Shown piece by piece: positions 1 through 64,000 of a stretch of DNA of 64,000 nucleotides. Position numbers and translations under genes: made by a program. Every line of letters starts with the position of its first letter. Position 1 is the first letter of the stretch. This DNA comes from an uncultured Opitutia bacterium. GTDB taxonomy: Bacteria > Verrucomicrobiota > Verrucomicrobiia > Opitutales > UBA953. The notes under the pieces are model-generated. The model was given only the letters and a program-made list of their open reading frames with translations, did no database searches and was not told the origin of the DNA. The DNA is taken from assembly GCA_903855995.1 (NCBI GenBank), contig CAIOAN010000006.1, positions 62,001 to 126,000 on the forward strand, in the 5' to 3' direction.

Positions 1-253
1 CATCGGCGTCAGCGAAAGCGGAGAAATCACCTTAAATGAAGATCCGGTCGGCGCCCCGGGCGACAAACTCCTCGAGAACCTCTTCAACCAGATGAAGCAG
101 ATGGGGCAGGCCGCCGAGCAATCCAAGACCAAGCTGCTCATCACGGTGCAAGCGGAGGAGACCGCCCGCTATGAGCGCGTCATCAACGTCCTCGACTGCC
201 TGGCGAAGGCGAACATCTCGAACGTGACGTTCGCGGTGGCTGATACGGAGTAA
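1..253 (+). CDS. exbD: ExbD/TolR family biopolymer transporter, C-terminal part (truncated by window edge)
   Basis: Only the last 83 codons are present; the reading frame starts at base 2 and ends with TAA at 251-253. The fragment has the periplasmic ExbD/TolR pattern: a short strand around GEITLNEDPV, a helix rich in Leu and Gln, the strand KLLITVQAEETARYERV and the closing segment VLDCLAKANISNVTFAV. In this family the protein pairs with an ExbB/TolQ proton channel in the inner membrane and powers a TonB- or TolA-type partner. The N-terminal transmembrane helix with the catalytic Asp lies outside the window. ExbD rather than TolR cannot be settled from this piece. It may be relevant to the TonB-like proteins near 18-20 kb, although the genes are not adjacent. 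Confidence 0.8.
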   Translation, partial: IGVSESGEITLNEDPVGAPGDKLLENLFNQMKQMGQAAEQSKTKLLITVQAEETARYERVINVLDCLAKANISNVTFAVADTE

Positions 254-280
254 TCGCCGCCACCACCGTGGCCTCAGGCT

Positions 281-305
281 GCCGCCGGGCGGCCTTTTTA
301 TTTTG
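281..305 (+). terminator. Rho-independent terminator after exbD
   Basis: A 5-bp GC stem (GCCGC/GCGGC, 281-285 and 289-293) with a three-base loop is followed by CTTTTTATTTT. It lies 28 bases after the exbD stop. Confidence 0.7.
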
Positions 306-345
306 CGGATTTGCAAAGTCCGCCCGGCGTCCGTAGACCTGCACC

Positions 346-489
346 ATGAAGACCGTCCTAATCGCCGCCCTCGCCGTCGCCTGCCTCGCCCTCTCCGGCT
401 GCATCATCGTATTCGAGCAGCCGCGCGATCCGAAGCCCGCCCCGGCCGCCCCGGCGAAGGCCAAGACGGCCGACAGTCAGTCGAAGTAA
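346..489 (+). CDS. Very small predicted lipoprotein (47 aa)
   Basis: ATG at 346, TAA at 487-489. The product begins MKTVLIAALAVACLALSGC, a lipoprotein signal peptide with a positively charged start, a hydrophobic core and the lipobox LSGC, so Cys19 should become the lipidated N-terminus. After processing only about 29 residues remain: IIVFEQPRDPKP and then an Ala/Pro/Lys-rich tail ending DSQSK. Such small lipoproteins resemble entericidin-like or unknown envelope peptides; no function can be assigned. The gene lies between the exbD terminator and the end of the convergent thrC, 7 bases away. It is supported mainly by the clear signal sequence, since it is too short for coding statistics. Confidence 0.6.
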   Translation: MKTVLIAALAVACLALSGCIIVFEQPRDPKPAPAAPAKAKTADSQSK

Positions 490-496
490 GCGCCCC

Positions 497-1828
497 TCAA
501 CGGAAGCCGGCTTCGGACTCCAGCACCTGGCGGACGGCCTCGAAGTCGTTGCCGATTTTGATCGGAGCAGGCGAAGGCAATTCTCCCGGAAAGATCGAGG
601 CGTTGCTGTCGCCGAAAGCAGCCTGCAAGACATCGGGAAACTTCGCCGGGTGGGCGGTCCCGAAGATAATAACGTCGTCGAGATTCGCACCATCGCGAGC
701 CAGCAGATCCTCGGCGGCCTTCCAACCAACCGCCGTGTGCGGGCAGAGCACATAACCACTAGCCGCGCGCACGCGGCGCATCGTGTCCAACGTCGCCCGA
801 TCATCGACCGTGACAGCCTCGACCGACGGACCGCCCTCGCGCCAAGCAAGCAAGCGGCTGAGATTATTCGGGTCGCCGATGTCCATGGCATTGGACGCGG
901 TGGGATTCGAGCGACGCGGACGATACTGACCGGTGGCGAAAAGTTCCGGCAGAGGCGAGTTGGTGTTGGTGGCGGCGACCAGGGCGGCCACATCCAAGCC
1001 CATGCGGCGAGCCAGTTGCACGGCACCGACATTACCCAGATTGCCCGAAGGTACCACGACGCCCATGCGGCGCCCTGACGCCAGCAGGCGCTTGGAATGG
1101 AAAGCGAACGGCACCTGCGCGATGAGGCGCACGGGGTTGATGGAATTAGCCGTCAGCAAAGGACGGCGACGGCGCAGCGTCTCATCCGCCAGCGCGCGCT
1201 TCACCATCGCCTGACAATCATCGAAGGTGCCGTCGACCGACAAGGCGACCACTCCGGGCCGGGCCCGGGCGATCTGTGATTCCTGCACGCCGCTGACTCC
1301 GATTCGCGGATAAAGGACGACGGCGCGCACGCCGGGGACGCCAGCACAAGCCTCCGTGACCGCCGCACCCGTGTCGCCCGAGGTCGCGGCGAGGACGGTG
1401 AGCTGAGGAAATTCGTCACCCAGGACCCGCGCCGTGACGCGCACGAGTGTACGGACGGCGAAATCCTTGAACGCCGCCGAAGGTCCGTGAAAAAGCTCCA
1501 GCACGGCCAGACGTTCCGCGGCCGTGCCCTTGAGCCGGTCGGGCCGCACGAGCGGCACCGGGAAATTATAAGCGTCCTGACAAATCTGGTGAAGCGTCTC
1601 CGCCCCGAGGACTTGGGAAAAATAGGGCGCGATGACCGCTTCGGCCAGATCGGCATAGGAATCGTGGCGATGGCGCTCGACGAAGTCCGCTGAGAACTGC
1701 GGAATGTGCGTCGGGACCCAAAGCCCGCCCTTGGCCGGCATGGCGGATAACAGCACGTCGCGCAAGGAACCGCGACAGGTAGCGTCGGCGGTGGAGACGA
1801 ATTCCAACTCAGGACTCGGAGATGACAT
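497..1828 (-). CDS. thrC: Threonine synthase
   Basis: PLP enzyme that turns O-phosphohomoserine into threonine, the last step of the pathway. The 443-residue product has the ThrC order: an N-terminal domain (FVSTADATCRGSLRDVLL), the PLP-lysine motif GPSAAFKDF with Lys121, the phosphate-binding stretch ATSGDTGAA, NSINPVRLIAQ and SGNLGNVGA. The start is ATG at 1826-1828, which lies inside the last codons of thrB (20-base overlap), so the two genes are probably translationally coupled. A longer frame upstream runs through thrB and is rejected. The length is normal for the short bacterial ThrC class. The C-terminal FGTAHPAKFPD block is also family-typical. Confidence 0.96.
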   Translation of the reverse strand: MSSPSPELEFVSTADATCRGSLRDVLLSAMPAKGGLWVPTHIPQFSADFVERHRHDSYADLAEAVIAPYFSQVLGAETLHQICQDAYNFPVPLVRPDRLKGTAAERLAVLELFHGPSAAFKDFAVRTLVRVTARVLGDEFPQLTVLAATSGDTGAAVTEACAGVPGVRAVVLYPRIGVSGVQESQIARARPGVVALSVDGTFDDCQAMVKRALADETLRRRRPLLTANSINPVRLIAQVPFAFHSKRLLASGRRMGVVVPSGNLGNVGAVQLARRMGLDVAALVAATNTNSPLPELFATGQYRPRRSNPTASNAMDIGDPNNLSRLLAWREGGPSVEAVTVDDRATLDTMRRVRAASGYVLCPHTAVGWKAAEDLLARDGANLDDVIIFGTAHPAKFPDVLQAAFGDSNASIFPGELPSPAPIKIGNDFEAVRQVLESEAGFR

Positions 1829-2762
1829 GGACACCCTTGGGATTGATGCGCGAGACGTAAGGCGTGGCCTTGATCGGCACCGAAGAGAATACCGCGGCCA
1901 CGGCGGCGGCCACCCTGCGGGCGGTCTCCTCCCCTTCGCACAGAGCAAAGACGCTCGGACCGGCGCCGGAGATTGAGAAGCCCAGCGCACCGGCGGCCAT
2001 CGCGGCGGCCTTGGCACGGTAGAACTCAGGAATCAGGCGATGGCGATGTGGCTCGGCGATCAAGTCGTGCAAGGAGCGGCCGATGAGCGCATAGTCGCTC
2101 TTGAAGAAGCCGCAGAGAAGCCCGCCCAGATTGCCGCTCTGCTGCGTCGAGGTCTCGAGCTGGATCTGACGCGGCATGATTTCGCGGGCCACCTTCGTCA
2201 GCACCACGATATCCGGATGGACGACGGCGGCCCAAAGACGGTCCGGAATCGGCACATCCATGACATCAAGCTCGGCATTGGAGCGAATCAGAGTGATGCC
2301 ACCGAGGAGGCAGGGGCCGACGTTATCCGCATGCCAGGCACCATCCGCGGCGGCCTCACCTGCGACGACGAAAGGCAGAAGCTGCCGACGCGACAAAGGG
2401 TCGCCGAGCAGGCGATTGACCACGAAAGCGCCACCGACAGCGCTCGCGGCGCTGGACCCCAGTCCACTGCCGAAGGGCATCTTCTTATGAATTTCCATTT
2501 CAATCCCCAGGTCGCTCTTGCCGAGGTGACGCAGGAGGGCATGGGCGGCGACGCCAGCGGTATTCTTTTTGGAGTCGAGCGGCAGACGGCCGTCGTCACC
2601 GGTGATCTTGGAGATGGTCAGTCCCGGCTTGGAGGAGAACCGGGCCACGATTTCGTCCCCGGGGGCATCGATGGCGAAGCCAAGCACGTCGAACCCACAC
2701 GCGACGTTGGCCACGGTGGCGGGCGAAAAGATCCGGACTTCTTTGAGCGGCTGGGTGGACAT
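1809..2762 (-). CDS. thrB: Homoserine kinase (GHMP family)
   Basis: Phosphorylates homoserine with ATP to give the ThrC substrate. The 317-residue protein has GHMP kinase motif 1 near residue 13 (SPATVANVACGFDVLG), the ATP-binding motif 2 PFGSGLGSSAAS at about 96-107 and the C-terminal motif 3 GFSISGAGPSVFAL. ATG at 2760-2762 is chosen because AAGGG lies five bases before it and it matches the family N-terminus (an in-frame start 66 bases upstream would add an unrelated basic segment). It forms a two-gene operon with thrC and diverges from nadE, with only 64 bases between the starts. Confidence 0.96.
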   Translation of the reverse strand: MSTQPLKEVRIFSPATVANVACGFDVLGFAIDAPGDEIVARFSSKPGLTISKITGDDGRLPLDSKKNTAGVAAHALLRHLGKSDLGIEMEIHKKMPFGSGLGSSAASAVGGAFVVNRLLGDPLSRRQLLPFVVAGEAAADGAWHADNVGPCLLGGITLIRSNAELDVMDVPIPDRLWAAVVHPDIVVLTKVAREIMPRQIQLETSTQQSGNLGGLLCGFFKSDYALIGRSLHDLIAEPHRHRLIPEFYRAKAAAMAAGALGFSISGAGPSVFALCEGEETARRVAAAVAAVFSSVPIKATPYVSRINPKGVHVISES

Positions 2763-2826
2763 TTGAGCCCTTAGAACAGGGAAAGGGAGACCTTTCGGGT
2801 TGCCTCCCCTTCGGTCAACGGTGAAC

Positions 2827-4791
2827 ATGACCGTTCCCAGTCATCAGATGTCCAACCGTATCCACCAGAACGGGTTTGTGACCGTGGCGGCCGCCTCGCC
2901 GGCCCTGCGTCTGGGGGACCCTGCGGCCAACGCCCACCTCATCACCCAGGCCCTGGAAAAAGCGGCGCTTGAGGGGGCTGAATTGGTGGTCCTACCCGAG
3001 CTTTGCCTCACCGGCTACAGCTGCGGCGACCTCTTTGGCCAACGCACCCTCCTAAACGGGGCACTGAAGGCCCTAGGACAGGTTTCCGAAGCGACTGCGA
3101 GGCTCGGGCTCACCGCCCTCGTCGGCCTGCCCCTAGAGGTCAATGGACGCCTCTTTAATGCGGCGGCGGTTATCTCTCGCGGCAAGATTCTCGGGGTCGT
3201 CCCGAAGACCCATCTCCCCAATACCGGGGAATTCTACGAACAGCGCTGGTTCGCCTCCGCCCGGGTGGCCGCCGTCACCGAAGTTGACCTGCTCGGTCAA
3301 AAGGTACCCTTCGGCGTCGACCTGCTTTTCCAGGCCAAGGACATGCCGGATTGCATCATCGGCGTGGAGATCTGCGAAGACCTTTGGGCAGTCGAGCCCC
3401 CCAGTGGTGCCCAAGCCCTCGCGGGCGCCACCCTGCTCTGCAATCTTTCCGCCAGCGATGAATTACTGACTAAGGCCGCCTACCGGCGCGACCTAGTGAA
3501 GTCCCAGTCTGCCCGCTGCCTCGCCGCCTATGTCTATGCCGCCGCCGGCGCCGGTGAATCGAGCACCGACATCGTTTACAGCGGCCACGGTCTCATCGCC
3601 GAAAACGGCGTGGTGCTTGGCGAGTCGGAACGTTTCCGCTTCGACCTCGCCCTGCTCGTCTCGCAAGTGGACCTCGACCGACTCGCCGCTGAACGTCGTC
3701 GCAACAGCACGTTCTTCGGCGCCCCTTCGACGCTCCGCCCCCGCATGATCAGCTTCGAGCTGGGCACGCCGGTCGGACAGACCCCAAAACTGCGCCGCCG
3801 CTTCAGCCAGCACCCATTCGTGCCGTCCGACGCCCATCGTCGCGACGAGAACTGCCAGGAAATCTTCGCCATCCAGTCGACGGGGCTGGCTCGCCGCATC
3901 CGGCACACGGGTCTCAAGCATGTCGTCATCGGCGTATCGGGCGGACTCGACTCGACGCTTGCGCTCCTCGTCACGCTCGAAGCCTTCAACCGCCTCGGGC
4001 TCGACCGCAAGGGCATCATCGGCCTCACCATGCCCGGACCCGGCACATCCGCCCGTACCCGCGTCAACGCGATGCGCCTGATGGAAATCCTCGGCATCAC
4101 CGCCCGGGAGATTCCAATCAACGAAGCGGTCGAACAGCACCTAGAGGACATCCACCACCCCGCCGGCAAGCACGACGTTACTTTTGAAAACGCACAGGCT
4201 CGCGAACGCACGCAGATCCTAATGGATAGCGCCAACCAGTGCCAAGGCTTCGTCGTCGGCACCGGCGACCTTTCGGAAGCCGCGCTTGGCTGGTGCACGT
4301 TCAACGCCGACCACATGTCGATGTACCACGTGAACATCGGCGTGCCGAAGACTCTGGTGAAGCACCTCGTCGGCTGGGCCGCCCACGCCCGACACGTCGG
4401 ACCAGAACGCAGCATCCTCGAGGACATTGTCGCGACCCCGGTCAGCCCGGAATTACTTCCGCCCGGCGCCGACGGCGAGATCGCCCAACAGACGGAGATG
4501 ATCGTGGGACCCTACGAGCTCCACGACTTCTTCCTCTACCACGTCATCCGCAACGGTTTCCGCCCCTCGAAGGTCCTCTGGATCGCCGAGCACGCCTTCG
4601 CCGGGAAATATGACCAGACCGAGATCCGCCACTGGCTGCGCTCGTTCCTGAACCGCTTCTTCTCGCAGCAATATAAGCGTTCGGCCATGCCGGACGGCCC
4701 GAAGGTCGGCTCGCTGGCCCTATCGCCCCGCGGCGACTGGCGCATGCCCTCCGACGCCGAAGCGACGGCGTGGCTTGCCGAACTGGGCTAA
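2827..4791 (+). CDS. nadE: Glutamine-dependent NAD+ synthetase
   Basis: Amidates deamido-NAD to NAD using glutamine. The 654-residue two-domain protein fits the glutamine-dependent class. The N-terminal nitrilase-type amidotransferase domain shows the Glu-Lys-Cys triad: Glu58 in VVLPELC, Lys127 in VVPKTHLPN and Cys183 in GVEICEDLW. The C-terminal synthetase domain carries the PP-loop SGGLDS (371-376) and VVGTGDLSEAALGW. ATG at 2827 is preferred (GGTGA just upstream); ATG at 2848 is an alternative. It heads a plus-strand run with the FAD oxidase (9-base gap), the HAD phosphatase and uvrB. Confidence 0.96.
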   Translation: MTVPSHQMSNRIHQNGFVTVAAASPALRLGDPAANAHLITQALEKAALEGAELVVLPELCLTGYSCGDLFGQRTLLNGALKALGQVSEATARLGLTALVGLPLEVNGRLFNAAAVISRGKILGVVPKTHLPNTGEFYEQRWFASARVAAVTEVDLLGQKVPFGVDLLFQAKDMPDCIIGVEICEDLWAVEPPSGAQALAGATLLCNLSASDELLTKAAYRRDLVKSQSARCLAAYVYAAAGAGESSTDIVYSGHGLIAENGVVLGESERFRFDLALLVSQVDLDRLAAERRRNSTFFGAPSTLRPRMISFELGTPVGQTPKLRRRFSQHPFVPSDAHRRDENCQEIFAIQSTGLARRIRHTGLKHVVIGVSGGLDSTLALLVTLEAFNRLGLDRKGIIGLTMPGPGTSARTRVNAMRLMEILGITAREIPINEAVEQHLEDIHHPAGKHDVTFENAQARERTQILMDSANQCQGFVVGTGDLSEAALGWCTFNADHMSMYHVNIGVPKTLVKHLVGWAAHARHVGPERSILEDIVATPVSPELLPPGADGEIAQQTEMIVGPYELHDFFLYHVIRNGFRPSKVLWIAEHAFAGKYDQTEIRHWLRSFLNRFFSQQYKRSAMPDGPKVGSLALSPRGDWRMPSDAEATAWLAELG

Positions 4792-4800
4792 GCGTGCTTG

Positions 4801-6276
4801 ATGGGGGGCGTGAGTTCACCCGTGAAAACGCATCCCGCCGCAACCCAAGCCCTGCTGGCCAGACTCGGTCCGCAGAAAGTCCTAACCGATGAGGCGACGT
4901 GCTTCGCGGCCTCGTTCGACAACATGCGCCTGTCCTTCATGCCCGAGGCTGTCATCCGGCCCGACATCGAAGACGATATCGGCATCGTGCTGAAGCTCGC
5001 CAACGAACACCGCGTGCCGATCACCGTCCGCGGGCGTGGCACCGGGAACACCGGAGCCAGCTCCCCCATCCATGGCGGCTGGGTCATCCATCTCGACCAT
5101 TGGGATAAAATCGAGATCGACCCGATCTCCTCCATGGCGACGGTCCAGCCGGGCGCCATCACGGCGCGCATCAATGAACTGGCCGCCCCGCACGGGCTCT
5201 TTTTCCCGCCGGATCCCTCCTCGCTGAAACACTGCAGCATCGGCGGCAATATCGCCACCAACGCCGGCGGCCTCCGCGCGGCAAAATATGGCGTAGTCCG
5301 CGATCACGTCTACGCGCTTGAAGGCTTCCTGCCCACGGGGGAGAAGGTCCGCTGGGGCGCCCCGCTCCGCAAATTCGTCAGCGGGATCAACATTCGCGAC
5401 CTTTGGATCGGCTCTGAAGGCACGCTGGGCGTAATTACCAAGGCAACGCTGAAGCTCGTCAATAAACCAGCCGCCCGCCGCACGTTTCTGATCGCCTGCC
5501 GCACCGATGAAGGCGCCCTCGAAGCCGCCGCCGAACTGATGGGTCTGCGCGTAAATCCGGCGGTATTTGAATTCCTCGACACGCAGACCGTCGCCGCCGC
5601 TGAAAAGAAGCGCGGCAACCGGGTCTTCACGACCGCCGAACTGAAAGGCGTCGCCGACACCCACGCCATCCTGCTGGTCGAAATCGACGGACACCCGGCC
5701 GCGCTGGCCGAAGATGCCGTAAAAATCCGCGCCTGGATCGGACGCCATGCCGTCGCCTTTCGCGAGACGGATGTCGAAGCCGAAGCCGAAGCGCTCTGGG
5801 ACATCCGCCGCACCTGCTCCCAAGCGATGTATTCGCTGGGTAACGCCAAACTCAACGAAGACATCGTCGTCCCCTTCCGCTCTTACGTAGAACTCATCCG
5901 CTACACCCGCGAGGTTCGCGACCGCGTGGGACTGGCGACGCCGACCTTCGGTCACGCGGCGGATGGCAATTTTCACGTGCACATCATGTACGACCGGGAC
6001 AATCCGGAGCATTGCCGCAAGGCCGAGAAAGCCATCCACGAAGTCATGGCCAAGGTCGTCGAGCTCGGCGGAGCCATCACGGGCGAGCATGGCATCGGCA
6101 TCGCGAAGTCTCCTTTCCTGCGCCTTCAACACACCCCCGCCGAGATTGCCGCAATGATCGCCGTGAAAAAAGCCCTCGACCCGAACGGCATCCTGGCCCC
6201 CGGTCAGATCTTCGATCCGCTCAACGTCTGGGACCATCGGCCGGTCAAGGTCACGCTCGCCTGGGACAAGCACTGA
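4801..6276 (+). CDS. FAD-linked oxidase, GlcD / D-lactate dehydrogenase family
   Basis: About 491 residues in the VAO/PCMH flavoprotein fold. The N-terminal FAD domain contains VRGRGTGNTGAS (pyrophosphate binding) and SIGGNIATNAGG. The C-terminal FAD-oxidase domain has HAADGNFHVHI and GGAITGEHGIG, typical of glycolate oxidase subunit GlcD and cytochrome-type D-lactate dehydrogenases. The substrate is a 2-hydroxyacid, probably glycolate or D-lactate; no GlcE or GlcF gene is adjacent, so the class cannot be fixed. The phosphoglycolate-phosphatase-like HAD gene three bases downstream favours glycolate. The start is uncertain: ATG 4801, GTG 4810 and GTG 4822 are all in frame. Confidence 0.85.
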   Translation: MGGVSSPVKTHPAATQALLARLGPQKVLTDEATCFAASFDNMRLSFMPEAVIRPDIEDDIGIVLKLANEHRVPITVRGRGTGNTGASSPIHGGWVIHLDHWDKIEIDPISSMATVQPGAITARINELAAPHGLFFPPDPSSLKHCSIGGNIATNAGGLRAAKYGVVRDHVYALEGFLPTGEKVRWGAPLRKFVSGINIRDLWIGSEGTLGVITKATLKLVNKPAARRTFLIACRTDEGALEAAAELMGLRVNPAVFEFLDTQTVAAAEKKRGNRVFTTAELKGVADTHAILLVEIDGHPAALAEDAVKIRAWIGRHAVAFRETDVEAEAEALWDIRRTCSQAMYSLGNAKLNEDIVVPFRSYVELIRYTREVRDRVGLATPTFGHAADGNFHVHIMYDRDNPEHCRKAEKAIHEVMAKVVELGGAITGEHGIGIAKSPFLRLQHTPAEIAAMIAVKKALDPNGILAPGQIFDPLNVWDHRPVKVTLAWDKH

Positions 6277-6279
6277 GCC

Positions 6280-6945
6280 ATGCCTCACACTGTCGCTGTC
6301 TTTGACTGGGACGGGGTCGTCATCGACTCCTCCGTCGCCCATGAACGCTCCTGGGAAGCCCTAGCTAGGGAGGAGCAGCGCCCGTTGCCGGCCGACCACT
6401 TCAAGCGCGGCTTCGGCAAACGCAATGAACTGATCATCCCGGACATCCTCGGCTGGGCCAACGACAAGCTTGAGGTGAAGCGACTATCCGACCGGAAGGA
6501 AGAGCTCTACCGGGACATTGCCCGGACCGGACACGTCCGACTGCTGCCCGGAGTGCGCGAGCTCTGCGGGGCGCTTCGCGGCCTGGGCATCCCCTGCGTC
6601 ATCGGCACCTCGACCCACAAGGCGAACCTCGCCCTCTCGTTTGAACTCTTCGGCATCGGCGAATATTTCGCCGGCGCGGTGGCCAGCGAAGACGTCACCC
6701 GCGGTAAACCCGACCCCGAGGTCTTCCTCAAAGCTTGCGCTCTCGGCGGCGGCGATCCGGCCACGTCTTTCGTCTTCGAAGATTCCTTCTCGGGACTGCA
6801 GGCGGGGCTATCGGGAGGATTCATCACCATCGCCCTCGCGACCACGAACACACGCGAGCAGCTAGAGCCCGTCGGCGCCCACCGTATCGTGAAGGACCTT
6901 TCCGAGGTCGACCCGCAGTGGCTCGCCCGCGGTCGCCTCAGCTGA
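6280..6945 (+). CDS. HAD-superfamily phosphatase, phosphoglycolate phosphatase / beta-phosphoglucomutase-like
   Basis: 221 residues with all HAD motifs: I FDWDGVVIDSS (nucleophile Asp9, acid Asp11), II GTSTHK, III Lys in GKPDPEVF and IV VFEDSFSGLQAG. The helical cap between motifs I and II is the small C1 cap of the Gph/PgmB/YniC group. The gene lies three bases after the GlcD-like oxidase and one base before uvrB, so it is in the same transcript. With the oxidase it could make glyoxylate from 2-phosphoglycolate; that is an inference from context, since this subfamily has many sugar-phosphate substrates. Confidence 0.82.
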   Translation: MPHTVAVFDWDGVVIDSSVAHERSWEALAREEQRPLPADHFKRGFGKRNELIIPDILGWANDKLEVKRLSDRKEELYRDIARTGHVRLLPGVRELCGALRGLGIPCVIGTSTHKANLALSFELFGIGEYFAGAVASEDVTRGKPDPEVFLKACALGGGDPATSFVFEDSFSGLQAGLSGGFITIALATTNTREQLEPVGAHRIVKDLSEVDPQWLARGRLS

Positions 6946-6946
6946 G

Positions 6947-8932
6947 ATGGAGTTTCAGCTCAAGTCGAAGTATCAGCCCATGGGCGACCAGCCGGCGGCC
7001 ATCGCCGCGCTGAATGCCTCCCTGCGCGCCGGCAACGCTCGCCAGACGCTGCTGGGAGTGACGGGGTCGGGCAAGACATTCACCATGGCAAACCTGATTG
7101 CCGGCACGCAGCGGCCTTCGCTGGTGATCTCGCATAACAAGACCCTGGCCGCTCAGCTCTATTCAGAATTTAAGAACTTCTTCCCCGAGAACGCCGTCGA
7201 ATATTTCGTCAGTTACTACGACTACTACCAGCCGGAGGCTTACGTTCCTTCCACCGACACCTTTATCGAGAAGGATTCGGCGATCAACGAGGACATTGAG
7301 CGGCTGCGCATCAGCGCCAGCTCCGCGTTGCTCTCCCGCCGCGATGTGATCGTGATTGCATCCGTCTCCTGCATCTACGGCCTCGGCTCACCGGAAGATT
7401 TCATCGCGGCGATGATCTCACTCAAAGCCGGAATGACGATGCGCCGAGATGAACTGCTGGCGAAACTGGTCGCCAACCAATACACCCGCAACGACGCAAT
7501 CCTGGAACGCTGCAACTTCCGAGCCCGCGGCGAGACAATCGATGTCTGGCCGGCCTACATGGAATCCGCCATCCGGCTCGAATTCTGGGGCGACACCCTC
7601 GAGGCCATCCGCGAACTCGACCCCATCAGCGTCAAACCCGGCAAGCAGCTGCAGAAGTTCGACCTCTACCCTGCCAATCAATACGTGACGGCTCCCGGCC
7701 GCGTGAAGGCCGCCACGACCGCCATCCGCGCCGAACTCGAGGAGCGGGTCGCGTTCTTCGAGAAAAACAACCGCCTCGTCGAGGCCCAGCGCATCCGCAT
7801 GCGCGTCGAACACGATCTGGAGATGCTTCGCGAGACGGGTTTCTGTCCGGGGATCGAAAACTACTCGATGCACATGTCCGGCCGCCAACCGGGCGAGCGC
7901 CCGCACTGCCTGCTGGATTTCTTTCCGGACGACATGCTCGTGTTCATTGACGAGAGCCACGTCTCCGTCTCGCAGATCCGCGGCATGTATCACGGCGACC
8001 GAGCCCGCAAAGAACGCCTCGTGGAATTCGGCTTCCGCCTGCCCTCCGCCATCGAGAACCGTCCGCTGATGCCCGATGAGTTCGACGCCAAGGTAAAGCA
8101 GGCGGTATACGTCTCGGCCACACCGGCGCCGCACGAATACGCCGTCTCCTCCGTGGTCGCGGAACAAGTCATCCGCCCCACCGGCCTACTGGATCCAATC
8201 ATGGAAGTCCGCCCCATCGCCGGACAGGTCGAAGATATCATTGGCGAGGCCAAGGCCGTCGCCGCCCGCGGCTTCCGCACCCTCGTGACGACGCTGACGA
8301 AACGCATGTCCGAAGATCTGGCCAACTTCATGCGAGACAGCGGCCTAAAGGTAGAATACCTGCATTCCGACATCGATGCGATCGAACGCGTGGAAATCCT
8401 GCGCCGTCTCCGGGCCGGGCAGTTCGAAGTCCTTGTGGGTGTCAATCTCCTCCGCGAAGGCCTGGACCTACCCGAGGTCGCTTTGGTCGGCATCCTCGAC
8501 GCCGATAAAGAAGGCTTCCTGCGCAGCGAGACGAGCCTGATCCAGACTTCCGGCCGCGCCGCCCGCCACGTCGATGGCAAGGTCCTGCTCTACGCCGACG
8601 TGATGACCCGCTCGCTGACGCGCGCGATGACGATCTGCGCCGATCGACGCAAACGTCAGGAAGCTTATAATCTCAAGCACGGCATCACACCGAAGGGCAC
8701 GATGCGACCCATCGAAGAGAGCCTCGTCGAAGCGGAGGCCGAAGACGCCCTGGCCGTCGCCGAAGGCACGGACGACCGCGACATCGCCCTCGTGCTGGCT
8801 GACATGGAAGCGGAGATGCTGACGGCCGCCGACGAGCTGCAGTTTGAACGCGCGGCGGTGCTGCGCGACCAGATTGAATCCCTGCGGACCGGCAAGCCGG
8901 CCTCGCCTACGCGCAAGCGCGGTCGCCGGTGA
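6947..8932 (+). CDS. uvrB: UvrABC excision nuclease subunit B
   Basis: Damage-verifying helicase-like subunit of nucleotide excision repair. The 661 residues contain Walker A GVTGSGKT (37-44), the beta-hairpin region ([17 protein letters not shown]), the [14 protein letters not shown] block, helicase motifs VYVSATPAP and [18 protein letters not shown], and a C-terminal UVR motif (about 620-655) that binds UvrC. Length and N-terminus are normal. It starts one base after the HAD stop, so it appears to be transcribed with nadE and the oxidase, and I see no separate SOS-type operator. Its TGA abuts the mutL stop with no spacer. Confidence 0.97.
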
Positions 8933-10660
8933 TCAGCCGAAACGGCGCCCGAGGTCGGCGTCCGTCCATTCAACATAGGTCCGTCGACCCCGCGGACAAG
9001 TCCCGGGTTGCGCGGTGCGGAAAAGTGACTGCACGAGCTCCATCAATTCGCCGTCGGACATGGCGTCTCCTTTGCGGCGGGCTTTCTGCGTGGCAAGTTT
9101 GGCGAGCGCATCATACGCCAGCGCCGGACGACCGAAATCCCCTTCCCGACGAGCCATCTCCGCCAGCAAATCGCGAATGAAGGCTAGGGCCGCCTCGGGC
9201 TCGAGCCACGCGGGAAGCGCGGCAATTCGCCAGAAGTTACGACCATATTCTTCAAAATCGAAGCCGCCGGCCTGCAGCAGCGGCAGGCGTTCCCGCAGCA
9301 CCGCGGCCGGCAAAGGCTCGAGTTCGATTGCCAGCGGCACCAACAACGCCTGACTGACCGGGTTCTGCTCCGAGAATTGCTTTAAGATGGATTCGTAGAG
9401 CACACGTTGGTGTGCGGCGCCGACATCCAGAATCGCCAACCCCGTCGGGGTTTCAAAAACCGCACGCTCTTCGCGCAGGCGCGAAAGCAATCTCCAGCCG
9501 AGTCGCACCGCGGTGGCATGTGTCACCACCGGCGGCGGACCTGACGGCGGACCTGAAGTCAGTGGAACGACGACCGGCGATGAGAGGGTTGGGCCGGCGG
9601 CAGGATTAACCGTAAACGGGGCGGCCGCCATCACCGCCGGAATCGTCTCTGCGGGCAGACCTTCGTCCGCGCGCGAACGGAGCACTGCGAGGACAGATTC
9701 AATCAGGAAGTTGCGTACGCGGGCTTCATCGCGAAAACGGACCTCACGCTTGGCCGGGTGCACATTGACATCCACCCAAGCCGGGTCCATCTCCAGAAAA
9801 ACAAAGGCGAGCGGATAGCGGCCCTTCGGTATCAGCGTGTGATAACTCTCCGTCAGGGCGAAAGCCATCGTGCGGCTATCGACCGGGCGACCGTTCACCA
9901 CCGTAACCAGATCCTGCCGCGTGCCGCGGCTGACGCCAGGCTTCCCCAACAAGCCACTAAGCTTCATCCCGGGGCGTTCGAAAACCGGCATGAGGGTGAC
10001 CTCTTCTGCGACCTGACGACCCCAGATTTCGCGCACACGATCAAGCAAGGGAGCATGGCCGGGGGAGCGGAAGATCTCACGTCCATCCTCTCGCAAAAGG
10101 AACCCCACCTCCGGGTGGGCGATTGCATACAAGCGAACCAAACGCACAATGTGTGCCGCCTCGGTCTCATCGGACTTCAAGAATTTCAGGCGCGCCGGGA
10201 CGGGATGGAAAAGATTAGCCACCTCGATGCGCGTGCCCGGGGCCATGCCATGGTCGCGGCGGTGGATGATTTTGCCGCCATTGACAGCGATTTCAGCCCC
10301 CGAGGGTGCCTCAGCCGTCCGGGTCTGCATCGTGAAACGAGCGACGCTGGCAATGGAGGGTAGGGCTTCCCCGCGGAAGCCAAAGGTGGCGATACGATCC
10401 AGATCGGAGGCGAGGCGAATCTTGCTGGTCGCGTGACGTTCAAGACTAAGCATGGCCTCATCGCCGGTCATGCCTTTGCCATCGTCCTCGATGATCATCT
10501 GCGCCTTGCCGCCGCGCGAAAAATCCACCGTCACCCGGCGAGCACCGGCATCGAGCGAATTCTCCAAAAGCTCCTTCACCACTGCGGCGGGACGCTCCAC
10601 CACCTCCCCGGCGGCGATCTGGTTGGCCACCGTGGCCTCAAGGATGCGAATGGTCGCCAT
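8933..10660 (-). CDS. mutL: DNA mismatch repair protein MutL, nuclease motifs degenerate
   Basis: The 575-residue protein has the GHKL ATPase motifs NQIAAGEVVERP, ENSLDAGA, DDGKGM and ATFGFRGEALPSI, the transducer domain and VDVNVHPAKREVRF, then a Pro-rich linker (about 345-380) and the dimerisation domain. Latent-endonuclease MutLs carry DQHA(x2)E(x4)E; here residues 412-423 read DVGAAHQRVLYE, losing Gln, His and the first Glu. The other metal-site motifs are also altered (CPRGRR at 555-560 for CPHGRP, and no Cys in ATQKARRKGDAM). By sequence this is an endonuclease-deficient MutL of the kind known from MutH organisms. ATG at 10658-10660 matches the family start. It converges with uvrB without a spacer. 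Confidence 0.95.
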   Translation of the reverse strand: MATIRILEATVANQIAAGEVVERPAAVVKELLENSLDAGARRVTVDFSRGGKAQMIIEDDGKGMTGDEAMLSLERHATSKIRLASDLDRIATFGFRGEALPSIASVARFTMQTRTAEAPSGAEIAVNGGKIIHRRDHGMAPGTRIEVANLFHPVPARLKFLKSDETEAAHIVRLVRLYAIAHPEVGFLLREDGREIFRSPGHAPLLDRVREIWGRQVAEEVTLMPVFERPGMKLSGLLGKPGVSRGTRQDLVTVVNGRPVDSRTMAFALTESYHTLIPKGRYPLAFVFLEMDPAWVDVNVHPAKREVRFRDEARVRNFLIESVLAVLRSRADEGLPAETIPAVMAAAPFTVNPAAGPTLSSPVVVPLTSGPPSGPPPVVTHATAVRLGWRLLSRLREERAVFETPTGLAILDVGAAHQRVLYESILKQFSEQNPVSQALLVPLAIELEPLPAAVLRERLPLLQAGGFDFEEYGRNFWRIAALPAWLEPEAALAFIRDLLAEMARREGDFGRPALAYDALAKLATQKARRKGDAMSDGELMELVQSLFRTAQPGTCPRGRRTYVEWTDADLGRRFG

Positions 10661-10832
10661 GGGGGCCTTCAGCGCCGAACGGCCGCCAATCGCCCGACTG
10701 GGCGACCTGGGGTGCGGCCGTGGGTTGGGCGTTTCATGCGGCCAGATTTAGGCCAAGCCCCCTGCCCTGCAAGACGAACGGCTCGGAAACGGTCTTTGTT
10801 GCACCCTTTCGGCGGATGATAACGGTGCAGGC

Positions 10833-12839
10833 GTGTCGAATCGCCTGGCCCAAGAAAAATCCCTCTACCTCCGCCAGCACGAGGCCAACCCAGTCCATTG
10901 GTGGCCCTGGGGCGAAGCCGCTTTTGCGGAAGCCCGGTCGAAGGATAAGCCGGTCCTGGTATCCGTGGGCTACTCTTCCTGCCACTGGTGTCATGTCATG
11001 GCCCGGGAGTCTTTTGAACAACCCTGGGTCGCCGACCTGATGAATCAGCATTTCATCTGCATCAAGGTCGACCGCGAAGAGCGCCCGGAAGTCGATAAGC
11101 TGATGATGGACGCGGTGCAGATGATCCAAGGGCACGGCGGCTGGCCGCTGAATTGCTTCTGCTTGCCAGACGGAAGGCCCTTCTTCGGCGGAACCTATTT
11201 CCCGCCCGAAGACCGCGGACAAGGCCAGGTACCATGGCCGCAGCTGCTGATGCGCGTCGCGGATTTCTACCACCGCAATAAATCTGAACTCGCCGCCAAC
11301 GCCGATGCGATCGCGCAGAACCTGACCCACCTGACGCGCGCCCCGGATGCCGACGGCACCGCCCCGGCGCCCGAAGATCTGATCGCCGCCGCCCGGCGTA
11401 TCTGCGAACAACATGATGATCAGCATGGCGGGTTTGGCGGGGCTCCTAAATTCCCGTCGCCGCACACCCTGAGCTTTCTCCTCGGCATCCGGGGTTCGAA
11501 AGAAGTGGCGGCCGACCGGGCGCTGACTGCGCGCATCGACGCCGTGCTCACCATCACTCTCGGGTCGATGGCCCGGAGCGGACTCTTCGACCAGATCGGC
11601 GGAGGCTTCCATCGCTACTGCGTCGACCGCGACTGGACGGTGCCACACTTCGAGAAAATGCTTTATGACAACGCCCAGCTGCTGGGCGTCTACGCCGAAG
11701 CCTGGGCCCGCTACCGCGACCCGCTCTACGCCGATGTCTGCGTAGAGATTATCGATTGGCTCCGACGCGAGATGCGCACGGAGTCCGGACTTTTCGCCGC
11801 CTCGCTCGACGCCGACACCCATCACGAGGAAGGTACCACCTATGTCTGGACGGCAGCGGAAATCGCCGCCGCGCTGGGCGAGGAAGCTTTCCCCTTTGCC
11901 CAGGCATATGGCATCTCCGATCAAGGCAATTTCGAAGGAGCGAACATCCCTAAGCTCAAAGGCGATCAAGCCGCCCGCCGTCGCTTCACGCCCGCCCGGG
12001 CGAAATTACTGAAGCTACGCGACCAACGTGCGCAGCCCTCGCGCGATGATAAGAATCTTCTCAGCTGGAATGCGCTCTTGGTGGCGGGGTTGGCCAAGGC
12101 TGGCTGGATTTTTGGCCGCAAAGACTGGCTCGCGCTCGCCGGGGAAACGGAAGCCAACCTCTGGCGGACCTTTGCGAACGAGCACAGCAGCCTGCACCTG
12201 TGTGCCGTGGCCCATGACGGCCAGGCCACCTTGACCGGTAATCTGTGCGACTATGCCTGGCTTGCGGAAGCCGAACTATCGCTTGCTGCCTACGCCGCCT
12301 GGGGTCTACCCACGCCGCCCTCATTTTACACCGCGCGGGCCCGCCGCATACTGAACACCGCGGCCGATAAATTCGCCGACCCGCACGCCGTGGGCTACTT
12401 CCTGACGCCCGCAGATCGCAGCGACCTTTCCGTCCGCCAGAAAGATTGGTTTGATAACGCCATCCCCTCGGGCAACTCCTCGCTGCTCCACGGCTTCGGG
12501 CAACTCCACGCGATAACCGGTGACGCGCGGTGGGCGCGCGAGCTCTCCGATCTCTCCGTCGCCTTCGGCGGCCTTACGCGTAACATTCCGAACGGCATCG
12601 GGCATGCGCTCGATGGAATCGCTCGCTATGCCGTCGGCTACGTGACCATCAAATCAGCGCATGATTGGCAGGATTTGCACGCCGAGCTGGCTGGGCGGGC
12701 CGACACCGCACCGCATACGCATCCGTTCCGCAGCCTGTTCCTTATGCCGGAATCATCAACTCCGGGATATCAGGTATGTATTGGCCAAACCTGCCTGCCC
12801 TCCGTGGCACAGGTCGCCGAAGTGGCCGCGATTCTCTGA
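10833..12839 (+). CDS. Thioredoxin-fold DUF255 / SSP411 (YyaL) family protein
   Basis: 668 residues matching the conserved YyaL/spermatogenesis-associated-20 family: N-terminal thioredoxin-like DUF255 domain with [28 protein letters not shown] and the active-site CHWC (Cys50-Cys53), then an alpha/alpha-toroid glycosidase-like region ([47 protein letters not shown]). The biochemical role of this family is not established; a redox or carbohydrate-related function has been proposed. The start is GTG at 10833, directly before the conserved SNRLAQEKS. It diverges from mutL (172-base gap in which I see no clear element) and precedes the TPR gene. Confidence 0.88.
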
Positions 12840-12897
12840 CCAGGAGGTCAGTCCGCTCTTGCCCGTCCGCCACCCAGAGAGAAAATGACGGCCGGAC

Positions 12898-14643
12898 ATG
12901 TCCGACTTCCCCCAGTATGTCTACGGCCAGGGCCAGAACTCACGTTCCAGCCATCGCATGTTGCTGGGCATGGTCATCGTCGAGGCCATTGGCTATAAAG
13001 AGCGGCGCTATCGGCCCGCGTGGGGACGCATCGCCTTGCTCTTCCCTTTCTTTCTGGCTGCCCTGTGGGCTGGCACCGCGGAGCTCTACTTGTTCAATCA
13101 AAAGTATATGAATGGCATCGCGACAACGCGGCGCGGCGACATGTACCTTTACTTCCCTGACACGTTCGCGAATTCGGCCAGCAACCTGTTTCGCAACGCG
13201 GATCAAATTAAGAATCGGAATCTGGCCCTCATGAGCCGCTCCGTCGAGAGCTATGGCCGCGCCGCCCACCTTCGGCGCAAAGGAGAATATTATATCCAAA
13301 TCGCAAAAGCCGCCCTCGTGCGCCAGGACTACGCCGAGTTCGCCAAATACATCGGCACCGGCGCCAGCCTCTGCCCCGCCAATCTCGAGGCTCAGCGACT
13401 CTGCGCCGACCTGTTCTTCGCTTTCAATCGCCCGATGGACAGCTACCAGCTCCTCGAGGACTCCCTGCAGTTCGCCAAGGATAACCCGGAGCACTTCCGC
13501 ACCTACCTGTATCGGTGCTTCATGCTCGACCAGGATGAGCGCGTGATCAAAACCGCCAAGAAGTGGCTCGAGGACAAGGAAGTGGTCGAGGAAATCAAAG
13601 CCGACCTGCGCATCGCCGCCGCCCAGGCGAATTTCCTCCGCGGTAATTACATCGAGGCGGCGCGCCTCGTGAAAATCCACCGCCTAGATTACACCGCGCA
13701 GGGATACTTGCTGAATTGCCAAATTTCCTGGGAGTCCGGCGACCGCAAAGTCGCTCTTGAACTATTGAACGCCGCGCTGGCGGCCTATCCGGGGGGCAAC
13801 CAGCTCCTCGAGATGAAGGCCCGCTGGCTCAAAGACATGGGCGAATTCCGCCAAGCCCAGGATTGCCTGGCCCTGCTGACCATCAAGGATCCAAGCGACC
13901 CCATTCCCTTCATCCAGTCGCTCTACCTGATGCCAGGTGGAGCGAACCGCGGCGCCCGGGAAAAAGTCATCGAGCAGGCGCTCCAGAAGTTCGGCAACCA
14001 CGAACAGGCCATGTTGGATCTCGCCCGCTTCGGTAACGACAACGCCGACACGCAGCTCACCCTCCGGCTCATGAATCACGCGGAGGAACGCCGCTTCTCC
14101 AATCGCGTCCGCTTCATCCTCGTACACGTGGAATGCCTGCTTAACGCCCAGCGCCCCCGGGAAACCATCAAGATGGTCGATGAACTTTATAAACGCGCCG
14201 AGCGCGAACAGTGGGTCCCCGAGACACGCATCGCCTTCGAAGCCCTGCGCACCATCGCCTACTTCGCCGACGGCCAGACGGAGATCGGCTCGATTAATCT
14301 CCAACGCCTCCTGCAGAACCGCAACGTGCCACCACAGGTGCTGATCTCCGCAAGCCGCAAGCTCATCGCCGCCCAGCGCTACGACGAGGCTAACGACGTG
14401 CTGATCCAAGCCCACCTACAGAACGAAAATAATCAGGCCGTGCTGATGCAAATCGTGAAACTCAAACTCGAACACGAACGCATCTCCGCCGACGTTGAGA
14501 CCTACCTGCGCCGGCTGATGGCGAATCGTCGTCCGCCCAAAGAAGTGCTTCAGGCGGCCTTCCAGCGCCTGGGTTCGGACACGTACCTCTTCTCAGCCCA
14601 TCGCGAGCAGCTGCTGAATGACATCGAAGCCCAGCTCAAGTAG
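12898..14643 (+). CDS. Membrane-anchored TPR-repeat protein of unknown function
   Basis: 581 residues. An N-terminal cytoplasmic segment of about 45 residues is followed by one strong membrane helix (ALLFPFFLAALWAGTAELYLF, about 43-63). The rest is almost wholly helical with tetratricopeptide-like pairs, for example LVRQDYAEFAKYIGTGASLCP, WESGDRKVALELLNAALAAYP and LIAAQRYDEANDVLIQAHLQ. No catalytic motif is visible. The likely role is a scaffold with its repeats on one side of the membrane. ATG at 12898 lies in the perfect palindrome CGGACATGTCCG. The stop overlaps the convergent ApbE-like gene by 8 bases. I do not recognise the family beyond its repeats. Confidence 0.8.
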   Translation: MSDFPQYVYGQGQNSRSSHRMLLGMVIVEAIGYKERRYRPAWGRIALLFPFFLAALWAGTAELYLFNQKYMNGIATTRRGDMYLYFPDTFANSASNLFRNADQIKNRNLALMSRSVESYGRAAHLRRKGEYYIQIAKAALVRQDYAEFAKYIGTGASLCPANLEAQRLCADLFFAFNRPMDSYQLLEDSLQFAKDNPEHFRTYLYRCFMLDQDERVIKTAKKWLEDKEVVEEIKADLRIAAAQANFLRGNYIEAARLVKIHRLDYTAQGYLLNCQISWESGDRKVALELLNAALAAYPGGNQLLEMKARWLKDMGEFRQAQDCLALLTIKDPSDPIPFIQSLYLMPGGANRGAREKVIEQALQKFGNHEQAMLDLARFGNDNADTQLTLRLMNHAEERRFSNRVRFILVHVECLLNAQRPRETIKMVDELYKRAEREQWVPETRIAFEALRTIAYFADGQTEIGSINLQRLLQNRNVPPQVLISASRKLIAAQRYDEANDVLIQAHLQNENNQAVLMQIVKLKLEHERISADVETYLRRLMANRRPPKEVLQAAFQRLGSDTYLFSAHREQLLNDIEAQLK

Positions 14644-15547
14644 TCGCGTCGGGCGCGGAACGGTCGGTCACCTCGAAATAAGTCATTGAACCGAGCTTCG
14701 TACCGTCCGGCAGCCAAAGCCCCCGGCTGCAACCACGGTTCACAAACTCCTCGACCTCCGCAACATTGAGGACCGCGCCAGCCATGGCCAGACCTTCGGC
14801 CTCGATGGCAGAAGTGGCGATCGCCCGCACGGGCCCGGCCAAGGCAGCCGTCTGGCCGGTCCGCGGATCGACGAGGTTGCCGCGGGCGGCTTCGAATGAC
14901 TTGCTCGCCATGGCAAACCGGCAAAGTTTGATTTCTGACTGTGGTCCGACGCCGATGCGCCAGCCGGTGGAATCACCTGGAGGATCCAAGGCGAGAGTCA
15001 CGCTGCCGGAGGCCATCAGCAAGGCGCGGTGAATGCCCCAGCTGCTTTCCAGCATGTCGGCCATACGATCGAGGGCGTAGCCACGCACGATGGCACCGAA
15101 ATCGACGGAGGCGCCGAACTTCACACAGCTGAACTCGCAGCCCTCCAGTTTGAATTCACCGCCTCGATGGGCCTCGGTGACCTGCTGCCAGGAGGCGTCA
15201 TCAGGGTTAAACGGCATGTCGCCGCGCTCACGCCAGTAGCGGAACAGCGCACCCGCCGTCACGTCAAACGCCTGAGCGGTGTCGACCCTGACATCGCGTG
15301 AAAAATTCCAAAGCGCCTGGATGTGCTCCGAGGCCGCGACCAGGGCGCCTTCCGGCATCTGGTTAATCGAAGCCACCGGGCCGCTGTCGTGCCGGAGGTC
15401 TGTCTGGAAATCAAGATCGTCGAGGTGCTGGAACAAGGCCTCCGCCGCATTGCGGGCATAGATGGCGTCTTCAGCGGCGATTCGGACCCAGAAGCGGGAA
15501 CCAAAGGCCTCGTGCGAGAAGTTGTGGATTACAGGCAAGTCGTCCAT
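14636..15547 (-). CDS. apbE: ApbE-like FAD:protein FMN transferase
   Basis: 303 residues. ApbE enzymes use FAD to attach FMN covalently to Thr/Ser of target proteins. Family signatures seen: EAFGSRFWVRI at the N-terminus, LDDLDFQTDLRHDSGPVASIN (usual form: two-residue variants of SxxNxN), FDVTAGALFRYW, VDFGAIVRGYALDRM (usual xDxGGIAKGYAxD) and NLVDPRTGQ with TSAIEAEGLAMA near the C-terminus. ATG at 15545-15547 is chosen; it lies four bases after the glycosyltransferase stop, so the genes are co-transcribed. The expected N-terminal lipoprotein signal is absent, so it would be cytoplasmic. Some motif positions are loose, and a divergent activity is possible. Confidence 0.8.
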   Translation of the reverse strand: MDDLPVIHNFSHEAFGSRFWVRIAAEDAIYARNAAEALFQHLDDLDFQTDLRHDSGPVASINQMPEGALVAASEHIQALWNFSRDVRVDTAQAFDVTAGALFRYWRERGDMPFNPDDASWQQVTEAHRGGEFKLEGCEFSCVKFGASVDFGAIVRGYALDRMADMLESSWGIHRALLMASGSVTLALDPPGDSTGWRIGVGPQSEIKLCRFAMASKSFEAARGNLVDPRTGQTAALAGPVRAIATSAIEAEGLAMAGAVLNVAEVEEFVNRGCSRGLWLPDGTKLGSMTYFEVTDRSAPDATT

Positions 15548-15551
15548 GGGG

Positions 15552-16970
15552 TTATTTTCCGATGAAAACGCTTTCGTAGCCTTTGGCAACCAGCACCCAG
15601 TAGCGATCCCCGCCCTCACGGAGGGTCAGTTTGGAGACAGCGAAGCCAGGCACGGCGGGCTCACTATCATCCGTCAAGGGAATCAGCCGCAGGGGCGCCT
15701 CGGCGGCCCCCGGAAAGTCGCCGAAGCCAACCTCGTACGCCCGGAGATAATACGGGAGCGGCCAGTAGTGCGACCCGTCAGCCACCGCTACGTAGAAACG
15801 CTTGCCCTTGTAGGCCTCCTTGAGGCGAGCCGCACCTGCCTCGAAGGCCCGCAGGTCGGCGGTCGGCGAATGAGCCGCGAAGTCTCCGGCCGCATAGCCA
15901 GCCGAGATGAGCAGCCCAACCAAGAGAATCCCATCATGCCGCCAGCCGCCGCCCAACTGAGCGGGAACCAGCAACACCAAAGGCAAGGCCATGACGCCGT
16001 AGAGCAACCAAGGTGTCTTGTAAGGCAACAGGAGATGGAAGCAGAAAATCAGCCCGACGAAGACCAAGATGAAGTCGGTCGGGCTCGAACGTAAGGGTAC
16101 TTGCCGCTCGCGCAAATACCGCTGGAGGGAGAATTCGGCGAGCCACAGCGCGGCCCAGATCCACGGCCAATAGCTGACCGCTGTCAGCGTATCCTCGGAG
16201 CGGCCGCTCGCCACTCCGAACGAGCGGGCCAGCTGGGCCCACCAAGTGGCCAAGCCATGTACATCCGTGAAGCCGACACTCTGGAACATCACCCAGCTTG
16301 CAACTAGGCCGAGGATAAACCCCGGCAGATGACGGTCGGCCCATGGCTTGCGGACGATGATGAGCGCGATAAAGAAAAAAAGCAGGTAGGCGGCGGCCGT
16401 GACCTTGCAGGCCAAAGCGAACCCGAAGGCCACGCCCGAAAGCAGCCGCCACAGAGTCGTACTCTCCGAGGCATCGGCACGCAGCCACAGCACCGCACCC
16501 CAGGCAAGGCCCGCCACGAGGAGCACCTCTTGCACGAAATAGAAACCGAACGGAGCGCCTCCGCCAATGAGGAAGCAGAACGCCGCCGCCGTGACACGAG
16601 AGGCCAGACTCGCCCCGGGGAGGGCCAAGGCCGCCAACGAAAGCAGCAGGAGATAGCATCCGGCGACGTTGCGCAGATAGGATTCGGACATGTCCGTAAA
16701 CGCGGTCCCATTCAGTTTCGAAGAAACCACCAGAGACGTCGCCAAGGTCGGCCCATGGAAACGGTCTTCGTGGGTGCTATAAGGAATGCCCTCGGACAAT
16801 TCTTTGGCCAGCGACCACTGCACCGCCTCATCGGCATGCAAAGGCAGCGGATGCGCAAGCGACGTGAAATGAGGCGGCTGCCGGACGCCCATCAGCGAAA
16901 AGAGCAGGAAGCAAGCGACGACGGCCGCGAACCCCACCCAGGGCTTCTTCATGTCGCCCGCTTCATACAT
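15552..16970 (-). CDS. Polytopic GT-C type glycosyltransferase (TIGR03663/Agl23-like)
   Basis: 472 residues with about ten hydrophobic helices and a short soluble C-terminal region (from about residue 385). The first loop after TM1 carries HADEAVQW (45-52), an acidic loop motif like the Asp/Glu site of dolichyl- or polyprenyl-phosphate-sugar dependent GT-C enzymes. The pattern resembles the TIGR03663 family, sometimes called flippase-associated Agl23. It probably moves sugar from a lipid carrier to a periplasmic acceptor; the acceptor is unknown. The start ATG (16968-16970) overlaps the thioesterase stop in TGATG, which points to translational coupling; ATG at 16952 is an alternative. Confidence 0.75.
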   Translation of the reverse strand: MYEAGDMKKPWVGFAAVVACFLLFSLMGVRQPPHFTSLAHPLPLHADEAVQWSLAKELSEGIPYSTHEDRFHGPTLATSLVVSSKLNGTAFTDMSESYLRNVAGCYLLLLSLAALALPGASLASRVTAAAFCFLIGGGAPFGFYFVQEVLLVAGLAWGAVLWLRADASESTTLWRLLSGVAFGFALACKVTAAAYLLFFFIALIIVRKPWADRHLPGFILGLVASWVMFQSVGFTDVHGLATWWAQLARSFGVASGRSEDTLTAVSYWPWIWAALWLAEFSLQRYLRERQVPLRSSPTDFILVFVGLIFCFHLLLPYKTPWLLYGVMALPLVLLVPAQLGGGWRHDGILLVGLLISAGYAAGDFAAHSPTADLRAFEAGAARLKEAYKGKRFYVAVADGSHYWPLPYYLRAYEVGFGDFPGAAEAPLRLIPLTDDSEPAVPGFAVSKLTLREGGDRYWVLVAKGYESVFIGK

Positions 16971-17389
16971 CAGGCTTCGAAATGCTTCTGCAGCGCGGCC
17001 TTGATCTCCAGCGGCACCAGCGCGGCGGCCATCGGCCCCTGCCCTTCGCGCCAGGCATAGACGGTCGTCAAGGCACCCCGGGCGACCGCTCGGTCTCCGA
17101 CCTTGGCCTCGAACGCCCAGACGATTTTCTTGTCACCCAGCTCCGCCGGGGTCAGCGCGATCATCACGAGATCCTCTCGATGAATCGGCGAAAGGAAGTC
17201 GCACTCGACGCGCACCCGGGGAAAGCCGGTCAGCTTCGTACCCTCAGCGCGGATAAACGGCAGCTTCAACTGACGGAAGAGGGCTTCCTCCGTGGCCTCG
17301 ACCCAGAAGAAGATTGTCGAGAAATGGACGATGCCCGCCGCGTCGGTATCGGAGAAATTAGCACGGTATTCCGCGGTGAATGGACCCAT
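16970..17389 (-). CDS. YbgC / 4-hydroxybenzoyl-CoA thioesterase-like hotdog protein
   Basis: 139 residues in a single hotdog fold. The family signature FSDTDAAGIVHFSTIFFW holds the catalytic Asp (in TDAAG), followed by EALFRQLKLPF and RVRVECDFLSPIHRED. YbgC-type thioesterases cleave acyl-CoA and in many Gram-negatives open the tol-pal operon. Here the upstream neighbours in the same direction are two TonB/TolA-like anchored VWA genes, so the context is tol-like. ATG at 17387-17389 was chosen over an in-frame TTG twelve bases upstream. It overlaps the glycosyltransferase start by one base. Confidence 0.85.
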   Translation of the reverse strand: MGPFTAEYRANFSDTDAAGIVHFSTIFFWVEATEEALFRQLKLPFIRAEGTKLTGFPRVRVECDFLSPIHREDLVMIALTPAELGDKKIVWAFEAKVGDRAVARGALTTVYAWREGQGPMAAALVPLEIKAALQKHFEA

Positions 17390-17426
17390 AGGACCATCCA
17401 AGCCTTCCGTGCGAAGGGTGCAACCG

Positions 17427-18497
17427 TCAACGCGGCGGCCGCGCGGCCTTCTTGAGCCACGCCACCGACACCGAAGTGCCGCCGGAAGCCGCCACGCAGG
17501 CCTGCAAAAAGGCCTGTGGCTCCTGCTGCACCGTGAAGAGATATAGCCGAGGCCCCGAACCTCGACCCGCCTTAGAAAAGGCCTCCAGCCATTCGCGTTG
17601 CCAATGCGTGGGTACCTTCGGGGCCGTGCCGACGCGGTGATAAGAACTGTCGGAGTAAATCAGATGCGGAGCACCCCCTTTCTTCGCTTCGTAAAGGCGA
17701 ACGCCATCCTGGAAATCAGAGAAGACCACCAGGGCGTCATAAGATTCGGACAGGAGCCGATCCATCCAGGCACCAAGCGATCCCTGCTCGCAGGCCGTCT
17801 TAATCTTGGCCTGCACCTGCCGGCCGTTGGCCGTCAAGGTCGTCAGCACCGTCTGCGAAGGACCTTGCCTGAGTTTGGGTGCGAGGCCGTGAAAACGTCG
17901 CCCGTGGACGACCATGTCGCCCAACCCGACCACCCTGGCCCCATCAAAGCGAAAAACATCTGCGGCAGGAAATTGCTTCCTGATTTCGGCCTCCACGCGC
18001 GGCAGATAAGCTTTCATCGAACCCGAACAATCCAAGTAGACGGCGACCCGGCGGGCCCGAATCATCGCCCCCATCACCGGGCGACCCACGAAGCCGGCGG
18101 ACTTACCTAGGCCTGCACCCAGACCGCCGCCCGCGCCCTGCCCGATGCCTCGTCCGAAAGCCCCGCCACGGCCCATCCCGGCGCCTATGGCGGCCCCGAG
18201 CATCGACGCAGACATCGGCGGCAGTGCCAGCGTGGCGCTAGCCGATTTCGTCGCCAAGCGTGCGCGCGGTATCCTGACCTTCGGATGACTCACCGGATGC
18301 ACCGAAGTGCCAGCCGACGCGGCATGACCGCCAGCGACCGCATGGGCGACAAACTCCTGCTTCCGCTGAAGGGCCGCCTGGCGGAACACAATCCAACCAG
18401 CGGCGAACACCAGCAGCAGATGCACCGCGATTGATAAAACCAAGCCGCGGAAAGAACGGCGATGAGTCCTTGGGCGCAAAGGAGATGATCCATCCAT
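17427..18497 (-). CDS. VWA-domain protein with TonB-like N-terminal anchor (paralogue 1)
   Basis: 356 residues. Order: basic cytoplasmic tail (1-17), one membrane helix (about 18-38, RGLVLSIAVHLLLVFAAGW), a linker with the segment KSASATLALP, a Gly/Ala-rich stretch (about 100-135) and a VWA domain from about residue 148 with the MIDAS motif DCSGS (156-160) and a second metal-loop block VFSDFQDG. The helix contains SxxxH (Ser22, His26), the pattern TonB uses to contact ExbB/ExbD. The protein should be Nin-Cout with VWA in the periplasm. It is clearly a shorter paralogue of the gene upstream (shared KSASAT, AVY-D-S-S, VEAEIR-FP-ADVF, GSLGAW and SDF-DGVR blocks). Function unknown. Confidence 0.8.
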   Translation of the reverse strand: MDGSSPLRPRTHRRSFRGLVLSIAVHLLLVFAAGWIVFRQAALQRKQEFVAHAVAGGHAASAGTSVHPVSHPKVRIPRARLATKSASATLALPPMSASMLGAAIGAGMGRGGAFGRGIGQGAGGGLGAGLGKSAGFVGRPVMGAMIRARRVAVYLDCSGSMKAYLPRVEAEIRKQFPAADVFRFDGARVVGLGDMVVHGRRFHGLAPKLRQGPSQTVLTTLTANGRQVQAKIKTACEQGSLGAWMDRLLSESYDALVVFSDFQDGVRLYEAKKGGAPHLIYSDSSYHRVGTAPKVPTHWQREWLEAFSKAGRGSGPRLYLFTVQQEPQAFLQACVAASGGTSVSVAWLKKAARPPR

Positions 18498-18604
18498 CGC
18501 ACCATTCTAATGACGCACGGATAGCCTCAAGGGCCCGGGAGGACGGAATCAACCCAGTCTAGAATGAGGTGAATCACTCCAGACACCGCCCAGCCAGGAA
18601 TCGC

Positions 18605-20167
18605 TCAGCGAACCGGCTTCGTTCCGGCCTTCGTCGTGACGCCTTTCAGCGCCGCATCGGTTCCGGCCGCCGGCGTGGGCGTTCCGGCGGCGGGCTTAGC
18701 GGCGACCGGGTCGAGGTTGCGCAGACCCGTAACCATCTTGGCCTGGCCCCCAGACGCTTCGACACACTCCACCAGCACGCCCTTCGGGGGGTATTGAATT
18801 GAGAGTAGGTAGACCCGTGGCCCTTTGTTTTCCTTGGCGGCGGCAAAAGCTTTAACCCACTCATCTTCCCACTTTCGCTCCTCGGGAGTACGCCTGTCCC
18901 CGCCGTTATTGGCAGAGATTTTTCCGCTGACATTGGCCTTCAGCGGCTTGTCCAAAGTGAAACTCACGTTGGCTTTGATTTCCGTGATCTTCGAACTCGG
19001 GGCGACGCCAGAGCCAACCACGATCATATCCACCTCTAGGCCCGTGGTATCCTTGGTCTGAATGACGGATTGCCCAGATGATCCGCCCGTGGCGATGATG
19101 TTGGCGTAGCGAGCGGCACCGGCACCGGCATCGCGACTATCGTTAAAGACCACAGGCGGGTCGGGGCGCATCCCTTTATCCGGCTTGTAACCCTTGGTGC
19201 GAACCTGACGCACACCGTCAGCAAAGTCCGAAAAGACAATGAGGGCATCATAATTACGCTCGTCCTTCATGACATCGAGCCATGCTCCGAGTGACCCGAG
19301 TTTGAATCCGGCACCATATTTCTTGAGGATAACGCGCCCGGCGCTGGTAAGTTTAGCGGGATTGGTATCCGTTTCGACGATCTCACCCTTCGCAGTCTTC
19401 TTCTTTCCGCCGCCGGTTGGACGATTCAGATAAGGCGTACCTTTGAATTTGTCGCCCCCGACGACCTCGGTGTCTTGAATGTTGATGAATACGCCGTTCC
19501 CCAGGAAGACGTCAGCATCCGGAAATTTATCGCGAATCTCTGCCTCGACCTTATCAAGATAGGGCAGCATCGAGGCCGAGGCGTCGAAGTAGACCGCCAG
19601 CCGCTGGGCGAAGATGTTCGCACCGAGCACAGGCTTCGCCACGAAGTTCTTGCCGCCGCCGGAACCCATCCCCTTACCCACGCCGATGCCACCCCCGGAG
19701 CCCCCGCCGAAGCCCTTGGAGGCACCGCCGGCCATCATGCCGGAGACCATCGTAGAAGCCGAAGCCGAGTTCGGAAGGTCCGGCAGTGCAATCGTGGCCG
19801 ATGCGCTCTTGGAAGTGATGCGCGTCGTGGTCTTGGCGAGCGACTTGACGTTCTTGGGCTGGATTTTGTGCTGGGTATTCTTAACCCGTTCACCCCCCGA
19901 GCCGCCGCCGGCACCGGTCGCAAAAGTATTCGGTTCTTTCTTCGCGTTATCGGTGACCGTGGAAATCACGTAGGCCGCCGCGATGAAAACCAGCAGAACG
20001 TGAATCAAGACCGAGACAGTAAGACCGCCGCCGCCGATCCGGCGCCAAAAACCAGGCTTCACACGTTTGGAACCGATTGAGACCTCGGGGGCCGCCACGT
20101 TAGGACTCTGTTCCGCATCCTGAGGGATGTCACCAGAAGGAGGGGGCGGGGGGGGTTCTTCGCTCAT
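18605..20167 (-). CDS. VWA-domain protein with TonB-like N-terminal anchor (paralogue 2)
   Basis: 520 residues. It starts with a Pro-rich tail (EEPPPPPPSGD), then a membrane helix (about 49-69, LTVSVLIHVLLVFIAAAYV) with SxxxH (Ser52, His56), a Gly-rich linker (about 84-175) and a VWA domain with MIDAS DASAS (195-199) and VFSDFADG. Compared with paralogue 1 it has an inserted segment of about 100 residues in the middle of the VWA region, rich in Lys, Thr and Ser. The start ATG 20165-20167 is the first gene of a five-gene minus-strand run, 107 bases before paralogue 1. TonB resemblance is limited to the anchor; the TonB C-terminal domain is absent. Function unknown. Confidence 0.8.
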   Translation of the reverse strand: MSEEPPPPPPSGDIPQDAEQSPNVAAPEVSIGSKRVKPGFWRRIGGGGLTVSVLIHVLLVFIAAAYVISTVTDNAKKEPNTFATGAGGGSGGERVKNTQHKIQPKNVKSLAKTTTRITSKSASATIALPDLPNSASASTMVSGMMAGGASKGFGGGSGGGIGVGKGMGSGGGKNFVAKPVLGANIFAQRLAVYFDASASMLPYLDKVEAEIRDKFPDADVFLGNGVFINIQDTEVVGGDKFKGTPYLNRPTGGGKKKTAKGEIVETDTNPAKLTSAGRVILKKYGAGFKLGSLGAWLDVMKDERNYDALIVFSDFADGVRQVRTKGYKPDKGMRPDPPVVFNDSRDAGAGAARYANIIATGGSSGQSVIQTKDTTGLEVDMIVVGSGVAPSSKITEIKANVSFTLDKPLKANVSGKISANNGGDRRTPEERKWEDEWVKAFAAAKENKGPRVYLLSIQYPPKGVLVECVEASGGQAKMVTGLRNLDPVAAKPAAGTPTPAAGTDAALKGVTTKAGTKPVR

Positions 20168-20314
20168 CGCTTAAGGGGTTGCTCAATCTTCAACCCCCCA
20201 CGGGTGGCTTCAAACCTTTTTGCCTAACAGCGGGGGCATCAGGCCATTGCAGATGTGTCAAAAAATGACTTGCGACCCAGCCCTCCGCCCTTTCTCCTGC
20301 ACCTTCCCACTTAT

Positions 20315-20392
20315 TGCAGGGTGGAGCAGCCCGGTTAGCTCGTCAGGCTCATAACCTGAAGGTCGTAGGTTCAAATCCTACCCCTGCACCCA
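20315..20392 (+). tRNA. Initiator tRNA-fMet (CAT)
   Basis: Complete cloverleaf, 78 bases including the encoded CCA. Acceptor TGCAGGG/CCCTGCA, D arm GAGC/GCTC, anticodon stem TCAGG/CCTGA around CTCATAA (anticodon CAT), T arm with GGTTCAAATCC. The initiator is identified by A11:U24 in the D stem and near identity of GGAGCAGCCCGGT and AACCTGAAGGTCGT to bacterial fMet tRNAs. Two departures are noted: U1-A72 can pair, where most bacteria have a C1xA72 mismatch, and only two of the three anticodon-stem G:C pairs are kept. Confidence 0.95.
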
Positions 20393-20542
20393 ATTTTAAA
20401 GCCCTGAGGGGCAGCAATTTACCAAAGAATGGCAGAAAATCTGGTAAATAGACTTGTGCCGGCCAGAATTAAATGCACGGTATCAGATATTAAATTTGTC
20501 CTACGGGACAATGGGGTAAGTAAGATAAAGCAGTAAAAAACA
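20393..20542 (+). other. AT-rich intergenic region with several hairpins, possible small RNA
   Basis: No coding frame. The stretch is clearly richer in A+T than its surroundings. Potential stems: GCCC/GGGC at 20401-20412, ATTTACC/GGTAAAT at 20417-20423 and 20443-20449, GTGC/GCAC at 20456-20459 and 20475-20478, and TTGTCC(TACG)GGACAA at 20496-20511, a UNCG-type tetraloop. The strong terminator at 20543 follows. It could be the trailer of the tRNA transcript, a separate small RNA or a decayed insertion next to the tRNA. Confidence 0.4.
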
Positions 20543-20580
20543 GGCGGCTTGCATAGGGGTATGCAAGCCGCCTCCTTTTT
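20543..20580 (+). terminator. Strong rho-independent terminator
   Basis: Perfect 13-bp stem GGCGGCTTGCATA / TATGCAAGCCGCC with loop GGGG, followed by TCCTTTTT. It ends the plus-strand transcript carrying tRNA-fMet and the structured region. Confidence 0.9.
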
Positions 20581-20614
20581 GGGAGCTCAACCTCCCGCCC
20601 CGCCAATCTTCCAA

Positions 20615-20647
20615 TAAAAAAGCCCGGCACCTTGCGGCCCGGGCTTT
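20615..20647 (-). terminator. Terminator of the pil operon
   Basis: On the minus strand the stem AAGCCCGG / CCGGGCTT with a ten-base loop ends in TTTTTTATT, 22 bases after the pilC stop. Confidence 0.85.
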
Positions 20648-20668
20648 CGCATGAAAACACGCGTCGGC

Positions 20669-21910
20669 TTAGCCGCCGCCGGTCATCTTGGTGATGAGCG
20701 CGATGAGCGGAAGGAACATCGCGAGCACGATCGTACCGACGACCACGGCGAGGAAGACGATGAGCACGGGCTCGATGATCGAAGTGAGCGCCGTCACAGC
20801 GTTGTCGACTTCTTCGTCATAGATGTCGGCGACGCGATTGAGCATCTCGGGCAGCTGGCCGGTTTCTTCGCCGACCTGGATCATCGAGGTCACCATCTGG
20901 GGGAAGACGCCGGATTGCTCCAGCGGCACGGAAAGCGGTTCACCGTCGCGCACGCGGTCATGGACGCGTGCCAAGGAATTCGCGATCACGACGTTATCCA
21001 GCGTGTCGCGCGTGATGGTGATGGATTGCAGAATGGGCACGCCCGAAGCCATCAGGGTTCCGAACGTACGGGCGAAGCGCGAGACGGAGACAATTTGCAC
21101 GAAGCCTCCGACCTTGGGCATCTTGAAGAGGATACGGTCGAAGATTTCCTTGCCCTTCTCCGTCGCGAGCCAGGTCTTCAAACCGAAGTAGAGGCCGAAG
21201 AGGATCACCGGGGTCGCCCACCAATAAACCGTGAGCGCCTTGGAGATGCCGACGACGAACTGGGTCAGTGGAGGCATCGTAGTCTTCTGGCCGTCGAGAA
21301 GTTTCTGGAAGGAAGGCACGACCTTCACCATCAGGATGTACACGATGATGACGGCCACCGACATGACGACGCCCGGGTAGACCATTGCGGACTTGACCTT
21401 CTTCTGGATGCGTTCGGCCTTTTCGCGGAACTTCGCGAGACGGTCCAATACCTTATCCAGGACGCCGCCGGCCTCACCGGCACGCACCATGTTGACGAAG
21501 AGTTTGTCGAATACCTTCGGATGCGCCTGCAGGGCTTCGGAAAGATTATTACCCTGAGAAACGCTCTCGGCCACGTTGGCCAGAATCGCCTTGAACGTCG
21601 GATTGCGTTCCTGCTTCGTGATTAGTTCAAGCGCGCGGAGCAGCGGCAGGCCGGCAATGATGAGCGTCGCCAGCTGGCGGGTCATGATGGTCACGTCCGC
21701 ACCGGTCACCTTGGCACCGAAGCTGAAGCCAGCCTTCTTGGGGGCGGCGACGGCGGCGGGCTTGGCGGAGCCGGCGTCATTGGCGAGGGTGGTCACCATG
21801 AGACCGCGGGCCATCAGTTTCTGACGGGCCTGTTCGTCGCTGGCGGCTTCGACCTTTCCGGAGGTCTGAGCCCCGGTGCGGTCAATGGCGGTGTACTTGT
21901 AGTCGGGCAT
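20669..21910 (-). CDS. pilC: Type IV pilus / type II secretion inner-membrane platform protein PilC
   Basis: 413 residues of the GspF/PilC family: an N-terminal YKYTAIDRTGAQTSGKVEA segment, then two GspF repeats with the motifs MTRQLATLIIAGLPLLRALE (about 75-94) and FARTFGTLMASGVPILQSI (about 270-288), and three membrane helices (about 175-200, 225-245, 385-405). It is the platform on which the ATPases act to extrude or withdraw pilus subunits. It is the last gene of the pil operon, 21 bases after the GspE-type ATPase and just before a terminator. There is no pilin gene next to it. Confidence 0.95.
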   Translation of the reverse strand: MPDYKYTAIDRTGAQTSGKVEAASDEQARQKLMARGLMVTTLANDAGSAKPAAVAAPKKAGFSFGAKVTGADVTIMTRQLATLIIAGLPLLRALELITKQERNPTFKAILANVAESVSQGNNLSEALQAHPKVFDKLFVNMVRAGEAGGVLDKVLDRLAKFREKAERIQKKVKSAMVYPGVVMSVAVIIVYILMVKVVPSFQKLLDGQKTTMPPLTQFVVGISKALTVYWWATPVILFGLYFGLKTWLATEKGKEIFDRILFKMPKVGGFVQIVSVSRFARTFGTLMASGVPILQSITITRDTLDNVVIANSLARVHDRVRDGEPLSVPLEQSGVFPQMVTSMIQVGEETGQLPEMLNRVADIYDEEVDNAVTALTSIIEPVLIVFLAVVVGTIVLAMFLPLIALITKMTGGG

Positions 21911-21931
21911 GGGGAGTATCTGGGTTTAGAG

Positions 21932-23617
21932 TTAGGTGTATTTCAGGACTTCTTCGATCGTCGTCAGTCCGTCAAAGATGCAGCGCAGGCCGTCTTCCCG
22001 GAGTGGGCGCATGCCCGACTCAATGGCCTTCTGCTTGAGCACGAGCGTCGGGGCCTTCTGGGTGATGAGCGAGCGGATATTGTCGTTGATCGACATCAGC
22101 TCAAACAGGCCCTGGCGGCTCTTGTAGCCCGAGCGATTACAATCAGGGCAGCCTTTGCCGAAGTAGAACTTCTTGTTGGCAATCTCGAGCGCGTCGACGT
22201 CGAGCATATTGATGACGTCCTTGTCAGGCTCGTAGGCGGTGCGACAGGTCTTACAGATGCGGCGCAGCAGGCGCTGGGCGAGAATGCCTTCGAGTGAGGC
22301 GGAGATAAGGAACGGCTCGAGACCCATGTCGATCAGTCGGGTCACGGCGCCCGGGGCGTCGTTGGTGTGCAGCGTGGAAAGCACCACGTGGCCGGTCAGA
22401 GAGGCCTGCACGGCGATCTGGGCGGTCTCGAGATCTCGGATTTCCCCCACCATGATGGTGTCCGGATCCTGACGAAGGAAGGAGCGGAGCGCGGCGGCGA
22501 AGGTCAACCCGACCTGGTGGTTGATCGGCACCTGCATGATGCCTTCGACTTCGTATTCCACCGGATCCTCGGCGGTGAGGATCTTAACGTCTTCGGTGTT
22601 CACCTCGCGCAAAGCGGAATAAAGCGTGGTCGTCTTACCCGAGCCGGTCGGACCGGTGACGATGAAGATCCCGTTCGGGCGCCCCACCATCGCGCGGATG
22701 CCTTCCTTGATATCATCCTGCATGGACAAGGCGTCGAGGCTCAGGTTGACGACGGTCTTGTCGAGGATGCGGAGCACGACCGACTCACCGAACTGCGTCG
22801 GCAAGGTGGAAACTCGCAAGTCGATCTGTCGTCCGCTGATGGTCGTCTTAATGCGTCCGTCCTGCGGAACACGGCGTTCGGCAATGTTCAGCGACGAGAG
22901 TACCTTGACGCGGGCGATGACCGCCGAGGCCAGGTTTTTGGGCGGCGGCGCCATTTCGTAGAGCGATCCGTCGATGCGCAGACGGATACGGAATTCGTGC
23001 TCGAACGGCTCGAAGTGAATGTCGGAGGCCTTGGCTTTGACGCCTTCCTGGAGCACGAGGTCGACGAAACGGATGATCGGCGCCTGGCTGGCCTGATTGA
23101 CGACATCTTCATCGGTGACCGCGGCGGCGGTGTCGACCTGGTCGAACTCACCGAGCAGATCTTCCATCGAGGAGGACGTGGCTTCGCCATAGACGCGGAT
23201 GACAGCGGCCTCGACCTGCGCAGGGTCGGCAACGGCGATCTCAATGTCGCGTTGCAGGATGAAGGTGAGCTCATTGACGACGGAAGAGTTGAACGGGTCC
23301 TTGGCGAGAAGCGTCAGCTTGCCAGCCTCGTCGGCCACGGGAATCACGACATACTTATGGGCCTGCGCGGGCTTCAGGATCTTCGTCAATGCGTCGCCCG
23401 GGTCGGCGGGGACGGTGGAAAAGAACTGGGTGTGGAGATGGTCAGCGACGGCCTGCAGGATGGTCGGGCGATCGGCGAGGCCGGCGTCCACCAGGCTGTC
23501 GGAGAAAGATTTCCCGGTGGTGGCGTGCGACTCCCAGATTTCTTCCGCTTGGGCGGCGGACACGAGTCCAGCCTCCAAGGCGATGTCGCGGATTACGTCA
23601 CTGTGGTCTTCGAACAT
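21932..23617 (-). CDS. GspE/PilB-type assembly ATPase, second copy
   Basis: 561 residues. An N-terminal MshEN-like domain (1-160) is followed by the catalytic core: [26 protein letters not shown], Walker [11 protein letters not shown], Asp box ILTAEDPVE, Walker [16 protein letters not shown] and His box STLHTND. The four-cysteine metal site has the form CKTC...CPDC. It hydrolyses ATP to drive assembly of a pilus or pseudopilus. It is a paralogue of pilB in the same operon, separated from it by pilT, 28 bases downstream of the pilT stop. Whether it serves type IV pili or a type II-like system cannot be decided here. Confidence 0.92.
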
Positions 23618-23645
23618 GGGAATGGGTTGGGGAAAGGGGGTTATT

Positions 23646-24719
23646 TCAAGGATTCGACGGAGCGAGCTTCATGCGCTCGCGCATGGCTTCCGGATTTAGA
23701 CAGTAATTGAAGATTTCCTCTTCCGAGACGATGCCCTGGAAGAAGAGCGAAAGGAGGTCGCCGTCCAATGAGCGCATGCCGCGCACGCCGCCGGTCTCGA
23801 TATCTGACAGGAGCTGGTAGGTCTTCCCTTCCCGGATTTTAGCGGCAATCGCGTCCGTGCGCAGCATGATTTCGAAGGCCGCCACACGCTTCTCATTCGT
23901 GGTGTGCAGAAGGCACTGGGAGATGACGGCCGTCAAGGAAGTCGAGAGCTGCGCCCGGATCTGCTCGCGCGCGGTGATGGGAAACGCGTCGATGATGCGG
24001 TCAATCGTGCGCGCCGCGCCCGAGGTGTGCAGCGTGGCCAAAACCAGGTGGCCCGTCTCGGCGGCGGTGACCGCGGCCTCGATCGTCTCGAGGTCGCGCA
24101 TTTCACCGATGAGGATGACATCGGGATCCTGGCGGAGGGCGGAGCGCACGCCTTCGGCGAAGCTCGGCAGATCGGCGCCGACTTCACGCTGCGTAACCAT
24201 GCAGTTCTTGTGCTGGTGCGTGTACTCGATCGGATCCTCGATCGTGATGATGTGACCCTGCTCGTTCTCGTTGATCCAGTTGATCATCGAGGCAAGCGTG
24301 GTCGATTTCCCGGAGCCGGTCGGGCCGGTCACGAGAATGAGGCCGCGGGCGCGCTTGAGCATGTCCTTGACGACAGGCGGCAGGCGCAACTGCTCGAGCG
24401 TGAACATCGCCGACGGCAGCAGACGGAGCACCATACCGTAGCCGGCATGACTGCGGAAGGCATTGACGCGCAGGCGGGTGCGGGCGCTGAAAGCAAAGGC
24501 GAAATCGCAGCCGCCATTGCGGTCCAAATCTGGCAACCGGGCGGGTGGAACGACGGAAAGCACCAGCGCCTTGGCTTCGGCCGCGGTGATCTCCGGGCCG
24601 TCGATGGCGACCACATCGCCGTTGACGCGCAGACAGGGGGAGCGGCCCACGTGGATGTGCAGATCCGAAGCGCCATTCTCAATCATGGCCTCCATTAGCT
24701 GATTCATCGCGTAGGCCAT
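23646..24719 (-). CDS. pilT: Twitching motility retraction ATPase PilT
   Basis: 357 residues, the normal PilT length. N-terminal domain begins [24 protein letters not shown]; then Walker [11 protein letters not shown] (131-140), Asp box [16 protein letters not shown], Walker [16 protein letters not shown] and [17 protein letters not shown]. The AIRxG-type retraction motif region appears as SAIREG-like [15 protein letters not shown]. PilT has no cysteine metal site, unlike the two flanking ATPases. It starts four bases after the pilB stop and precedes the second assembly ATPase. In the family it powers pilus retraction. Confidence 0.95.
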
Positions 24720-24723
24720 GGCT

Positions 24724-26448
24724 TCAGATCACGTCGTCGGCGACGGTAGCCCCGAGGACTTCCTCGATCGTGGTCATGCCGGACGCAATCTTGCGCTGGC
24801 CATCTTCGCGCATCGTGCGCATGCCGGCCTCGCGGGCCTTCCGGCGTAACTCGACCAAGGTGGATCCGCCGTAAATCATTTCCTGAATCTCCTCGGTGAT
24901 CACAAACATCTCGAAGACGCCGCGACGGCCCTTGTAGCCACGCTCGCCGCACTTCGGGCAGCCGGCACCCTTCATCGGGGTGGCGTTCGCCAAATCCTGC
25001 TCGGTCATGCCGATGGAGTAGAGCTCCTTGGGGGTAGGCTTGTACGGCTGGAGGCAGGACTGGCAGTTGCGGCGGACGAGGCGCTGGGCCAGCGCCCCGC
25101 GCAACGCTGCGGAGACCAGGAAGGGCTTCACGCCGATATCCACGAGGCGGGTCACGGAGCTGACCGAGTCATTGGTGTGAAGCGTCGAGAACACCATGTG
25201 GCCCGTGAGCGCCGCATTGACGGCGATTTCGGCGGTCTCGAGATCTCGGATTTCCCCGATCATCACGATGTTGGGCGCCTGACGAAGCATCGCGCGCAGT
25301 GCGGCGGCGAAAGTCATGCCGACGTCGCGCTTCACCTGGACCTGGTTGATCCCGGCCATCTGGTATTCGACAGGATCTTCGACGGTGATGATCTTTCGGT
25401 CCGGCTTGTTGATGTAGTTCAACGCCGAGTAAAGCGTGGTCGACTTACCCGAACCGGTCGGGCCGGTGACAAGGAAGACGCCATCCGAGCCGGAGATGAG
25501 ATTCTGGAACTTAGTCTGGTCATCGGCGAAGAAGCCCAACTCCGGCAAGCCGAGCTTGAGGCCCTCCTTATCGAGGATTCGCATGACAATAGATTCGCCG
25601 TAAACGGTCGGCAGAATGGAGACGCGCAAATCGATGTCACGGCCGCCGGTGCGGGCCTGAATGCGACCGTCCTGAGGAATGCGCTTCTCGGCCAGGGAAG
25701 TCTCAGCCATGAGTTTGAGACGGGAGACGATCGAAGCCTGCAGACGTTTGGGCGGGCCTTTCATCTCCTGCAGGACACCGTCGATGCGGAACCGGACGCG
25801 GAAACGCTTCTCCAACGGCTCAAGATGAATATCCGAAGCCTTCCGGCGGATCGCGTCGACGATCAGCGAGTTGACGTAGCGAATGATGGGAGCATCGTCG
25901 TCCTTGACCTCGCCGCCCTGCGGCAACTCCACACTGAGTCCATCGGCGTCGCCCTTCCCCAGGATGTCCTGGTAAGAGACGTTCATCTGATTGTTGCCAC
26001 CGCCGTAGCAGCGGTCGATCGCCGCCTTGAGGTCTTCCGGCGGAGCGAGCTTGGGATTCAGGGCGAGCTTCAATACTCGCGAGACGGAATCGATGGTCTC
26101 GGTGTCGAGTGGATCGGAAATAGCGACGAGCAACTCGACGCCATCCATCTGCAAGGGCAGAATATTATGGCGCTCGGCCTGCTCGCGGCTGATGAGCTTC
26201 AGGATTTCATCCGCCGGGGCGACCTGGGCGACATCGACAATTTCCATGTCGAACTCCAAGCCGAGAGCAGCGGTGATCTTCGCCCAATCAACCTTGGCCA
26301 GTTCAACCAACTTGGCCAAGGCGAGGGTGTCAGGATTCTGGCCGTCGGGAATCGCCCCAAGCGCGGAGCGCGCTTCGGCCACGTCGGCAGGTGACACGAG
26401 TCCCTTGTCCTGAATGAATTGAATGACGTAGTCGTCGGCGGTCGTCAC
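24724..26448 (-). CDS. pilB: Type IV pilus assembly ATPase PilB
   Basis: 574 residues, starting at GTG 26446-26448. The N-terminal regulatory domain (about 1-155, including LGLEFDMEIVDVAQVAPADE) is followed by the core: RYVNSLIVDAIRRKASDIHLEP, Walker [10 protein letters not shown], Asp box ITVEDPVE, Walker B LRQAPNIVMIGEIRD and His box STLHTND, plus a four-cysteine site (CQSC...CPKC). It powers pilus extension. It is the first gene of pilB-pilT-gspE-pilC, 121 bases after coaE; I see no gene and no clear terminator in that gap. Confidence 0.94.
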   Translation of the reverse strand: MTTADDYVIQFIQDKGLVSPADVAEARSALGAIPDGQNPDTLALAKLVELAKVDWAKITAALGLEFDMEIVDVAQVAPADEILKLISREQAERHNILPLQMDGVELLVAISDPLDTETIDSVSRVLKLALNPKLAPPEDLKAAIDRCYGGGNNQMNVSYQDILGKGDADGLSVELPQGGEVKDDDAPIIRYVNSLIVDAIRRKASDIHLEPLEKRFRVRFRIDGVLQEMKGPPKRLQASIVSRLKLMAETSLAEKRIPQDGRIQARTGGRDIDLRVSILPTVYGESIVMRILDKEGLKLGLPELGFFADDQTKFQNLISGSDGVFLVTGPTGSGKSTTLYSALNYINKPDRKIITVEDPVEYQMAGINQVQVKRDVGMTFAAALRAMLRQAPNIVMIGEIRDLETAEIAVNAALTGHMVFSTLHTNDSVSSVTRLVDIGVKPFLVSAALRGALAQRLVRRNCQSCLQPYKPTPKELYSIGMTEQDLANATPMKGAGCPKCGERGYKGRRGVFEMFVITEEIQEMIYGGSTLVELRRKAREAGMRTMREDGQRKIASGMTTIEEVLGATVADDVI

Positions 26449-26569
26449 AGTGGGGGAATCCGGAGCGGAAGATGGGGTGGGGGGATACCGCTCCCTGGAG
26501 GAAGGAACGGCGGGAAAAATACGCTAAAACAGGGAACCTCGCCCGCAACCGCAAATTAAGCGGAATAGG

Positions 26570-27151
26570 TCACGATTTCGCTGGTGCGAGATTACGAACG
26601 ACCGCCAGTACCTGCTCCCTGAGGAATTCGAGCGATCCATCGTTCCAAATAACGACGCCTGACAACTTAAACTTCTCCATGAGAGGAAGTTGTGAATTAA
26701 TACGCCTCTGAATATCTTCGACTGAAAATCCTTTGGCCAACCAGCGGGCGAGGCGCACGGAATCGGTCGATGCCACGCAGACGGTTACGTCGAACTCCGA
26801 CGCCAGTTTTTTTTCAAAAAGAAGTGGTATTTCGACCACATAATTCGCGGTGACGTCCTGTGTGGCCTCTTTTCGCAGTCGGGCAATTTCCGGGTGCGTG
26901 ACCGACTCCAGAAAGAGTCGCTCGGCTTCATCTGCAAATACTTTGGCGGCGATCCAAGATCGCGCAGGCAGGCCGTCGGAACCCAGGCAATCACGACCCC
27001 ATCGACCGAGCAGCTTTTCGATGCAGGCTGGCGATGAGAGCACCTGGCGAGCCAGCTGATCGGTATCGACAACCCGATAGCCGGCCTGAGCGAAGAAGGC
27101 GGCGGCCGCGGACTTGCCGCAGCCTATTCCGCCGGTGAGCCCGATGACCAT
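26570..27151 (-). CDS. coaE: Dephospho-CoA kinase
   Basis: Final step of CoA synthesis, phosphorylating the 3'-hydroxyl of dephospho-CoA. The 193-residue protein begins MVIGLTGGIGCGKSAAAAF, a P-loop with the CoaE-type GGIGxGKS, then DTDQLARQVL (substrate binding) and VVEIPLLFEK, the conserved middle motif, and the LID region SVRLARWLAKGFS. Length and start fit the family. It lies 38 bases after ftsH in the same direction. Confidence 0.95.
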   Translation of the reverse strand: MVIGLTGGIGCGKSAAAAFFAQAGYRVVDTDQLARQVLSSPACIEKLLGRWGRDCLGSDGLPARSWIAAKVFADEAERLFLESVTHPEIARLRKEATQDVTANYVVEIPLLFEKKLASEFDVTVCVASTDSVRLARWLAKGFSVEDIQRRINSQLPLMEKFKLSGVVIWNDGSLEFLREQVLAVVRNLAPAKS

Positions 27152-27189
27152 GCCCCACCCTAGCTAGCTGAAGGCACGGAGGGCAAACC

Positions 27190-29190
<2,001 letters not shown>

Positions 29191-29201
29191 TGGCAGAGGT
29201 T

Positions 29202-30587
29202 TTAAGTTAAGCAGGGGCCAAGCCAAGTCAACCGGAGAGCCCCCTTGGTCGGCCCGTCCAGACGAGCCGAAGCCGCAGGCGGAACGCCTGGCACCCAAAG
29301 GATGCTTCCGGCGGACAGAACAACGGGCAACGCTTCCCGCTGCTCCGCAGGGATTTTACGGTTGATAAGCAAATCCGAAAGCTTCGATGAACCCGTCGCA
29401 CCCAAGGGGTGATAGCGATCCCCCTCCACCCGACCGCGCCACGCCAGCATCGTCGGCGGTGCGACAACATAGACTTCACGCGCGGGCGAAATGTCCCCCT
29501 GAGACAGACTTGCCCAGAGACTCGCATCAACCTCTGCGAGTTCAGCCAGCAGTCCGCATTCTTCATCAAGCACACCAACCAGCAGGTGGCGCTCGATTGG
29601 TCCAAAGACATGGGGCTCCCTCACGACAGAGAGCCGTCCGCGCTGCACGCGCACAATCAAGCCACGAATGGACGACTGGGCATCCTCGCCAGCCCCGATG
29701 GCGGCCGTTAACAACTGGAGGGACTGTCCGCTCGGGTCGACGACCCCCTGGGCGTAAAGGAATTCACGGAGGCATTCTTGAATCAGGGCAACCGGACGTC
29801 CGCGCAGCGGCGCCACGACCATCTCGCCGTCGACCATGACACAGCCCAGTTCCCGCGACCACTGCGCCAGCGCCAGCTGTGCTTCGCCAATGATGCGCGC
29901 CGAGCGGGCAAAACCTTCTTGGTAGCCCGCGCCAAGGCCCTCCTGTCCACCCGCGGCAATCCAGGAGCGAATCCGGTTACGGGCCGCGACCGGCAAGGCA
30001 TTTGTCGCATCCTCCCGCCAAGGAATGCCGACGTCACGAAGGGCGGCGAGCAAGGCTGGCTTCGCGATACCGGCTTCGATGAGCGGCCGCCAGCGACGGT
30101 GTCCGTCGCGAAACTCCTGCAAGATGCGCGGGGCGGCGAGACCGGCGAGGCCGGCTCCACGAGCGAGGCGGAGCAACGCGTTCTCGACGACATCGTCGAG
30201 ATGATGCGCGGTGCAGAGGCGTTCGAAGCCAATGATCAGACGCTGTTCGGCGAAGAAAGCATCGCGGGCGGTACGCAGATCCGCCTCGGAAGCAGCGCCC
30301 TGCCCTGTGCGCGCGCCTAGTACGCAAGGCACGCCGAGAGCGACACAGAGCGCAGAGACGAAGCGCGCGTCTTCCGCGGAAGCTTCACCCCGGACCCGGT
30401 GATCGAAGTGCAAGACGCGCAGGCGTGGGCGCAATGCTTCGTCCGCCCAGAGCGCGCAGAGCAAATAGACCGAATCTGCACCGCCTGAGACGGCCACGGC
30501 GAGCGGGCCAGACGAGGCGGGGGCAGACGGCAGGCGTGGCAACCGTGAGGCGGCCGTGCGCAAGGCATCGGAAGTGGGCAGGCTCAT
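29202..30587 (-). CDS. tilS: tRNA(Ile)-lysidine synthase
   Basis: Converts C34 of the CAT-anticodon tRNA-Ile to lysidine so that it reads AUA. The 461-residue protein has the PP-loop SGGADS (34-39), HFDHRVRGEASAEDARFV, ARDAFF, TAHHLDDVVENALLRLARGA and NRIRSWI, followed by TilS C-terminal domains ending in a substrate-binding segment (GDRYHPLGATGSSKLSDLLI, PAEQR). The start is ATG 30585-30587; a GTG six bases upstream is also in frame. The serS-tilS gap is 53 bases and the ftsH start is 11 bases beyond. Confidence 0.94.
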   Translation of the reverse strand: MSLPTSDALRTAASRLPRLPSAPASSGPLAVAVSGGADSVYLLCALWADEALRPRLRVLHFDHRVRGEASAEDARFVSALCVALGVPCVLGARTGQGAASEADLRTARDAFFAEQRLIIGFERLCTAHHLDDVVENALLRLARGAGLAGLAAPRILQEFRDGHRRWRPLIEAGIAKPALLAALRDVGIPWREDATNALPVAARNRIRSWIAAGGQEGLGAGYQEGFARSARIIGEAQLALAQWSRELGCVMVDGEMVVAPLRGRPVALIQECLREFLYAQGVVDPSGQSLQLLTAAIGAGEDAQSSIRGLIVRVQRGRLSVVREPHVFGPIERHLLVGVLDEECGLLAELAEVDASLWASLSQGDISPAREVYVVAPPTMLAWRGRVEGDRYHPLGATGSSKLSDLLINRKIPAEQREALPVVLSAGSILWVPGVPPAASARLDGPTKGALRLTWLGPCLT

Positions 30588-30640
30588 CGGCACGCGATTA
30601 GACTACGCCACGCCGAAGCCCTGCCAATCCAAAGCGGACG

Positions 30641-31909
30641 TCAGAACGACAGCGTTTCCTTACCGTACCAGCGACGGAGCGCTTCGGGCACGCGCACAGT
30701 ACCGTCGGCCTGGAGATTGTTCTCCAGGATGGCGGCAAGGACACGCGGCAGGCCGAGCCCGGAACCGTTGAGGGTGTGGACGAACTCCGGCTTTCCATCC
30801 TTCGGGCGGAATCGTATCCCTGCGCGACGGGCCTGGAAGTCCGTGAAATTGGAGCAGCTCGAGACTTCGAGCCAGCGCTTCTGTCCGCCAGCCCAGACTT
30901 CGAGGTCGTACTGCTTGCTGTGGGAAAAACCGATGTCGCCGGCGCAGATGAGTAAAACACGATAAGGCAGATTCAATTTCTGGAGCAGGCGCTCGGCATC
31001 GCCGCGCAAGAGCTCGAGTTCCTCAAAAGATTTCTCGGGGTGCACCCATTTCACGAGCTCGACCTTATCGAATTGATGCAAGCGGTTCAGGCCGCGCACG
31101 TGCGCCCCCCAACTGCCAGCCTCGCGGCGGAAGCATGGCGTGTAACCGGCGCGCTTCACCGGCAGCGAAGCTTCGTCGAGAATCTCGTCACGGAAGAAAT
31201 TTGTGACCGGTACCTCGGCCGTCGGAATCATGTAGAAATCATCCGTCTGCGCGTGGTACATCTGGCCTTCCTTGTCGGGCAGCTGGCCCGTTGCCGTGGC
31301 GGAGGCGGCATTGACGAGCAACGGCGCGTGGACCTCGGTGTAGCCGTTGGCACCAGCCTCCTCGAGAAAGTACTGGATCAGTGCGCGGACAAGGCGGGCC
31401 ATGTCACCGACGTAGAAAGGAAAGCCGGCACCGGTGACTTTTACGCCTCGCTCGAAGTCGATCGCCTTATTGAACCACGAGATATCCCAGTGCGGCTTGG
31501 CGGTCGGAGAGATCATCTTGGCGTGATCGCCCCACTCGAGGACTACCTTGTTGTCGGCTTCGGTTCGGCCTTCCGGCACTGAGTCGTGTGGGATGTTTGG
31601 GACGGAAAGCGCGGCGGCCTTCATCTGCTCTTCGACTTCGGAAACCTTTTTCTCGAGTTCCTTGACCTTGGCGGAGGCGGCCTTCATCTCGGCGACCTTC
31701 GCCTGGAATTCCGGCGAGCCCTTCGGCATCGTGGCCATCTCCTTGTTCGCGGCATTCTGAGCGGATCGCGCGACCTCGAACTCCGCAACCGCATGCCGAC
31801 GGGCGTCGTCGGCAGCCAGGACGGCGTCGAGGTCGACTTGGAATTTCTTCCGGGCGACGCCCTTGCGGACGAGGTCGATGTTTTCGCGGAGGAACTTGGG
31901 ATCCAGCAT
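30641..31909 (-). CDS. serS: Seryl-tRNA synthetase
   Basis: Class II aminoacyl-tRNA synthetase. The 422 residues begin MLDPKFLRENIDLVRKG, the usual SerRS start, then the long antiparallel coiled-coil arm (about 30-105, AEMKAASAKVKELEKKVSEV), motif 2 (YTPCFRREAGSWGAHVRGLNRLHQFDKVE) and motif 3 near the end (NGSGLGLPRVLAAILENNLQ). ATG at 31907-31909 was chosen over an in-frame upstream start. It diverges from the DUF4337 gene. Confidence 0.97.
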   Translation of the reverse strand: MLDPKFLRENIDLVRKGVARKKFQVDLDAVLAADDARRHAVAEFEVARSAQNAANKEMATMPKGSPEFQAKVAEMKAASAKVKELEKKVSEVEEQMKAAALSVPNIPHDSVPEGRTEADNKVVLEWGDHAKMISPTAKPHWDISWFNKAIDFERGVKVTGAGFPFYVGDMARLVRALIQYFLEEAGANGYTEVHAPLLVNAASATATGQLPDKEGQMYHAQTDDFYMIPTAEVPVTNFFRDEILDEASLPVKRAGYTPCFRREAGSWGAHVRGLNRLHQFDKVELVKWVHPEKSFEELELLRGDAERLLQKLNLPYRVLLICAGDIGFSHSKQYDLEVWAGGQKRWLEVSSCSNFTDFQARRAGIRFRPKDGKPEFVHTLNGSGLGLPRVLAAILENNLQADGTVRVPEALRRWYGKETLSF

Positions 31910-32037
31910 AGGGCGACTTTGCCCAATCCCCCCGCCGGAGGGCAACGGGGAATTATCAAGGACCTCGGCCTAAAGGCCGGCGGCAAAGAAATATATTGAG
32001 CCAAGGGCCGAAAGCCTTTGCTTCCAACGACACCCAT

Positions 32038-32643
32038 ATGACCGACACCAAAAAAGACGCCCCTGCTCCTGCTCCCGATGCCTGGACCAAGTGGGTCGCC
32101 CTCTCCACCACACTCCTCGCCGTGTGCGCCGCCTTCGCGACGCTCAAGGGCGGCAGCTACTCCACCAAGACCCAGCTGGCCACCGTCAGCGCTTCGAACA
32201 AGTGGGCTTATTACCAGGCCAAGAGCCTGAAAGAAACCGCCCGCGACACGGAGAGCACGATCATCAAGGTGATCGAAGCCGCCACCCCCGCCCCAGAAGC
32301 CAAGGCCATTGCCCGCAAGGCCATCGACAAGGCCGACGAAGAAATCAAACGCTACAAAGGCGAGAAAGCCGAGATCATGAAAGACGCCCAGTATCTCGAC
32401 ACTGAAGCCGCCTACTGCCAGGCGCGCGGCGGTAATTTCGGCCTCGCGATCATGTTCCTGCAGATTGCCATCATGCTCTCCGCCATAGCCGCCCTGATGA
32501 AGAAGAAGTCCTTCTGGCTCGTCGGCCTCTGTGCAGGCGCTATCGGCGTCGGCTACCTCGTTTACGCTTGGCCCTTGTATGAGAAGATCAACCCCGCCCC
32601 AGTAGCCCCGGTCCACGCGGACGCACCTAAGTCCGGCAAGTAA
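32038..32643 (+). CDS. DUF4337 family membrane protein
   Basis: 201 residues: a short charged N-terminus, a membrane helix (WVALSTTLLAVCAAFATLKG, about 19-38), the conserved SYSTKTQLATVSASNKWAYY block, a helical charged middle (about 65-125) and two further membrane helices (about 132-152 and 158-178) near the C-terminus. This matches the DUF4337 pattern, a family of unknown function. ATG at 32038 is selected; an in-frame start 42 bases upstream has less support. It is a single gene with its own terminator. Confidence 0.85.
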   Translation: MTDTKKDAPAPAPDAWTKWVALSTTLLAVCAAFATLKGGSYSTKTQLATVSASNKWAYYQAKSLKETARDTESTIIKVIEAATPAPEAKAIARKAIDKADEEIKRYKGEKAEIMKDAQYLDTEAAYCQARGGNFGLAIMFLQIAIMLSAIAALMKKKSFWLVGLCAGAIGVGYLVYAWPLYEKINPAPVAPVHADAPKSGK

Positions 32644-32668
32644 TCGTCACTTAACCAGCCCAGCAGGA

Positions 32669-32704
32669 TAAACCCCGCAGCGCGAACTGCGGGGTTTATT
32701 TTTG
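32669..32704 (+). terminator. Rho-independent terminator after the DUF4337 gene
   Basis: 12-bp perfect stem TAAACCCCGCAG / CTGCGGGGTTTA with a six-base loop, then TTTTTGG. It lies between two convergent genes and may also serve ndk. Confidence 0.92.
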
Positions 32705-32721
32705 GTGCTATGCTTCCCGGA

Positions 32722-33156
32722 TCAGACTCGGCTCGCCTCGGGGGCAAAGACTTCGTCTGAACTGAAGAAACGTCGCACCTCGGCCTCCGCTGCAGCGGGG
32801 CTATCAGAGGCGTGACACACATTGCGCATCATCTCGGTGCCGAAATCGCCCCGGATGGTGCCCTTGGGGGCCACTTTGGAATTGGTCGGTCCGAGGAGTT
32901 CGCGGACGCGGGAAATGACATTCTCGCCGGTTAGGACGGCGATGATCACGGGGCGAGAGGACATAAAGGCCTCGATTTCCGGGTAGAAAGGCTTGTCGGC
33001 GACATGGGCATAATGCTCACGAAGCTGGGCGGAGGTCAGGCGGCTCAACTTGCAGGCGTGGATTTCAAAACCGGCGGACTCAAAACGAGCTAAGACGGTG
33101 CCGCAGAGACGACGCTCCATGCAGTCGGGCTTAAGGATGATAAGAGTCTTTTCCAT
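32722..33156 (-). CDS. ndk: Nucleoside diphosphate kinase
   Basis: Transfers the gamma phosphate among NTPs and NDPs. The 144-residue product starts MEKTLIILKPDCMERRLCG, contains RPVIIAVLTGENVISRVRELLGPTN and the active-site histidine in NVCHASDSPAAAEAEV, followed by FFSSDEVF. Length and all main motifs are normal. A purine-rich AAGGGG lies seven bases before the ATG at 33154-33156. It converges with the DUF4337 gene. Confidence 0.97.
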   Translation of the reverse strand: MEKTLIILKPDCMERRLCGTVLARFESAGFEIHACKLSRLTSAQLREHYAHVADKPFYPEIEAFMSSRPVIIAVLTGENVISRVRELLGPTNSKVAPKGTIRGDFGTEMMRNVCHASDSPAAAEAEVRRFFSSDEVFAPEASRV

Positions 33157-33248
33157 AGGTAACCCCTTCGGACTGAAGGGTCGTTCAGTATTCGTTTTTC
33201 GCAGAGCTTTGACAAGCCCGAATCAAAATGGGCTTAAAACGACGATTT

Positions 33249-33746
33249 TTAGGCTCTGAAAAGCATGCAAACCGCCTGAACCGCCAGCGCCTTGCCCTGC
33301 CCGATCGAATCCATCCCCTCATTAGTCGTCGCCTTGACACCCACCTGGGAGGGGGAAATTCCCGAGATTTCCGCCACCCTGGCCTTTATCACGTCCACGT
33401 GAGCCATGACTTTTGGACGTTCGCCGATAATAACGATGTCGATATTGCCGACGAACCATTGGCCGTTCGCCTTCGCCTCCGCGACCGCTCTTTTGACAAT
33501 CACGGCGGAATCGAGCCCCTTGAGGACCGGGTCCGTGTTGGGGAAATAATATCCAATATCTCGTAATCCGGCGGCTCCAAGAATCGCATCCGCGACGGCA
33601 TGTAGCACCACATCCGCATCGGAATGCCCGGCCGGGCCGACGTCCGAAGGAATCTTCACCCCACCCAGAATGCAGGGGCGGCCAGCGACGAGCGGATGGA
33701 TGTCGTACCCGATACCGACACGAAAGGCTGGCTGGGGCAGGTTCAT
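33249..33746 (-). CDS. ispF: 2-C-methyl-D-erythritol 2,4-cyclodiphosphate synthase
   Basis: Enzyme of the non-mevalonate isoprenoid pathway that makes MEcPP with release of CMP. The 165-residue protein has the family signature RVGIGYDIHPLVAGRP (metal ligands Asp and His), SDADVVLHAVADAILGA, DIGYYFPNTDP, and the C-terminal VGVKATTNEGMDSIGQGKALAVQAV. It is a single-domain enzyme, not fused to IspD. The ATG lies at 33744-33746. Confidence 0.97.
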   Translation of the reverse strand: MNLPQPAFRVGIGYDIHPLVAGRPCILGGVKIPSDVGPAGHSDADVVLHAVADAILGAAGLRDIGYYFPNTDPVLKGLDSAVIVKRAVAEAKANGQWFVGNIDIVIIGERPKVMAHVDVIKARVAEISGISPSQVGVKATTNEGMDSIGQGKALAVQAVCMLFRA

Positions 33747-33798
33747 GCCATGTTCTTAGGCCTTATTGCGGCCAAAGGGAAGCCCTTGCACAAAACCC

Positions 33799-33827
33799 TT
33801 GAAACGCCCTCCCCGAGGAGGCATTTT
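33799..33827 (+). promoter_or_regulatory. Candidate promoter of tRNA-Cys
   Basis: TTGAAA at 33799-33804 and CATTTT at 33822-33827 are 17 bases apart; transcription would start about 12 bases before the tRNA. The -35 is near consensus, the -10 only 3 of 6. Confidence 0.4.
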
Positions 33828-33846
33828 GTGGGCCTGTCAGTCTTCA

Positions 33847-33921
33847 GGCGCGGTAGCCAAGTGGTAAGGCCGGGCTCTGCAAAAGCCCCATGCGTCGGTT
33901 CAATTCCGACCCGCGCCTCCA
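33847..33921 (+). tRNA. tRNA-Cys (GCA)
   Basis: 75 bases including the encoded CCA. Acceptor GGCGCGG/CCGCGCC with discriminator U73 (the Cys identity base), anticodon stem GGGCT/AGCCC around CTGCAAA (anticodon GCA), T loop TTCAATT. All stems pair. Confidence 0.96.
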
Positions 33922-33932
33922 GTTTAAACAAG

Positions 33933-33964
33933 AAGGGCGTCCCGATTCAGGACGCCCTTCTTCT
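33933..33964 (+). terminator. Bidirectional terminator between tRNA-Cys and argG
   Basis: 10-bp stem AAGGGCGTCC / GGACGCCCTT with a seven-base loop, followed by CTTCTT on the plus strand and CTTGTTT on the minus strand. It can end both the tRNA and the arg transcripts. Confidence 0.85.
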
Positions 33965-33981
33965 TAACTGACCCCGCGGCC

Positions 33982-35238
33982 TTAGCGGACGGTCTTGCTG
34001 AGGTTGGCCACGCCGTTGACCTTCGAATTCACGCGCAGACGCAGGCCGTTGAGGCGGATGAAGCCCGTGGCGTCGTCCTGATTGTAAGCCTTGGTCGGGT
34101 CGGCCTCCATCGTGGCGATGTGCGGGTTGTAGAGCGAACGCGGGCTCTTACGGCCGGCGACATACACGCTGCCCTTGTAGAGCTTCACGCGCACGGTGCC
34201 GGAGACATTACGCTGCGACTCGGTAATCAAGGCCTGGAGGGCGAGACGCTCGGGGGCGTACCAAAAGCCATTGTAAACGAGCGTGGCGTAGCGTGGGACG
34301 AGCGAGTCACGCAGGTGCATGACTTCACGGTCCATGGTCAGCGACTCAATCTGACGGTGAGCGAAATGCAGGATGGTGCCTCCCGGGGTTTCGTAGACGC
34401 CGCGGCTCTTCATGCCGACGAAGCGATTCTCGACCATGTCGACTCGGCCGACGCCGTGACGGCCGCCGAGCTTATTAAGGGTGCGCATGACGCCGAGAGG
34501 GTCGAGTTTCTTGCCATTGACGGAGATGCAATCACCCTGACGGAACTCGAGTTCGACATACTCCGGCTTATCCGGGGCGTCTTCGGGCGCGACGGAGAGC
34601 TTGAACATCGCCTTATTGGAAGGATGGAATGCATCCATCCAGGGATCTTCAAGGATCCCGGCCTCGTAGGAGATATGCAGCAAATTACGGTCTGAAGAAT
34701 AAGGCTTCTTGGCGCTGGCTTCGACCGGGATTTTATTGTCGGCGCAGTAAGCAATCATCTCGGCGCGGCCGGGGAAGTCCTTACGGAAGGCCTCATTACG
34801 CCAGGGGGCGATGATCTCGAGATCGGGGGCGAGCGCGGCGCAGGTGAGCTCGAAACGAACCTGGTCATTACCCTTGCCGGTGGCGCCGTGGGCGATGGCG
34901 GTCGCGCCTTCCTTGCGGGCGATCTCGACCATGCGCTTGGCGATCAGCGGGCGGGCGATGGAAGTGCCGAGGTAATATTGCCCCTCGTAGATGGCGCTCG
35001 CCTGCATCATCGGGAAGATGAAATCGCGAGCGAACTCGGCCTGCAAGTTGTCGACGTAAAGCTTCGAGGCGCCGGTCTTCATCGCCTTCTGCTTGAGGCC
35101 TTTAAGTTCATCCTCCTGGCCGATATCGGCGCAGAACGCGATCATCTCGGCGTTGTGCTTATCCTTAATCCAGGAAAGGAGGACGGAGGTATCGAGGCCA
35201 CCGGAGTAGGCCAGGACGATTTTCTTCTTCTTGCTCAT
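33982..35238 (-). CDS. argG: Argininosuccinate synthase
   Basis: Joins citrulline and aspartate with ATP. The 418 residues start [21 protein letters not shown] with the PP-loop SGGLDTS, then [37 protein letters not shown] (citrulline/aspartate site), [17 protein letters not shown] and [19 protein letters not shown], all typical of the bacterial ArgG. It is the last gene of the arg cluster, 15 bases after argF, with a terminator just downstream. Confidence 0.97.
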
Positions 35239-35253
35239 GTGTGGTGGGAAAAA

Positions 35254-36201
35254 TCAGCCGCGGTGGGCGGCGAGGTGGGCGAGGATGGCCTTCTGCACGT
35301 GCAGGCGGTTCTCGGCTTGGTCGAAAATGATGCTCTGCTTGCTCTCGAGGACTTCGGCCGACACTTCCTCGCCGGGGTGGGCCGGCAGGCAGTGCATGAA
35401 ATAGGCGGAGGGTTTGGCCAGCGCCATCAGCTTCGCATTGACCTGATAAGGCTGCATGGTGCGCAGGCGTTCGGCCTTCTCGGCCTCCATGCCCATGCTG
35501 ACCCAGACGTCGGTGTAAACCATGTCGGCGCCCTTCACGGCGGCGGCGGGGTCGGTCGAGAACGTGAAGGTCTCCGGGAGCCCATCCTTCTTGAGCTGGG
35601 CGCGGATCTCCGCGCCAGGTTCGTAACCGGCGGGGCCGGCGAGCGCGATCTCGACGCCGAGGGCGGCGCCGCCGAGCACGAAAGAGTTCGCCATGTTGCA
35701 GGCGGTGTCGCCGAGGAAGGCGATCTTCTTGCCCTTCAATGAAGCCGCATACTTCGCGGGCTGGCCGGGCGCAAAGCGCTCCGCCAGCGTAAACATGTCG
35801 GTCATGAACTGACAGGGGTGCAGGAAGTCCGAAAGCGCGTTGACAATCGGCATGGAGCCGCAGCGGGCAAACTCCTCAAGCAGGCTGTGCTCATGGCAGC
35901 GAATAACCATGCCGTGCAGATAACGGGAAAGCACGCGCGCAGTATCGGCCACAGTCTCGCCACGCGAGATCTGCAGATCGTCGGCGTTCAACATTACCGG
36001 CAGGCCGCCGAGTTCGTGCACGCCGACCTGGAAAGAAACCCGTGTCCGGGTGCTCTTCTTGAAAAACATCAGGCCCCAAGACTGACGGGCCAAGGCGGCC
36101 GCATCAGACTTTCCCCGGCCAGCCTTGAGGACGGCGGCCACAGCGAAGACCTGGGCCGTTTCGGCCGCGGTCAGATCGGTCTCCTTTAGGAAATGACGCA
36201 T
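35254..36201 (-). CDS. argF: Ornithine carbamoyltransferase
   Basis: Makes citrulline from ornithine and carbamoyl phosphate. The 315-residue product has the carbamoyl-phosphate motif FFKKSTRTRVSFQVG (STRTR), RYLHGMVIRCHEH, the HPCQ motif in ALSDFLHPCQFMTD, YTDVWVSMGME (SMG ornithine loop) and the HCLPAHPGEE active-site motif. ATG at 36199-36201 gives the normal N-terminus MRHFLKETDL. A longer in-frame start at 36285 would overlap argD by 16 bases. The closest Shine-Dalgarno-like GGGAGG is 21 bases upstream and suits an out-of-frame ATG better. Confidence 0.95.
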   Translation of the reverse strand: MRHFLKETDLTAAETAQVFAVAAVLKAGRGKSDAAALARQSWGLMFFKKSTRTRVSFQVGVHELGGLPVMLNADDLQISRGETVADTARVLSRYLHGMVIRCHEHSLLEEFARCGSMPIVNALSDFLHPCQFMTDMFTLAERFAPGQPAKYAASLKGKKIAFLGDTACNMANSFVLGGAALGVEIALAGPAGYEPGAEIRAQLKKDGLPETFTFSTDPAAAVKGADMVYTDVWVSMGMEAEKAERLRTMQPYQVNAKLMALAKPSAYFMHCLPAHPGEEVSAEVLESKQSIIFDQAENRLHVQKAILAHLAAHRG

Positions 36202-36269
36202 CTCGGAAAGCGTTTGAACATAAGCCTCCCGAACCGTTTGGACAGCGGAAAATAGGGGCGAAAAACCAC

Positions 36270-37490
36270 TCAGGCGGCTTTCCAATCGCCCAACACCTGA
36301 CGCAGAATCGCCACAGACTCCGCCAGTTCCGCGGGAGAAGCATTGAGGGGAGGCAGCAGACGCACGGCCACCCCGCCCGCCGGGGCAGTCAGCATGCCGG
36401 CCGCGCGTAAAGCGGCGACGACCGGTATCGGGTCGATATTCAGGATGACACCCACCATGTAGCCTGCACCGCGGACCTCTTTCACAAGGTCAGGTCGGAG
36501 CGCGATGAGCTGACGCAGTTCGGCATGCCAGCCGACGGACCGCTCGGCCACTTTGGCGACCAGCTGTTCAGCTTCAATGATCTCAAGCACGGCCAGACCC
36601 GCGGTGGACGCGAGGGCGCCGCCACCGAAGGTGGTGCCATGCGAACCAGCCTGAAAGAGCTCGTCGTACGGCGGGGCCATCCAGATCGCGCCGATCGGGA
36701 ATCCTCCACCCAGACCTTTGGCCATAGCGATGACATCGGGCTTCACGCCGGCGTGCTCATAGGCGAAGAACTTGCCAGTCCGGCCGATGCCACACTGGAT
36801 TTCATCAATCATGAACAGTACGTTGCGTTCGCGGCAAAGTTTCTCGACCCCGCGCAAGAAATCAGGCGTGGCCGGGTTGACGCCGCCTTCGCCCTGAATT
36901 GACTCAATGAGGACGGCAGCCGTGGTCTTGGCATCGATGGCCTTTTCCCACGCGGCGAGGTCGTTGAGCGGTGCGGCGGTGAAGCCCGACAGCAGCGGGC
37001 GGAAGCCCTTCTGGATCTTCTCCTGCGGCGTGGCGGACATGCCGCCAAAAGTGCGCCCATGGAAGGCCCTCTCCGCCACGACGACGCCGATGCAGGCGCC
37101 CTCGGTGCCGGATTTCTTGACGCCGTGCAGGCGGGCGAGCTTCAGCAGGCCCTCGTTGGCCTCGGCGCCGCTATTACAGAAGATGACCCGGCCTGGACCG
37201 CAATAACGGCTCAGCGAGGTCGCCAGACAGCCCTGCGGCTCATTGCGGTAGAGATTGCTGACATGAACCAGCTTCGCGGCCTGCTCGCTCACCCGCTTGA
37301 CCCAATGCGGGTGCGAATGGCCGACAGAAATGACGGCGATGCCTGAGGCGAAATCGAGGTAACGTTTGCCGGCGGCATCCCAGACATAGGACCCCTGCCC
37401 CTTCACGAGCGTGACGGGAGGACTGCCGTAGTTATGGGCGACGTTGGCCGCGTAGGCGGCGGCCGCGGAATCTGAAAGAGAGCCGCTCAT
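36270..37490 (-). CDS. argD: Acetylornithine aminotransferase
   Basis: PLP-dependent class III aminotransferase converting N-acetylglutamate semialdehyde to N-acetylornithine. The 406 residues contain NVAHNYGSPPVTLVKGQGSY, FCNSGAEANEGLLKLAR, AERAFHGRTFG, the aspartate-containing FMIDEIQCGIGRTGKF and the PLP lysine in AMAKGLGGGFPIGA, with GTTFGGGALASTAG after it. The ATG at 37488-37490 shares one base with the argB stop (TGATG), indicating coupling; an in-frame TTG one codon upstream is less likely. Confidence 0.96.
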   Translation of the reverse strand: MSGSLSDSAAAAYAANVAHNYGSPPVTLVKGQGSYVWDAAGKRYLDFASGIAVISVGHSHPHWVKRVSEQAAKLVHVSNLYRNEPQGCLATSLSRYCGPGRVIFCNSGAEANEGLLKLARLHGVKKSGTEGACIGVVVAERAFHGRTFGGMSATPQEKIQKGFRPLLSGFTAAPLNDLAAWEKAIDAKTTAAVLIESIQGEGGVNPATPDFLRGVEKLCRERNVLFMIDEIQCGIGRTGKFFAYEHAGVKPDVIAMAKGLGGGFPIGAIWMAPPYDELFQAGSHGTTFGGGALASTAGLAVLEIIEAEQLVAKVAERSVGWHAELRQLIALRPDLVKEVRGAGYMVGVILNIDPIPVVAALRAAGMLTAPAGGVAVRLLPPLNASPAELAESVAILRQVLGDWKAA

Positions 37491-38371
37491 CAACCGTGGA
37501 CGATTTCGGTGCCGATGCCCTTGTCGGTGAAGACTTCGAGCAGCAAGGCATGGGGCACGCGGCCATCGATGAAGTGCACGCGGCGCACGCCCTCCTTCAA
37601 GGCCTTCACGGCGCTGTCGACCTTCGGAATCATGCCACCGGCGACAACACCCTGCCGCTTGAGTTCATCAACTTCGCTGACTTTCAGCGTGGTAATGAGC
37701 GACGTGGGATCCTTGGCGTCTGCCAGCAAACCCGGCACATCACTCATGAAAATAAGCCGGCGAGCCCGGAGAGAATTGGCAATCGCCGCAGCGGCGACGT
37801 CAGCGTTGGTGTTGTACGGTTGATCTTCCGCGTCGAGCGCGATGGGTGAGACGATCGGCAGGAACCCATCAGCGAGGGCCTTCTTGATTAGCTTCGTCTT
37901 GACGAACTTAATGTCGCCGACGAAACCGATGTCGACGGGCTCGCCCTTCTCATCCGTGCCCATGAGTTTTTCGCAGAGATTCACATGGTTGCCAGGCATG
38001 CCCAGCGGGTTAGCGCCGCGGGCCTTGAGGGATTCGCAAATCTGACCGTTGATCTCGTCGTTGAGGGTGGCCTCGACGATCTTGACCGTCGCGGCGTCGG
38101 TGACGCGCATGCCACCCCGGAACTCGGACTTGATGCCGGCTTTCTCCATCGCGCGCGTGATGGCCTTGCCGCCGCCGTGCACGACAACGACCTGGATGCC
38201 CACGGCGGCTAGGAAGGCGATATCCGTGGCCACGCGATCGCGGCCCTCCGGATTCGGATCATCCATGAAGCTGCCGCCATACTTCACCACGAAGGTGGAG
38301 CCACGGAACTTGTGGATATAGGGAAGCGCCTCGAGAAGGACCTCGGCTTTTTGCGCGGCGGGTGTGCTCAT
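37490..38371 (-). CDS. argB: N-acetylglutamate kinase
   Basis: Second step of arginine synthesis. The 293-residue amino-acid kinase fold protein begins with a mobile N-terminal helix ([20 protein letters not shown]), then [11 protein letters not shown] (nucleotide lysine), [11 protein letters not shown] (substrate glycines), [23 protein letters not shown] and the C-terminal [14 protein letters not shown]. The N-terminal helix is the type linked to hexamers that respond to arginine, so feedback inhibition is likely. It overlaps argD by one base. Confidence 0.97.
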
Positions 38372-38421
38372 CTTTCGGGTCGGAGTGTCGGGACTACGGA
38401 CGGCAGAGTAAACGGAAAACC

Positions 38422-39651
38422 TTACTCGCTCTTGTTGTAGTTGACGTAGCCGTCGGTGAGATCGGCGGCCAGCAGGCGGAACTTCGCGTCACCGAGGTTA
38501 AGCCGCAACCGAACGGCGAAGCGGGCGGCCTTCACGACCTGCTTCCACCGGGGCTTGTTCTCCGGCAACGGCTTGCCGCCGAGCACGGCCGGGACGTCGT
38601 CATACAAGATATCGAGCTTGTTCTCATCCAGCCCGGTCCGGGCATAGCCGGCGGCATCCGCCAGACGTCCCCAGTTCGGGTCTTCGCCATACCATGAGGA
38701 CTTCACGAGCAGCGAATTGCCAATCGCCCGGGCGATTTTTTCAGCGTCGGCGCGGGTGCGAGCACCTTCGATTTCAACCGCGACGACCTTGGTGATCTTT
38801 TCGCCGTCGCCGACGATTTTCTCCGCCAAGGCGAAGCAGACCTTATCGAGCGCCTCTTGGAAAAGCTGGCGAAGGGAGGGCTCGGCGGCGGCGCCGACCA
38901 CGACGCCAGAAGCCCCCGAGGCGAGCAGCAACACGGTGTCATTCGTCGACATATCGCCATCGACGCTGACGCAGTTGAAAGACTGGTCGGAAGAAGACTT
39001 GAGCGCGGCCTTCAACTCAGCGGGGGACGCGGAGGCATCCGTGCAGACGAAGGCGAGCATCGTCGCCATGTTAGGCTCAATCATGCCAGCCCCCTTGGCG
39101 ATGCCGGCGACGGTGACCGTCCGGCCCTGCCATTTGAAGCGTGCAGTGACGGATTTCGGACGCGTGTCGGAAGTCAGGATGGCATTAGCGGAGCGCACGC
39201 CTTCAGCGGCGTCCCGGGAAAGGCGGGAGGCGGACACCTTAATTCCTTCGGCCACTTTTGCCATCGGCAGCAACTCGCCGATACGCCCGGTAGAGCAGAC
39301 AAGGAAGCCGTCCGTTGGGGAGCCGACGGCGGCGGCGGCAAGCTTCGCCATGACGGCCGCATCGATGTCTCCCTGCTCAGAGGTGCAGGCATTGGCGTTA
39401 CCGCTGTTGCCGACGATGCCGCGGATCTTGTCCGCCGAAACGGCGAGTAGCTGCTGGCAGAAGCGTACGGGCGAGGCTTTGACGTCATTAGTCGTGAAGA
39501 CGCCGGCGGCGGCGCAGAGCTGATCCGCCACGACCAAAGTCAGGTCCAGACGGTCGGTAGCCTTGTTGCGGATATCGCAGGCGGCAGCCCCGACACGAAA
39601 GCCAGGGACGTCGGAAATACCCGGCGAATCATTGGTGAACTCGATGGACAT
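38422..39651 (-). CDS. argJ: Bifunctional glutamate N-acetyltransferase / ornithine acetyltransferase
   Basis: Recycles the acetyl group between N-acetylornithine and glutamate. The 409-residue precursor has the self-cleavage site [16 protein letters not shown] (cleaved before Thr, giving alpha and beta chains), [10 protein letters not shown], the oxyanion-hole [10 protein letters not shown] and the C-terminal [16 protein letters not shown]. The presence of ArgJ means the cyclic pathway; no argE is seen here and a separate argA may not be needed. It is 6 bases after argC and 50 before argB. Confidence 0.97.
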
Positions 39652-39657
39652 GGAAAA

Positions 39658-40707
39658 TTAACGCAGGCCTTCAGCCTCATCCCAGCCCATCATCAGGTTG
39701 AGATTCTGGACCGCCTGGCCCCCTGCGCCCTTGAGAAGATTGTCGATTACCGAGGTGATGATCAGGTTGCCCGTGCGAGCATCAGCGACCACGGAACAAG
39801 CGACCCGATTGGTGTGCGCGACGTGGGCGGTGTCAGGGAAATCGCCCGATTTGAGGAGCGTCACAAACGGACGACCTGCATAGACCTTCTGCCACACAGC
39901 CTCAACCTGAGCGGCCGTCACCCCGGGGGCGGGCACGACGATGGTCGTGGCGATACCCCGGTGCATGGGTGCGAGGTGCGGATTGAATTGGACGACGACC
40001 GGCTGGCCGGCCGCGGCGGAAAATGCCTCCTCAATCTCGGCGATGTGTCGATGGCCAGGGATGCCGTAGGCTTTGACAGAGCCGTCGCGCTCGCAGAACA
40101 GGTAGCCGACGTCGGCCTTCTTGCCCGCGCCGGAGACACCGCTGTAAGAATTAATGACGAGCCGGCCTGGTTCAGGCTTAAGCAAGCCCGCGCGCAGCAG
40201 CGGCACCAGCGGCACCTGGATACTCGTCGGATAGCAACCTGGACAGGCGATCAGCTTCGCGGACTTCCAGGTATCATCGGTCTGCAGTTCGGGGATGACA
40301 TAACGGGCCTGCGCGGCGAGCGCGGGTGCGGGATGGTCGTGTCCGTAATATTTCTTATAGGTGGCGAGGTCACGCAGCCGGAAGTCAGCCGAGAGATCGA
40401 GCACGCGCTTACCGGCCGCCACGAGCGGCTGGGCGTATTCCGCGGCGACGCCGTGCGGCAGTGCCAAGAACCAGACATCCACATCGGATTTCGCGCACTC
40501 CTCAGGCGAGGAGGCGGAGAATGCCAGGGTCGGGTCGACCACGCCGCGCAGGCGCGGGATTTCCTCGCTGACCCATTTGCCGGCGAGCGTGCGGGAGCAG
40601 ACGGCGGCGAGCTTGACGCGGGGATGCCGGGCGAGCACGCGGACGAGTTCCTCCCCGGTGTAGCCCGAGGCTCCGACAATGCCGACCTTGGTCAGGTTTG
40701 AGGACAT
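39658..40707 (-). CDS. argC: N-acetyl-gamma-glutamyl-phosphate reductase
   Basis: NADPH-dependent third step of arginine synthesis. The 349 residues start with the Rossmann motif VGIVGASGYTGEELVRVL and contain FLALPHGVAAEY, DLSADFRLRD, the active-site cysteine in ACPGCYPTSIQVPL, SGVSGAGKKAD, GHRHIAEIEEA and HLAPMHRGI. It is the first gene of the argCJBDFG cluster. Its start lies 59 bases after the rpsI terminator, so the promoter should be in 40708-40766; I see no convincing ARG box there. Confidence 0.97.
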   Translation of the reverse strand: MSSNLTKVGIVGASGYTGEELVRVLARHPRVKLAAVCSRTLAGKWVSEEIPRLRGVVDPTLAFSASSPEECAKSDVDVWFLALPHGVAAEYAQPLVAAGKRVLDLSADFRLRDLATYKKYYGHDHPAPALAAQARYVIPELQTDDTWKSAKLIACPGCYPTSIQVPLVPLLRAGLLKPEPGRLVINSYSGVSGAGKKADVGYLFCERDGSVKAYGIPGHRHIAEIEEAFSAAAGQPVVVQFNPHLAPMHRGIATTIVVPAPGVTAAQVEAVWQKVYAGRPFVTLLKSGDFPDTAHVAHTNRVACSVVADARTGNLIITSVIDNLLKGAGGQAVQNLNLMMGWDEAEGLR

Positions 40708-40765
40708 GGCTTGAGTGTGTGTTTATTAGATGACGAATGGATGGAAGGACACAGAAAACTGGGCA

Positions 40766-40796
40766 ACAAAAAGGCCCCGGGGTGCCGGGGCCTTCG
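40766..40796 (-). terminator. Terminator of rplM-rpsI
   Basis: On the minus strand the 10-bp stem AAGGCCCCGG / CCGGGGCCTT with loop CACC runs into TTTTTGTTG. Confidence 0.92.
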
Positions 40797-40818
40797 AGGG
40801 TTCCTGTCTCTTCGCGGA

Positions 40819-41217
40819 TTAACGCTTCGAGAACTGGAAACGCTTGCGGGCGCCGGGACGGCCGGGCTTCTTACGTTCGCGCATACGACCGTCGCGGGTA
40901 AGGAGACCTTCCTTCTTGAGAGGGGCGCGCAGGGTGGCGTCCATCTTCTGGATGGCGCGGGCAAGTCCGTGGGAGATGGCACCGGCCTGGCCGTTGGGGC
41001 CGCCGCCGATCACCAGAACGATTGCATCGACCTGGCCTTCGAGTCCGGCGGTGCGGATTGGCAGTGTGGCTGCTTTGACGAGGGCCTCGGTGTAAAGGTA
41101 CTCCTCGGCAGGCTTGCCGTTGATGGAAATGGTGCCGGTGCCGCGGGTGAGGCGGACGCGGGCCGAAGCGGTCTTACGACGGCCGACGGCGGTGATGGCA
41201 GGGGTCTTGGCGCTCAT
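40819..41217 (-). CDS. rpsI: 30S ribosomal protein S9
   Basis: 132 residues with the uS9 signature: AVGRRKTASARVRLTRGTG at the N-terminus, GGGPNGQAGAISHGLARAI in the centre and the very basic tail RERKKPGRPGARKRFQFSKR, whose terminal KR reaches the P-site tRNA. It follows rplM by 18 bases, the usual L13-S9 pair. The sequence before the ATG has no Shine-Dalgarno motif. Confidence 0.98.
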   Translation of the reverse strand: MSAKTPAITAVGRRKTASARVRLTRGTGTISINGKPAEEYLYTEALVKAATLPIRTAGLEGQVDAIVLVIGGGPNGQAGAISHGLARAIQKMDATLRAPLKKEGLLTRDGRMRERKKPGRPGARKRFQFSKR

Positions 41218-41235
41218 TGCAAAGATTTCGTTCGA

Positions 41236-41667
41236 TTAACCCTTGAAAGGAATCGGGTTGGAAGCGGCGTGATCATGCTTGTCGCCGGCGTAGACGCGCA
41301 GTTTGAGGAGCATCTCATTGGCGAGGCGGTTCTTGGGGAGCATGCCCTTGACGGCATGGGTGACCAGGAACTCAGGGCGGCGGACGCGCATGGCGGCGGC
41401 CGTGCGGCGGTAGGCGGTACCCACCCAGCCGGTGAAGAACATGTATGTCTTGTCCTCTTCCTTGGAGCCGGTGAGGCGCACCTTGTCGGCGTTGATCACG
41501 ATGACATAGTCACCCGTGTCGACGTGCGGGGTGTAGGTGGGCTTGTGGCGGCCGCGGAGAATGTTGGCGATTTTGACAGCGAGGCGGCCCAGGACTTGGT
41601 CCTTGGCGTCAACGACATACCAGGTCTTGTCCTTGAGCTGCACGTTCTTGGCTAGCGTGGTCTTCAT
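41236..41667 (-). CDS. rplM: 50S ribosomal protein L13
   Basis: 143 residues: KTWYVVDAKDQVLGRLAVKIA, KPTYTPHVDTGDYVIVINADKVRLTG, HTGWVG-like FFTGWVGTAYRRTAA and VKGMLPKNRLANEMLLKLRVYAG, all conserved in uL13. ATG at 41665-41667 gives the expected start MKTTLAKN; the frame continues upstream without good support. The leader just before it is pyrimidine-rich (TTTCCCTCTTT) rather than carrying a Shine-Dalgarno sequence. Confidence 0.98.
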   Translation of the reverse strand: MKTTLAKNVQLKDKTWYVVDAKDQVLGRLAVKIANILRGRHKPTYTPHVDTGDYVIVINADKVRLTGSKEEDKTYMFFTGWVGTAYRRTAAAMRVRRPEFLVTHAVKGMLPKNRLANEMLLKLRVYAGDKHDHAASNPIPFKG

Positions 41668-41750
41668 AAAGAGGGAAAGCGGGAACATGAGAAAGGACCC
41701 CCCTCCGTCAACACCCGAATACACCCCCGAGGGGGTATGGGCAAAATAAG

Positions 41751-41788
41751 CCAAAAACAAGGGAGGCGCGGCCTAAGCCGCGCCTCCC
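41751..41788 (-). terminator. Terminator after the small porin-like gene
   Basis: Perfect 12-bp stem GGGAGGCGCGGC / GCCGCGCCTCCC with a four-base loop, followed on the minus strand by TTGTTTTTGG. It separates this gene from rplM. Confidence 0.85.
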
Positions 41789-41817
41789 GAATCAGGCCTT
41801 CCTATTAAAGGGAAGGC

Positions 41818-42579
41818 TTAGAACTTGAAGTTGGCGAAAACGCGAACCCAAGCCGTGGAACCGGCGGTCTTGGCCTGACCGTCGGTGTTATAAGCCCAAT
41901 TCACACCAGCACCAAGAACGGCACCCTGGCCGACGGCGCGGGTGAGATCCACGGAGGCGCCGAGGTATTCATAGGCGTTCTTCACGTCGTAGGAGCTGGC
42001 ACCCGCATGGCTGAAACCGGCGTAGGCCTTCGAAACGATATCGAAACCGGCCAGACCGACGGCGGCACCGGAGAAGGTCTTGGAACCAGCGAGCTCCAGC
42101 GTGTACTGCTTCAGGTCGTTGCTGTAGTAGACGTAGGCGGAAGGCTTGAGAGCCACCGTGGACAGGGTCGTGCCAACGTAGATTTCATTGTTGGAGCGGA
42201 TCTGGGTGAAACCATCCGAGGCGAGGGTGCGGACCGAAGGAGAGGTCAGGCGCTGGACGCCGACATCGATGATGCCATAGGCGGAATCCGTCTTGGCACC
42301 GAGGGTGTAGGTACGCTCAACGCCATCAGCGTTGAAGAAGTTCAGGTAGGTCGAGACGCCGGTGAAACCCGGGACGTTATACTCGATGGTGACGGCGGAC
42401 TGAACCAGGCCGGCGGAGTCGGAGCGTTCAACGCCGCGGAAGACGTTGGCACCGCTCCACGAGACGCTGCCGCGGACGGCGAGGTCGGTGTTGGTGGCGG
42501 CGACGGGCGCCGGGGCGGTCTGGGCGGAAACGCCGGCGGCGAAGCTGGCGAGGGCGAGGGCGGTGAGGGTGTGCTTCAT
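41818..42579 (-). CDS. Outer-membrane beta-barrel protein, possibly TorF-type porin
   Basis: 253 residues. A clear signal peptide MKHTLTALALASFAAGVSAQ (cleavage after VSA) is followed by alternating hydrophobic strands and a C-terminal Phe (VRVFANFKF), the mark of a barrel inserted by BamA. The segment around WSGANVFRGVERSDSAGLVQ resembles the FRGxxxS motif of the TorF (TIGR02001) family, but I am not certain of this. About ten strands could form. Start ATG 42577-42579 places the signal peptide correctly. It is a single gene between two terminators; substrate unknown. Confidence 0.75.
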   Translation of the reverse strand: MKHTLTALALASFAAGVSAQTAPAPVAATNTDLAVRGSVSWSGANVFRGVERSDSAGLVQSAVTIEYNVPGFTGVSTYLNFFNADGVERTYTLGAKTDSAYGIIDVGVQRLTSPSVRTLASDGFTQIRSNNEIYVGTTLSTVALKPSAYVYYSNDLKQYTLELAGSKTFSGAAVGLAGFDIVSKAYAGFSHAGASSYDVKNAYEYLGASVDLTRAVGQGAVLGAGVNWAYNTDGQAKTAGSTAWVRVFANFKF

Positions 42580-42607
42580 GGTTGGGTTGTGACCCATCGT
42601 TTTGCCC

Positions 42608-42654
42608 ATAAAAAAGCTGTTGGCAAGCCCCAAGGACCGGGGCTGCCAACAGCT
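42608..42654 (-). terminator. Terminator after icd
   Basis: Minus-strand stem AGCTGTTGGC-AGCCCC pairs with GGGGCTTGCCAACAGCT (one bulged base), then TTTTTTATGGG. It lies 28 bases after the icd stop. Confidence 0.88.
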
Positions 42655-42681
42655 GAGCGTGTGTATATAATTTTCAGAGAC

Positions 42682-43935
42682 TTACATCGCCGCGATGATC
42701 GCATCGCCGAACTCGGAGCACTTGATCTCCGTCGCGCCCTGCATCTGCCGGGCGAAATCATAAGTCACGCGGCCGCCGCCGATCGCGCCATTGAGTCCCT
42801 TGAGCACGAGGTCCGCCGCTTCCAGCCAACCCATGTAACGAAGCATCATCTCGCCGGAGAGCACCACGGAGCCGGGATTAACGACATCCTTGTTCGCGTA
42901 TTTCGGAGCCGTGCCGTGCGTAGCCTCGAATATGGCATGACCCGTGAGATAGTTGATGTTGCCGCCGGGCGCGATGCCGATGCCACCCACCTGGGCGGCC
43001 AGTGCGTCGGACAGATAATCGCCGTTGAGATTAAGCGTCGCGATGACGTCGAAGTCGGTGGGGCGCGTCAGGATCTGCTGCAGGGTGATGTCCGCGATGG
43101 CATCCTTGATGATGAGGCCGGCGCCGGGCTTGCCCTCGGGGATCTTGCACCAGGGACCGCCGTCGATCTCCTCCGCGCCGAACTCGCTCTTGGCCAGGTC
43201 GTAACCCCACTTCATGAAAGCCCCCTCGGTGTACTTCATGATATTCCCCTTATGAACGAGGGTGAGCGATTTGCGTTTCTCGGCGATGGCGTACTCGATC
43301 GCGGAACGGATGAGGCGCTCGGATCCCGGACGGGAAACCGGCTTGATGCCGAGGCCCACGGTGGCGGGCTGCTCGGCGCCGAAACGGATCTTCTTAAATT
43401 CCTTGGGGAAGTTGGTCTTGATGAACTCGAGGGTCTTCAGTGCGATTTCCGAACCCGCTTCGAAATCGATGCCGGCGTAGATGTCCTCGGTGTTCTCGCG
43501 GAAGATCACCATGTTGACCTTGCCAGGATTCTTCACAGGTGAAGGCACGCCAGTGAACCACTGCACCGGACGGAGACAGACATAGAGGTCAAGCTGCTGG
43601 CGGAGCGCGACGTTGAGCGAGCGGATACCGCCGCCCGTGGGAGTCGTCAGCGGACCCTTGATGCCCACGAGGTAGTCACGGAACGCGGTCAGGGTTTCCT
43701 CAGGGAGCCAGTTGCCGGTTGCCTTAAAAGCCTTCTCGCCGGCGAGCACCTCGAGCCACTCGATCTTGCGCTTACCTGCGTAGGCCTTGGCGACCGCCGC
43801 ATCCAGGACGCGAACGGAGGCGCGCCAGATGTCCGGCCCCGTGCCGTCACCCTCAATGAAGGGGACGACCGGATGGTCGGGAACGGTCAGCTTACCGTTG
43901 GAAATGGTGATACGGCCGGATGCGGGGGTGCTCAT
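42682..43935 (-). CDS. icd: Isocitrate dehydrogenase (NADP+)
   Basis: TCA-cycle enzyme giving 2-oxoglutarate. The 417 residues match E. coli Icd throughout: [12 protein letters not shown], the isocitrate-binding [16 protein letters not shown] with the regulatory serine, [60 protein letters not shown] and [18 protein letters not shown]. Lys and Tyr after HGTAP are the NADP-type residues. ATG at 43933-43935 ([16 protein letters not shown]) is chosen; the frame extends upstream into the intergenic region without support. Confidence 0.97.
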
Positions 43936-44019
43936 GGTGTCTAAGAGAGAGACAAGAAACCTTGTTCCGGGGGTCGGTTTCAAGCCAATACGCCGAACCG
44001 CCCGCCCGTCGGCGATACC

Positions 44020-44053
44020 GCCAAAAGAAAAGGACCCCCTTGCGAGGGTCCTT
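44020..44053 (-). terminator. Terminator of the RHH/histone-tail gene
   Basis: Minus-strand stem AAGGACCC / GGGTCCTT with a short loop, followed by TTCTTTTGG. It lies 59 bases after the stop at 44112. Confidence 0.75.
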
Positions 44054-44111
44054 GTTATAACCGGGAGTGCCGGCGCCATCCGCCCCGAGGGACGGAAAAG
44101 ACTAGGAAGAA

Positions 44112-44177
44112 TTACTTCTTCTTAGCTTTGGTGGCCTTCTTGGCGCTCTTCTTAGCAGCAGCCTTCTTTTTAGCCAT
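44112..44177 (-). CDS. Lysine-rich histone-H1-like peptide (21 aa), nested in-frame start
   Basis: ATG at 44175-44177 lies in the same frame as the RHH gene and would give a 21-residue peptide, [10 protein letters not shown] followed by [11 protein letters not shown], made almost entirely of Lys and Ala. AAAGGA is seven bases upstream, a good ribosome site in a window where most genes lack one. Short lysine-rich histone-H1-like proteins occur in several bacteria and bind DNA. It may be made alone, only as the tail of the RHH protein, or both. Confidence 0.5.
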
Positions 44178-44507
44178 AGTAGTGTCCTTTTTTTGGATCG
44201 TTGTTGGGTTTGAGGGCAGCGCCTGAAGCGCCACCCTGACGATTCGCCCCACGCTCACCCGGGCGTTGCGCGCCTGACGGGTAATACGAGTACGGAGCTC
44301 CGACGGTACGCGGAAAGATACCTGGCGGGACCGGGTGGTCTCCAGGGAAGGACGGGAGTCATCGAAACGGTCGAGCGCGTGACGGATCACTTCACTCAAG
44401 GTGCTGAATCCGGACCGATGCTGAAAGGCGACCGCTTCAGAGTGGAGCTTCGGGGGAAGCGACACTGTGATGAGACTTTCGCTCGGGGTTTCGGTTCGGT
44501 TCGTCAC
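44112..44507 (-). CDS. Tandem ribbon-helix-helix protein with histone-H1-like tail
   Basis: 131 residues from GTG 44505-44507. Two copies of a ribbon-helix-helix (Arc/CopG-type) unit can be seen: [17 protein letters not shown] plus a helix ending IRHALDRF (12-48), and [20 protein letters not shown] plus [12 protein letters not shown] (61-97). After a short linker ([12 protein letters not shown]) the frame continues into the Lys/Ala tail at 111-131 without a stop. Each RHH would use its first strand to read DNA. The gene diverges from the metal ATPase across a repeat-rich spacer, so it may regulate itself or that gene. The exact start is uncertain and no Shine-Dalgarno lies before the GTG. Confidence 0.6.
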
Positions 44508-44592
44508 GTTGCGGTTAACTCTTAGTAAGATTGATAAGCATAAGTTGCGCTTGCGCAAGAGGAAACTTTCGTGTCGCCGGAGCGCCTCCGAC

Positions 44593-44648
44593 GACGCGTA
44601 AAAAATCCGTTCAGAAGTTGTCGCGTAAATATGAAATCGATACGCGAC
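44593..44648. promoter_or_regulatory. Candidate operator: three GWCGCGTA motifs
   Basis: GACGCGTAAA (44593-44602), GTCGCGTAAA (44620-44629) and an inverted GTCGCGTATC (44639-44648, minus strand). The last two form a palindrome of 8-base arms with a 13-base spacer. They lie between the RHH gene and the metal ATPase gene. A perfect CTTGCGCAAG palindrome also occurs at 44550-44559. Confidence 0.4.
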
Positions 44649-44698
44649 GCGACGGTGCGCGTGGTTGACCCGACGACATCGCCGCACAGATTGAACAC

Positions 44699-46606
44699 AT
44701 GCACGATCACTCTGGCGACGAAGAGCACGAAGCGGCGGGCGAATGGCGAAAGCTCGCGCTACTGGCCCTCCTCTGCGGCTCATTCGGCCTGCTTTCATTG
44801 ATTGCAAAGCACTTCGGCGGCACGGAGAGCCCCTGGGGCCTCCTCTTGATCGGGGCCTCGTGCCTGGCCGGCGGATGGGATGCCGCGATCGATGCATGGG
44901 CCTCGCTGAAGGCGCGGCGCATCGACGTCCATCTGCTCATGCTGGTCGTCGCCGTCGGCGCCTGGATCGTCGGTGCGCGCGAAGAAGGCGCCCTGCTGCT
45001 TTTCCTGTTCTCCACCGCGGGCGCCATCGAACATTACGCGATGGACCGTACCCGCGGGGCGATTGACGCCCTCCTCGACCGGGCCCCCAAACAAGCCCGA
45101 CTGCTGGGCGAAAACGACACCGAAACCGAGATTGCCGTGGCCTCGCTGCGCCCGGATGACCGCATCGTCATCCTCCCGGGTGAGCTCGTACCCGCCGATG
45201 GCATCGTCCTCTCAGGCGAGAGCGCCGTGGATGAATCCAACCTGACGGGCGAAGCCAAACCAGCGGCCAAGATGCCCGGTTCGACCGTCTCAGGCGGCAC
45301 CCTGAACTCCTGGGGCCGCTTGGTCGTGCGTGTCACGAAAGCCGAAATCGACAGCGCCCTGCACCGCATCGTCCGCTTGATCCGTGAAGCCCAGGAAAGC
45401 AAGGCTCCGGCCCAGCGGACCATCGATCGCTGGGGCGATGTCTATGCTATCTTCACCCTCTCCGCCGCCGCCCTTTTCTTCATCGCCCTACTGATGACGG
45501 GCACGCCCATCACCGGCGGCGAAGGTTCGGCGTTATACCGCTCGATGACCCTGCTAGTCGTGCTGAGCCCCTGCGCCTTGGTGCTCTCCGTGCCCTCCGC
45601 CGTACTCGCGGCCATCGCGGCTGGTGCCCGTAACGGCATCCTCTTCAGAGGCGGCGCCGCCGTCGAGCGGCTCGCTGACGTGGATTGCGTCTGCTTCGAC
45701 AAGACGGGGACGCTCACCGCCGGAGAGCCCGAAGTCGCCGCCCTCGAAGTCTTCCCGGCTGGAGCGGATCGCCGACGCGCCTTGGACGCCCTCCTCTCTC
45801 TTGAATCGGGCACGACCCACCCCTTCGCAGCAGGCGTCGTCCGCGCCTGCCGACGTGAAGGCGCCACCCAGCAGCCCGTGCAAGGGCTCTCTAACTCTCC
45901 CGGTCAAGGTGTGGCCGGATCCGTCGCCGGCACCCGCTGGAGCGTGGGCACTCGAGAATTCGTCGGCGGTCACGACCTGCCGCCAGCCACCGTCGAAGCC
46001 GGGGCGATCGTGAGTGAAGTCTGGGCCTCGGACGGGTCCATCGTCGTCCGTGCGACCCTCGTTGACCAAATCCGGGTAGAGAGCCGCCCCACCCTCGCCG
46101 CCCTGCATGCCCGCAAGATCAGAACCGTGATGCTGACCGGTGATCGCGAGGAGGCCGCCGCCGCTGCCGCTCACCAAGTAGGAGTGCAGTCTTACGCCGC
46201 CGCGCTCACCCCTGACGCTAAGATGGCGGCCATCCGCCGTTATTCCGCCGAGGGTCACGTGGTCGCCATGGTCGGCGACGGCGTCAACGACGCCCCAAGC
46301 CTCGCGGCAGCTGACGTGGCCATCGGCATGGGCGGCCGCGGCAGCGATGCCGCACTCGAATCGAGCGACCTCGTCCTCACCGATGACCGCATTGGCCGCT
46401 TGGTGGATGCAATTGAACTCAGCCGCACAGCCCGGGCGGCCATTCGCTTCAACGTCATCGTCTCCATCAGCGCCGCGCTCGGCATGGCCGCGTATGTGGT
46501 CTTCAATCGCGCGCCCCTCACCCTAGGCGTCGCGGTCCACGAAGGTAGCACGGTCCTCGTCTGCCTCAACGGGCTGCGCCTGCTGGGCTACCGCCCGAAG
46601 CGCTGA
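44699..46606 (+). CDS. P1B-type heavy-metal ATPase, P1B-4 (CoaT-like) class
   Basis: 635 residues. It has the actuator TGE in NLTGEAKPA, phosphorylation site DKTGTLT, nucleotide-domain HP (in THPFAAG) and hinge GDGVNDAP. The metal-site helix reads SPCALVLSVPSA, with SPC in place of CPC, and the last helix pair has HEGSTVLVCLN; this combination marks the P1B-4 group that exports Co, Zn, Fe or Ni. The N-terminus lacks a CxxC metal-binding domain and has only a short acidic/His segment (MHDHSGDEEHE). It diverges from the RHH gene with 191 bases between the starts and ends at a terminator. Confidence 0.92.
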   Translation: MHDHSGDEEHEAAGEWRKLALLALLCGSFGLLSLIAKHFGGTESPWGLLLIGASCLAGGWDAAIDAWASLKARRIDVHLLMLVVAVGAWIVGAREEGALLLFLFSTAGAIEHYAMDRTRGAIDALLDRAPKQARLLGENDTETEIAVASLRPDDRIVILPGELVPADGIVLSGESAVDESNLTGEAKPAAKMPGSTVSGGTLNSWGRLVVRVTKAEIDSALHRIVRLIREAQESKAPAQRTIDRWGDVYAIFTLSAAALFFIALLMTGTPITGGEGSALYRSMTLLVVLSPCALVLSVPSAVLAAIAAGARNGILFRGGAAVERLADVDCVCFDKTGTLTAGEPEVAALEVFPAGADRRRALDALLSLESGTTHPFAAGVVRACRREGATQQPVQGLSNSPGQGVAGSVAGTRWSVGTREFVGGHDLPPATVEAGAIVSEVWASDGSIVVRATLVDQIRVESRPTLAALHARKIRTVMLTGDREEAAAAAAHQVGVQSYAAALTPDAKMAAIRRYSAEGHVVAMVGDGVNDAPSLAAADVAIGMGGRGSDAALESSDLVLTDDRIGRLVDAIELSRTARAAIRFNVIVSISAALGMAAYVVFNRAPLTLGVAVHEGSTVLVCLNGLRLLGYRPKR

Positions 46607-46610
46607 CACG

Positions 46611-46646
46611 AAAAGGCCCCGCGGGTGCTACCCGAGGGGCCTTTTT
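46611..46646 (+). terminator. Terminator after the metal ATPase
   Basis: Stem AAGGCCCC(G)CGGGT / ACCCG(A)GGGGCCTT with one mismatch and loop GCT, then TTTTT. It lies between convergent genes. Confidence 0.9.
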
Positions 46647-46664
46647 ACCGACTAAGCGAGAAGC

Positions 46665-48386
46665 TCAGCGCAGCTCCCTGCCGGCGCCGTCGAAGAGCTT
46701 GAACGCCTCGATGCTGTAGGTCTGGTCGGGCTTGGTACCGAGGCGGACCTTGCACGACTTCATAAGATCGCGGAAGAACTCGCGGTCCTCGGTGATGATG
46801 CGCTCAAGGTTCACCGGATGGAGCAGGATGTTGATCTCAATCTCCTTATCGGGCCCGACGGACTCGCGGAGACGACGAATCACACTGAGCAGTTTGCGCT
46901 GAATCTCGACCGACACGGTGCGCGGATTCTTCACGATGCCGCGCCCCTGGCAATGCGGACAGGCGGTGTACATCGACGTCGTGTTCGACTCGGTGTGACG
47001 CTGGCGGGTCATCTGCAGCACACCCAGCTGGGAGATCGGCAGAATCTGGTGCTTCGCACGATCGTCCTCCATGGCCTCGCGCAGCGTGTCGAAGACCTTC
47101 TTGCGGTCCTTCGGATTCTTCATGTCGATCGTGTCGATCATGATGAGGCCCCCGAGATTGCGGAGCTTGATCTGGCGAGCGGCCTCGGTGACCGCCTCAA
47201 GGTTGGCCTGCGTGATGAAATTACCGTCCTTGGCGCCATCCTTGCCGCGGTGACCACCGGTATTGACGTCGATGGCCGTGAGGGCTTCGGTCTCGTCGAT
47301 GACGATTTCGCCGCCGCTCGGGAGCGGCACGCGCCGCTGGAAGAGCTGCTCGATCTGGCGCTCGATATTGTAACGCTCGAAGACGGGAATCGGGTCGGCG
47401 TAAAGCTCGACGCGCGAGCGGGAGCGCGGGGAGACCTCGCCGACGAGATCTTGGACGAGCTTGAAGTCCTCCGGATTGTCCACCAGAATACGGTCGACCT
47501 CCTCGGTCAGAAAGTCGCGCACGGTGCGCTCGATGAGGCCGGGCTCCTGGTAGAGTAGCACGGGTTTGCGGTCCGGGGCGTTGATCTTCTCGACAATGGA
47601 CTGCCAGCGCTTGAGCAACATGTGCAGGTCGCGGACAAACCAGCGGGCCTGCTTGCCTTCGCCGGCAGTACGGATGATTACACCCATGCCCTCGGGAATG
47701 GTCAGCGAGCGGAGGATATCCTTGAGGCGCTCGCGCTCGGAGGACTCTTCGATTTTACGCGAAACGCCGCACGCGCCGCTGAAAGGCATCAGCACGAGAT
47801 AGCGACCGGGCAAAGCGATGTTGGTGGTCGAACGGGGGCCCTTGGTGCCGATCTGATCCTTGACGACCTGGATGACGATATCCGATCCGGCCGGGAAGAG
47901 CTGCGGGATGTCCTTCGCCTGGTAGCGGGCCTTGCGCTGTTTCTGCTCGGCGGATTCGTTATCGCGAATGAACTCCACCTGCGAGTCATTAGCCGCCGGA
48001 AGCATGTCCCAGTAGTGCAGGAAGGCGTTCTTCGGCTGACCGATATCCACGAACGCAGCCTTGAGGCCGGATTCGAGATTCTGGACGCGGCCCTTGAAGA
48101 CGGCGCCGACCATGCGGTTCTCGCCCTTGTGTTCGATTTCGAACTTATCAAGGACCCCGTTGGTGAGGAGTGCGACTCGCTTCTCCAGCGTCTCGGCGTT
48201 GATGACGAGCTCGCGGTAGACCGCGCGGTCTTTGGAGAAGTGCTTGACGATGCGCTGCAGGAGCGGGAGCTCCTTGCGTCGTTTGGCCGCCTCGTCGGCC
48301 AGCTGACGCTGGTCGATTGGGGAGGTCTGTTCGCCGCCTTCAGGCAGCTCTTCGTTAATATCTTCGGGTTCGGTATTGTCGGTCAT
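46665..48386 (-). CDS. rng: Ribonuclease E/G family endoribonuclease
   Basis: 573 residues. After about 50 residues of charged N-terminal extension comes the S1-type RNA-binding region (MVGAVFKGRVQNLESGLKAAF), the 5'-sensor and RNase H-like part (RTAGEGK), the catalytic metal site TAIDVNTGG and MIDTIDMKNP, and the zinc-link CPHCQGRG (the CxxC that joins dimers). It ends shortly after the small domain, so it has no RNase E-type disordered scaffold. RNase G-like by length. rodA ends five bases before its start. Confidence 0.95.
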   Translation of the reverse strand: MTDNTEPEDINEELPEGGEQTSPIDQRQLADEAAKRRKELPLLQRIVKHFSKDRAVYRELVINAETLEKRVALLTNGVLDKFEIEHKGENRMVGAVFKGRVQNLESGLKAAFVDIGQPKNAFLHYWDMLPAANDSQVEFIRDNESAEQKQRKARYQAKDIPQLFPAGSDIVIQVVKDQIGTKGPRSTTNIALPGRYLVLMPFSGACGVSRKIEESSERERLKDILRSLTIPEGMGVIIRTAGEGKQARWFVRDLHMLLKRWQSIVEKINAPDRKPVLLYQEPGLIERTVRDFLTEEVDRILVDNPEDFKLVQDLVGEVSPRSRSRVELYADPIPVFERYNIERQIEQLFQRRVPLPSGGEIVIDETEALTAIDVNTGGHRGKDGAKDGNFITQANLEAVTEAARQIKLRNLGGLIMIDTIDMKNPKDRKKVFDTLREAMEDDRAKHQILPISQLGVLQMTRQRHTESNTTSMYTACPHCQGRGIVKNPRTVSVEIQRKLLSVIRRLRESVGPDKEIEINILLHPVNLERIITEDREFFRDLMKSCKVRLGTKPDQTYSIEAFKLFDGAGRELR

Positions 48387-48391
48387 CTCGG

Positions 48392-49726
48392 TCAGGCGGT
48401 TAAGCCGGTTGCCGGAGAGCCTCCGTCTTCGCCGCCACCGGACGAATGTCGGTGGACGCTCTGGACTAATCCAAGGAGCAGGAAACAGCTGAGAACAAAA
48501 GACCCACCGTAGCTAAGGAAAGGAAGGGGGACACCGGTGACGGGCATCAGATTGATATTCATGCCGATATTGACGACGACGTGTGTGCCGAGCACGACCG
48601 CGGCGCCAATGGCCAGCAAGGAACCAAAGCGATCCGCCGCCCGGGACGCCGTGCGCACGACGCGCCAGAACAGCAGGGCAAATGCGCCGATCACTAAAAG
48701 GCCGCCGGTGAAGCCGATTTCTTCGGCCATCCCGGAAAAAAGAAAGTCGTTATGCGCCGCCGCCTCCGGCAGATAGCCAAAGCGCGCCTGGGTGCCGTTG
48801 CCAACGCCCTGGCCGGCGAAACCTCCGCGACCGACGGCGATGACAGCCTGGTTTACGTTCCAGGTGACCCCGAGTCCCTTCGGGTCGATCACATGCGGCG
48901 CCACGAAGGACATGATGCGCTCGCGCTGGTAGTCCTTGAGCAGGAAGAACCAGGCCGTGGCCTCATGCTTGCCGCGCACGAATCGGGCCGGATCCCGGTC
49001 TTCCGGATGGGCGGATGAATACTGGGTCACCTTGGCCGAATATTCCTGCAAATCGAGCGCGATGACCCCGGCCAAAATCAGGGAAGCCACCCCGGCCACC
49101 ACAAAGAACCTGGAAGTCAGGCCGGCGACAAAAAGCAGGATGAATGAAAGCGGCAGGTAGATGAGCGCTGAACCTAGGTCTGGCTGCACAAAAATCAAGA
49201 CAAACGGGACCGCCGCCGACCCCAAAGCCAGTAATACGGTCCGCCAAGTGGCGCGGAAATTTCCGATGGGAGACCGCGCCAAGAGCGCCGCCAGAAAAAT
49301 CAGGGCCCCCACCTTGGCGAACTCGGAGGGCTGCAGGGACAACGGGCCGAGGCTGATCCACCGCCGGGCACCGTTAGTAATATGAATATACGAACCGAAA
49401 TCCCGCTTCAACAACGCACACAGGGCCACCGGCAGAAGTAAGCAGATGGCGGCGAGATATATTCGCCGGGCATGCACCTGAATCTGGCGGTAATCCACCG
49501 AAGCAATCGCCCAGTAGGCGATCCAACCGAGGGCGATGAAGACGATCTGCGAACGGAAGTAGGTGGATTCACGGGCGCTGCCAGCCGACTGAATCGCCAC
49601 CACACCGAGCGCGCTCAGGAACAGTATAAGCACCACCTGCGTCCAGTCCGTCCGCCAAGCGAAATTGGCGAATTTATCCCACCAGACCGCGGCCGAAGAC
49701 CGCTCATTGTCAAGGTGTTGGGACAT
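48392..49726 (-). CDS. rodA: Rod-shape-determining SEDS peptidoglycan polymerase RodA
   Basis: 444 residues with about ten membrane helices. SEDS-family blocks are present: GARRWISLGPLSLQPSEFAKVG, FVQPDLGSALIYLP, GFAGQGVGNGTQARFGYLPEAAAHNDFLFS, AEEIGFTGG and GVPLPFLSYGGS. The GLGVTWNVNQAVIAVG region contains the loop preceding the catalytic Asp/Glu area. RodA polymerises lipid II for elongation with a class B PBP. A large periplasmic loop of about 70 residues (AHPEDRDPARFVRGKHEATAW) is slightly long. Operon with rng; diverges from rny. Confidence 0.93.
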   Translation of the reverse strand: MSQHLDNERSSAAVWWDKFANFAWRTDWTQVVLILFLSALGVVAIQSAGSARESTYFRSQIVFIALGWIAYWAIASVDYRQIQVHARRIYLAAICLLLPVALCALLKRDFGSYIHITNGARRWISLGPLSLQPSEFAKVGALIFLAALLARSPIGNFRATWRTVLLALGSAAVPFVLIFVQPDLGSALIYLPLSFILLFVAGLTSRFFVVAGVASLILAGVIALDLQEYSAKVTQYSSAHPEDRDPARFVRGKHEATAWFFLLKDYQRERIMSFVAPHVIDPKGLGVTWNVNQAVIAVGRGGFAGQGVGNGTQARFGYLPEAAAHNDFLFSGMAEEIGFTGGLLVIGAFALLFWRVVRTASRAADRFGSLLAIGAAVVLGTHVVVNIGMNINLMPVTGVPLPFLSYGGSFVLSCFLLLGLVQSVHRHSSGGGEDGGSPATGLTA

Positions 49727-49840
49727 GCCAGAGGCAACCCCGATTCAGCCATGCTGGCAAGGCGAACCTCCCGAAAGGGCTTGCGGATGGGACTCCAACC
49801 GCAAGGGTAGCCGCCCGGATCTCCGGAAACCGCGACGACC

Positions 49841-51277
49841 ATGCCTGTGGCAGCCGACCAAAGCATCCTCGCCGCCGTGGCGTTCTCCTCGGGAGCCATC
49901 GTGGCCTATGCGGTGGCGAAATGGCGCGAGAACACCCTAGGAGCGATCCGGGACGCCCGCCTCCGATCCGAGGTCGAACTCGCCCGCCGCGAGGCGACCG
50001 TCGAGGCCGCCGAACTTCACGCGAAAGCCGAGGCTGAACAACGGGAGGCGGCACGGCTCAAAGCCGCGGCCGAAGCGGAAGTCCGCCAGGCTGACGAGCT
50101 TCGCCACGAGAACGAGCGGCAACGCGACTTCCTCCACCGCGAACTTCAACGTCTCGCCAAAGTCAGCCCCGAAGAAGCCCGCACGCTGCTCCTCAACGCG
50201 ATGCGCGCCGAGTACGGCAACGAAGCCCAGCACCTTCGCCGCGAACTCCTCGACCAAGTCGAGCAGGACATCGACGACGAAGCGCGCCGCAAGCTGCTCT
50301 CGGCGATGCAGCGCCTCACGACGACGACCACGCAGGACGCCACCGCGCTTTCTGTTTCGCTGCCCAATGAAGACATGAAAGGTCGCCTCATCGGCCGTGA
50401 AGGTCGCAATATCCGCACCTTCGAACAGAGCACGGGCGCGACCTTGCTCATCGATGAAACCCCTGGATTAGCAATGGTTTCATGCTTCGACCCGGTCCGC
50501 CGAGAAATCGCACGTATCGCCCTCGAGCGCATCGTGAAAGACGGCCGCATCTCGCCCGGACTGATTGAAGACTCCGTGCGCTCGGCCGGAGAAGAAGTCG
50601 TCAAACACGCCCGACGCCTCGGCCGCGACGCCGTGCGAGATCTTGGCCTCCCGCCCATGGACGCCGCCGTGGAGGAACTCCTCGGACGTCTCCACTTCCG
50701 CCTCTCCGCCAATCAGAACACCCTCGCCCATTCGGTGGAAGTCGCCCAGCTCTGCGCGATGCTCGCCGCCGAAATCGGCATCGACCCGGTGCCCGCCAAG
50801 CGCGCCGGCCTGCTGCATGATTTAGGCAAAGCCATCGAAGCCGAGGCGGGCAGCAGCCATGCGCTCGCCGGTGCCGCCCTGCTTCGCCGCCTGGGCGAAG
50901 ATCTCCGCGTCGTGAACGCCGTCGCCGCCCACCACCGCGAGGTTGAAGCGGAAAGTCTCTACGCACCGCTGGTGATGATCGCCGACGCCGCCTCGGGCTC
51001 TCGCCCCGGCGCCCGCTCCTCCACCCTGGAGAGCTACGCCCAGCGGGTTCGCCGCCTCGAGGAAATCGCCCTGACATTCGAGGGGGTCCGCGAAGCCTTC
51101 GCCTTCCAGTCGGGCCGCGAACTCCGGGTCATCGTCGACCCGGGTAAGGTCGATGATTTCGGAGCCACGGAACTGGCCCGCCGTATCCGCCTCAAGGTGG
51201 AAGAAAGCCTTTCTTACCAAGGAACGGTCAAAATCGTCCTGATTCGTGAACAAAGGTTCACTGAAGAGGCCCGCTGA
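49841..51277 (+). CDS. rny: Ribonuclease Y
   Basis: Membrane-tethered endoribonuclease that starts mRNA decay. The 478 residues comprise an N-terminal helix (about 9-26), a long coiled coil rich in Ala/Glu/Arg (about 30-130), a KH domain (GRLIGREGRNIRTFEQSTG), an HD domain with HSVEVAQL, LLHDLGKAIE and AHHREV, and the C-terminal domain. It is some 40 residues shorter than the B. subtilis enzyme, mainly in the coiled coil. It diverges from rodA-rng with 114 bases between the starts, so RNase E/G and RNase Y genes lie close together. Confidence 0.95.
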   Translation: MPVAADQSILAAVAFSSGAIVAYAVAKWRENTLGAIRDARLRSEVELARREATVEAAELHAKAEAEQREAARLKAAAEAEVRQADELRHENERQRDFLHRELQRLAKVSPEEARTLLLNAMRAEYGNEAQHLRRELLDQVEQDIDDEARRKLLSAMQRLTTTTTQDATALSVSLPNEDMKGRLIGREGRNIRTFEQSTGATLLIDETPGLAMVSCFDPVRREIARIALERIVKDGRISPGLIEDSVRSAGEEVVKHARRLGRDAVRDLGLPPMDAAVEELLGRLHFRLSANQNTLAHSVEVAQLCAMLAAEIGIDPVPAKRAGLLHDLGKAIEAEAGSSHALAGAALLRRLGEDLRVVNAVAAHHREVEAESLYAPLVMIADAASGSRPGARSSTLESYAQRVRRLEEIALTFEGVREAFAFQSGRELRVIVDPGKVDDFGATELARRIRLKVEESLSYQGTVKIVLIREQRFTEEAR

Positions 51278-51327
51278 GGGAGTTTCTTGTTGTTAAGCTA
51301 GGGTGGCGTATTTATTCACATTCTTTC

Positions 51328-51456
51328 CGGGAGTTCCTCCCGGAGCCGTTCGGCACCCCAAGGAGGTTCGTCCTCCGTCACCAAGGGTCCGACAAACCGC
51401 GTCGTCTCTCCACAACGGAGAAGCCCGCATCATCCGGTCGGCCATAACGAAGGCCG
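51328..51456 (+). other. Hairpin-rich leader before the Arg/Gly-rich protein gene
   Basis: Four short hairpins follow one another in the 195-base gap after rny: CCGGGAG(TTC)CTCCCGG at 51328-51344, GGAGG(TTCGT)CCTCC at 51362-51376, TCTCC(ACAAC)GGAGA at 51407-51421 and CGGCC/GGCCG at 51439-51456. Three of them hide GGAG in the stem. There is no T-run, so this looks like a structured 5' UTR, not a terminator. Confidence 0.45.
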
Positions 51457-51472
51457 CCCCAACATAAGAAAC

Positions 51473-52414
51473 ATGAGCCAAGAAGAAACCCAGGGCCAGG
51501 AGCCAGTCTCCGCCCACCAACCCGCCGCGGACGCAGGCGCCAGTGAAGTCCGCACCCCCGCCCCCCGCCTCAACGAAGCCAAGCTGGAGTCCGCCCACGC
51601 GGAACTCCCTCCGCTCTCCGTAATCGGGGCCTCGTCCGAACCCGCCGCCAAGCCTGGTACCATCACGACGCCGAAGCAGTTCGGTCGCCGTGGCACGCCC
51701 CGTGGCGCCGCTCCCTCGGCCGCCAACGGTCAGGCCGCCCGCCCGACCTGTGGCGTCGTCGAAGACCCGTCTCAGCTGACCGAGAACCTCTCGGGCGATC
51801 GCGCCCAGTCGGCCGCTCCGGAACAGCGCGAGCAGCGCGAACCGCGTGAACGTCGTGAACCGCGCGCCGAAGGCGAGCCGGGTCCCCGCCGCGAACCGCG
51901 TGAACGCCGCCCCGAAGGCTTCACCGAAGAAGGCCGCCAGCCCGGCATCCCGCAGGGCGACCGCCCGCGTCGCGAACCGCGCGCCGAAGGCGAACGTGGT
52001 CCTCGTCGCGAGCCCCGCGCCGAAGGCGACCGTGGCCCCCGCCCTGAAGGCGACCGTGGTCCGCGTCGCGAAGATCGCCCGCGTCGCGAAGACCGGCCGC
52101 GCATCCAGATCGAGCCTGTCGTCATCCCTGTTCAGGCGCCGATCGGCTTCTGGGCCTCGGTGAAGCGCAAGCTCGCTACCCTCTTCGGCATTCCCACCAA
52201 AGCCGTCTTCGTTCCTTCCGAACGCAGCCAGCAGCCCCGCGGCGAACATCGCGGCGAACGCTCCGACCGCGGTCATCGCGGCGGCCGTGGTCGCGGCGAC
52301 TTCCGTGGCGGTTCCCGCGATGGCTCTCGCGGCGGTGATCGCGGTGGCTCCCGTGGTGGTCGCGGAGATTCCCGCGGCGACCGCGGTCCTCGCAACGGTC
52401 CTCGCGAAGGCTGA
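51473..52414 (+). CDS. Low-complexity Arg/Glu/Pro/Gly-rich protein (RGG-like), unknown function
   Basis: 313 residues, mostly disordered. Residues 1-115 are Ala/Pro/Glu-rich. Residues about 118-215 are built of imperfect repeats of RREPRAEGERGP-type units. A short amphipathic segment (GFWASVKRKLATLFGI, about 225-240) is the only foldable part. Residues about 253-313 are Arg/Gly-rich with RGG and RGDRG units. RGG and RE repeats bind RNA or form condensates in other proteins, so an RNA-related role beside rny is plausible but unproven. It starts with ATG at 51473 without a Shine-Dalgarno and ends at a strong terminator. Repeats could expand or contract between strains. Confidence 0.65.
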   Translation: MSQEETQGQEPVSAHQPAADAGASEVRTPAPRLNEAKLESAHAELPPLSVIGASSEPAAKPGTITTPKQFGRRGTPRGAAPSAANGQAARPTCGVVEDPSQLTENLSGDRAQSAAPEQREQREPRERREPRAEGEPGPRREPRERRPEGFTEEGRQPGIPQGDRPRREPRAEGERGPRREPRAEGDRGPRPEGDRGPRREDRPRREDRPRIQIEPVVIPVQAPIGFWASVKRKLATLFGIPTKAVFVPSERSQQPRGEHRGERSDRGHRGGRGRGDFRGGSRDGSRGGDRGGSRGGRGDSRGDRGPRNGPREG

Positions 52415-52420
52415 TTGAAC

Positions 52421-52453
52421 CGGGGGCGCCAAACGGCGCCCCCGCTCTTTTTT
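52421..52453 (+). terminator. Terminator after the Arg/Gly-rich gene, six bases from murA
   Basis: 9-bp stem GGGGGCGCC / GGCGCCCCC with loop AAAC, then GCTCTTTTTT. The murA start codon is at 52459. Confidence 0.9.
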
Positions 52454-52458
52454 ACACG

Positions 52459-53751
52459 ATGCTCCAGGTCGCACGCATCCGAGGAGGCCACGTGCTGCGA
52501 GGTTCCATCCGCGCGGCGGGCTCAAAGAACGCCTCGCTGCCACTGCTCGCCGCTTCGCTCCTCACGAGCGAGACGGTGACGTTGCGCAACGTGCCAGACC
52601 TGAGCGATGTCCGCTACATGGCGGAAATCCTCGGCCACCAAGGCGCCGTCGTCACCCACCCCGAGCCTGGCGTCTGGACGATTCGCGCCGAGACGATCAC
52701 CCACCGCACACCCTACGACCTCGTGCGCAAGATGCGGGCATCAGTCTGCCTGCTCGGCTCCCTACTCGGTCGCCTCCGCCATGCGGAGATGGCGATCCCC
52801 GGCGGCTGCGTGATCGGACCGCGCCCCATCGACCTCCACCTGAAAGGCCTCGAGGCGATGGGCTGCATCGTGAACGTGGAGGCGGGCCTCGTGCAGGTCG
52901 ACGCCACGCCCGCCCGCGGCGGCGATATCTTCATGGGCGGCCCGATGGGCAGCACGGTGCTCGGCACCGCCAATATCGTGATGGCCGCAAGCCTTACACC
53001 GGGACGCACGCGCATCGAATGCGCCGCCCGCGAGCCCGAAGTGGTCGACCTCTGCGAGATGTTGATCAAGATGGGCGCACACATCAGCGGCCACGGCACG
53101 AACCTCATCGAGGTCGAAGGCGTCGCTACCCTCCATGGCTGTGACCATACGGTCATCGCCGATCGCATCGAGGCAGGCACCTACCTGGTGGCCGGCGCCA
53201 TCACTGGCGGCGATGTCACGGTGACACACTGCAATCCCGACCACCTGACGGCGTTCTTAAACAAACTGCGCGAGGCGGGCGTGAGCGTCGAAACCGGGCC
53301 CGACTTTGTCCGCGCTTTTGGTAAGCCGGCTCACGCCGTCGAGATCATCACGGAACCCTACCCAGGCTTCCCGACCGACCTTCAGGCCCAATTCATGGCC
53401 CTCCAACTGCTCGTCGATGGACGCAGTACAGTCACCGAAAAAATCTACCCTGCCCGCTTTATGCATGCGGCGGAGCTGCAACGCATGGGCGCCGAGATTG
53501 CCATCGATGGAGCCACGGCAGCCATCTACGGCGACCGGCCGCTCTCGGGCGCTCCGGTGATGGCCTCCGATCTGCGTGCTTCCGCCGCCCTCATCCTGGC
53601 GGCGCTGGTCGCCAAGGGTGAGACCTGGGTCCAGCGCCTCTACCACCTCGACCGTGGTTACGAACGCTTCGAAGAACGCCTCCGCAGCCTCGGCGCCGAC
53701 ATCGAACGCCTCCCCGCCTCCGCGTTGCCGAAAGGCTTCGCCGAGGACTGA
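52459..53751 (+). CDS. murA: UDP-N-acetylglucosamine 1-carboxyvinyltransferase
   Basis: First committed step of peptidoglycan synthesis. The 430 residues begin with the EPT-fold motif GSIRAAGSKNASLPLLAASL (Lys-Asn that binds UDP-GlcNAc), contain MRASVCLLGSLLGR, the PEP cysteine Cys117 in IPGGCVIGPRPIDLHLKGL, EAGTYLVAGAITGGDV and GFPTDLQAQFMAL. The active-site Cys is kept, so fosfomycin sensitivity would be expected. The start codon lies almost directly after a terminator, so its transcript must begin inside or read through that hairpin. ruvB follows 37 bases on. Confidence 0.97.
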   Translation: MLQVARIRGGHVLRGSIRAAGSKNASLPLLAASLLTSETVTLRNVPDLSDVRYMAEILGHQGAVVTHPEPGVWTIRAETITHRTPYDLVRKMRASVCLLGSLLGRLRHAEMAIPGGCVIGPRPIDLHLKGLEAMGCIVNVEAGLVQVDATPARGGDIFMGGPMGSTVLGTANIVMAASLTPGRTRIECAAREPEVVDLCEMLIKMGAHISGHGTNLIEVEGVATLHGCDHTVIADRIEAGTYLVAGAITGGDVTVTHCNPDHLTAFLNKLREAGVSVETGPDFVRAFGKPAHAVEIITEPYPGFPTDLQAQFMALQLLVDGRSTVTEKIYPARFMHAAELQRMGAEIAIDGATAAIYGDRPLSGAPVMASDLRASAALILAALVAKGETWVQRLYHLDRGYERFEERLRSLGADIERLPASALPKGFAED

Positions 53752-53788
53752 GGGTTGCCAATCCCACGCGACTCCGCACCTTGCGCCC

Positions 53789-54835
53789 ATGGCCCGTGCC
53801 AAGGATTCGCCCGATGACCCCCAGCCGCCCGCCGGCAAGGAAGCCGTGTCGCGCGTGAATCGCTCGCTCGACGCCTCGCTGCGCCCTCCGAAACTCGACG
53901 ACTTCGTCGGTCAGGCCCGCACGGTCGAACGACTCCGCGTGATGATCGGCGCCGCGCGCCGCGAAGGCCGCACGCTCGACCATATCCTACTGCACGGGCC
54001 GCCCGGACTCGGCAAGACGACGCTGGCGATGATTCTCGCCGAAGAGATGGGCCGCCCCATCCGCGTCACCTCCGGACCGGTCGTCGAAAAAGCCTCCGAC
54101 CTCGCAGGCCTACTCACCAGCCTGCAGGAGGGCGAGCTGCTCTTCATCGACGAAATCCACCGCATCCCGAAGACGGTCGAAGAATTCCTCTACTCAGCAA
54201 TGGAGGATTTTCGCATCGATATCATGATCGACCAAGGACCGAACGCACGCTCGGTGCGACTCGATCTACCGAAGTTCACCTTGGTCGGGGCCACGACCCG
54301 CACGGGCCTGCTCACCGCCCCGCTGCGCAGCCGCTTCACGTTGCAGACGCGCCTCGATTACTACACCCGCGAACAGCTTTTGAGCATCGTGCGCCGTAAC
54401 GCCGAACTACTGCAGCTCGACATCGACCAAGGCGGCTCCGATGAGATCGCGCGCCGCGCCCGCGGCACGCCGCGCATCGTCAACAATCTCCTGCGCTTCA
54501 CCCGCGACTACGCCCTTGAACGTGCCGGCGGCAAAGCCGATGCCGCCGTGACGGCCGCCGCCCTCGAGCTCCTTGAAATCGACCGCCATGGACTCGACGA
54601 AATGGATCACCGCTTCCTCCGCGCGATGGCGGAGAAACATAACGGCGGCCCGGTCGGCCTTAACAGCATCGGGGCGGCCATCGGTGAAGACGCCCACACG
54701 CTCGAGGAAGTACATGAGCCGTTCCTCGTCCAAGAGGGCTACGTCCTGCGCACCCCGCAGGGACGCGTTTTGGCCCCCAAGGGCTGGCTAGCCGTGGGCC
54801 TGACGCCGCCGCCCCAGCCGGGCGGCGCACTCTGA
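53789..54835 (+). CDS. ruvB: Holliday junction branch migration helicase RuvB
   Basis: 348 residues, the usual RuvB length. Signatures: LRPPKLDDFVGQ, Walker A GPPGLGKTTLA, SGPVVEKASDLAGLLTSL, Walker B LLFIDEIHRIPKTVEEFLYSAMEDF, sensor 1 VGATTRTGLLTAPLRSRF, arginine finger region, sensor 2 GTPRIVNNLLRFTRD, and the winged-helix domain ending VLAPKGW. It drives branch migration with RuvA, which is not in the window. ATG at 53789 matches the family; the frame extends back into murA and is not used. It may be co-transcribed with murA. Confidence 0.97.
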   Translation: MARAKDSPDDPQPPAGKEAVSRVNRSLDASLRPPKLDDFVGQARTVERLRVMIGAARREGRTLDHILLHGPPGLGKTTLAMILAEEMGRPIRVTSGPVVEKASDLAGLLTSLQEGELLFIDEIHRIPKTVEEFLYSAMEDFRIDIMIDQGPNARSVRLDLPKFTLVGATTRTGLLTAPLRSRFTLQTRLDYYTREQLLSIVRRNAELLQLDIDQGGSDEIARRARGTPRIVNNLLRFTRDYALERAGGKADAAVTAAALELLEIDRHGLDEMDHRFLRAMAEKHNGGPVGLNSIGAAIGEDAHTLEEVHEPFLVQEGYVLRTPQGRVLAPKGWLAVGLTPPPQPGGAL

Positions 54836-54883
54836 CGCTGGACATCGACGAATTCCATCGGCTAAGGTCTGCACCTTAAAGCC

Positions 54884-55654
54884 ATGGCAAAACGTTGGGT
54901 CATCAAACTCGGTTCCGGTCTGCTCACCCGCAAGGACGGCAAGGTAGACCGCGTCCAGATCGGGCGCATCGTCGACCAAGTCGCCGCCCTCAATAAGCGG
55001 GGCATCCAAGTCGTCGTCGTCACCTCGGGTGCCGTCGCCGCCGGCATGACCGCCATGGGCCTCGACAAACGCCCGAAGGAAGCCCGCGAACTCCAGGCCT
55101 GCGCCACGGTCGGCCAGCCCGAGCTGATGTCCGAATACGGCAAACACCTGCGCCGCCATAAGCTCCTCGGTGCGCAGATGCTGCTGACCTACTGGGATCT
55201 CGACAGCCGCGCCTGCACCCGCAACGCCCGAGCGACGCTCGACCTACTCCTCGCCCGCAAGCGCTTCATCCCGATCATCAACGAGAACGACGCCATCGCT
55301 GACGAGGAAATCAAAGTCGGCGACAATGACCGCCTCTCCGCGCACGTCGCCGCCCTCGTCGGCGCCGACCTGCTCATCATTCTCTCGGGCATCCAAGGCC
55401 TGATGACGAAGTCCGACGGCACCGGCGACCTGATTCCTTCGGTCCGGAAGATTGACGACGCCGTACGCGCCCTGGCCGGAGGCGCCGGCTCCGAGCGTAA
55501 CGTCGGCGGCATGGTCACGAAATTGCTCGCCGCGGAAATCGCTGCCGAAGGCGGCGTCGACACCCTCATCGCCAGCGGACGCCGTCCGAACGTACTCATC
55601 GAGCTCGCCACCGGCAAGAAGCTCGGCACTCGCTTCTCCCTGCGGAAGAAATGA
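54884..55654 (+). CDS. proB: Glutamate 5-kinase, short form without PUA domain
   Basis: First step of proline synthesis. The 256-residue amino-acid kinase has VIKLGSGLLT, VVVVTSGAVAAGM, NENDAI, DNDRLSAHVAALVGADLLIILS and GGMVTKLLAAEIA. E. coli ProB has about 367 residues because of a C-terminal PUA domain; that domain is missing here, as in several bacterial short forms. The ATGA overlap with proA shows a two-gene operon with translational coupling. Feedback inhibition by proline would be expected from the kinase domain alone. Confidence 0.96.
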   Translation: MAKRWVIKLGSGLLTRKDGKVDRVQIGRIVDQVAALNKRGIQVVVVTSGAVAAGMTAMGLDKRPKEARELQACATVGQPELMSEYGKHLRRHKLLGAQMLLTYWDLDSRACTRNARATLDLLLARKRFIPIINENDAIADEEIKVGDNDRLSAHVAALVGADLLIILSGIQGLMTKSDGTGDLIPSVRKIDDAVRALAGGAGSERNVGGMVTKLLAAEIAAEGGVDTLIASGRRPNVLIELATGKKLGTRFSLRKK

Positions 55655-56910
55655 GCGACCTGCTCCAGCGCGTCACGGAAATCGCCCGCACCGCCAAGAA
55701 GGCTTCGCGCGCGCTCGCCCTTGCATCGACCGCCGTGCGCGACGCGGCCCTGCGCGCCGCCGCCCAGGCACTCCGCGCCGACGAAGCCTTCATCCTCGAA
55801 GCGAACGCCAAGGACCTCGCCGCGGCCCGAGCCAAAGGCCTGACCGAGGCGATGACCGACCGGCTCCGCCTCGACCACGCCCGTCTAGAAGATATCGCCG
55901 TGGCCTGTGAAGACGTGGCTAAACTCCCGGATCCCGTCGGGGAAGTCACCGAGGATTGGACCCGCCCCAACGGCCTGCGCATCATCCGCCGCCGCGTCCC
56001 GATCGGCCTCGTCGCGATCATCTTCGAATCGCGTCCCAACGTCACCGTCGACGCCGCCGCCCTCTGTCTGAAGTCCGGCAACGGCTGCGTACTCCGCGGC
56101 GGCAGCGAAGCGATCCACACCAATCTCGCCCTCGCGAAATCCTTCGCCACCGGCCTGCGCTCGGCGGGCCTACCCGCCGAGGCCGTCACGCTCCTCCCGT
56201 TCACCGATCGCGAAGCAGTCCCCGCGCTCGGCTCCCTCCGCGGCATCATCGATATCATCGTCCCCCGCGGCGGCCCGGGGCTCATCGAAGCAGTCGTAAA
56301 CTCCGCCAAGGTCCCCGTCATCAAGCACGACGCCGGCATCTGCCACGTCTACGTCCACGCGCAGGCCGACCTCGCGATGGCCGAACAGATTGTGCTCAAC
56401 GCCAAGTGCCAGCGCCCGAGCGCCTGCAACGCCCTCGAGACGCTGCTTGTCGATGCCGCCGTGGCCGCGAAATTCCTCCCAGCGATGGCCGTCGCCTTGG
56501 CGGCGAAAAAGACCGAAGTCCGCGCCTGTGCGAAATCACAGCTCCTGATGCCCGGCGCGAAGGCAGCCACGGAGCAGGATTTCCGCACCGAACACCTCGG
56601 CCTGATTCTCAACGTGAAGATCGTCAGCGGCCTCGACGAGGCCGTCGCCCACATCGAAGGCTACGGCTCGCATCACTCCGACGCCATCATCACGGCCGAC
56701 GAGGCGGCGGCCCGCTCCTTCCTCGCCCAGATCGACAGCGCCTGCGTCTATTGGAACGCCAGCACCCGATTCACCGACGGCGGCGAGTTCGGCTTCGGGG
56801 CCGAAGTCGGCATCTCCACGGACCGCCTGCACGCCCGCGGACCGATGGGGATTCGTGAATTGACCACCTGGAAGTTCGAAATCGTCGGCCAAGGTCAGGT
56901 TCGAGGCTAA
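55651..56910 (+). CDS. proA: Gamma-glutamyl phosphate reductase
   Basis: Second step of proline synthesis, NADPH-dependent, giving glutamate semialdehyde. The 419 residues have the aldehyde-dehydrogenase fold with RVPIGLVAIIFESRPNVTVDAA, LKSGNGCVLRGGSEA, IDIIVPRGGPGLI, the catalytic cysteine in LNAKCQRPSACNALETLLV, SHHSDAIIT and FTDGGEFGFGAEVGISTDRLHARGPMG. Length and N-terminus are normal. It overlaps proB by four bases and is followed by the tRNA-Asp gene. Confidence 0.97.
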   Translation: MSDLLQRVTEIARTAKKASRALALASTAVRDAALRAAAQALRADEAFILEANAKDLAAARAKGLTEAMTDRLRLDHARLEDIAVACEDVAKLPDPVGEVTEDWTRPNGLRIIRRRVPIGLVAIIFESRPNVTVDAAALCLKSGNGCVLRGGSEAIHTNLALAKSFATGLRSAGLPAEAVTLLPFTDREAVPALGSLRGIIDIIVPRGGPGLIEAVVNSAKVPVIKHDAGICHVYVHAQADLAMAEQIVLNAKCQRPSACNALETLLVDAAVAAKFLPAMAVALAAKKTEVRACAKSQLLMPGAKAATEQDFRTEHLGLILNVKIVSGLDEAVAHIEGYGSHHSDAIITADEAAARSFLAQIDSACVYWNASTRFTDGGEFGFGAEVGISTDRLHARGPMGIRELTTWKFEIVGQGQVRG

Positions 56911-56927
56911 TTCGGTCGGTTTTCCGT

Positions 56928-56957
56928 TTGACAGACCCCCCGCCGGAAACCTTTGTT
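56928..56957 (+). promoter_or_regulatory. Candidate promoter of tRNA-Asp
   Basis: Consensus -35 TTGACA at 56928-56933, then 18 bases and TTTGTT at 56952-56957 as a weak -10 (3 of 6). The start would fall about 10-15 bases before the tRNA. Confidence 0.45.
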
Positions 56958-56976
56958 ACCCTTCCTTTTGGCTACC

Positions 56977-57053
56977 GGGGTGGTAGCTCAGTTGGTTAGA
57001 GCGCCGCACTGTCACTGCGGAGGTCGCGAGTTCGAGTCTCGTCCATCCCGCCA
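56977..57053 (+). tRNA. tRNA-Asp (GTC)
   Basis: 77 bases including CCA. Acceptor GGGGTGG/CCATCCC (one G-U), discriminator G73, D stem GCTC/GAGC, anticodon stem CCGCA/TGCGG around CTGTCAC (anticodon GTC), T loop TTCGAGT. Flanking bases 56964-56973 and 57053-57062 are complementary, extending the stem in the precursor. Confidence 0.97.
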
Positions 57054-57197
57054 GCCAAAAGGGTTACTTTCCGACCGGTCCGCCGGTCCGGTAAGGACTG
57101 CCCGGCCGCCGTCGCCTGAGCGTCACCGTGTCCTTGCGGGACTGTGCATGCTTTTTGCTTCCCCCCCTCCCCTGAGTGGACAGAAATCAGTCATCTC

Positions 57198-58397
57198 ATG
57201 AGCAAAAAAGTCCTGATTATCGGCGCGGGTGGCGTGGGCAACGTCGTCGCCCACAAGTGCGCCATGGCAACCGAATTCTTCTCGGAAGTCATGCTCGCCT
57301 CCCGCAACGAGAACAAGTGCAAGGCCATCGCGGCCGACGTCAAAGCCGCCACGGGCCGCACGCTCCGCACCGCCACGATCGACGCCGATGACGTCAAGGC
57401 GACCGTCGCCCTGATCAAGTCCTTCGGCGCCGACCTCCTCATTAACGTCGCCCTGCCCTATCAGGACCTCCACCTGATGGACGCCTGTCTCCACGCCGGC
57501 ATTCACTACGTCGACACAGCGAACTACGAGCCGCCGCACCTCGCGAAGTTCGAATACTCCTGGCAGTGGGCTTACCGCGAACGCTTCGAGAAGGCCGGCC
57601 TGATGGCGCTCCTCGGCTCGGGCTTCGACCCCGGCGTGACCAATGTCTTCTGCGCCTACGCCCAGAAGCACCTCTTCGACACGATCGAGACAATCGATAT
57701 CATGGACGCCAACGCCGGCGACCATGGCTACAAGTTCGCTACGAACTTCAACCCGGAGATCAACATCCGCGAAATCACGCAGCGCGGACGCTTCTGGGAA
57801 AGGGGCGAATGGAAGGAAACCGACCCGCTCTCCGTGAAGTGGGTATACGACTACCCTGTTGTTGGCCCGAAAGACAGCTACCTGCTCTACCACGAGGAAC
57901 TCGAGTCCCTGGCGATCAACATCAAGGGCCTGAAGCGCATCCGCTTCTTCATGACTTTCTCCGAAAACTACCTCACGCATCTGCGCGTGCTCGAGAACGT
58001 CGGCATGACCCGCATCGACCCGATTGATTTCCAGGGCCACCAGATCGTCCCGATTCAATTCCTCAAGGCGCTCCTGCCCGACCCGGCCTCGCTCGGCCCG
58101 CGCACCAAGGGCAAGACCTGCATCGGCTGCGAAATCACTGGCCTCAAGGACGGCAAGCCCCGCAAGGTTTTCATCTACAACGTCTGCGACCACCAGGAAT
58201 GTTTCGCCGAAGTGAAATCCCAGGCCATCAGTTATACGACCGGCGTCCCCGCCGCAATCGGCGGCGCAATGGTCGCCAGCGGCCAGTGGCTCAAGCCCGG
58301 AGTCTGGAACATGGAAGAACTCAACCCCGACCCGTTCATGGATGAGCTCAACAAGCGCGGCCTCCCCTGGCACGTGAAAGAACTCCCGGTCGCCTGA
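57198..58397 (+). CDS. Carboxynorspermidine synthase (saccharopine dehydrogenase family)
   Basis: 399 residues. N-terminal Rossmann motif VLIIGAGGVGNVVAHKCA, then INVALPYQDLHLMDACLHAGIHYVDTANYE, GFDPGVTNVFCAYAQ and GHQIVPIQFLKALLPDPASLG. This subgroup of the saccharopine-dehydrogenase fold condenses L-aspartate semialdehyde with a diamine, using NADPH, to form carboxynorspermidine or carboxyspermidine. The decarboxylase that completes the route follows at 58473. ATG at 57198 is chosen; an in-frame start at 57144 would add an unrelated leader. Substrate (diaminopropane or putrescine) cannot be read from the sequence. Confidence 0.88.
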   Translation: MSKKVLIIGAGGVGNVVAHKCAMATEFFSEVMLASRNENKCKAIAADVKAATGRTLRTATIDADDVKATVALIKSFGADLLINVALPYQDLHLMDACLHAGIHYVDTANYEPPHLAKFEYSWQWAYRERFEKAGLMALLGSGFDPGVTNVFCAYAQKHLFDTIETIDIMDANAGDHGYKFATNFNPEINIREITQRGRFWERGEWKETDPLSVKWVYDYPVVGPKDSYLLYHEELESLAINIKGLKRIRFFMTFSENYLTHLRVLENVGMTRIDPIDFQGHQIVPIQFLKALLPDPASLGPRTKGKTCIGCEITGLKDGKPRKVFIYNVCDHQECFAEVKSQAISYTTGVPAAIGGAMVASGQWLKPGVWNMEELNPDPFMDELNKRGLPWHVKELPVA

Positions 58398-58410
58398 ACG
58401 GCCGACGCTG

Positions 58411-58439
58411 AAGCCCGCCGCCCGGCGGGCTTTTCGTTT
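58411..58439 (+). terminator. Terminator between the carboxynorspermidine genes
   Basis: 9-bp stem AAGCCCGCC / GGCGGGCTT with loop GCCC, then TTTCGTTT. It lies 34 bases before the nspC start, so it may limit transcription into that gene. Confidence 0.8.
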
Positions 58440-58472
58440 GCACCGCCCGCCGGCGCTCCCAATTTCAACGCC

Positions 58473-59648
58473 GTGTCCGACGCCCTCACCGAAGCTTTCC
58501 GGAAGGTCGACCTGAGTCAGGTCCCCAGCCCTTGTCACGTCCTCCACCGCGGACTGCTCGAGAGCAATCTCCGCATCCTACGCTCGGTGATGGACCGCTC
58601 GGGCGCCAAGATTCTCCTCGCACTCAAGGGCTTCGCCCAGTTCAGCGAAGCGAAACTGGTCAGCAAATACCTCGCGGGCACCACGGCGAGCGGCATCCAT
58701 GAAGCCCTGCTGGGCCGCGAAGAATTCGGCGGCGAAGTGCACGCCTACTCTCCGGCTTTCAAAGACGAGGAGTTCGCACACCTGCTCCGCGTGGCCGACC
58801 ACATCTCCTTCAATTCGCCTTCGCAGTGGAAGCGCCACCGGGCCGCGGCCCTCGCCGCCGGCCGCAAAGTCTCCTTCGGCCTGCGCGTCAACCCGGAGCA
58901 TGCCGAGGTCGACGTCGAGCTCTACAACCCCTGCGCCACCGGCTCGCGCCTCGGGACCCTACGCTCCGAAATCAAATCCCCGGCCGACCTCGACGGACTG
59001 GAAGGCCTGCACTTCCACACGATGTGCCAGCAAGGCTCCGACGTCCTGGAGCGCACCGTCGCGGCCTTCGAGGCGAAGTTCGGCGAATTCATCCCGCAGA
59101 TGAAGTGGGTCAATTTCGGTGGCGGCCACCACATCACCCGCGAAGGCTACGATCTCGACCGTCTCGTCCGGATCATCAAGGGCTTCCGCCAGCGCTGGGG
59201 CGAACACATCCAGGTCTACCTCGAGCCCGGTGAAGCCATCGGTATCGGCACTGGCGTGCTGGTGGGCACGGTCCTCGACCTGGTTCACAACGGTGTCGAT
59301 ATCGCGGTCATCGACATCTCGGCCACCTGCCACATGCCTGACACCTTGGAGATGCCCTACCGGGCAGATATCGTCGATGCCGACCTGCCAGGCAAGCTGC
59401 CACATACGTACCGACTGGGGAGCGTCACCTGCCTCGCCGGCGACGTGATCGGCGACTACTCCTTCCCTGAGCCTCTAAAAATCGGGCAAAGAATCGTGTT
59501 TTTGGACATGTCCCATTACACCTTCGTAAAGAACACGACCTTCAACGGCGTCCCTCTCCCGGCCATCGCGAGCTACGATCCGGCCTCCGGTCAAACGCAG
59601 GTGGTCCGTCGTTTTGGCTACGCTGATTATAAGAACCGCCTGTCCTAA
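58473..59648 (+). CDS. nspC: Carboxynorspermidine / carboxyspermidine decarboxylase
   Basis: PLP decarboxylase of the alanine-racemase (group IV) fold. The 391 residues contain PSPCHVLHRGLLESNL, the PLP lysine in ILLALKGFAQFS, GLRVNPEHAEVDVELYNP, LEGLHFHTMCQQ, NFGGGHHITREGYD, EPGEAIGIGTGVL, DISATCHMPDTLEMPYR (active-site Cys and Asp) and GVTCLAGD-like GSVTCLAGDVIGDYSF. It decarboxylates the synthase product to norspermidine or spermidine. The start is GTG 58473. It replaces the S-adenosylmethionine-dependent spermidine route. Confidence 0.93.
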   Translation: MSDALTEAFRKVDLSQVPSPCHVLHRGLLESNLRILRSVMDRSGAKILLALKGFAQFSEAKLVSKYLAGTTASGIHEALLGREEFGGEVHAYSPAFKDEEFAHLLRVADHISFNSPSQWKRHRAAALAAGRKVSFGLRVNPEHAEVDVELYNPCATGSRLGTLRSEIKSPADLDGLEGLHFHTMCQQGSDVLERTVAAFEAKFGEFIPQMKWVNFGGGHHITREGYDLDRLVRIIKGFRQRWGEHIQVYLEPGEAIGIGTGVLVGTVLDLVHNGVDIAVIDISATCHMPDTLEMPYRADIVDADLPGKLPHTYRLGSVTCLAGDVIGDYSFPEPLKIGQRIVFLDMSHYTFVKNTTFNGVPLPAIASYDPASGQTQVVRRFGYADYKNRLS

Positions 59649-59709
59649 ACCGGGGTAGGCTCTTGACCCAAGGGCGATTTCAGACAATAAATTACGCAAG
59701 CAAATCGAT

Positions 59710-60309
59710 ATGAAGCCTTCTGAAATCATCCTCATCCTGGTCGCCGCTGCCTTTGGCGGCATTGCCGTCGTCTCCTGGAGCAGCGAAGCGGACGCCAAGG
59801 CCGACGTCGCCAAGGTCCGCAACGAGACCACCGAATATCTCCGCATCAACGGCCAGAAAGTCGTCGAGGCCGAACGCAAAGTCACCGAAGCCACCGCGGC
59901 CCTCAAGGCCGCCCGCAACGCCGAAATCGCCGCCTCCGCCAAGGCCGCCGCCTCAATCGACGGCTCGAAGCAGGCTGTGACCGACCTCGCCAAGGCCAAG
60001 GAAGACCTTGCCAAGGCCGCGACCAAGGTGGCCGAACTTGAAAAGGCCCGCTCCGAAGCCGCCACCCGTGTCAACGAACTGAACGCCGAGATTGCCCACC
60101 TGCGCAGCGGCTCCGAAGTCAAGGAAGCGAACGCCAAGCAGAAGAAGGCCGAAGCCGACCTCGAAGCCGCCTCCGTCGCCCTCCGCGAAGCCAACACGAA
60201 GGCCGCCGCGGCCACGACCAAGCTCGCCGAAGTCGAAGAAGAAAATCGCCGCCTCCGCGATCAGGCTAAGGGCACCGAAGTCGCCTCGCCGAACTACCGC
60301 GCACTCTGA
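59710..60309 (+). CDS. Membrane-anchored Ala/Lys/Glu-rich coiled-coil protein
   Basis: 199 residues. An N-terminal hydrophobic helix (IILILVAAAFGGIAVVSW, about 6-23) acts as an uncleaved anchor or signal. Residues about 28-190 form an almost unbroken coiled coil of heptads built from Ala, Lys, Glu and Val (for example VAELEKARSEAATRVNELNAE). No enzymatic motif. It resembles Lpp- or TolA-like periplasmic spacers only in composition. Its terminator lies inside the convergent vsr frame, which overlaps its 3' part on the opposite strand. Function unknown. Confidence 0.75.
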   Translation: MKPSEIILILVAAAFGGIAVVSWSSEADAKADVAKVRNETTEYLRINGQKVVEAERKVTEATAALKAARNAEIAASAKAAASIDGSKQAVTDLAKAKEDLAKAATKVAELEKARSEAATRVNELNAEIAHLRSGSEVKEANAKQKKAEADLEAASVALREANTKAAAATTKLAEVEEENRRLRDQAKGTEVASPNYRAL

Positions 60310-60810
60310 GCCGGCCCCACGGCCAGCCCGCCCCGCAGCCCGGCCCCCGCCGGGCTTCTTTTTTGCCCAGGCCGACAAGGCCCGGCGCAACCGCAGCAGC
60401 AGGCGCGCCCGCCGCTTGGGCCGCAGTTCATGCTCCCACAACCCCAGCACCGTCCAGCCCGCGGCCCGGAGATGGCGCGAGTCGCGCCGGTCCCGCGCCC
60501 GGTTCGCCGCGAACTTCTCCCGCCAGAACGCGCGGCGGCCCGACGGCTTGCCGCCGTGCGCCGGACAGCCGTGCCAGAAACAGCCGTCCACGAAGACCGC
60601 GAGCCGGCGCGCCCGGAAGACGAAGTCCGGCCGCGTGCGGAACGCGCCGCCCGCGCGGTCCCGCCCGCGCACGACCTGCTGGCGCCGCCAGCCCGTGATG
60701 CCCTCCGCCCGGAACACGCGCGCCAGCGCGCCCTCCGTCGTGGCGTTGCCCCGGGACCGGATCCGCGCCATCAGCGCGCTGCGCTGCGCCCGCGTGTAGA
60801 TGTCCGCCAT
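59953..60810 (-). CDS. vsr: Vsr-family DNA mismatch endonuclease with long C-terminal read-through
   Basis: The frame has 285 codons; the Vsr domain occupies about residues 1-145 (60810 down to about 60375). It starts MADIYTRAQRSALMARIRSRG, has the catalytic aspartate in RTRPDFVF, the VDGCFWHGCPAHG core (metal-binding Cys/His) and NRARDRRDSRHLRAAGW, and ends with VLGLWEHEL. Vsr nicks T:G mismatches left by cytosine methylation. No Dcm-type methylase is nearby. Instead of a stop at about 145-155, the frame goes on for about 137 codons antisense to the coiled-coil gene; that extension is Gly/Arg-rich and unlikely to be functional. Start ATG 60808-60810. GC content here is very high. Confidence 0.75.
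   Translation of the reverse strand: MADIYTRAQRSALMARIRSRGNATTEGALARVFRAEGITGWRRQQVVRGRDRAGGAFRTRPDFVFRARRLAVFVDGCFWHGCPAHGGKPSGRRAFWREKFAANRARDRRDSRHLRAAGWTVLGLWEHELRPKRRARLLLRLRRALSAWAKKKPGGGRAAGRAGRGAGSECAVVRRGDFGALSLIAEAAIFFFDFGELGRGRGGLRVGFAEGDGGGFEVGFGLLLLGVRFLDFGAAAQVGNLGVQFVDTGGGFGAGLFKFGHLGRGLGKVFLGLGEVGHSLLRAVD
60337..60364 (+). terminator. Terminator after the coiled-coil gene
   Basis: 8-bp stem AGCCCGGC / GCCGGGCT with loop CCCC, then TCTTTTTT. The same bases are read as codons by the minus-strand vsr frame. Confidence 0.88.
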
Positions 60811-60878
60811 GGGCTCATAACTAAGATAGGACGAGGGCGGCGGGCAAGTCCCGGGCGGACGGGGGACTCGCCCAACGG

Positions 60879-60903
60879 AAAGGGGCCGACTTGCGTCGGC
60901 CCC
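60879..60903 (-). terminator. Terminator after the phosphate-type porin
   Basis: 9-bp stem GGGGCCGAC / GTCGGCCCC with a four-base loop; on the minus strand it is followed by TTTCC, a short T-run. Confidence 0.6.
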
Positions 60904-60946
60904 GGTATGAAGCGTTTTCCGGCGGGCAAGGGGCCCGCGGCCCGAG

Positions 60947-62353
60947 TTACCAGGCGAGCTGGGCGCAGACGCGGAGTTCGCGGACGGTCGCGCTGTTGCC
61001 CGGCACGGGGGAGGTGCCGAGGACGTCCTTGAACTTGGACTGCTGGAGGCCGACCATGATCTTGGCGTTCTTGCCGGCGTATTCCTTGGAACCGGCCATC
61101 AGGCTGAAGTAGTAGTTCACGCCGAGGTAGTAGGAATCAACCGTGTTGAACGTCGAGCCGCTGATGCCGGCGCTGCCGGTGGTGGTGTCGGCGGTGGTGC
61201 CGAAGTCGCGCACGACGTCCCCGATCTGCACGCCGCGGCCGTCGGTGTTCAGCTTGTCGAAGCGGAGGACGCCCTCCCAGTTCGGCGTGAAGTAGTAGGA
61301 GGCGATGTAAGTCTGGCCCGTCGGGGTGTGGTCACCGGAATAGGCGGCGGTGTTCAGGGTGGCGTCGGCCGAACCGTTCACCTTGGTGCTCATGTACTGC
61401 GCCTGGAGGGTCAGGTTGCCGATCTTGGCCATCACGAAGGGGTTGTAACCGGTCATGCGGGCGGCGGACACCTGGAGCGCGGTGGTCGTGGTGTTGTAGT
61501 AGCTGGCGTCTCCGAAGTTCACGCCGGCCGAGACCTTGTGGTCGGAGTCGGTGCTGTAGTTGTACAGGGCGTTCAGGTAGTAGTTCAGGTTGTTGTTACC
61601 TTTGGTCGGCGCCATGATGTAGGAGGACGCACCGTTGGTGACGGCCGCGCCGTATTCGAAACCGTTCGAGGTCTTGTTGCTGTTGTAGAACAGGCCGAGG
61701 TGGTGGAAGCCGAGGCCGAGGCGGCGACCGGAGGAGCTGCCGTTGGAGCCGGAGCCGTTCTCGTTCTCCTGCCAGTAGCGGTCGGCGTTGCTGCGCTCGA
61801 TGCCGTAGAGGTTGGAGGAGGAGGAGCCGTCCTTGAACATCGAGGAGATCGGCACTTCTTCGATGCCCCAGGTGACCTTCTTCCAGCCGGCGTCGATGGT
61901 GCCCCAATCCGTGGCCTTGGTCAGGATCGCGCGGTCGAGGTTGTAGGCGGTGGAGGGGAGCTGGCCCGAGATGTCGTAGGAGATGTCGGACGAGAAGCCT
62001 TCGCCGAGCTGGGCGTTCAGGGTGAGGTAGAGGCGGCGGATGATGAAGCCGCTCTGGGTGCGGTAGTTCGAGGACGAGACGCCGCCGGCGCTCTGGCTGT
62101 AGGCGAAGTTTTCGTAGAAGGCCTGGAAGTAGGCGCCGATGGTGAAGTTCTTGGTGGTGTCTTCCTTGAGGGAAACCGACTTCTGGGCGTCGACGGAGTT
62201 CTGGAAGCCCTTCTCCAGGGTCTTCGCGCGGTCCTCCGAGCTGATCAGGCCCTTGCTCACGAGGAGGTCGAGGGTGGTTTTGTCTTGGGCGTACGCAGAA
62301 ACCGACGTAATGGCGGCAGCGGCGATGAGCATGGACTTGAGGGTGCTATTCAT
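60947..62353 (-). CDS. Phosphate-selective porin O/P family outer-membrane protein
   Basis: 468 residues. Signal peptide MNSTLKSMLIAAAAITSVSAYAQ, then a short helical coil region (LLVSKGLISSEDRAKTLEKG) and a beta-barrel with typical repeats such as FIIRRLYLTLNAQLGEGFSSDISYDI and RLGLGFHHLGLFYN; the last residue is Trp, a barrel-insertion signal. The arrangement resembles the OprO/OprP porin family. The substrate is inferred, not shown, but a Pho-box-like promoter lies 43 bases before the start codon. The leader before the ATG has no Shine-Dalgarno. It is a single gene with its own terminator. Confidence 0.85.
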   Translation of the reverse strand: MNSTLKSMLIAAAAITSVSAYAQDKTTLDLLVSKGLISSEDRAKTLEKGFQNSVDAQKSVSLKEDTTKNFTIGAYFQAFYENFAYSQSAGGVSSSNYRTQSGFIIRRLYLTLNAQLGEGFSSDISYDISGQLPSTAYNLDRAILTKATDWGTIDAGWKKVTWGIEEVPISSMFKDGSSSSNLYGIERSNADRYWQENENGSGSNGSSSGRRLGLGFHHLGLFYNSNKTSNGFEYGAAVTNGASSYIMAPTKGNNNLNYYLNALYNYSTDSDHKVSAGVNFGDASYYNTTTTALQVSAARMTGYNPFVMAKIGNLTLQAQYMSTKVNGSADATLNTAAYSGDHTPTGQTYIASYYFTPNWEGVLRFDKLNTDGRGVQIGDVVRDFGTTADTTTGSAGISGSTFNTVDSYYLGVNYYFSLMAGSKEYAGKNAKIMVGLQQSKFKDVLGTSPVPGNSATVRELRVCAQLAW

Positions 62354-62379
62354 GGGTGTTGGTGCGGTTATGCGACGGG

Positions 62380-62413
62380 ACTATCTCATTCTATTGTTAC
62401 AGAATGATGTCAG
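62380..62413 (-). promoter_or_regulatory. Pho-box-like promoter of the porin gene
   Basis: On the minus strand CTGACAT-CATT-CTGTAAC (62413 to 62396) matches the 18-base Pho box (CTGTCAT-AWAW-CTGTCAY) at 14 positions. Ten bases further is GATAGT (62385-62380), a 4-of-6 -10 element at the spacing usual for PhoB promoters. An overlapping palindrome CATTCT/AGAATG is also present. Confidence 0.55.
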
Positions 62414-62463
62414 AGGGGTGAAGAAAGTGCCTTAAACTCCCTACCCGCAGACAGGAAAACGGC

Positions 62464-63339
62464 TCAGAATAGCTGACTAAGACCCTGAAAAACGTCCGCA
62501 AACTGCGGATTCCACTCTAATTCGGCCTTAATTCTAGCCGTAGCGACAACTCGGTTGGGCTGAGTCCTGCCACCCTTGGCCACGCGCGGACCCGCGGGTG
62601 CCGCGGGATTGAATACTGGCTCAGGCTGGCCGAGGCGTTTCGCGATCCACTTAGCAAGTTCAGCTTTTGTCACGGGTTGACCGTCGCCGACGTTGTAAAC
62701 GCGTGCACCCAAAGGGCCGCCGCTCATCGCGGCGAGCACCGATGTGGCGGCATCATTACGATGTAAATAATTAATAAAGTGATCCACCCGCCCACCGATG
62801 ACGTTTTCACCGCGACGTAATTGGTCCACGAGATGATGACGGTCCGGTCCGTATAATCCACCGAAGCGCAACACGCGCGCACGCGCAATCCCCGAGGCGA
62901 GTACAGCTTGCTCGCCCGCAAGAATCGCATCGGCGGTCGGCGTACCGCCCACTGCAGACTCTTCGTTGACCACGCCACCATCATCCTGCCGATAAACACC
63001 CGTGGAACTGGTGAAGATGAAACTCGAAGCACCGACGGAGTGCGCCCAGGCGAGCGACCGACGTACACCGACATCGTAGGCGAGCGCATAAGCTTCGGGC
63101 CCGCCGCCGCCAGTGCTCGCGGCATAGACCACGGCGTCGAAGCGCGGCGGCAAGTCCGACCAATCCCCCGTGAAAATATCGAAGGCCTCGGCCCGCAGCC
63201 CTTCGGCTCGCAGCCGATCACGCGATGCCTCAGAACGGACAACGCCGACGACTTGATGCCCGGAGCGCTCCGCCAGACGGGCGAACTCGGCCCCGACATA
63301 GCCGCACCCCAGCACCGCGATGGCCAAAGGCTTGCTCAC
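62464..63339 (-). CDS. NAD(P)-dependent epimerase/dehydratase-like protein (extended SDR)
   Basis: 291 residues from GTG 63337-63339. Rossmann glycine motif VLGCGYVGAEFARLAERSGH, then AVVYAAST, FTSSTGVYRQDDG and the putative catalytic Ser/Tyr pair in SSTGVYR (the usual YxxxK lysine is not obvious), FGGLYGPDR and YNVGDGQPVTKAELAKWIA near the C-terminus. It acts on a nucleotide sugar or similar substrate that cannot be named. The GTG start overlaps the lpxB stop in GTGA, so the two are coupled. Upstream in-frame codons overlap lpxB and are not used. Confidence 0.8.
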   Translation of the reverse strand: MSKPLAIAVLGCGYVGAEFARLAERSGHQVVGVVRSEASRDRLRAEGLRAEAFDIFTGDWSDLPPRFDAVVYAASTGGGGPEAYALAYDVGVRRSLAWAHSVGASSFIFTSSTGVYRQDDGGVVNEESAVGGTPTADAILAGEQAVLASGIARARVLRFGGLYGPDRHHLVDQLRRGENVIGGRVDHFINYLHRNDAATSVLAAMSGGPLGARVYNVGDGQPVTKAELAKWIAKRLGQPEPVFNPAAPAGPRVAKGGRTQPNRVVATARIKAELEWNPQFADVFQGLSQLF

Positions 63340-64000
63340 GCGGGCAGAAAGGAAGCGACCCATTCGGCGGGCGTCGAGCCGGAGCGCGCTGAAAGCATCC
63401 GCAACAATTCGCCGGAGTCGGCCAACGCCTGCGCCCGCGGGGCGGGGGCTTCGACACACTCACGCAGGCGGGCAGCCAATGCAGTGGGCTCGCAAGCCGC
63501 CTGGAGATACTCGGGCCACGCCTGACGCTTCAGAAGAATGTTGGCGATACCCAGATGATCGACGCGGCCAGCGATCAGGCGGCGCCCGACCACCCAAGTC
63601 ACGGGATTCGCCCGGTACACGACCGCCCCAGGGATACCGGCCAAGGCGACGGTGAGCGACATGGTCCCCGAGCTCACCAGCGCGGCGCAGCCCGCGGCGG
63701 GGCCTTCCGAGACCGGGCGTAGATCAATCCCCTTGGCGGCATCTCCGTACTCGGCCAGCAGTCGGTAAAGTTCGGCATGCACCTCGCCGGCGGTGTGCAG
63801 CACCAACGCGCGCCGCTTGGGATGATGCTTTCGAAATTCGGCAAAGGCCTCAACCAGCGCGGGGAAAATTTTGCGGACGGGCTTCGGGCGGCTCCCAGGC
63901 AGCAATAATACCGGCCCCGCAGAGTCATACTTCAAACCATGCTGGTGCTCGGATTCAGCGAAGGGATGGCCGACGAAGCGGGCATCGAGTTTGGTGTCGG
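63336..64000 (-). CDS. lpxB: Lipid-A-disaccharide synthase, C-terminal part (truncated by window edge)
   Basis: About 220 C-terminal residues; the gene continues beyond base 64000. The piece has ARFVGHPFAES, LLLPGSRPKPVRKIFPALVEAF, VSSGTMSLTVALAGIPGAVVYRANPVTWVVGRRL and HLGIANILLKRQAWPEYLQ, the LpxB (GT19) pattern. The enzyme joins UDP-diacylglucosamine and lipid X in lipid A synthesis. It is followed by the epimerase with a four-base overlap. Confidence 0.88.
   Translation of the reverse strand, partial: DTKLDARFVGHPFAESEHQHGLKYDSAGPVLLLPGSRPKPVRKIFPALVEAFAEFRKHHPKRRALVLHTAGEVHAELYRLLAEYGDAAKGIDLRPVSEGPAAGCAALVSSGTMSLTVALAGIPGAVVYRANPVTWVVGRRLIAGRVDHLGIANILLKRQAWPEYLQAACEPTALAARLRECVEAPAPRAQALADSGELLRMLSARSGSTPAEWVASFLPA

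What the first reader, a model, noticed from the sequence alone, without database searches (positions are those of the whole stretch)
14636..20167. Tol/TonB-like locus in which VWA domains sit on an energy-transducer anchor
Two tandem minus-strand genes encode a single N-terminal membrane helix with SxxxH (Ser22/His26 and Ser52/His56), the pattern TonB uses to contact ExbB/ExbD, plus a Pro-rich tail in the longer one and a Gly-rich linker. In place of a TonB C-terminal domain each has a VWA domain with an intact DxSxS metal site. The next gene is a YbgC-like thioesterase, the usual companion of tol-pal, then a GT-C glycosyltransferase (coupled) and an ApbE-like protein (4-base gap). An ExbD/TolR gene ends at 253 but is 17 kb away. 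I propose a proton-motive-force-driven envelope machine whose periplasmic output is a VWA domain.
Basis: partly seen in the sequence, partly recalled or inferred. Interest (0 to 1): 0.75.

Follow-up and report, generated by a model that had tools for sequence, protein, structure and literature searches.

The report
VWA heads on TonB-like motor anchors
Two neighbouring genes of a Verrucomicrobiota bacterium encode a von Willebrand-type binding domain on the kind of membrane anchor that proton-driven envelope motors pull on; such proteins were described in 2025, but relatives with other heads on the same anchor were not found in the papers searched.

Summary
P0001 (18605-20167, -) and P0002 (17427-18497, -) each have one N-terminal membrane helix with SxxxH, a Gly-rich linker and a VWA domain with intact DxSxS. 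They belong to a large family: S and H are kept in 71 of 74 distinct own-family helix segments, and S/TxxxH occurs in 66 of 86 distant members against 1 of 123 unrelated N-terminal segments. The homologous TPR-TPR-ExbB-ExbD-ExbD operon ends at window base 253; where one contig carries both, motor and P0001 match lie 18-21 kb apart (19 of 19). VWA force transducers of this kind were published in 2025 (PMC12204202), so the core idea is not new. The YbgC/tol-pal label is not supported. Beyond that paper: the same anchor carries other heads, a PA14 lectin-like fold and an alpha/alpha toroid, some also directly behind ExbB-ExbD-ExbD; and in this GTDB family the transducers have left the motor operon and multiplied (1-7 anchors per genome). 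Motor coupling and ligand remain inferred.

The parts
18605..20167 (-). P0001, 520 aa: cytoplasmic Pro-rich tail, SxxxH membrane helix, Gly-rich linker, VWA domain with insert, C-terminal Arg
19958..20038 (-). P0001 membrane helix (about residues 44-70) with Ser52 and His56
19616..19957 (-). P0001 linker (TSKSASATIALPDLP, then Gly-rich), shared with PA14-type paralogues
19571..19585 (-). P0001 MIDAS DxSxS (residues 195-199)
18911..19126 (-). repeat-like insert in the P0001 VWA domain (about residues 348-419), similar to segments of giant ORFs in G041
17427..18497 (-). P0002, 356 aa: SxxxH membrane helix, Gly-rich linker, VWA domain
18372..18452 (-). P0002 membrane helix (16-42) with Ser22 and His26
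17439..18083 (-). P0002 VWA domain (139-353), mostly pLDDT above 90
18018..18032 (-). P0002 MIDAS DxSxS (156-160)
16970..17401 (-). 4HBT thioesterase, syntenic in relatives; below the YbgC equivalog cut-off
15552..16970 (-).
14636..15547 (-). ApbE (ORF opens to 15619), syntenic in relatives
2..253 (+). 3' end of ExbD2, last gene of the TPR-TPR-ExbB-ExbD-ExbD motor operon (G000:C6, upstream of the window)

Best explanation
P0001 and P0002 are inner-membrane force transducers of the vWA kind. The N-terminus is cytoplasmic; the SxxxH helix docks on the side of an ExbB-ExbD1-ExbD2 proton motor; the disordered Gly-rich linker crosses the periplasm; the VWA head grips a partner through its MIDAS metal site and is pulled when protons flow. 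The motor is most likely the TPR-TPR-ExbB-ExbD-ExbD operon that ends at window base 253, whose relatives elsewhere carry such a gene as the next gene. In this family the transducer genes have left the operon and multiplied, so one motor could serve several heads (VWA or PA14-fold). Shown: the architecture, conservation, predicted folds and operons in relatives. Inferred: docking, force, the ligand, and use of that motor rather than another.
For: S and H are kept together in 71 of 74 distinct own-family helix segments; S/TxxxH in 66 of 86 distant members against 1 of 123 background. Of 40 VWA-type loci chosen from 36 GTDB families, 30 have the gene <300 bp behind an ExbD on the same strand. In 11 of 20 loci from other families of the order the gene follows ExbB-ExbD-ExbD directly, and these genes match the own C6 operon in order, with one or both TPR genes upstream. 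The motor ExbB is found in 58 of 61 own-family genomes, one match each at E<=1e-30. Of 40 of those 58 compared, 19 have motor and best P0001 match on one contig, 18-21 kb apart on opposite strands each time; 21 have them on different contigs. DxSxS is intact in 45 of 45 own-family VWA rows, 44 anchored and one not. The anchor-linker is shared between paralogues with unlike heads (P0001 56% to a PA14-type paralogue, 33% to P0002). A published AF3 model docks such vWA proteins on the motor through the conserved His (passages read).
Against: No transducer lies next to the motor in any of the 30 own-family motor loci read, of 58, and the genome has five ExbD frames in four places, so the partner is not proved. 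Three motor-adjacent VWA proteins lack the His (L349, L353, L355) and in others Ser is Ala or Gly. Among VWA-type proteins the His is hardly more frequent beside a motor (35 of 38) than away from it (14 of 16). Three own-family PA14-type genes of one genome (G057) lost both S and H but keep the linker. The 30-of-40 sample was taken from hits to a profile (A4) that itself holds operon-linked members, so it is biased upward. The relatives in A4, several of them operon-linked, mostly lack DxSxS (1 of 14 rows), so the heads need not do the same thing. No complex could be modelled.
Confidence: 0.7

Rival explanations
1. Same transducer, other motor: the paralogues use another ExbBD or TolQR pair of the genome, and the 18-21 kb linkage to the C6 operon is only old synteny.
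For: Five ExbD frames in four places, one beside a putative TonB-dependent receptor and one in a TolQ/TolR-like cluster, both by my reading of translations; no adjacency in the own-family loci read.
Against: Operon homology in other families of the order and constant linkage.
Confidence: 0.15
2. A passive VWA adhesin or scaffold: the helix is a relic anchor and no force is transmitted; the VWA pair acts with the neighbouring type IV pilus genes or the 4HBT-GT-C-ApbE genes.
For: The pair follows PilB-PilT-PilB-PilC and precedes 4HBT-GT-C-ApbE in 7 of 8 own-family loci compared; a signal-peptide-like VWA copy without this anchor lies between the two genes in some genomes.
Against: Co-conservation of Ser and His in a helix where most other positions vary.
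Confidence: 0.12
3. A TonB or TolA proper that lost its usual C-terminal domain and serves receptors or Pal.
For: SxxxH helix, cytoplasmic N-terminus, Pro/Gly-rich segments.
Against: No TonB or TolA domain in Pfam at E<=0.1; no tolB or pal gene seen among the neighbours.
Confidence: 0.03

Closest known systems
vWA force transducers, first family (Williams-Jones et al. 2025, Mol Biol Evol, PMC12204202)
   Same: TMH with the conserved Ser/His motif, disordered linker, vWA C-terminal domain; [quoted passage not shown]
   Different: Here the genes are detached from the motor operon, paired and multiplied; DxSxS is intact in 45 of 45 own-family rows; the anchor-linker is shared with PA14-fold paralogues. 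PA14, toroid, prenyltransferase, squalene and lectin have 0 occurrences in the paper's main text (supplements not seen)
TonB / TolA
   Same: Topology and SxxxH helix; TonB's S16/H20 is recalled, from no call
   Different: No TonB/TolA C-terminal domain; Leu and the second Ser of the SHLS motif were not tested position by position
TPH-vWA proteins, second family of the same paper
   Same: Membrane-tethered VWA with a TolQ-like partner
   Different: They carry the proton-binding Asp in the helix and lack tolR genes; P0001 and P0002 have no Asp within the helix, and the likely motor has two ExbD genes
PA14 carbohydrate-binding domains (Marinomonas primoryensis adhesin, Epa1)
   Same: Fold of the alternative head (L173): Foldseek E 9.8e-7, prob 1.00; VIA Z 12.2, rmsd 3.5, 163 aligned; a DD pair in 27 of 33 and 11 of 13 rows
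   Different: Here on an SxxxH anchor; sugar binding untested; not a head of P0001 or P0002

Membership tests
vWA force transducers (Williams-Jones et al. 2025) | N-terminal TMH with the conserved Ser/His of the motor-binding motif | tested here: met
   S52/H56 and S22/H26; 71 of 74 distinct own-family segments. Leu and second Ser of SHLS not tested
vWA force transducers (Williams-Jones et al. 2025) | disordered linker (domain II) of about 100 residues | tested here: met
   P0002 model: pLDDT under 50 at 48-83 and 88-132
vWA force transducers (Williams-Jones et al. 2025) | predicted beta-strand (motor box) in the disordered region | not tested
   the P0002 model shows no strand in 43-138, but no dedicated prediction was run
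vWA force transducers (Williams-Jones et al. 2025) | vWA-fold C-terminal domain | tested here: met
   and DxSxS; below Pfam cut-off
vWA force transducers (Williams-Jones et al. 2025) | synteny with TPR, tolQ-like and two tolR-like genes ('often', in the PVC group) | tested here: inconclusive
   not adjacent in the own-family loci read; adjacent in relatives; 18-21 kb linkage here
vWA force transducers (Williams-Jones et al. 2025) | TMH docks on the motor through the His | not testable with these tools
   no complex prediction offered
TonB / TolA | TonB or TolA C-terminal domain | tested here: not met
   no such Pfam hit at E<=0.1
Tol-Pal locus | tolB, pal and YbgC equivalog beside the transducer | tested here: not met
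   neighbours are Pil genes and 4HBT, GT-C, ApbE; TIGR02799 31.1 against 141.35 bits
TPH-vWA (second family, same paper) | proton-binding Asp in the helix, no tolR/exbD partner | tested here: not met
   no Asp in either helix

The most novel reading that the evidence does not exclude
One motor, many heads: in Verrucomicrobiota a single ExbB-ExbD-ExbD motor drives a set of interchangeable anchored heads (VWA, PA14 lectin-like fold, alpha/alpha toroid) on one conserved helix-linker cassette, and in the window's family the cassette has been freed from the operon and reshuffled among paralogues, so that a cell chooses which envelope or surface partners are pulled.
Probability: 0.35. Interest if true: 0.75.

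Novelty: new variant of a known kind. Interest (0 to 1): 0.55.

Why it matters
TonB and TolA are the textbook transducers of ExbBD/TolQR motors. A phylum-wide set with swapped heads would show that the motor is a general power take-off and that its outputs are modular, and the Ser/His pair makes that testable by point mutation. It also gives a mechanistic label to many VWA, PA14-fold and toroid proteins of Verrucomicrobiota that Pfam does not name or only half names.

Tried and rejected
Rejected: tol-pal locus with YbgC; TonB proper; TPH-vWA type (no Asp in helix); chance SxxxH (1 of 123 background; that one is a pilin-like segment). First notes gave '5-17 paralogues per genome'; this was wrong, because some matches are repeat segments of giant ORFs; one search shows 1-7 anchors in the 50 own-family genomes with a match (best 14 candidates scored, so possibly an undercount). 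One search's 83 of 88 counted some genes twice; one search gives 71 of 74. A draft said 12 of the 20 loci are motor-adjacent; the recount is 11. In some searches two of the seven 'PA14 adjacent' rows (L287, L288) are toroid proteins; true PA14 adjacent rows are 5 (L230, L231, L232, L285, L297). One search's residue at H-4 was misread in a few rows (first His taken); one search corrects most, but still misses the SICVH of L369's second protein. The anchor tree has few columns, long branches and one doubtful label (L062, YfbK-like, was labelled PA14): 7 head changes on the best tree, only 2 forced by starred branches. NCBIfam and PDB sequence searches gave no family for P0001/P0002. VIA Z of P0002 (8.1) is middling by the tool's own note. 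One search left out 18 of the 58 genomes with a motor match. The named genome scan kept the best 80 of 116 hits. Literature: searches (listings seen; only PMC12204202 was opened: outline with abstract, and passages). No paper on PA14 or toroid heads with ExbB/ExbD turned up in those searches, which cover open-licence PMC only.
Full report
What is there. The window lies in a 2.66 Mb, 13-contig genome (G000:C6:62001-126000). P0001 and P0002 lie in tandem, 107 bases apart, on the minus strand. Each is a cytoplasmic segment, one membrane helix with SxxxH, a Gly-rich linker and a VWA domain with DxSxS. Pfam and NCBIfam place neither protein in a family above cut-off. AlphaFold2 of P0002 on 45 rows gives a helix at 16-42, disorder, then a domain from 139 mostly at pLDDT above 90. 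Foldseek ranks CLCA1 VWA first at prob 0.98 but nothing at E<=0.001. VIA's first row is ArnB VWA2 at Z 8.1, with many near-ties that I know as VWA or VWA-like proteins (TFIIH p34/p44, Sec23/24, Rpn10); the tool calls such Z middling.

The neighbourhood. PilB-PilT-PilB-PilC, P0001, P0002, 4HBT, GT-C, ApbE is the order in 7 of 8 fetched own-family loci compared (six of the genus, one of another genus; the eighth, L086, shares only a VWA protein). The 4HBT protein scores 31 bits against the 141-bit cut-off of tol-pal YbgC. I saw no tol gene here; a TolQ/TolR-like cluster lies on contig C2 (names by my reading).

The family. A search with P0001 hit 62 of 95 relatives; with the anchor profile A1, 75 of 276 genomes of the order, 50 of them of the own family with 1-7 matches each. 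Own genome: five anchors, four with VWA and one (L039) with a different head. Among 74 distinct own-family helix segments, 71 have S and H and 3, all PA14-type genes of G057, have A and L. The anchor-linker of P0001 is 56% identical to that of the PA14-type paralogue but 33% to that of P0002, though the VWA domains of P0001 and P0002 are 43% identical. On a tree of 93 anchors thinned from 144, PA14-type anchors fall on the P0001 side of a starred branch, with 7 head changes on the best tree and at least 2 forced by starred branches (few columns).

The alternative heads. The PA14-type head (L173) is modelled mostly above pLDDT 85 and is a PA14 fold: Foldseek E 9.8e-7, prob 1.00; VIA Z 12.2, rmsd 3.5, 163 aligned. 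A DD pair, which I recall as the calcium/sugar site of PA14 lectins, is kept in 27 of 33 and 11 of 13 rows. Pfam PA14 passes its cut-off in two distant members (L286, L369) and just misses in L280; it gives nothing at E<=0.01 for the four PA14-type members scanned (L230, L232, L039, L089). A third head, an alpha/alpha toroid (SQHop_cyclase_C above cut-off), sits on the anchor in L287. Among the 30 loci fetched for the best toroid hits, 9 have an S/A-xxxH toroid protein within 312 bases behind an ExbD; 25 anchored toroid ORFs without that motif have no ExbD within the fetched 1.5 kb, 19 of them from one genus; a few with the motif also have none (L412, L413, L429).

The motor. Outside the own family, homologues often follow ExbB-ExbD-ExbD directly: 11 of the 20 loci, with one or both TPR genes upstream. 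Of 40 VWA-type loci taken from 36 GTDB families, 30 have the gene <300 bp behind an ExbD on the same strand; the other ten are L331, L332, L333, L334 (460 bp), L335, L337, L356 (1.3 kb), L358, L364, L367. Of the 20 PA14-type loci, two are directly adjacent (L285, L297) and two are second behind a toroid protein (L287, L288); 16 are not. In the phylum sample A5 hits 140 of 335 genomes and A4 105 of 335; these counts include proteins without the motif.

The own genome's version. Two TPR genes and ExbB-ExbD-ExbD lie at about C6:56.0-62.3 kb; the second ExbD ends at window 253. Its ExbB is found in 58 of 61 own-family genomes, one match each. In 30 of 30 loci read, of 58, the two ExbD genes follow and no transducer lies within about 1.5 kb. 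I compared 40 of the 58: 19 have motor and best P0001 match on one contig, each time 18-21 kb apart on opposite strands; 21 have them on different contigs, many of them short. So in the genus the transducer has left the operon but not the neighbourhood.

Differences from the relatives. DxSxS is intact in 45 of 45 own-family VWA rows but in 1 of 14 rows of the relatives in A4. P0001-class (long VWA) and PA14-type proteins nearly always end in Arg: 43 of 44 and 42 of 43, against 84 of 518 unrelated ORFs and 11 of 36 P0002-class proteins. The rows are related, so the Fisher values overstate the case. I have no explanation.

What is known. Williams-Jones et al. 2025 (PMC12204202; outline, abstract and passages seen) describe SHLS-helix, disordered-linker, vWA proteins, often behind TPR, tolQ-like and paired tolR-like genes in the PVC group, with AF3 docking by a conserved His and no known function. 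P0001 and P0002 fit this kind except for adjacency. PA14, toroid, prenyltransferase, squalene and lectin do not occur in that main text.

Mechanism and verdict. I hold it most likely (0.7) that both proteins are motor-coupled transducers whose VWA heads bind a partner by metal-dependent contact and are pulled. Anatomy, conservation, predicted folds and operons in relatives are shown; docking, force, ligand and the choice of motor are inferred. As a finding: a new variant of a known kind, of moderate interest; the modular-heads reading is the part worth a follow-up.

Noticed in passing
L287:9919-11556, L288:10389-12047, L402, L409, L411, L414, L415, L416, L417: Alpha/alpha-toroid (squalene-hopene-cyclase-like) head on an S/A-xxxH anchor, within 312 bases behind an ExbD (Pfam run on L287 only).
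   Followed up: partly
window 18605 (P0001 C-terminus) and PA14-type paralogues: Terminal Arg in 43 of 44 long-VWA and 42 of 43 PA14-type proteins, background 84 of 518; unexplained.
   Followed up: partly
window 18911-19126: Insert in P0001's VWA resembles repeats of giant ORFs in G041, with frames of 17232, 3081 and 2721 aa.
   Followed up: no
L080:7446-8222, L138:11513-12268, L141:12012-12770: Signal-peptide-like VWA copy of about 250 aa without the anchor, between P0001 and P0002 orthologues in some genomes.
   Followed up: no
L369:6143-7741: Transducer with a SAM domain before the SxxxH helix and a PA14 head.
   Followed up: no
L062:22-2511: YfbK-like VWA protein with the family's linker stretch but another anchor without SxxxH.
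   Followed up: no
L280-L284, L418-L428: One genus (f29 g95, unnamed) with PA14-type and toroid proteins whose helix lacks SxxxH and which have no ExbD directly upstream.
   Followed up: partly
L084, L087, L088, L090: PA14-type genes in tandem at a conserved site beside metabolic genes (my reading of translations), with ATP synthase genes close by in L084.
   Followed up: no
window 20315-20392: tRNA-Met (CAT) between PilC and P0001.
   Followed up: yes
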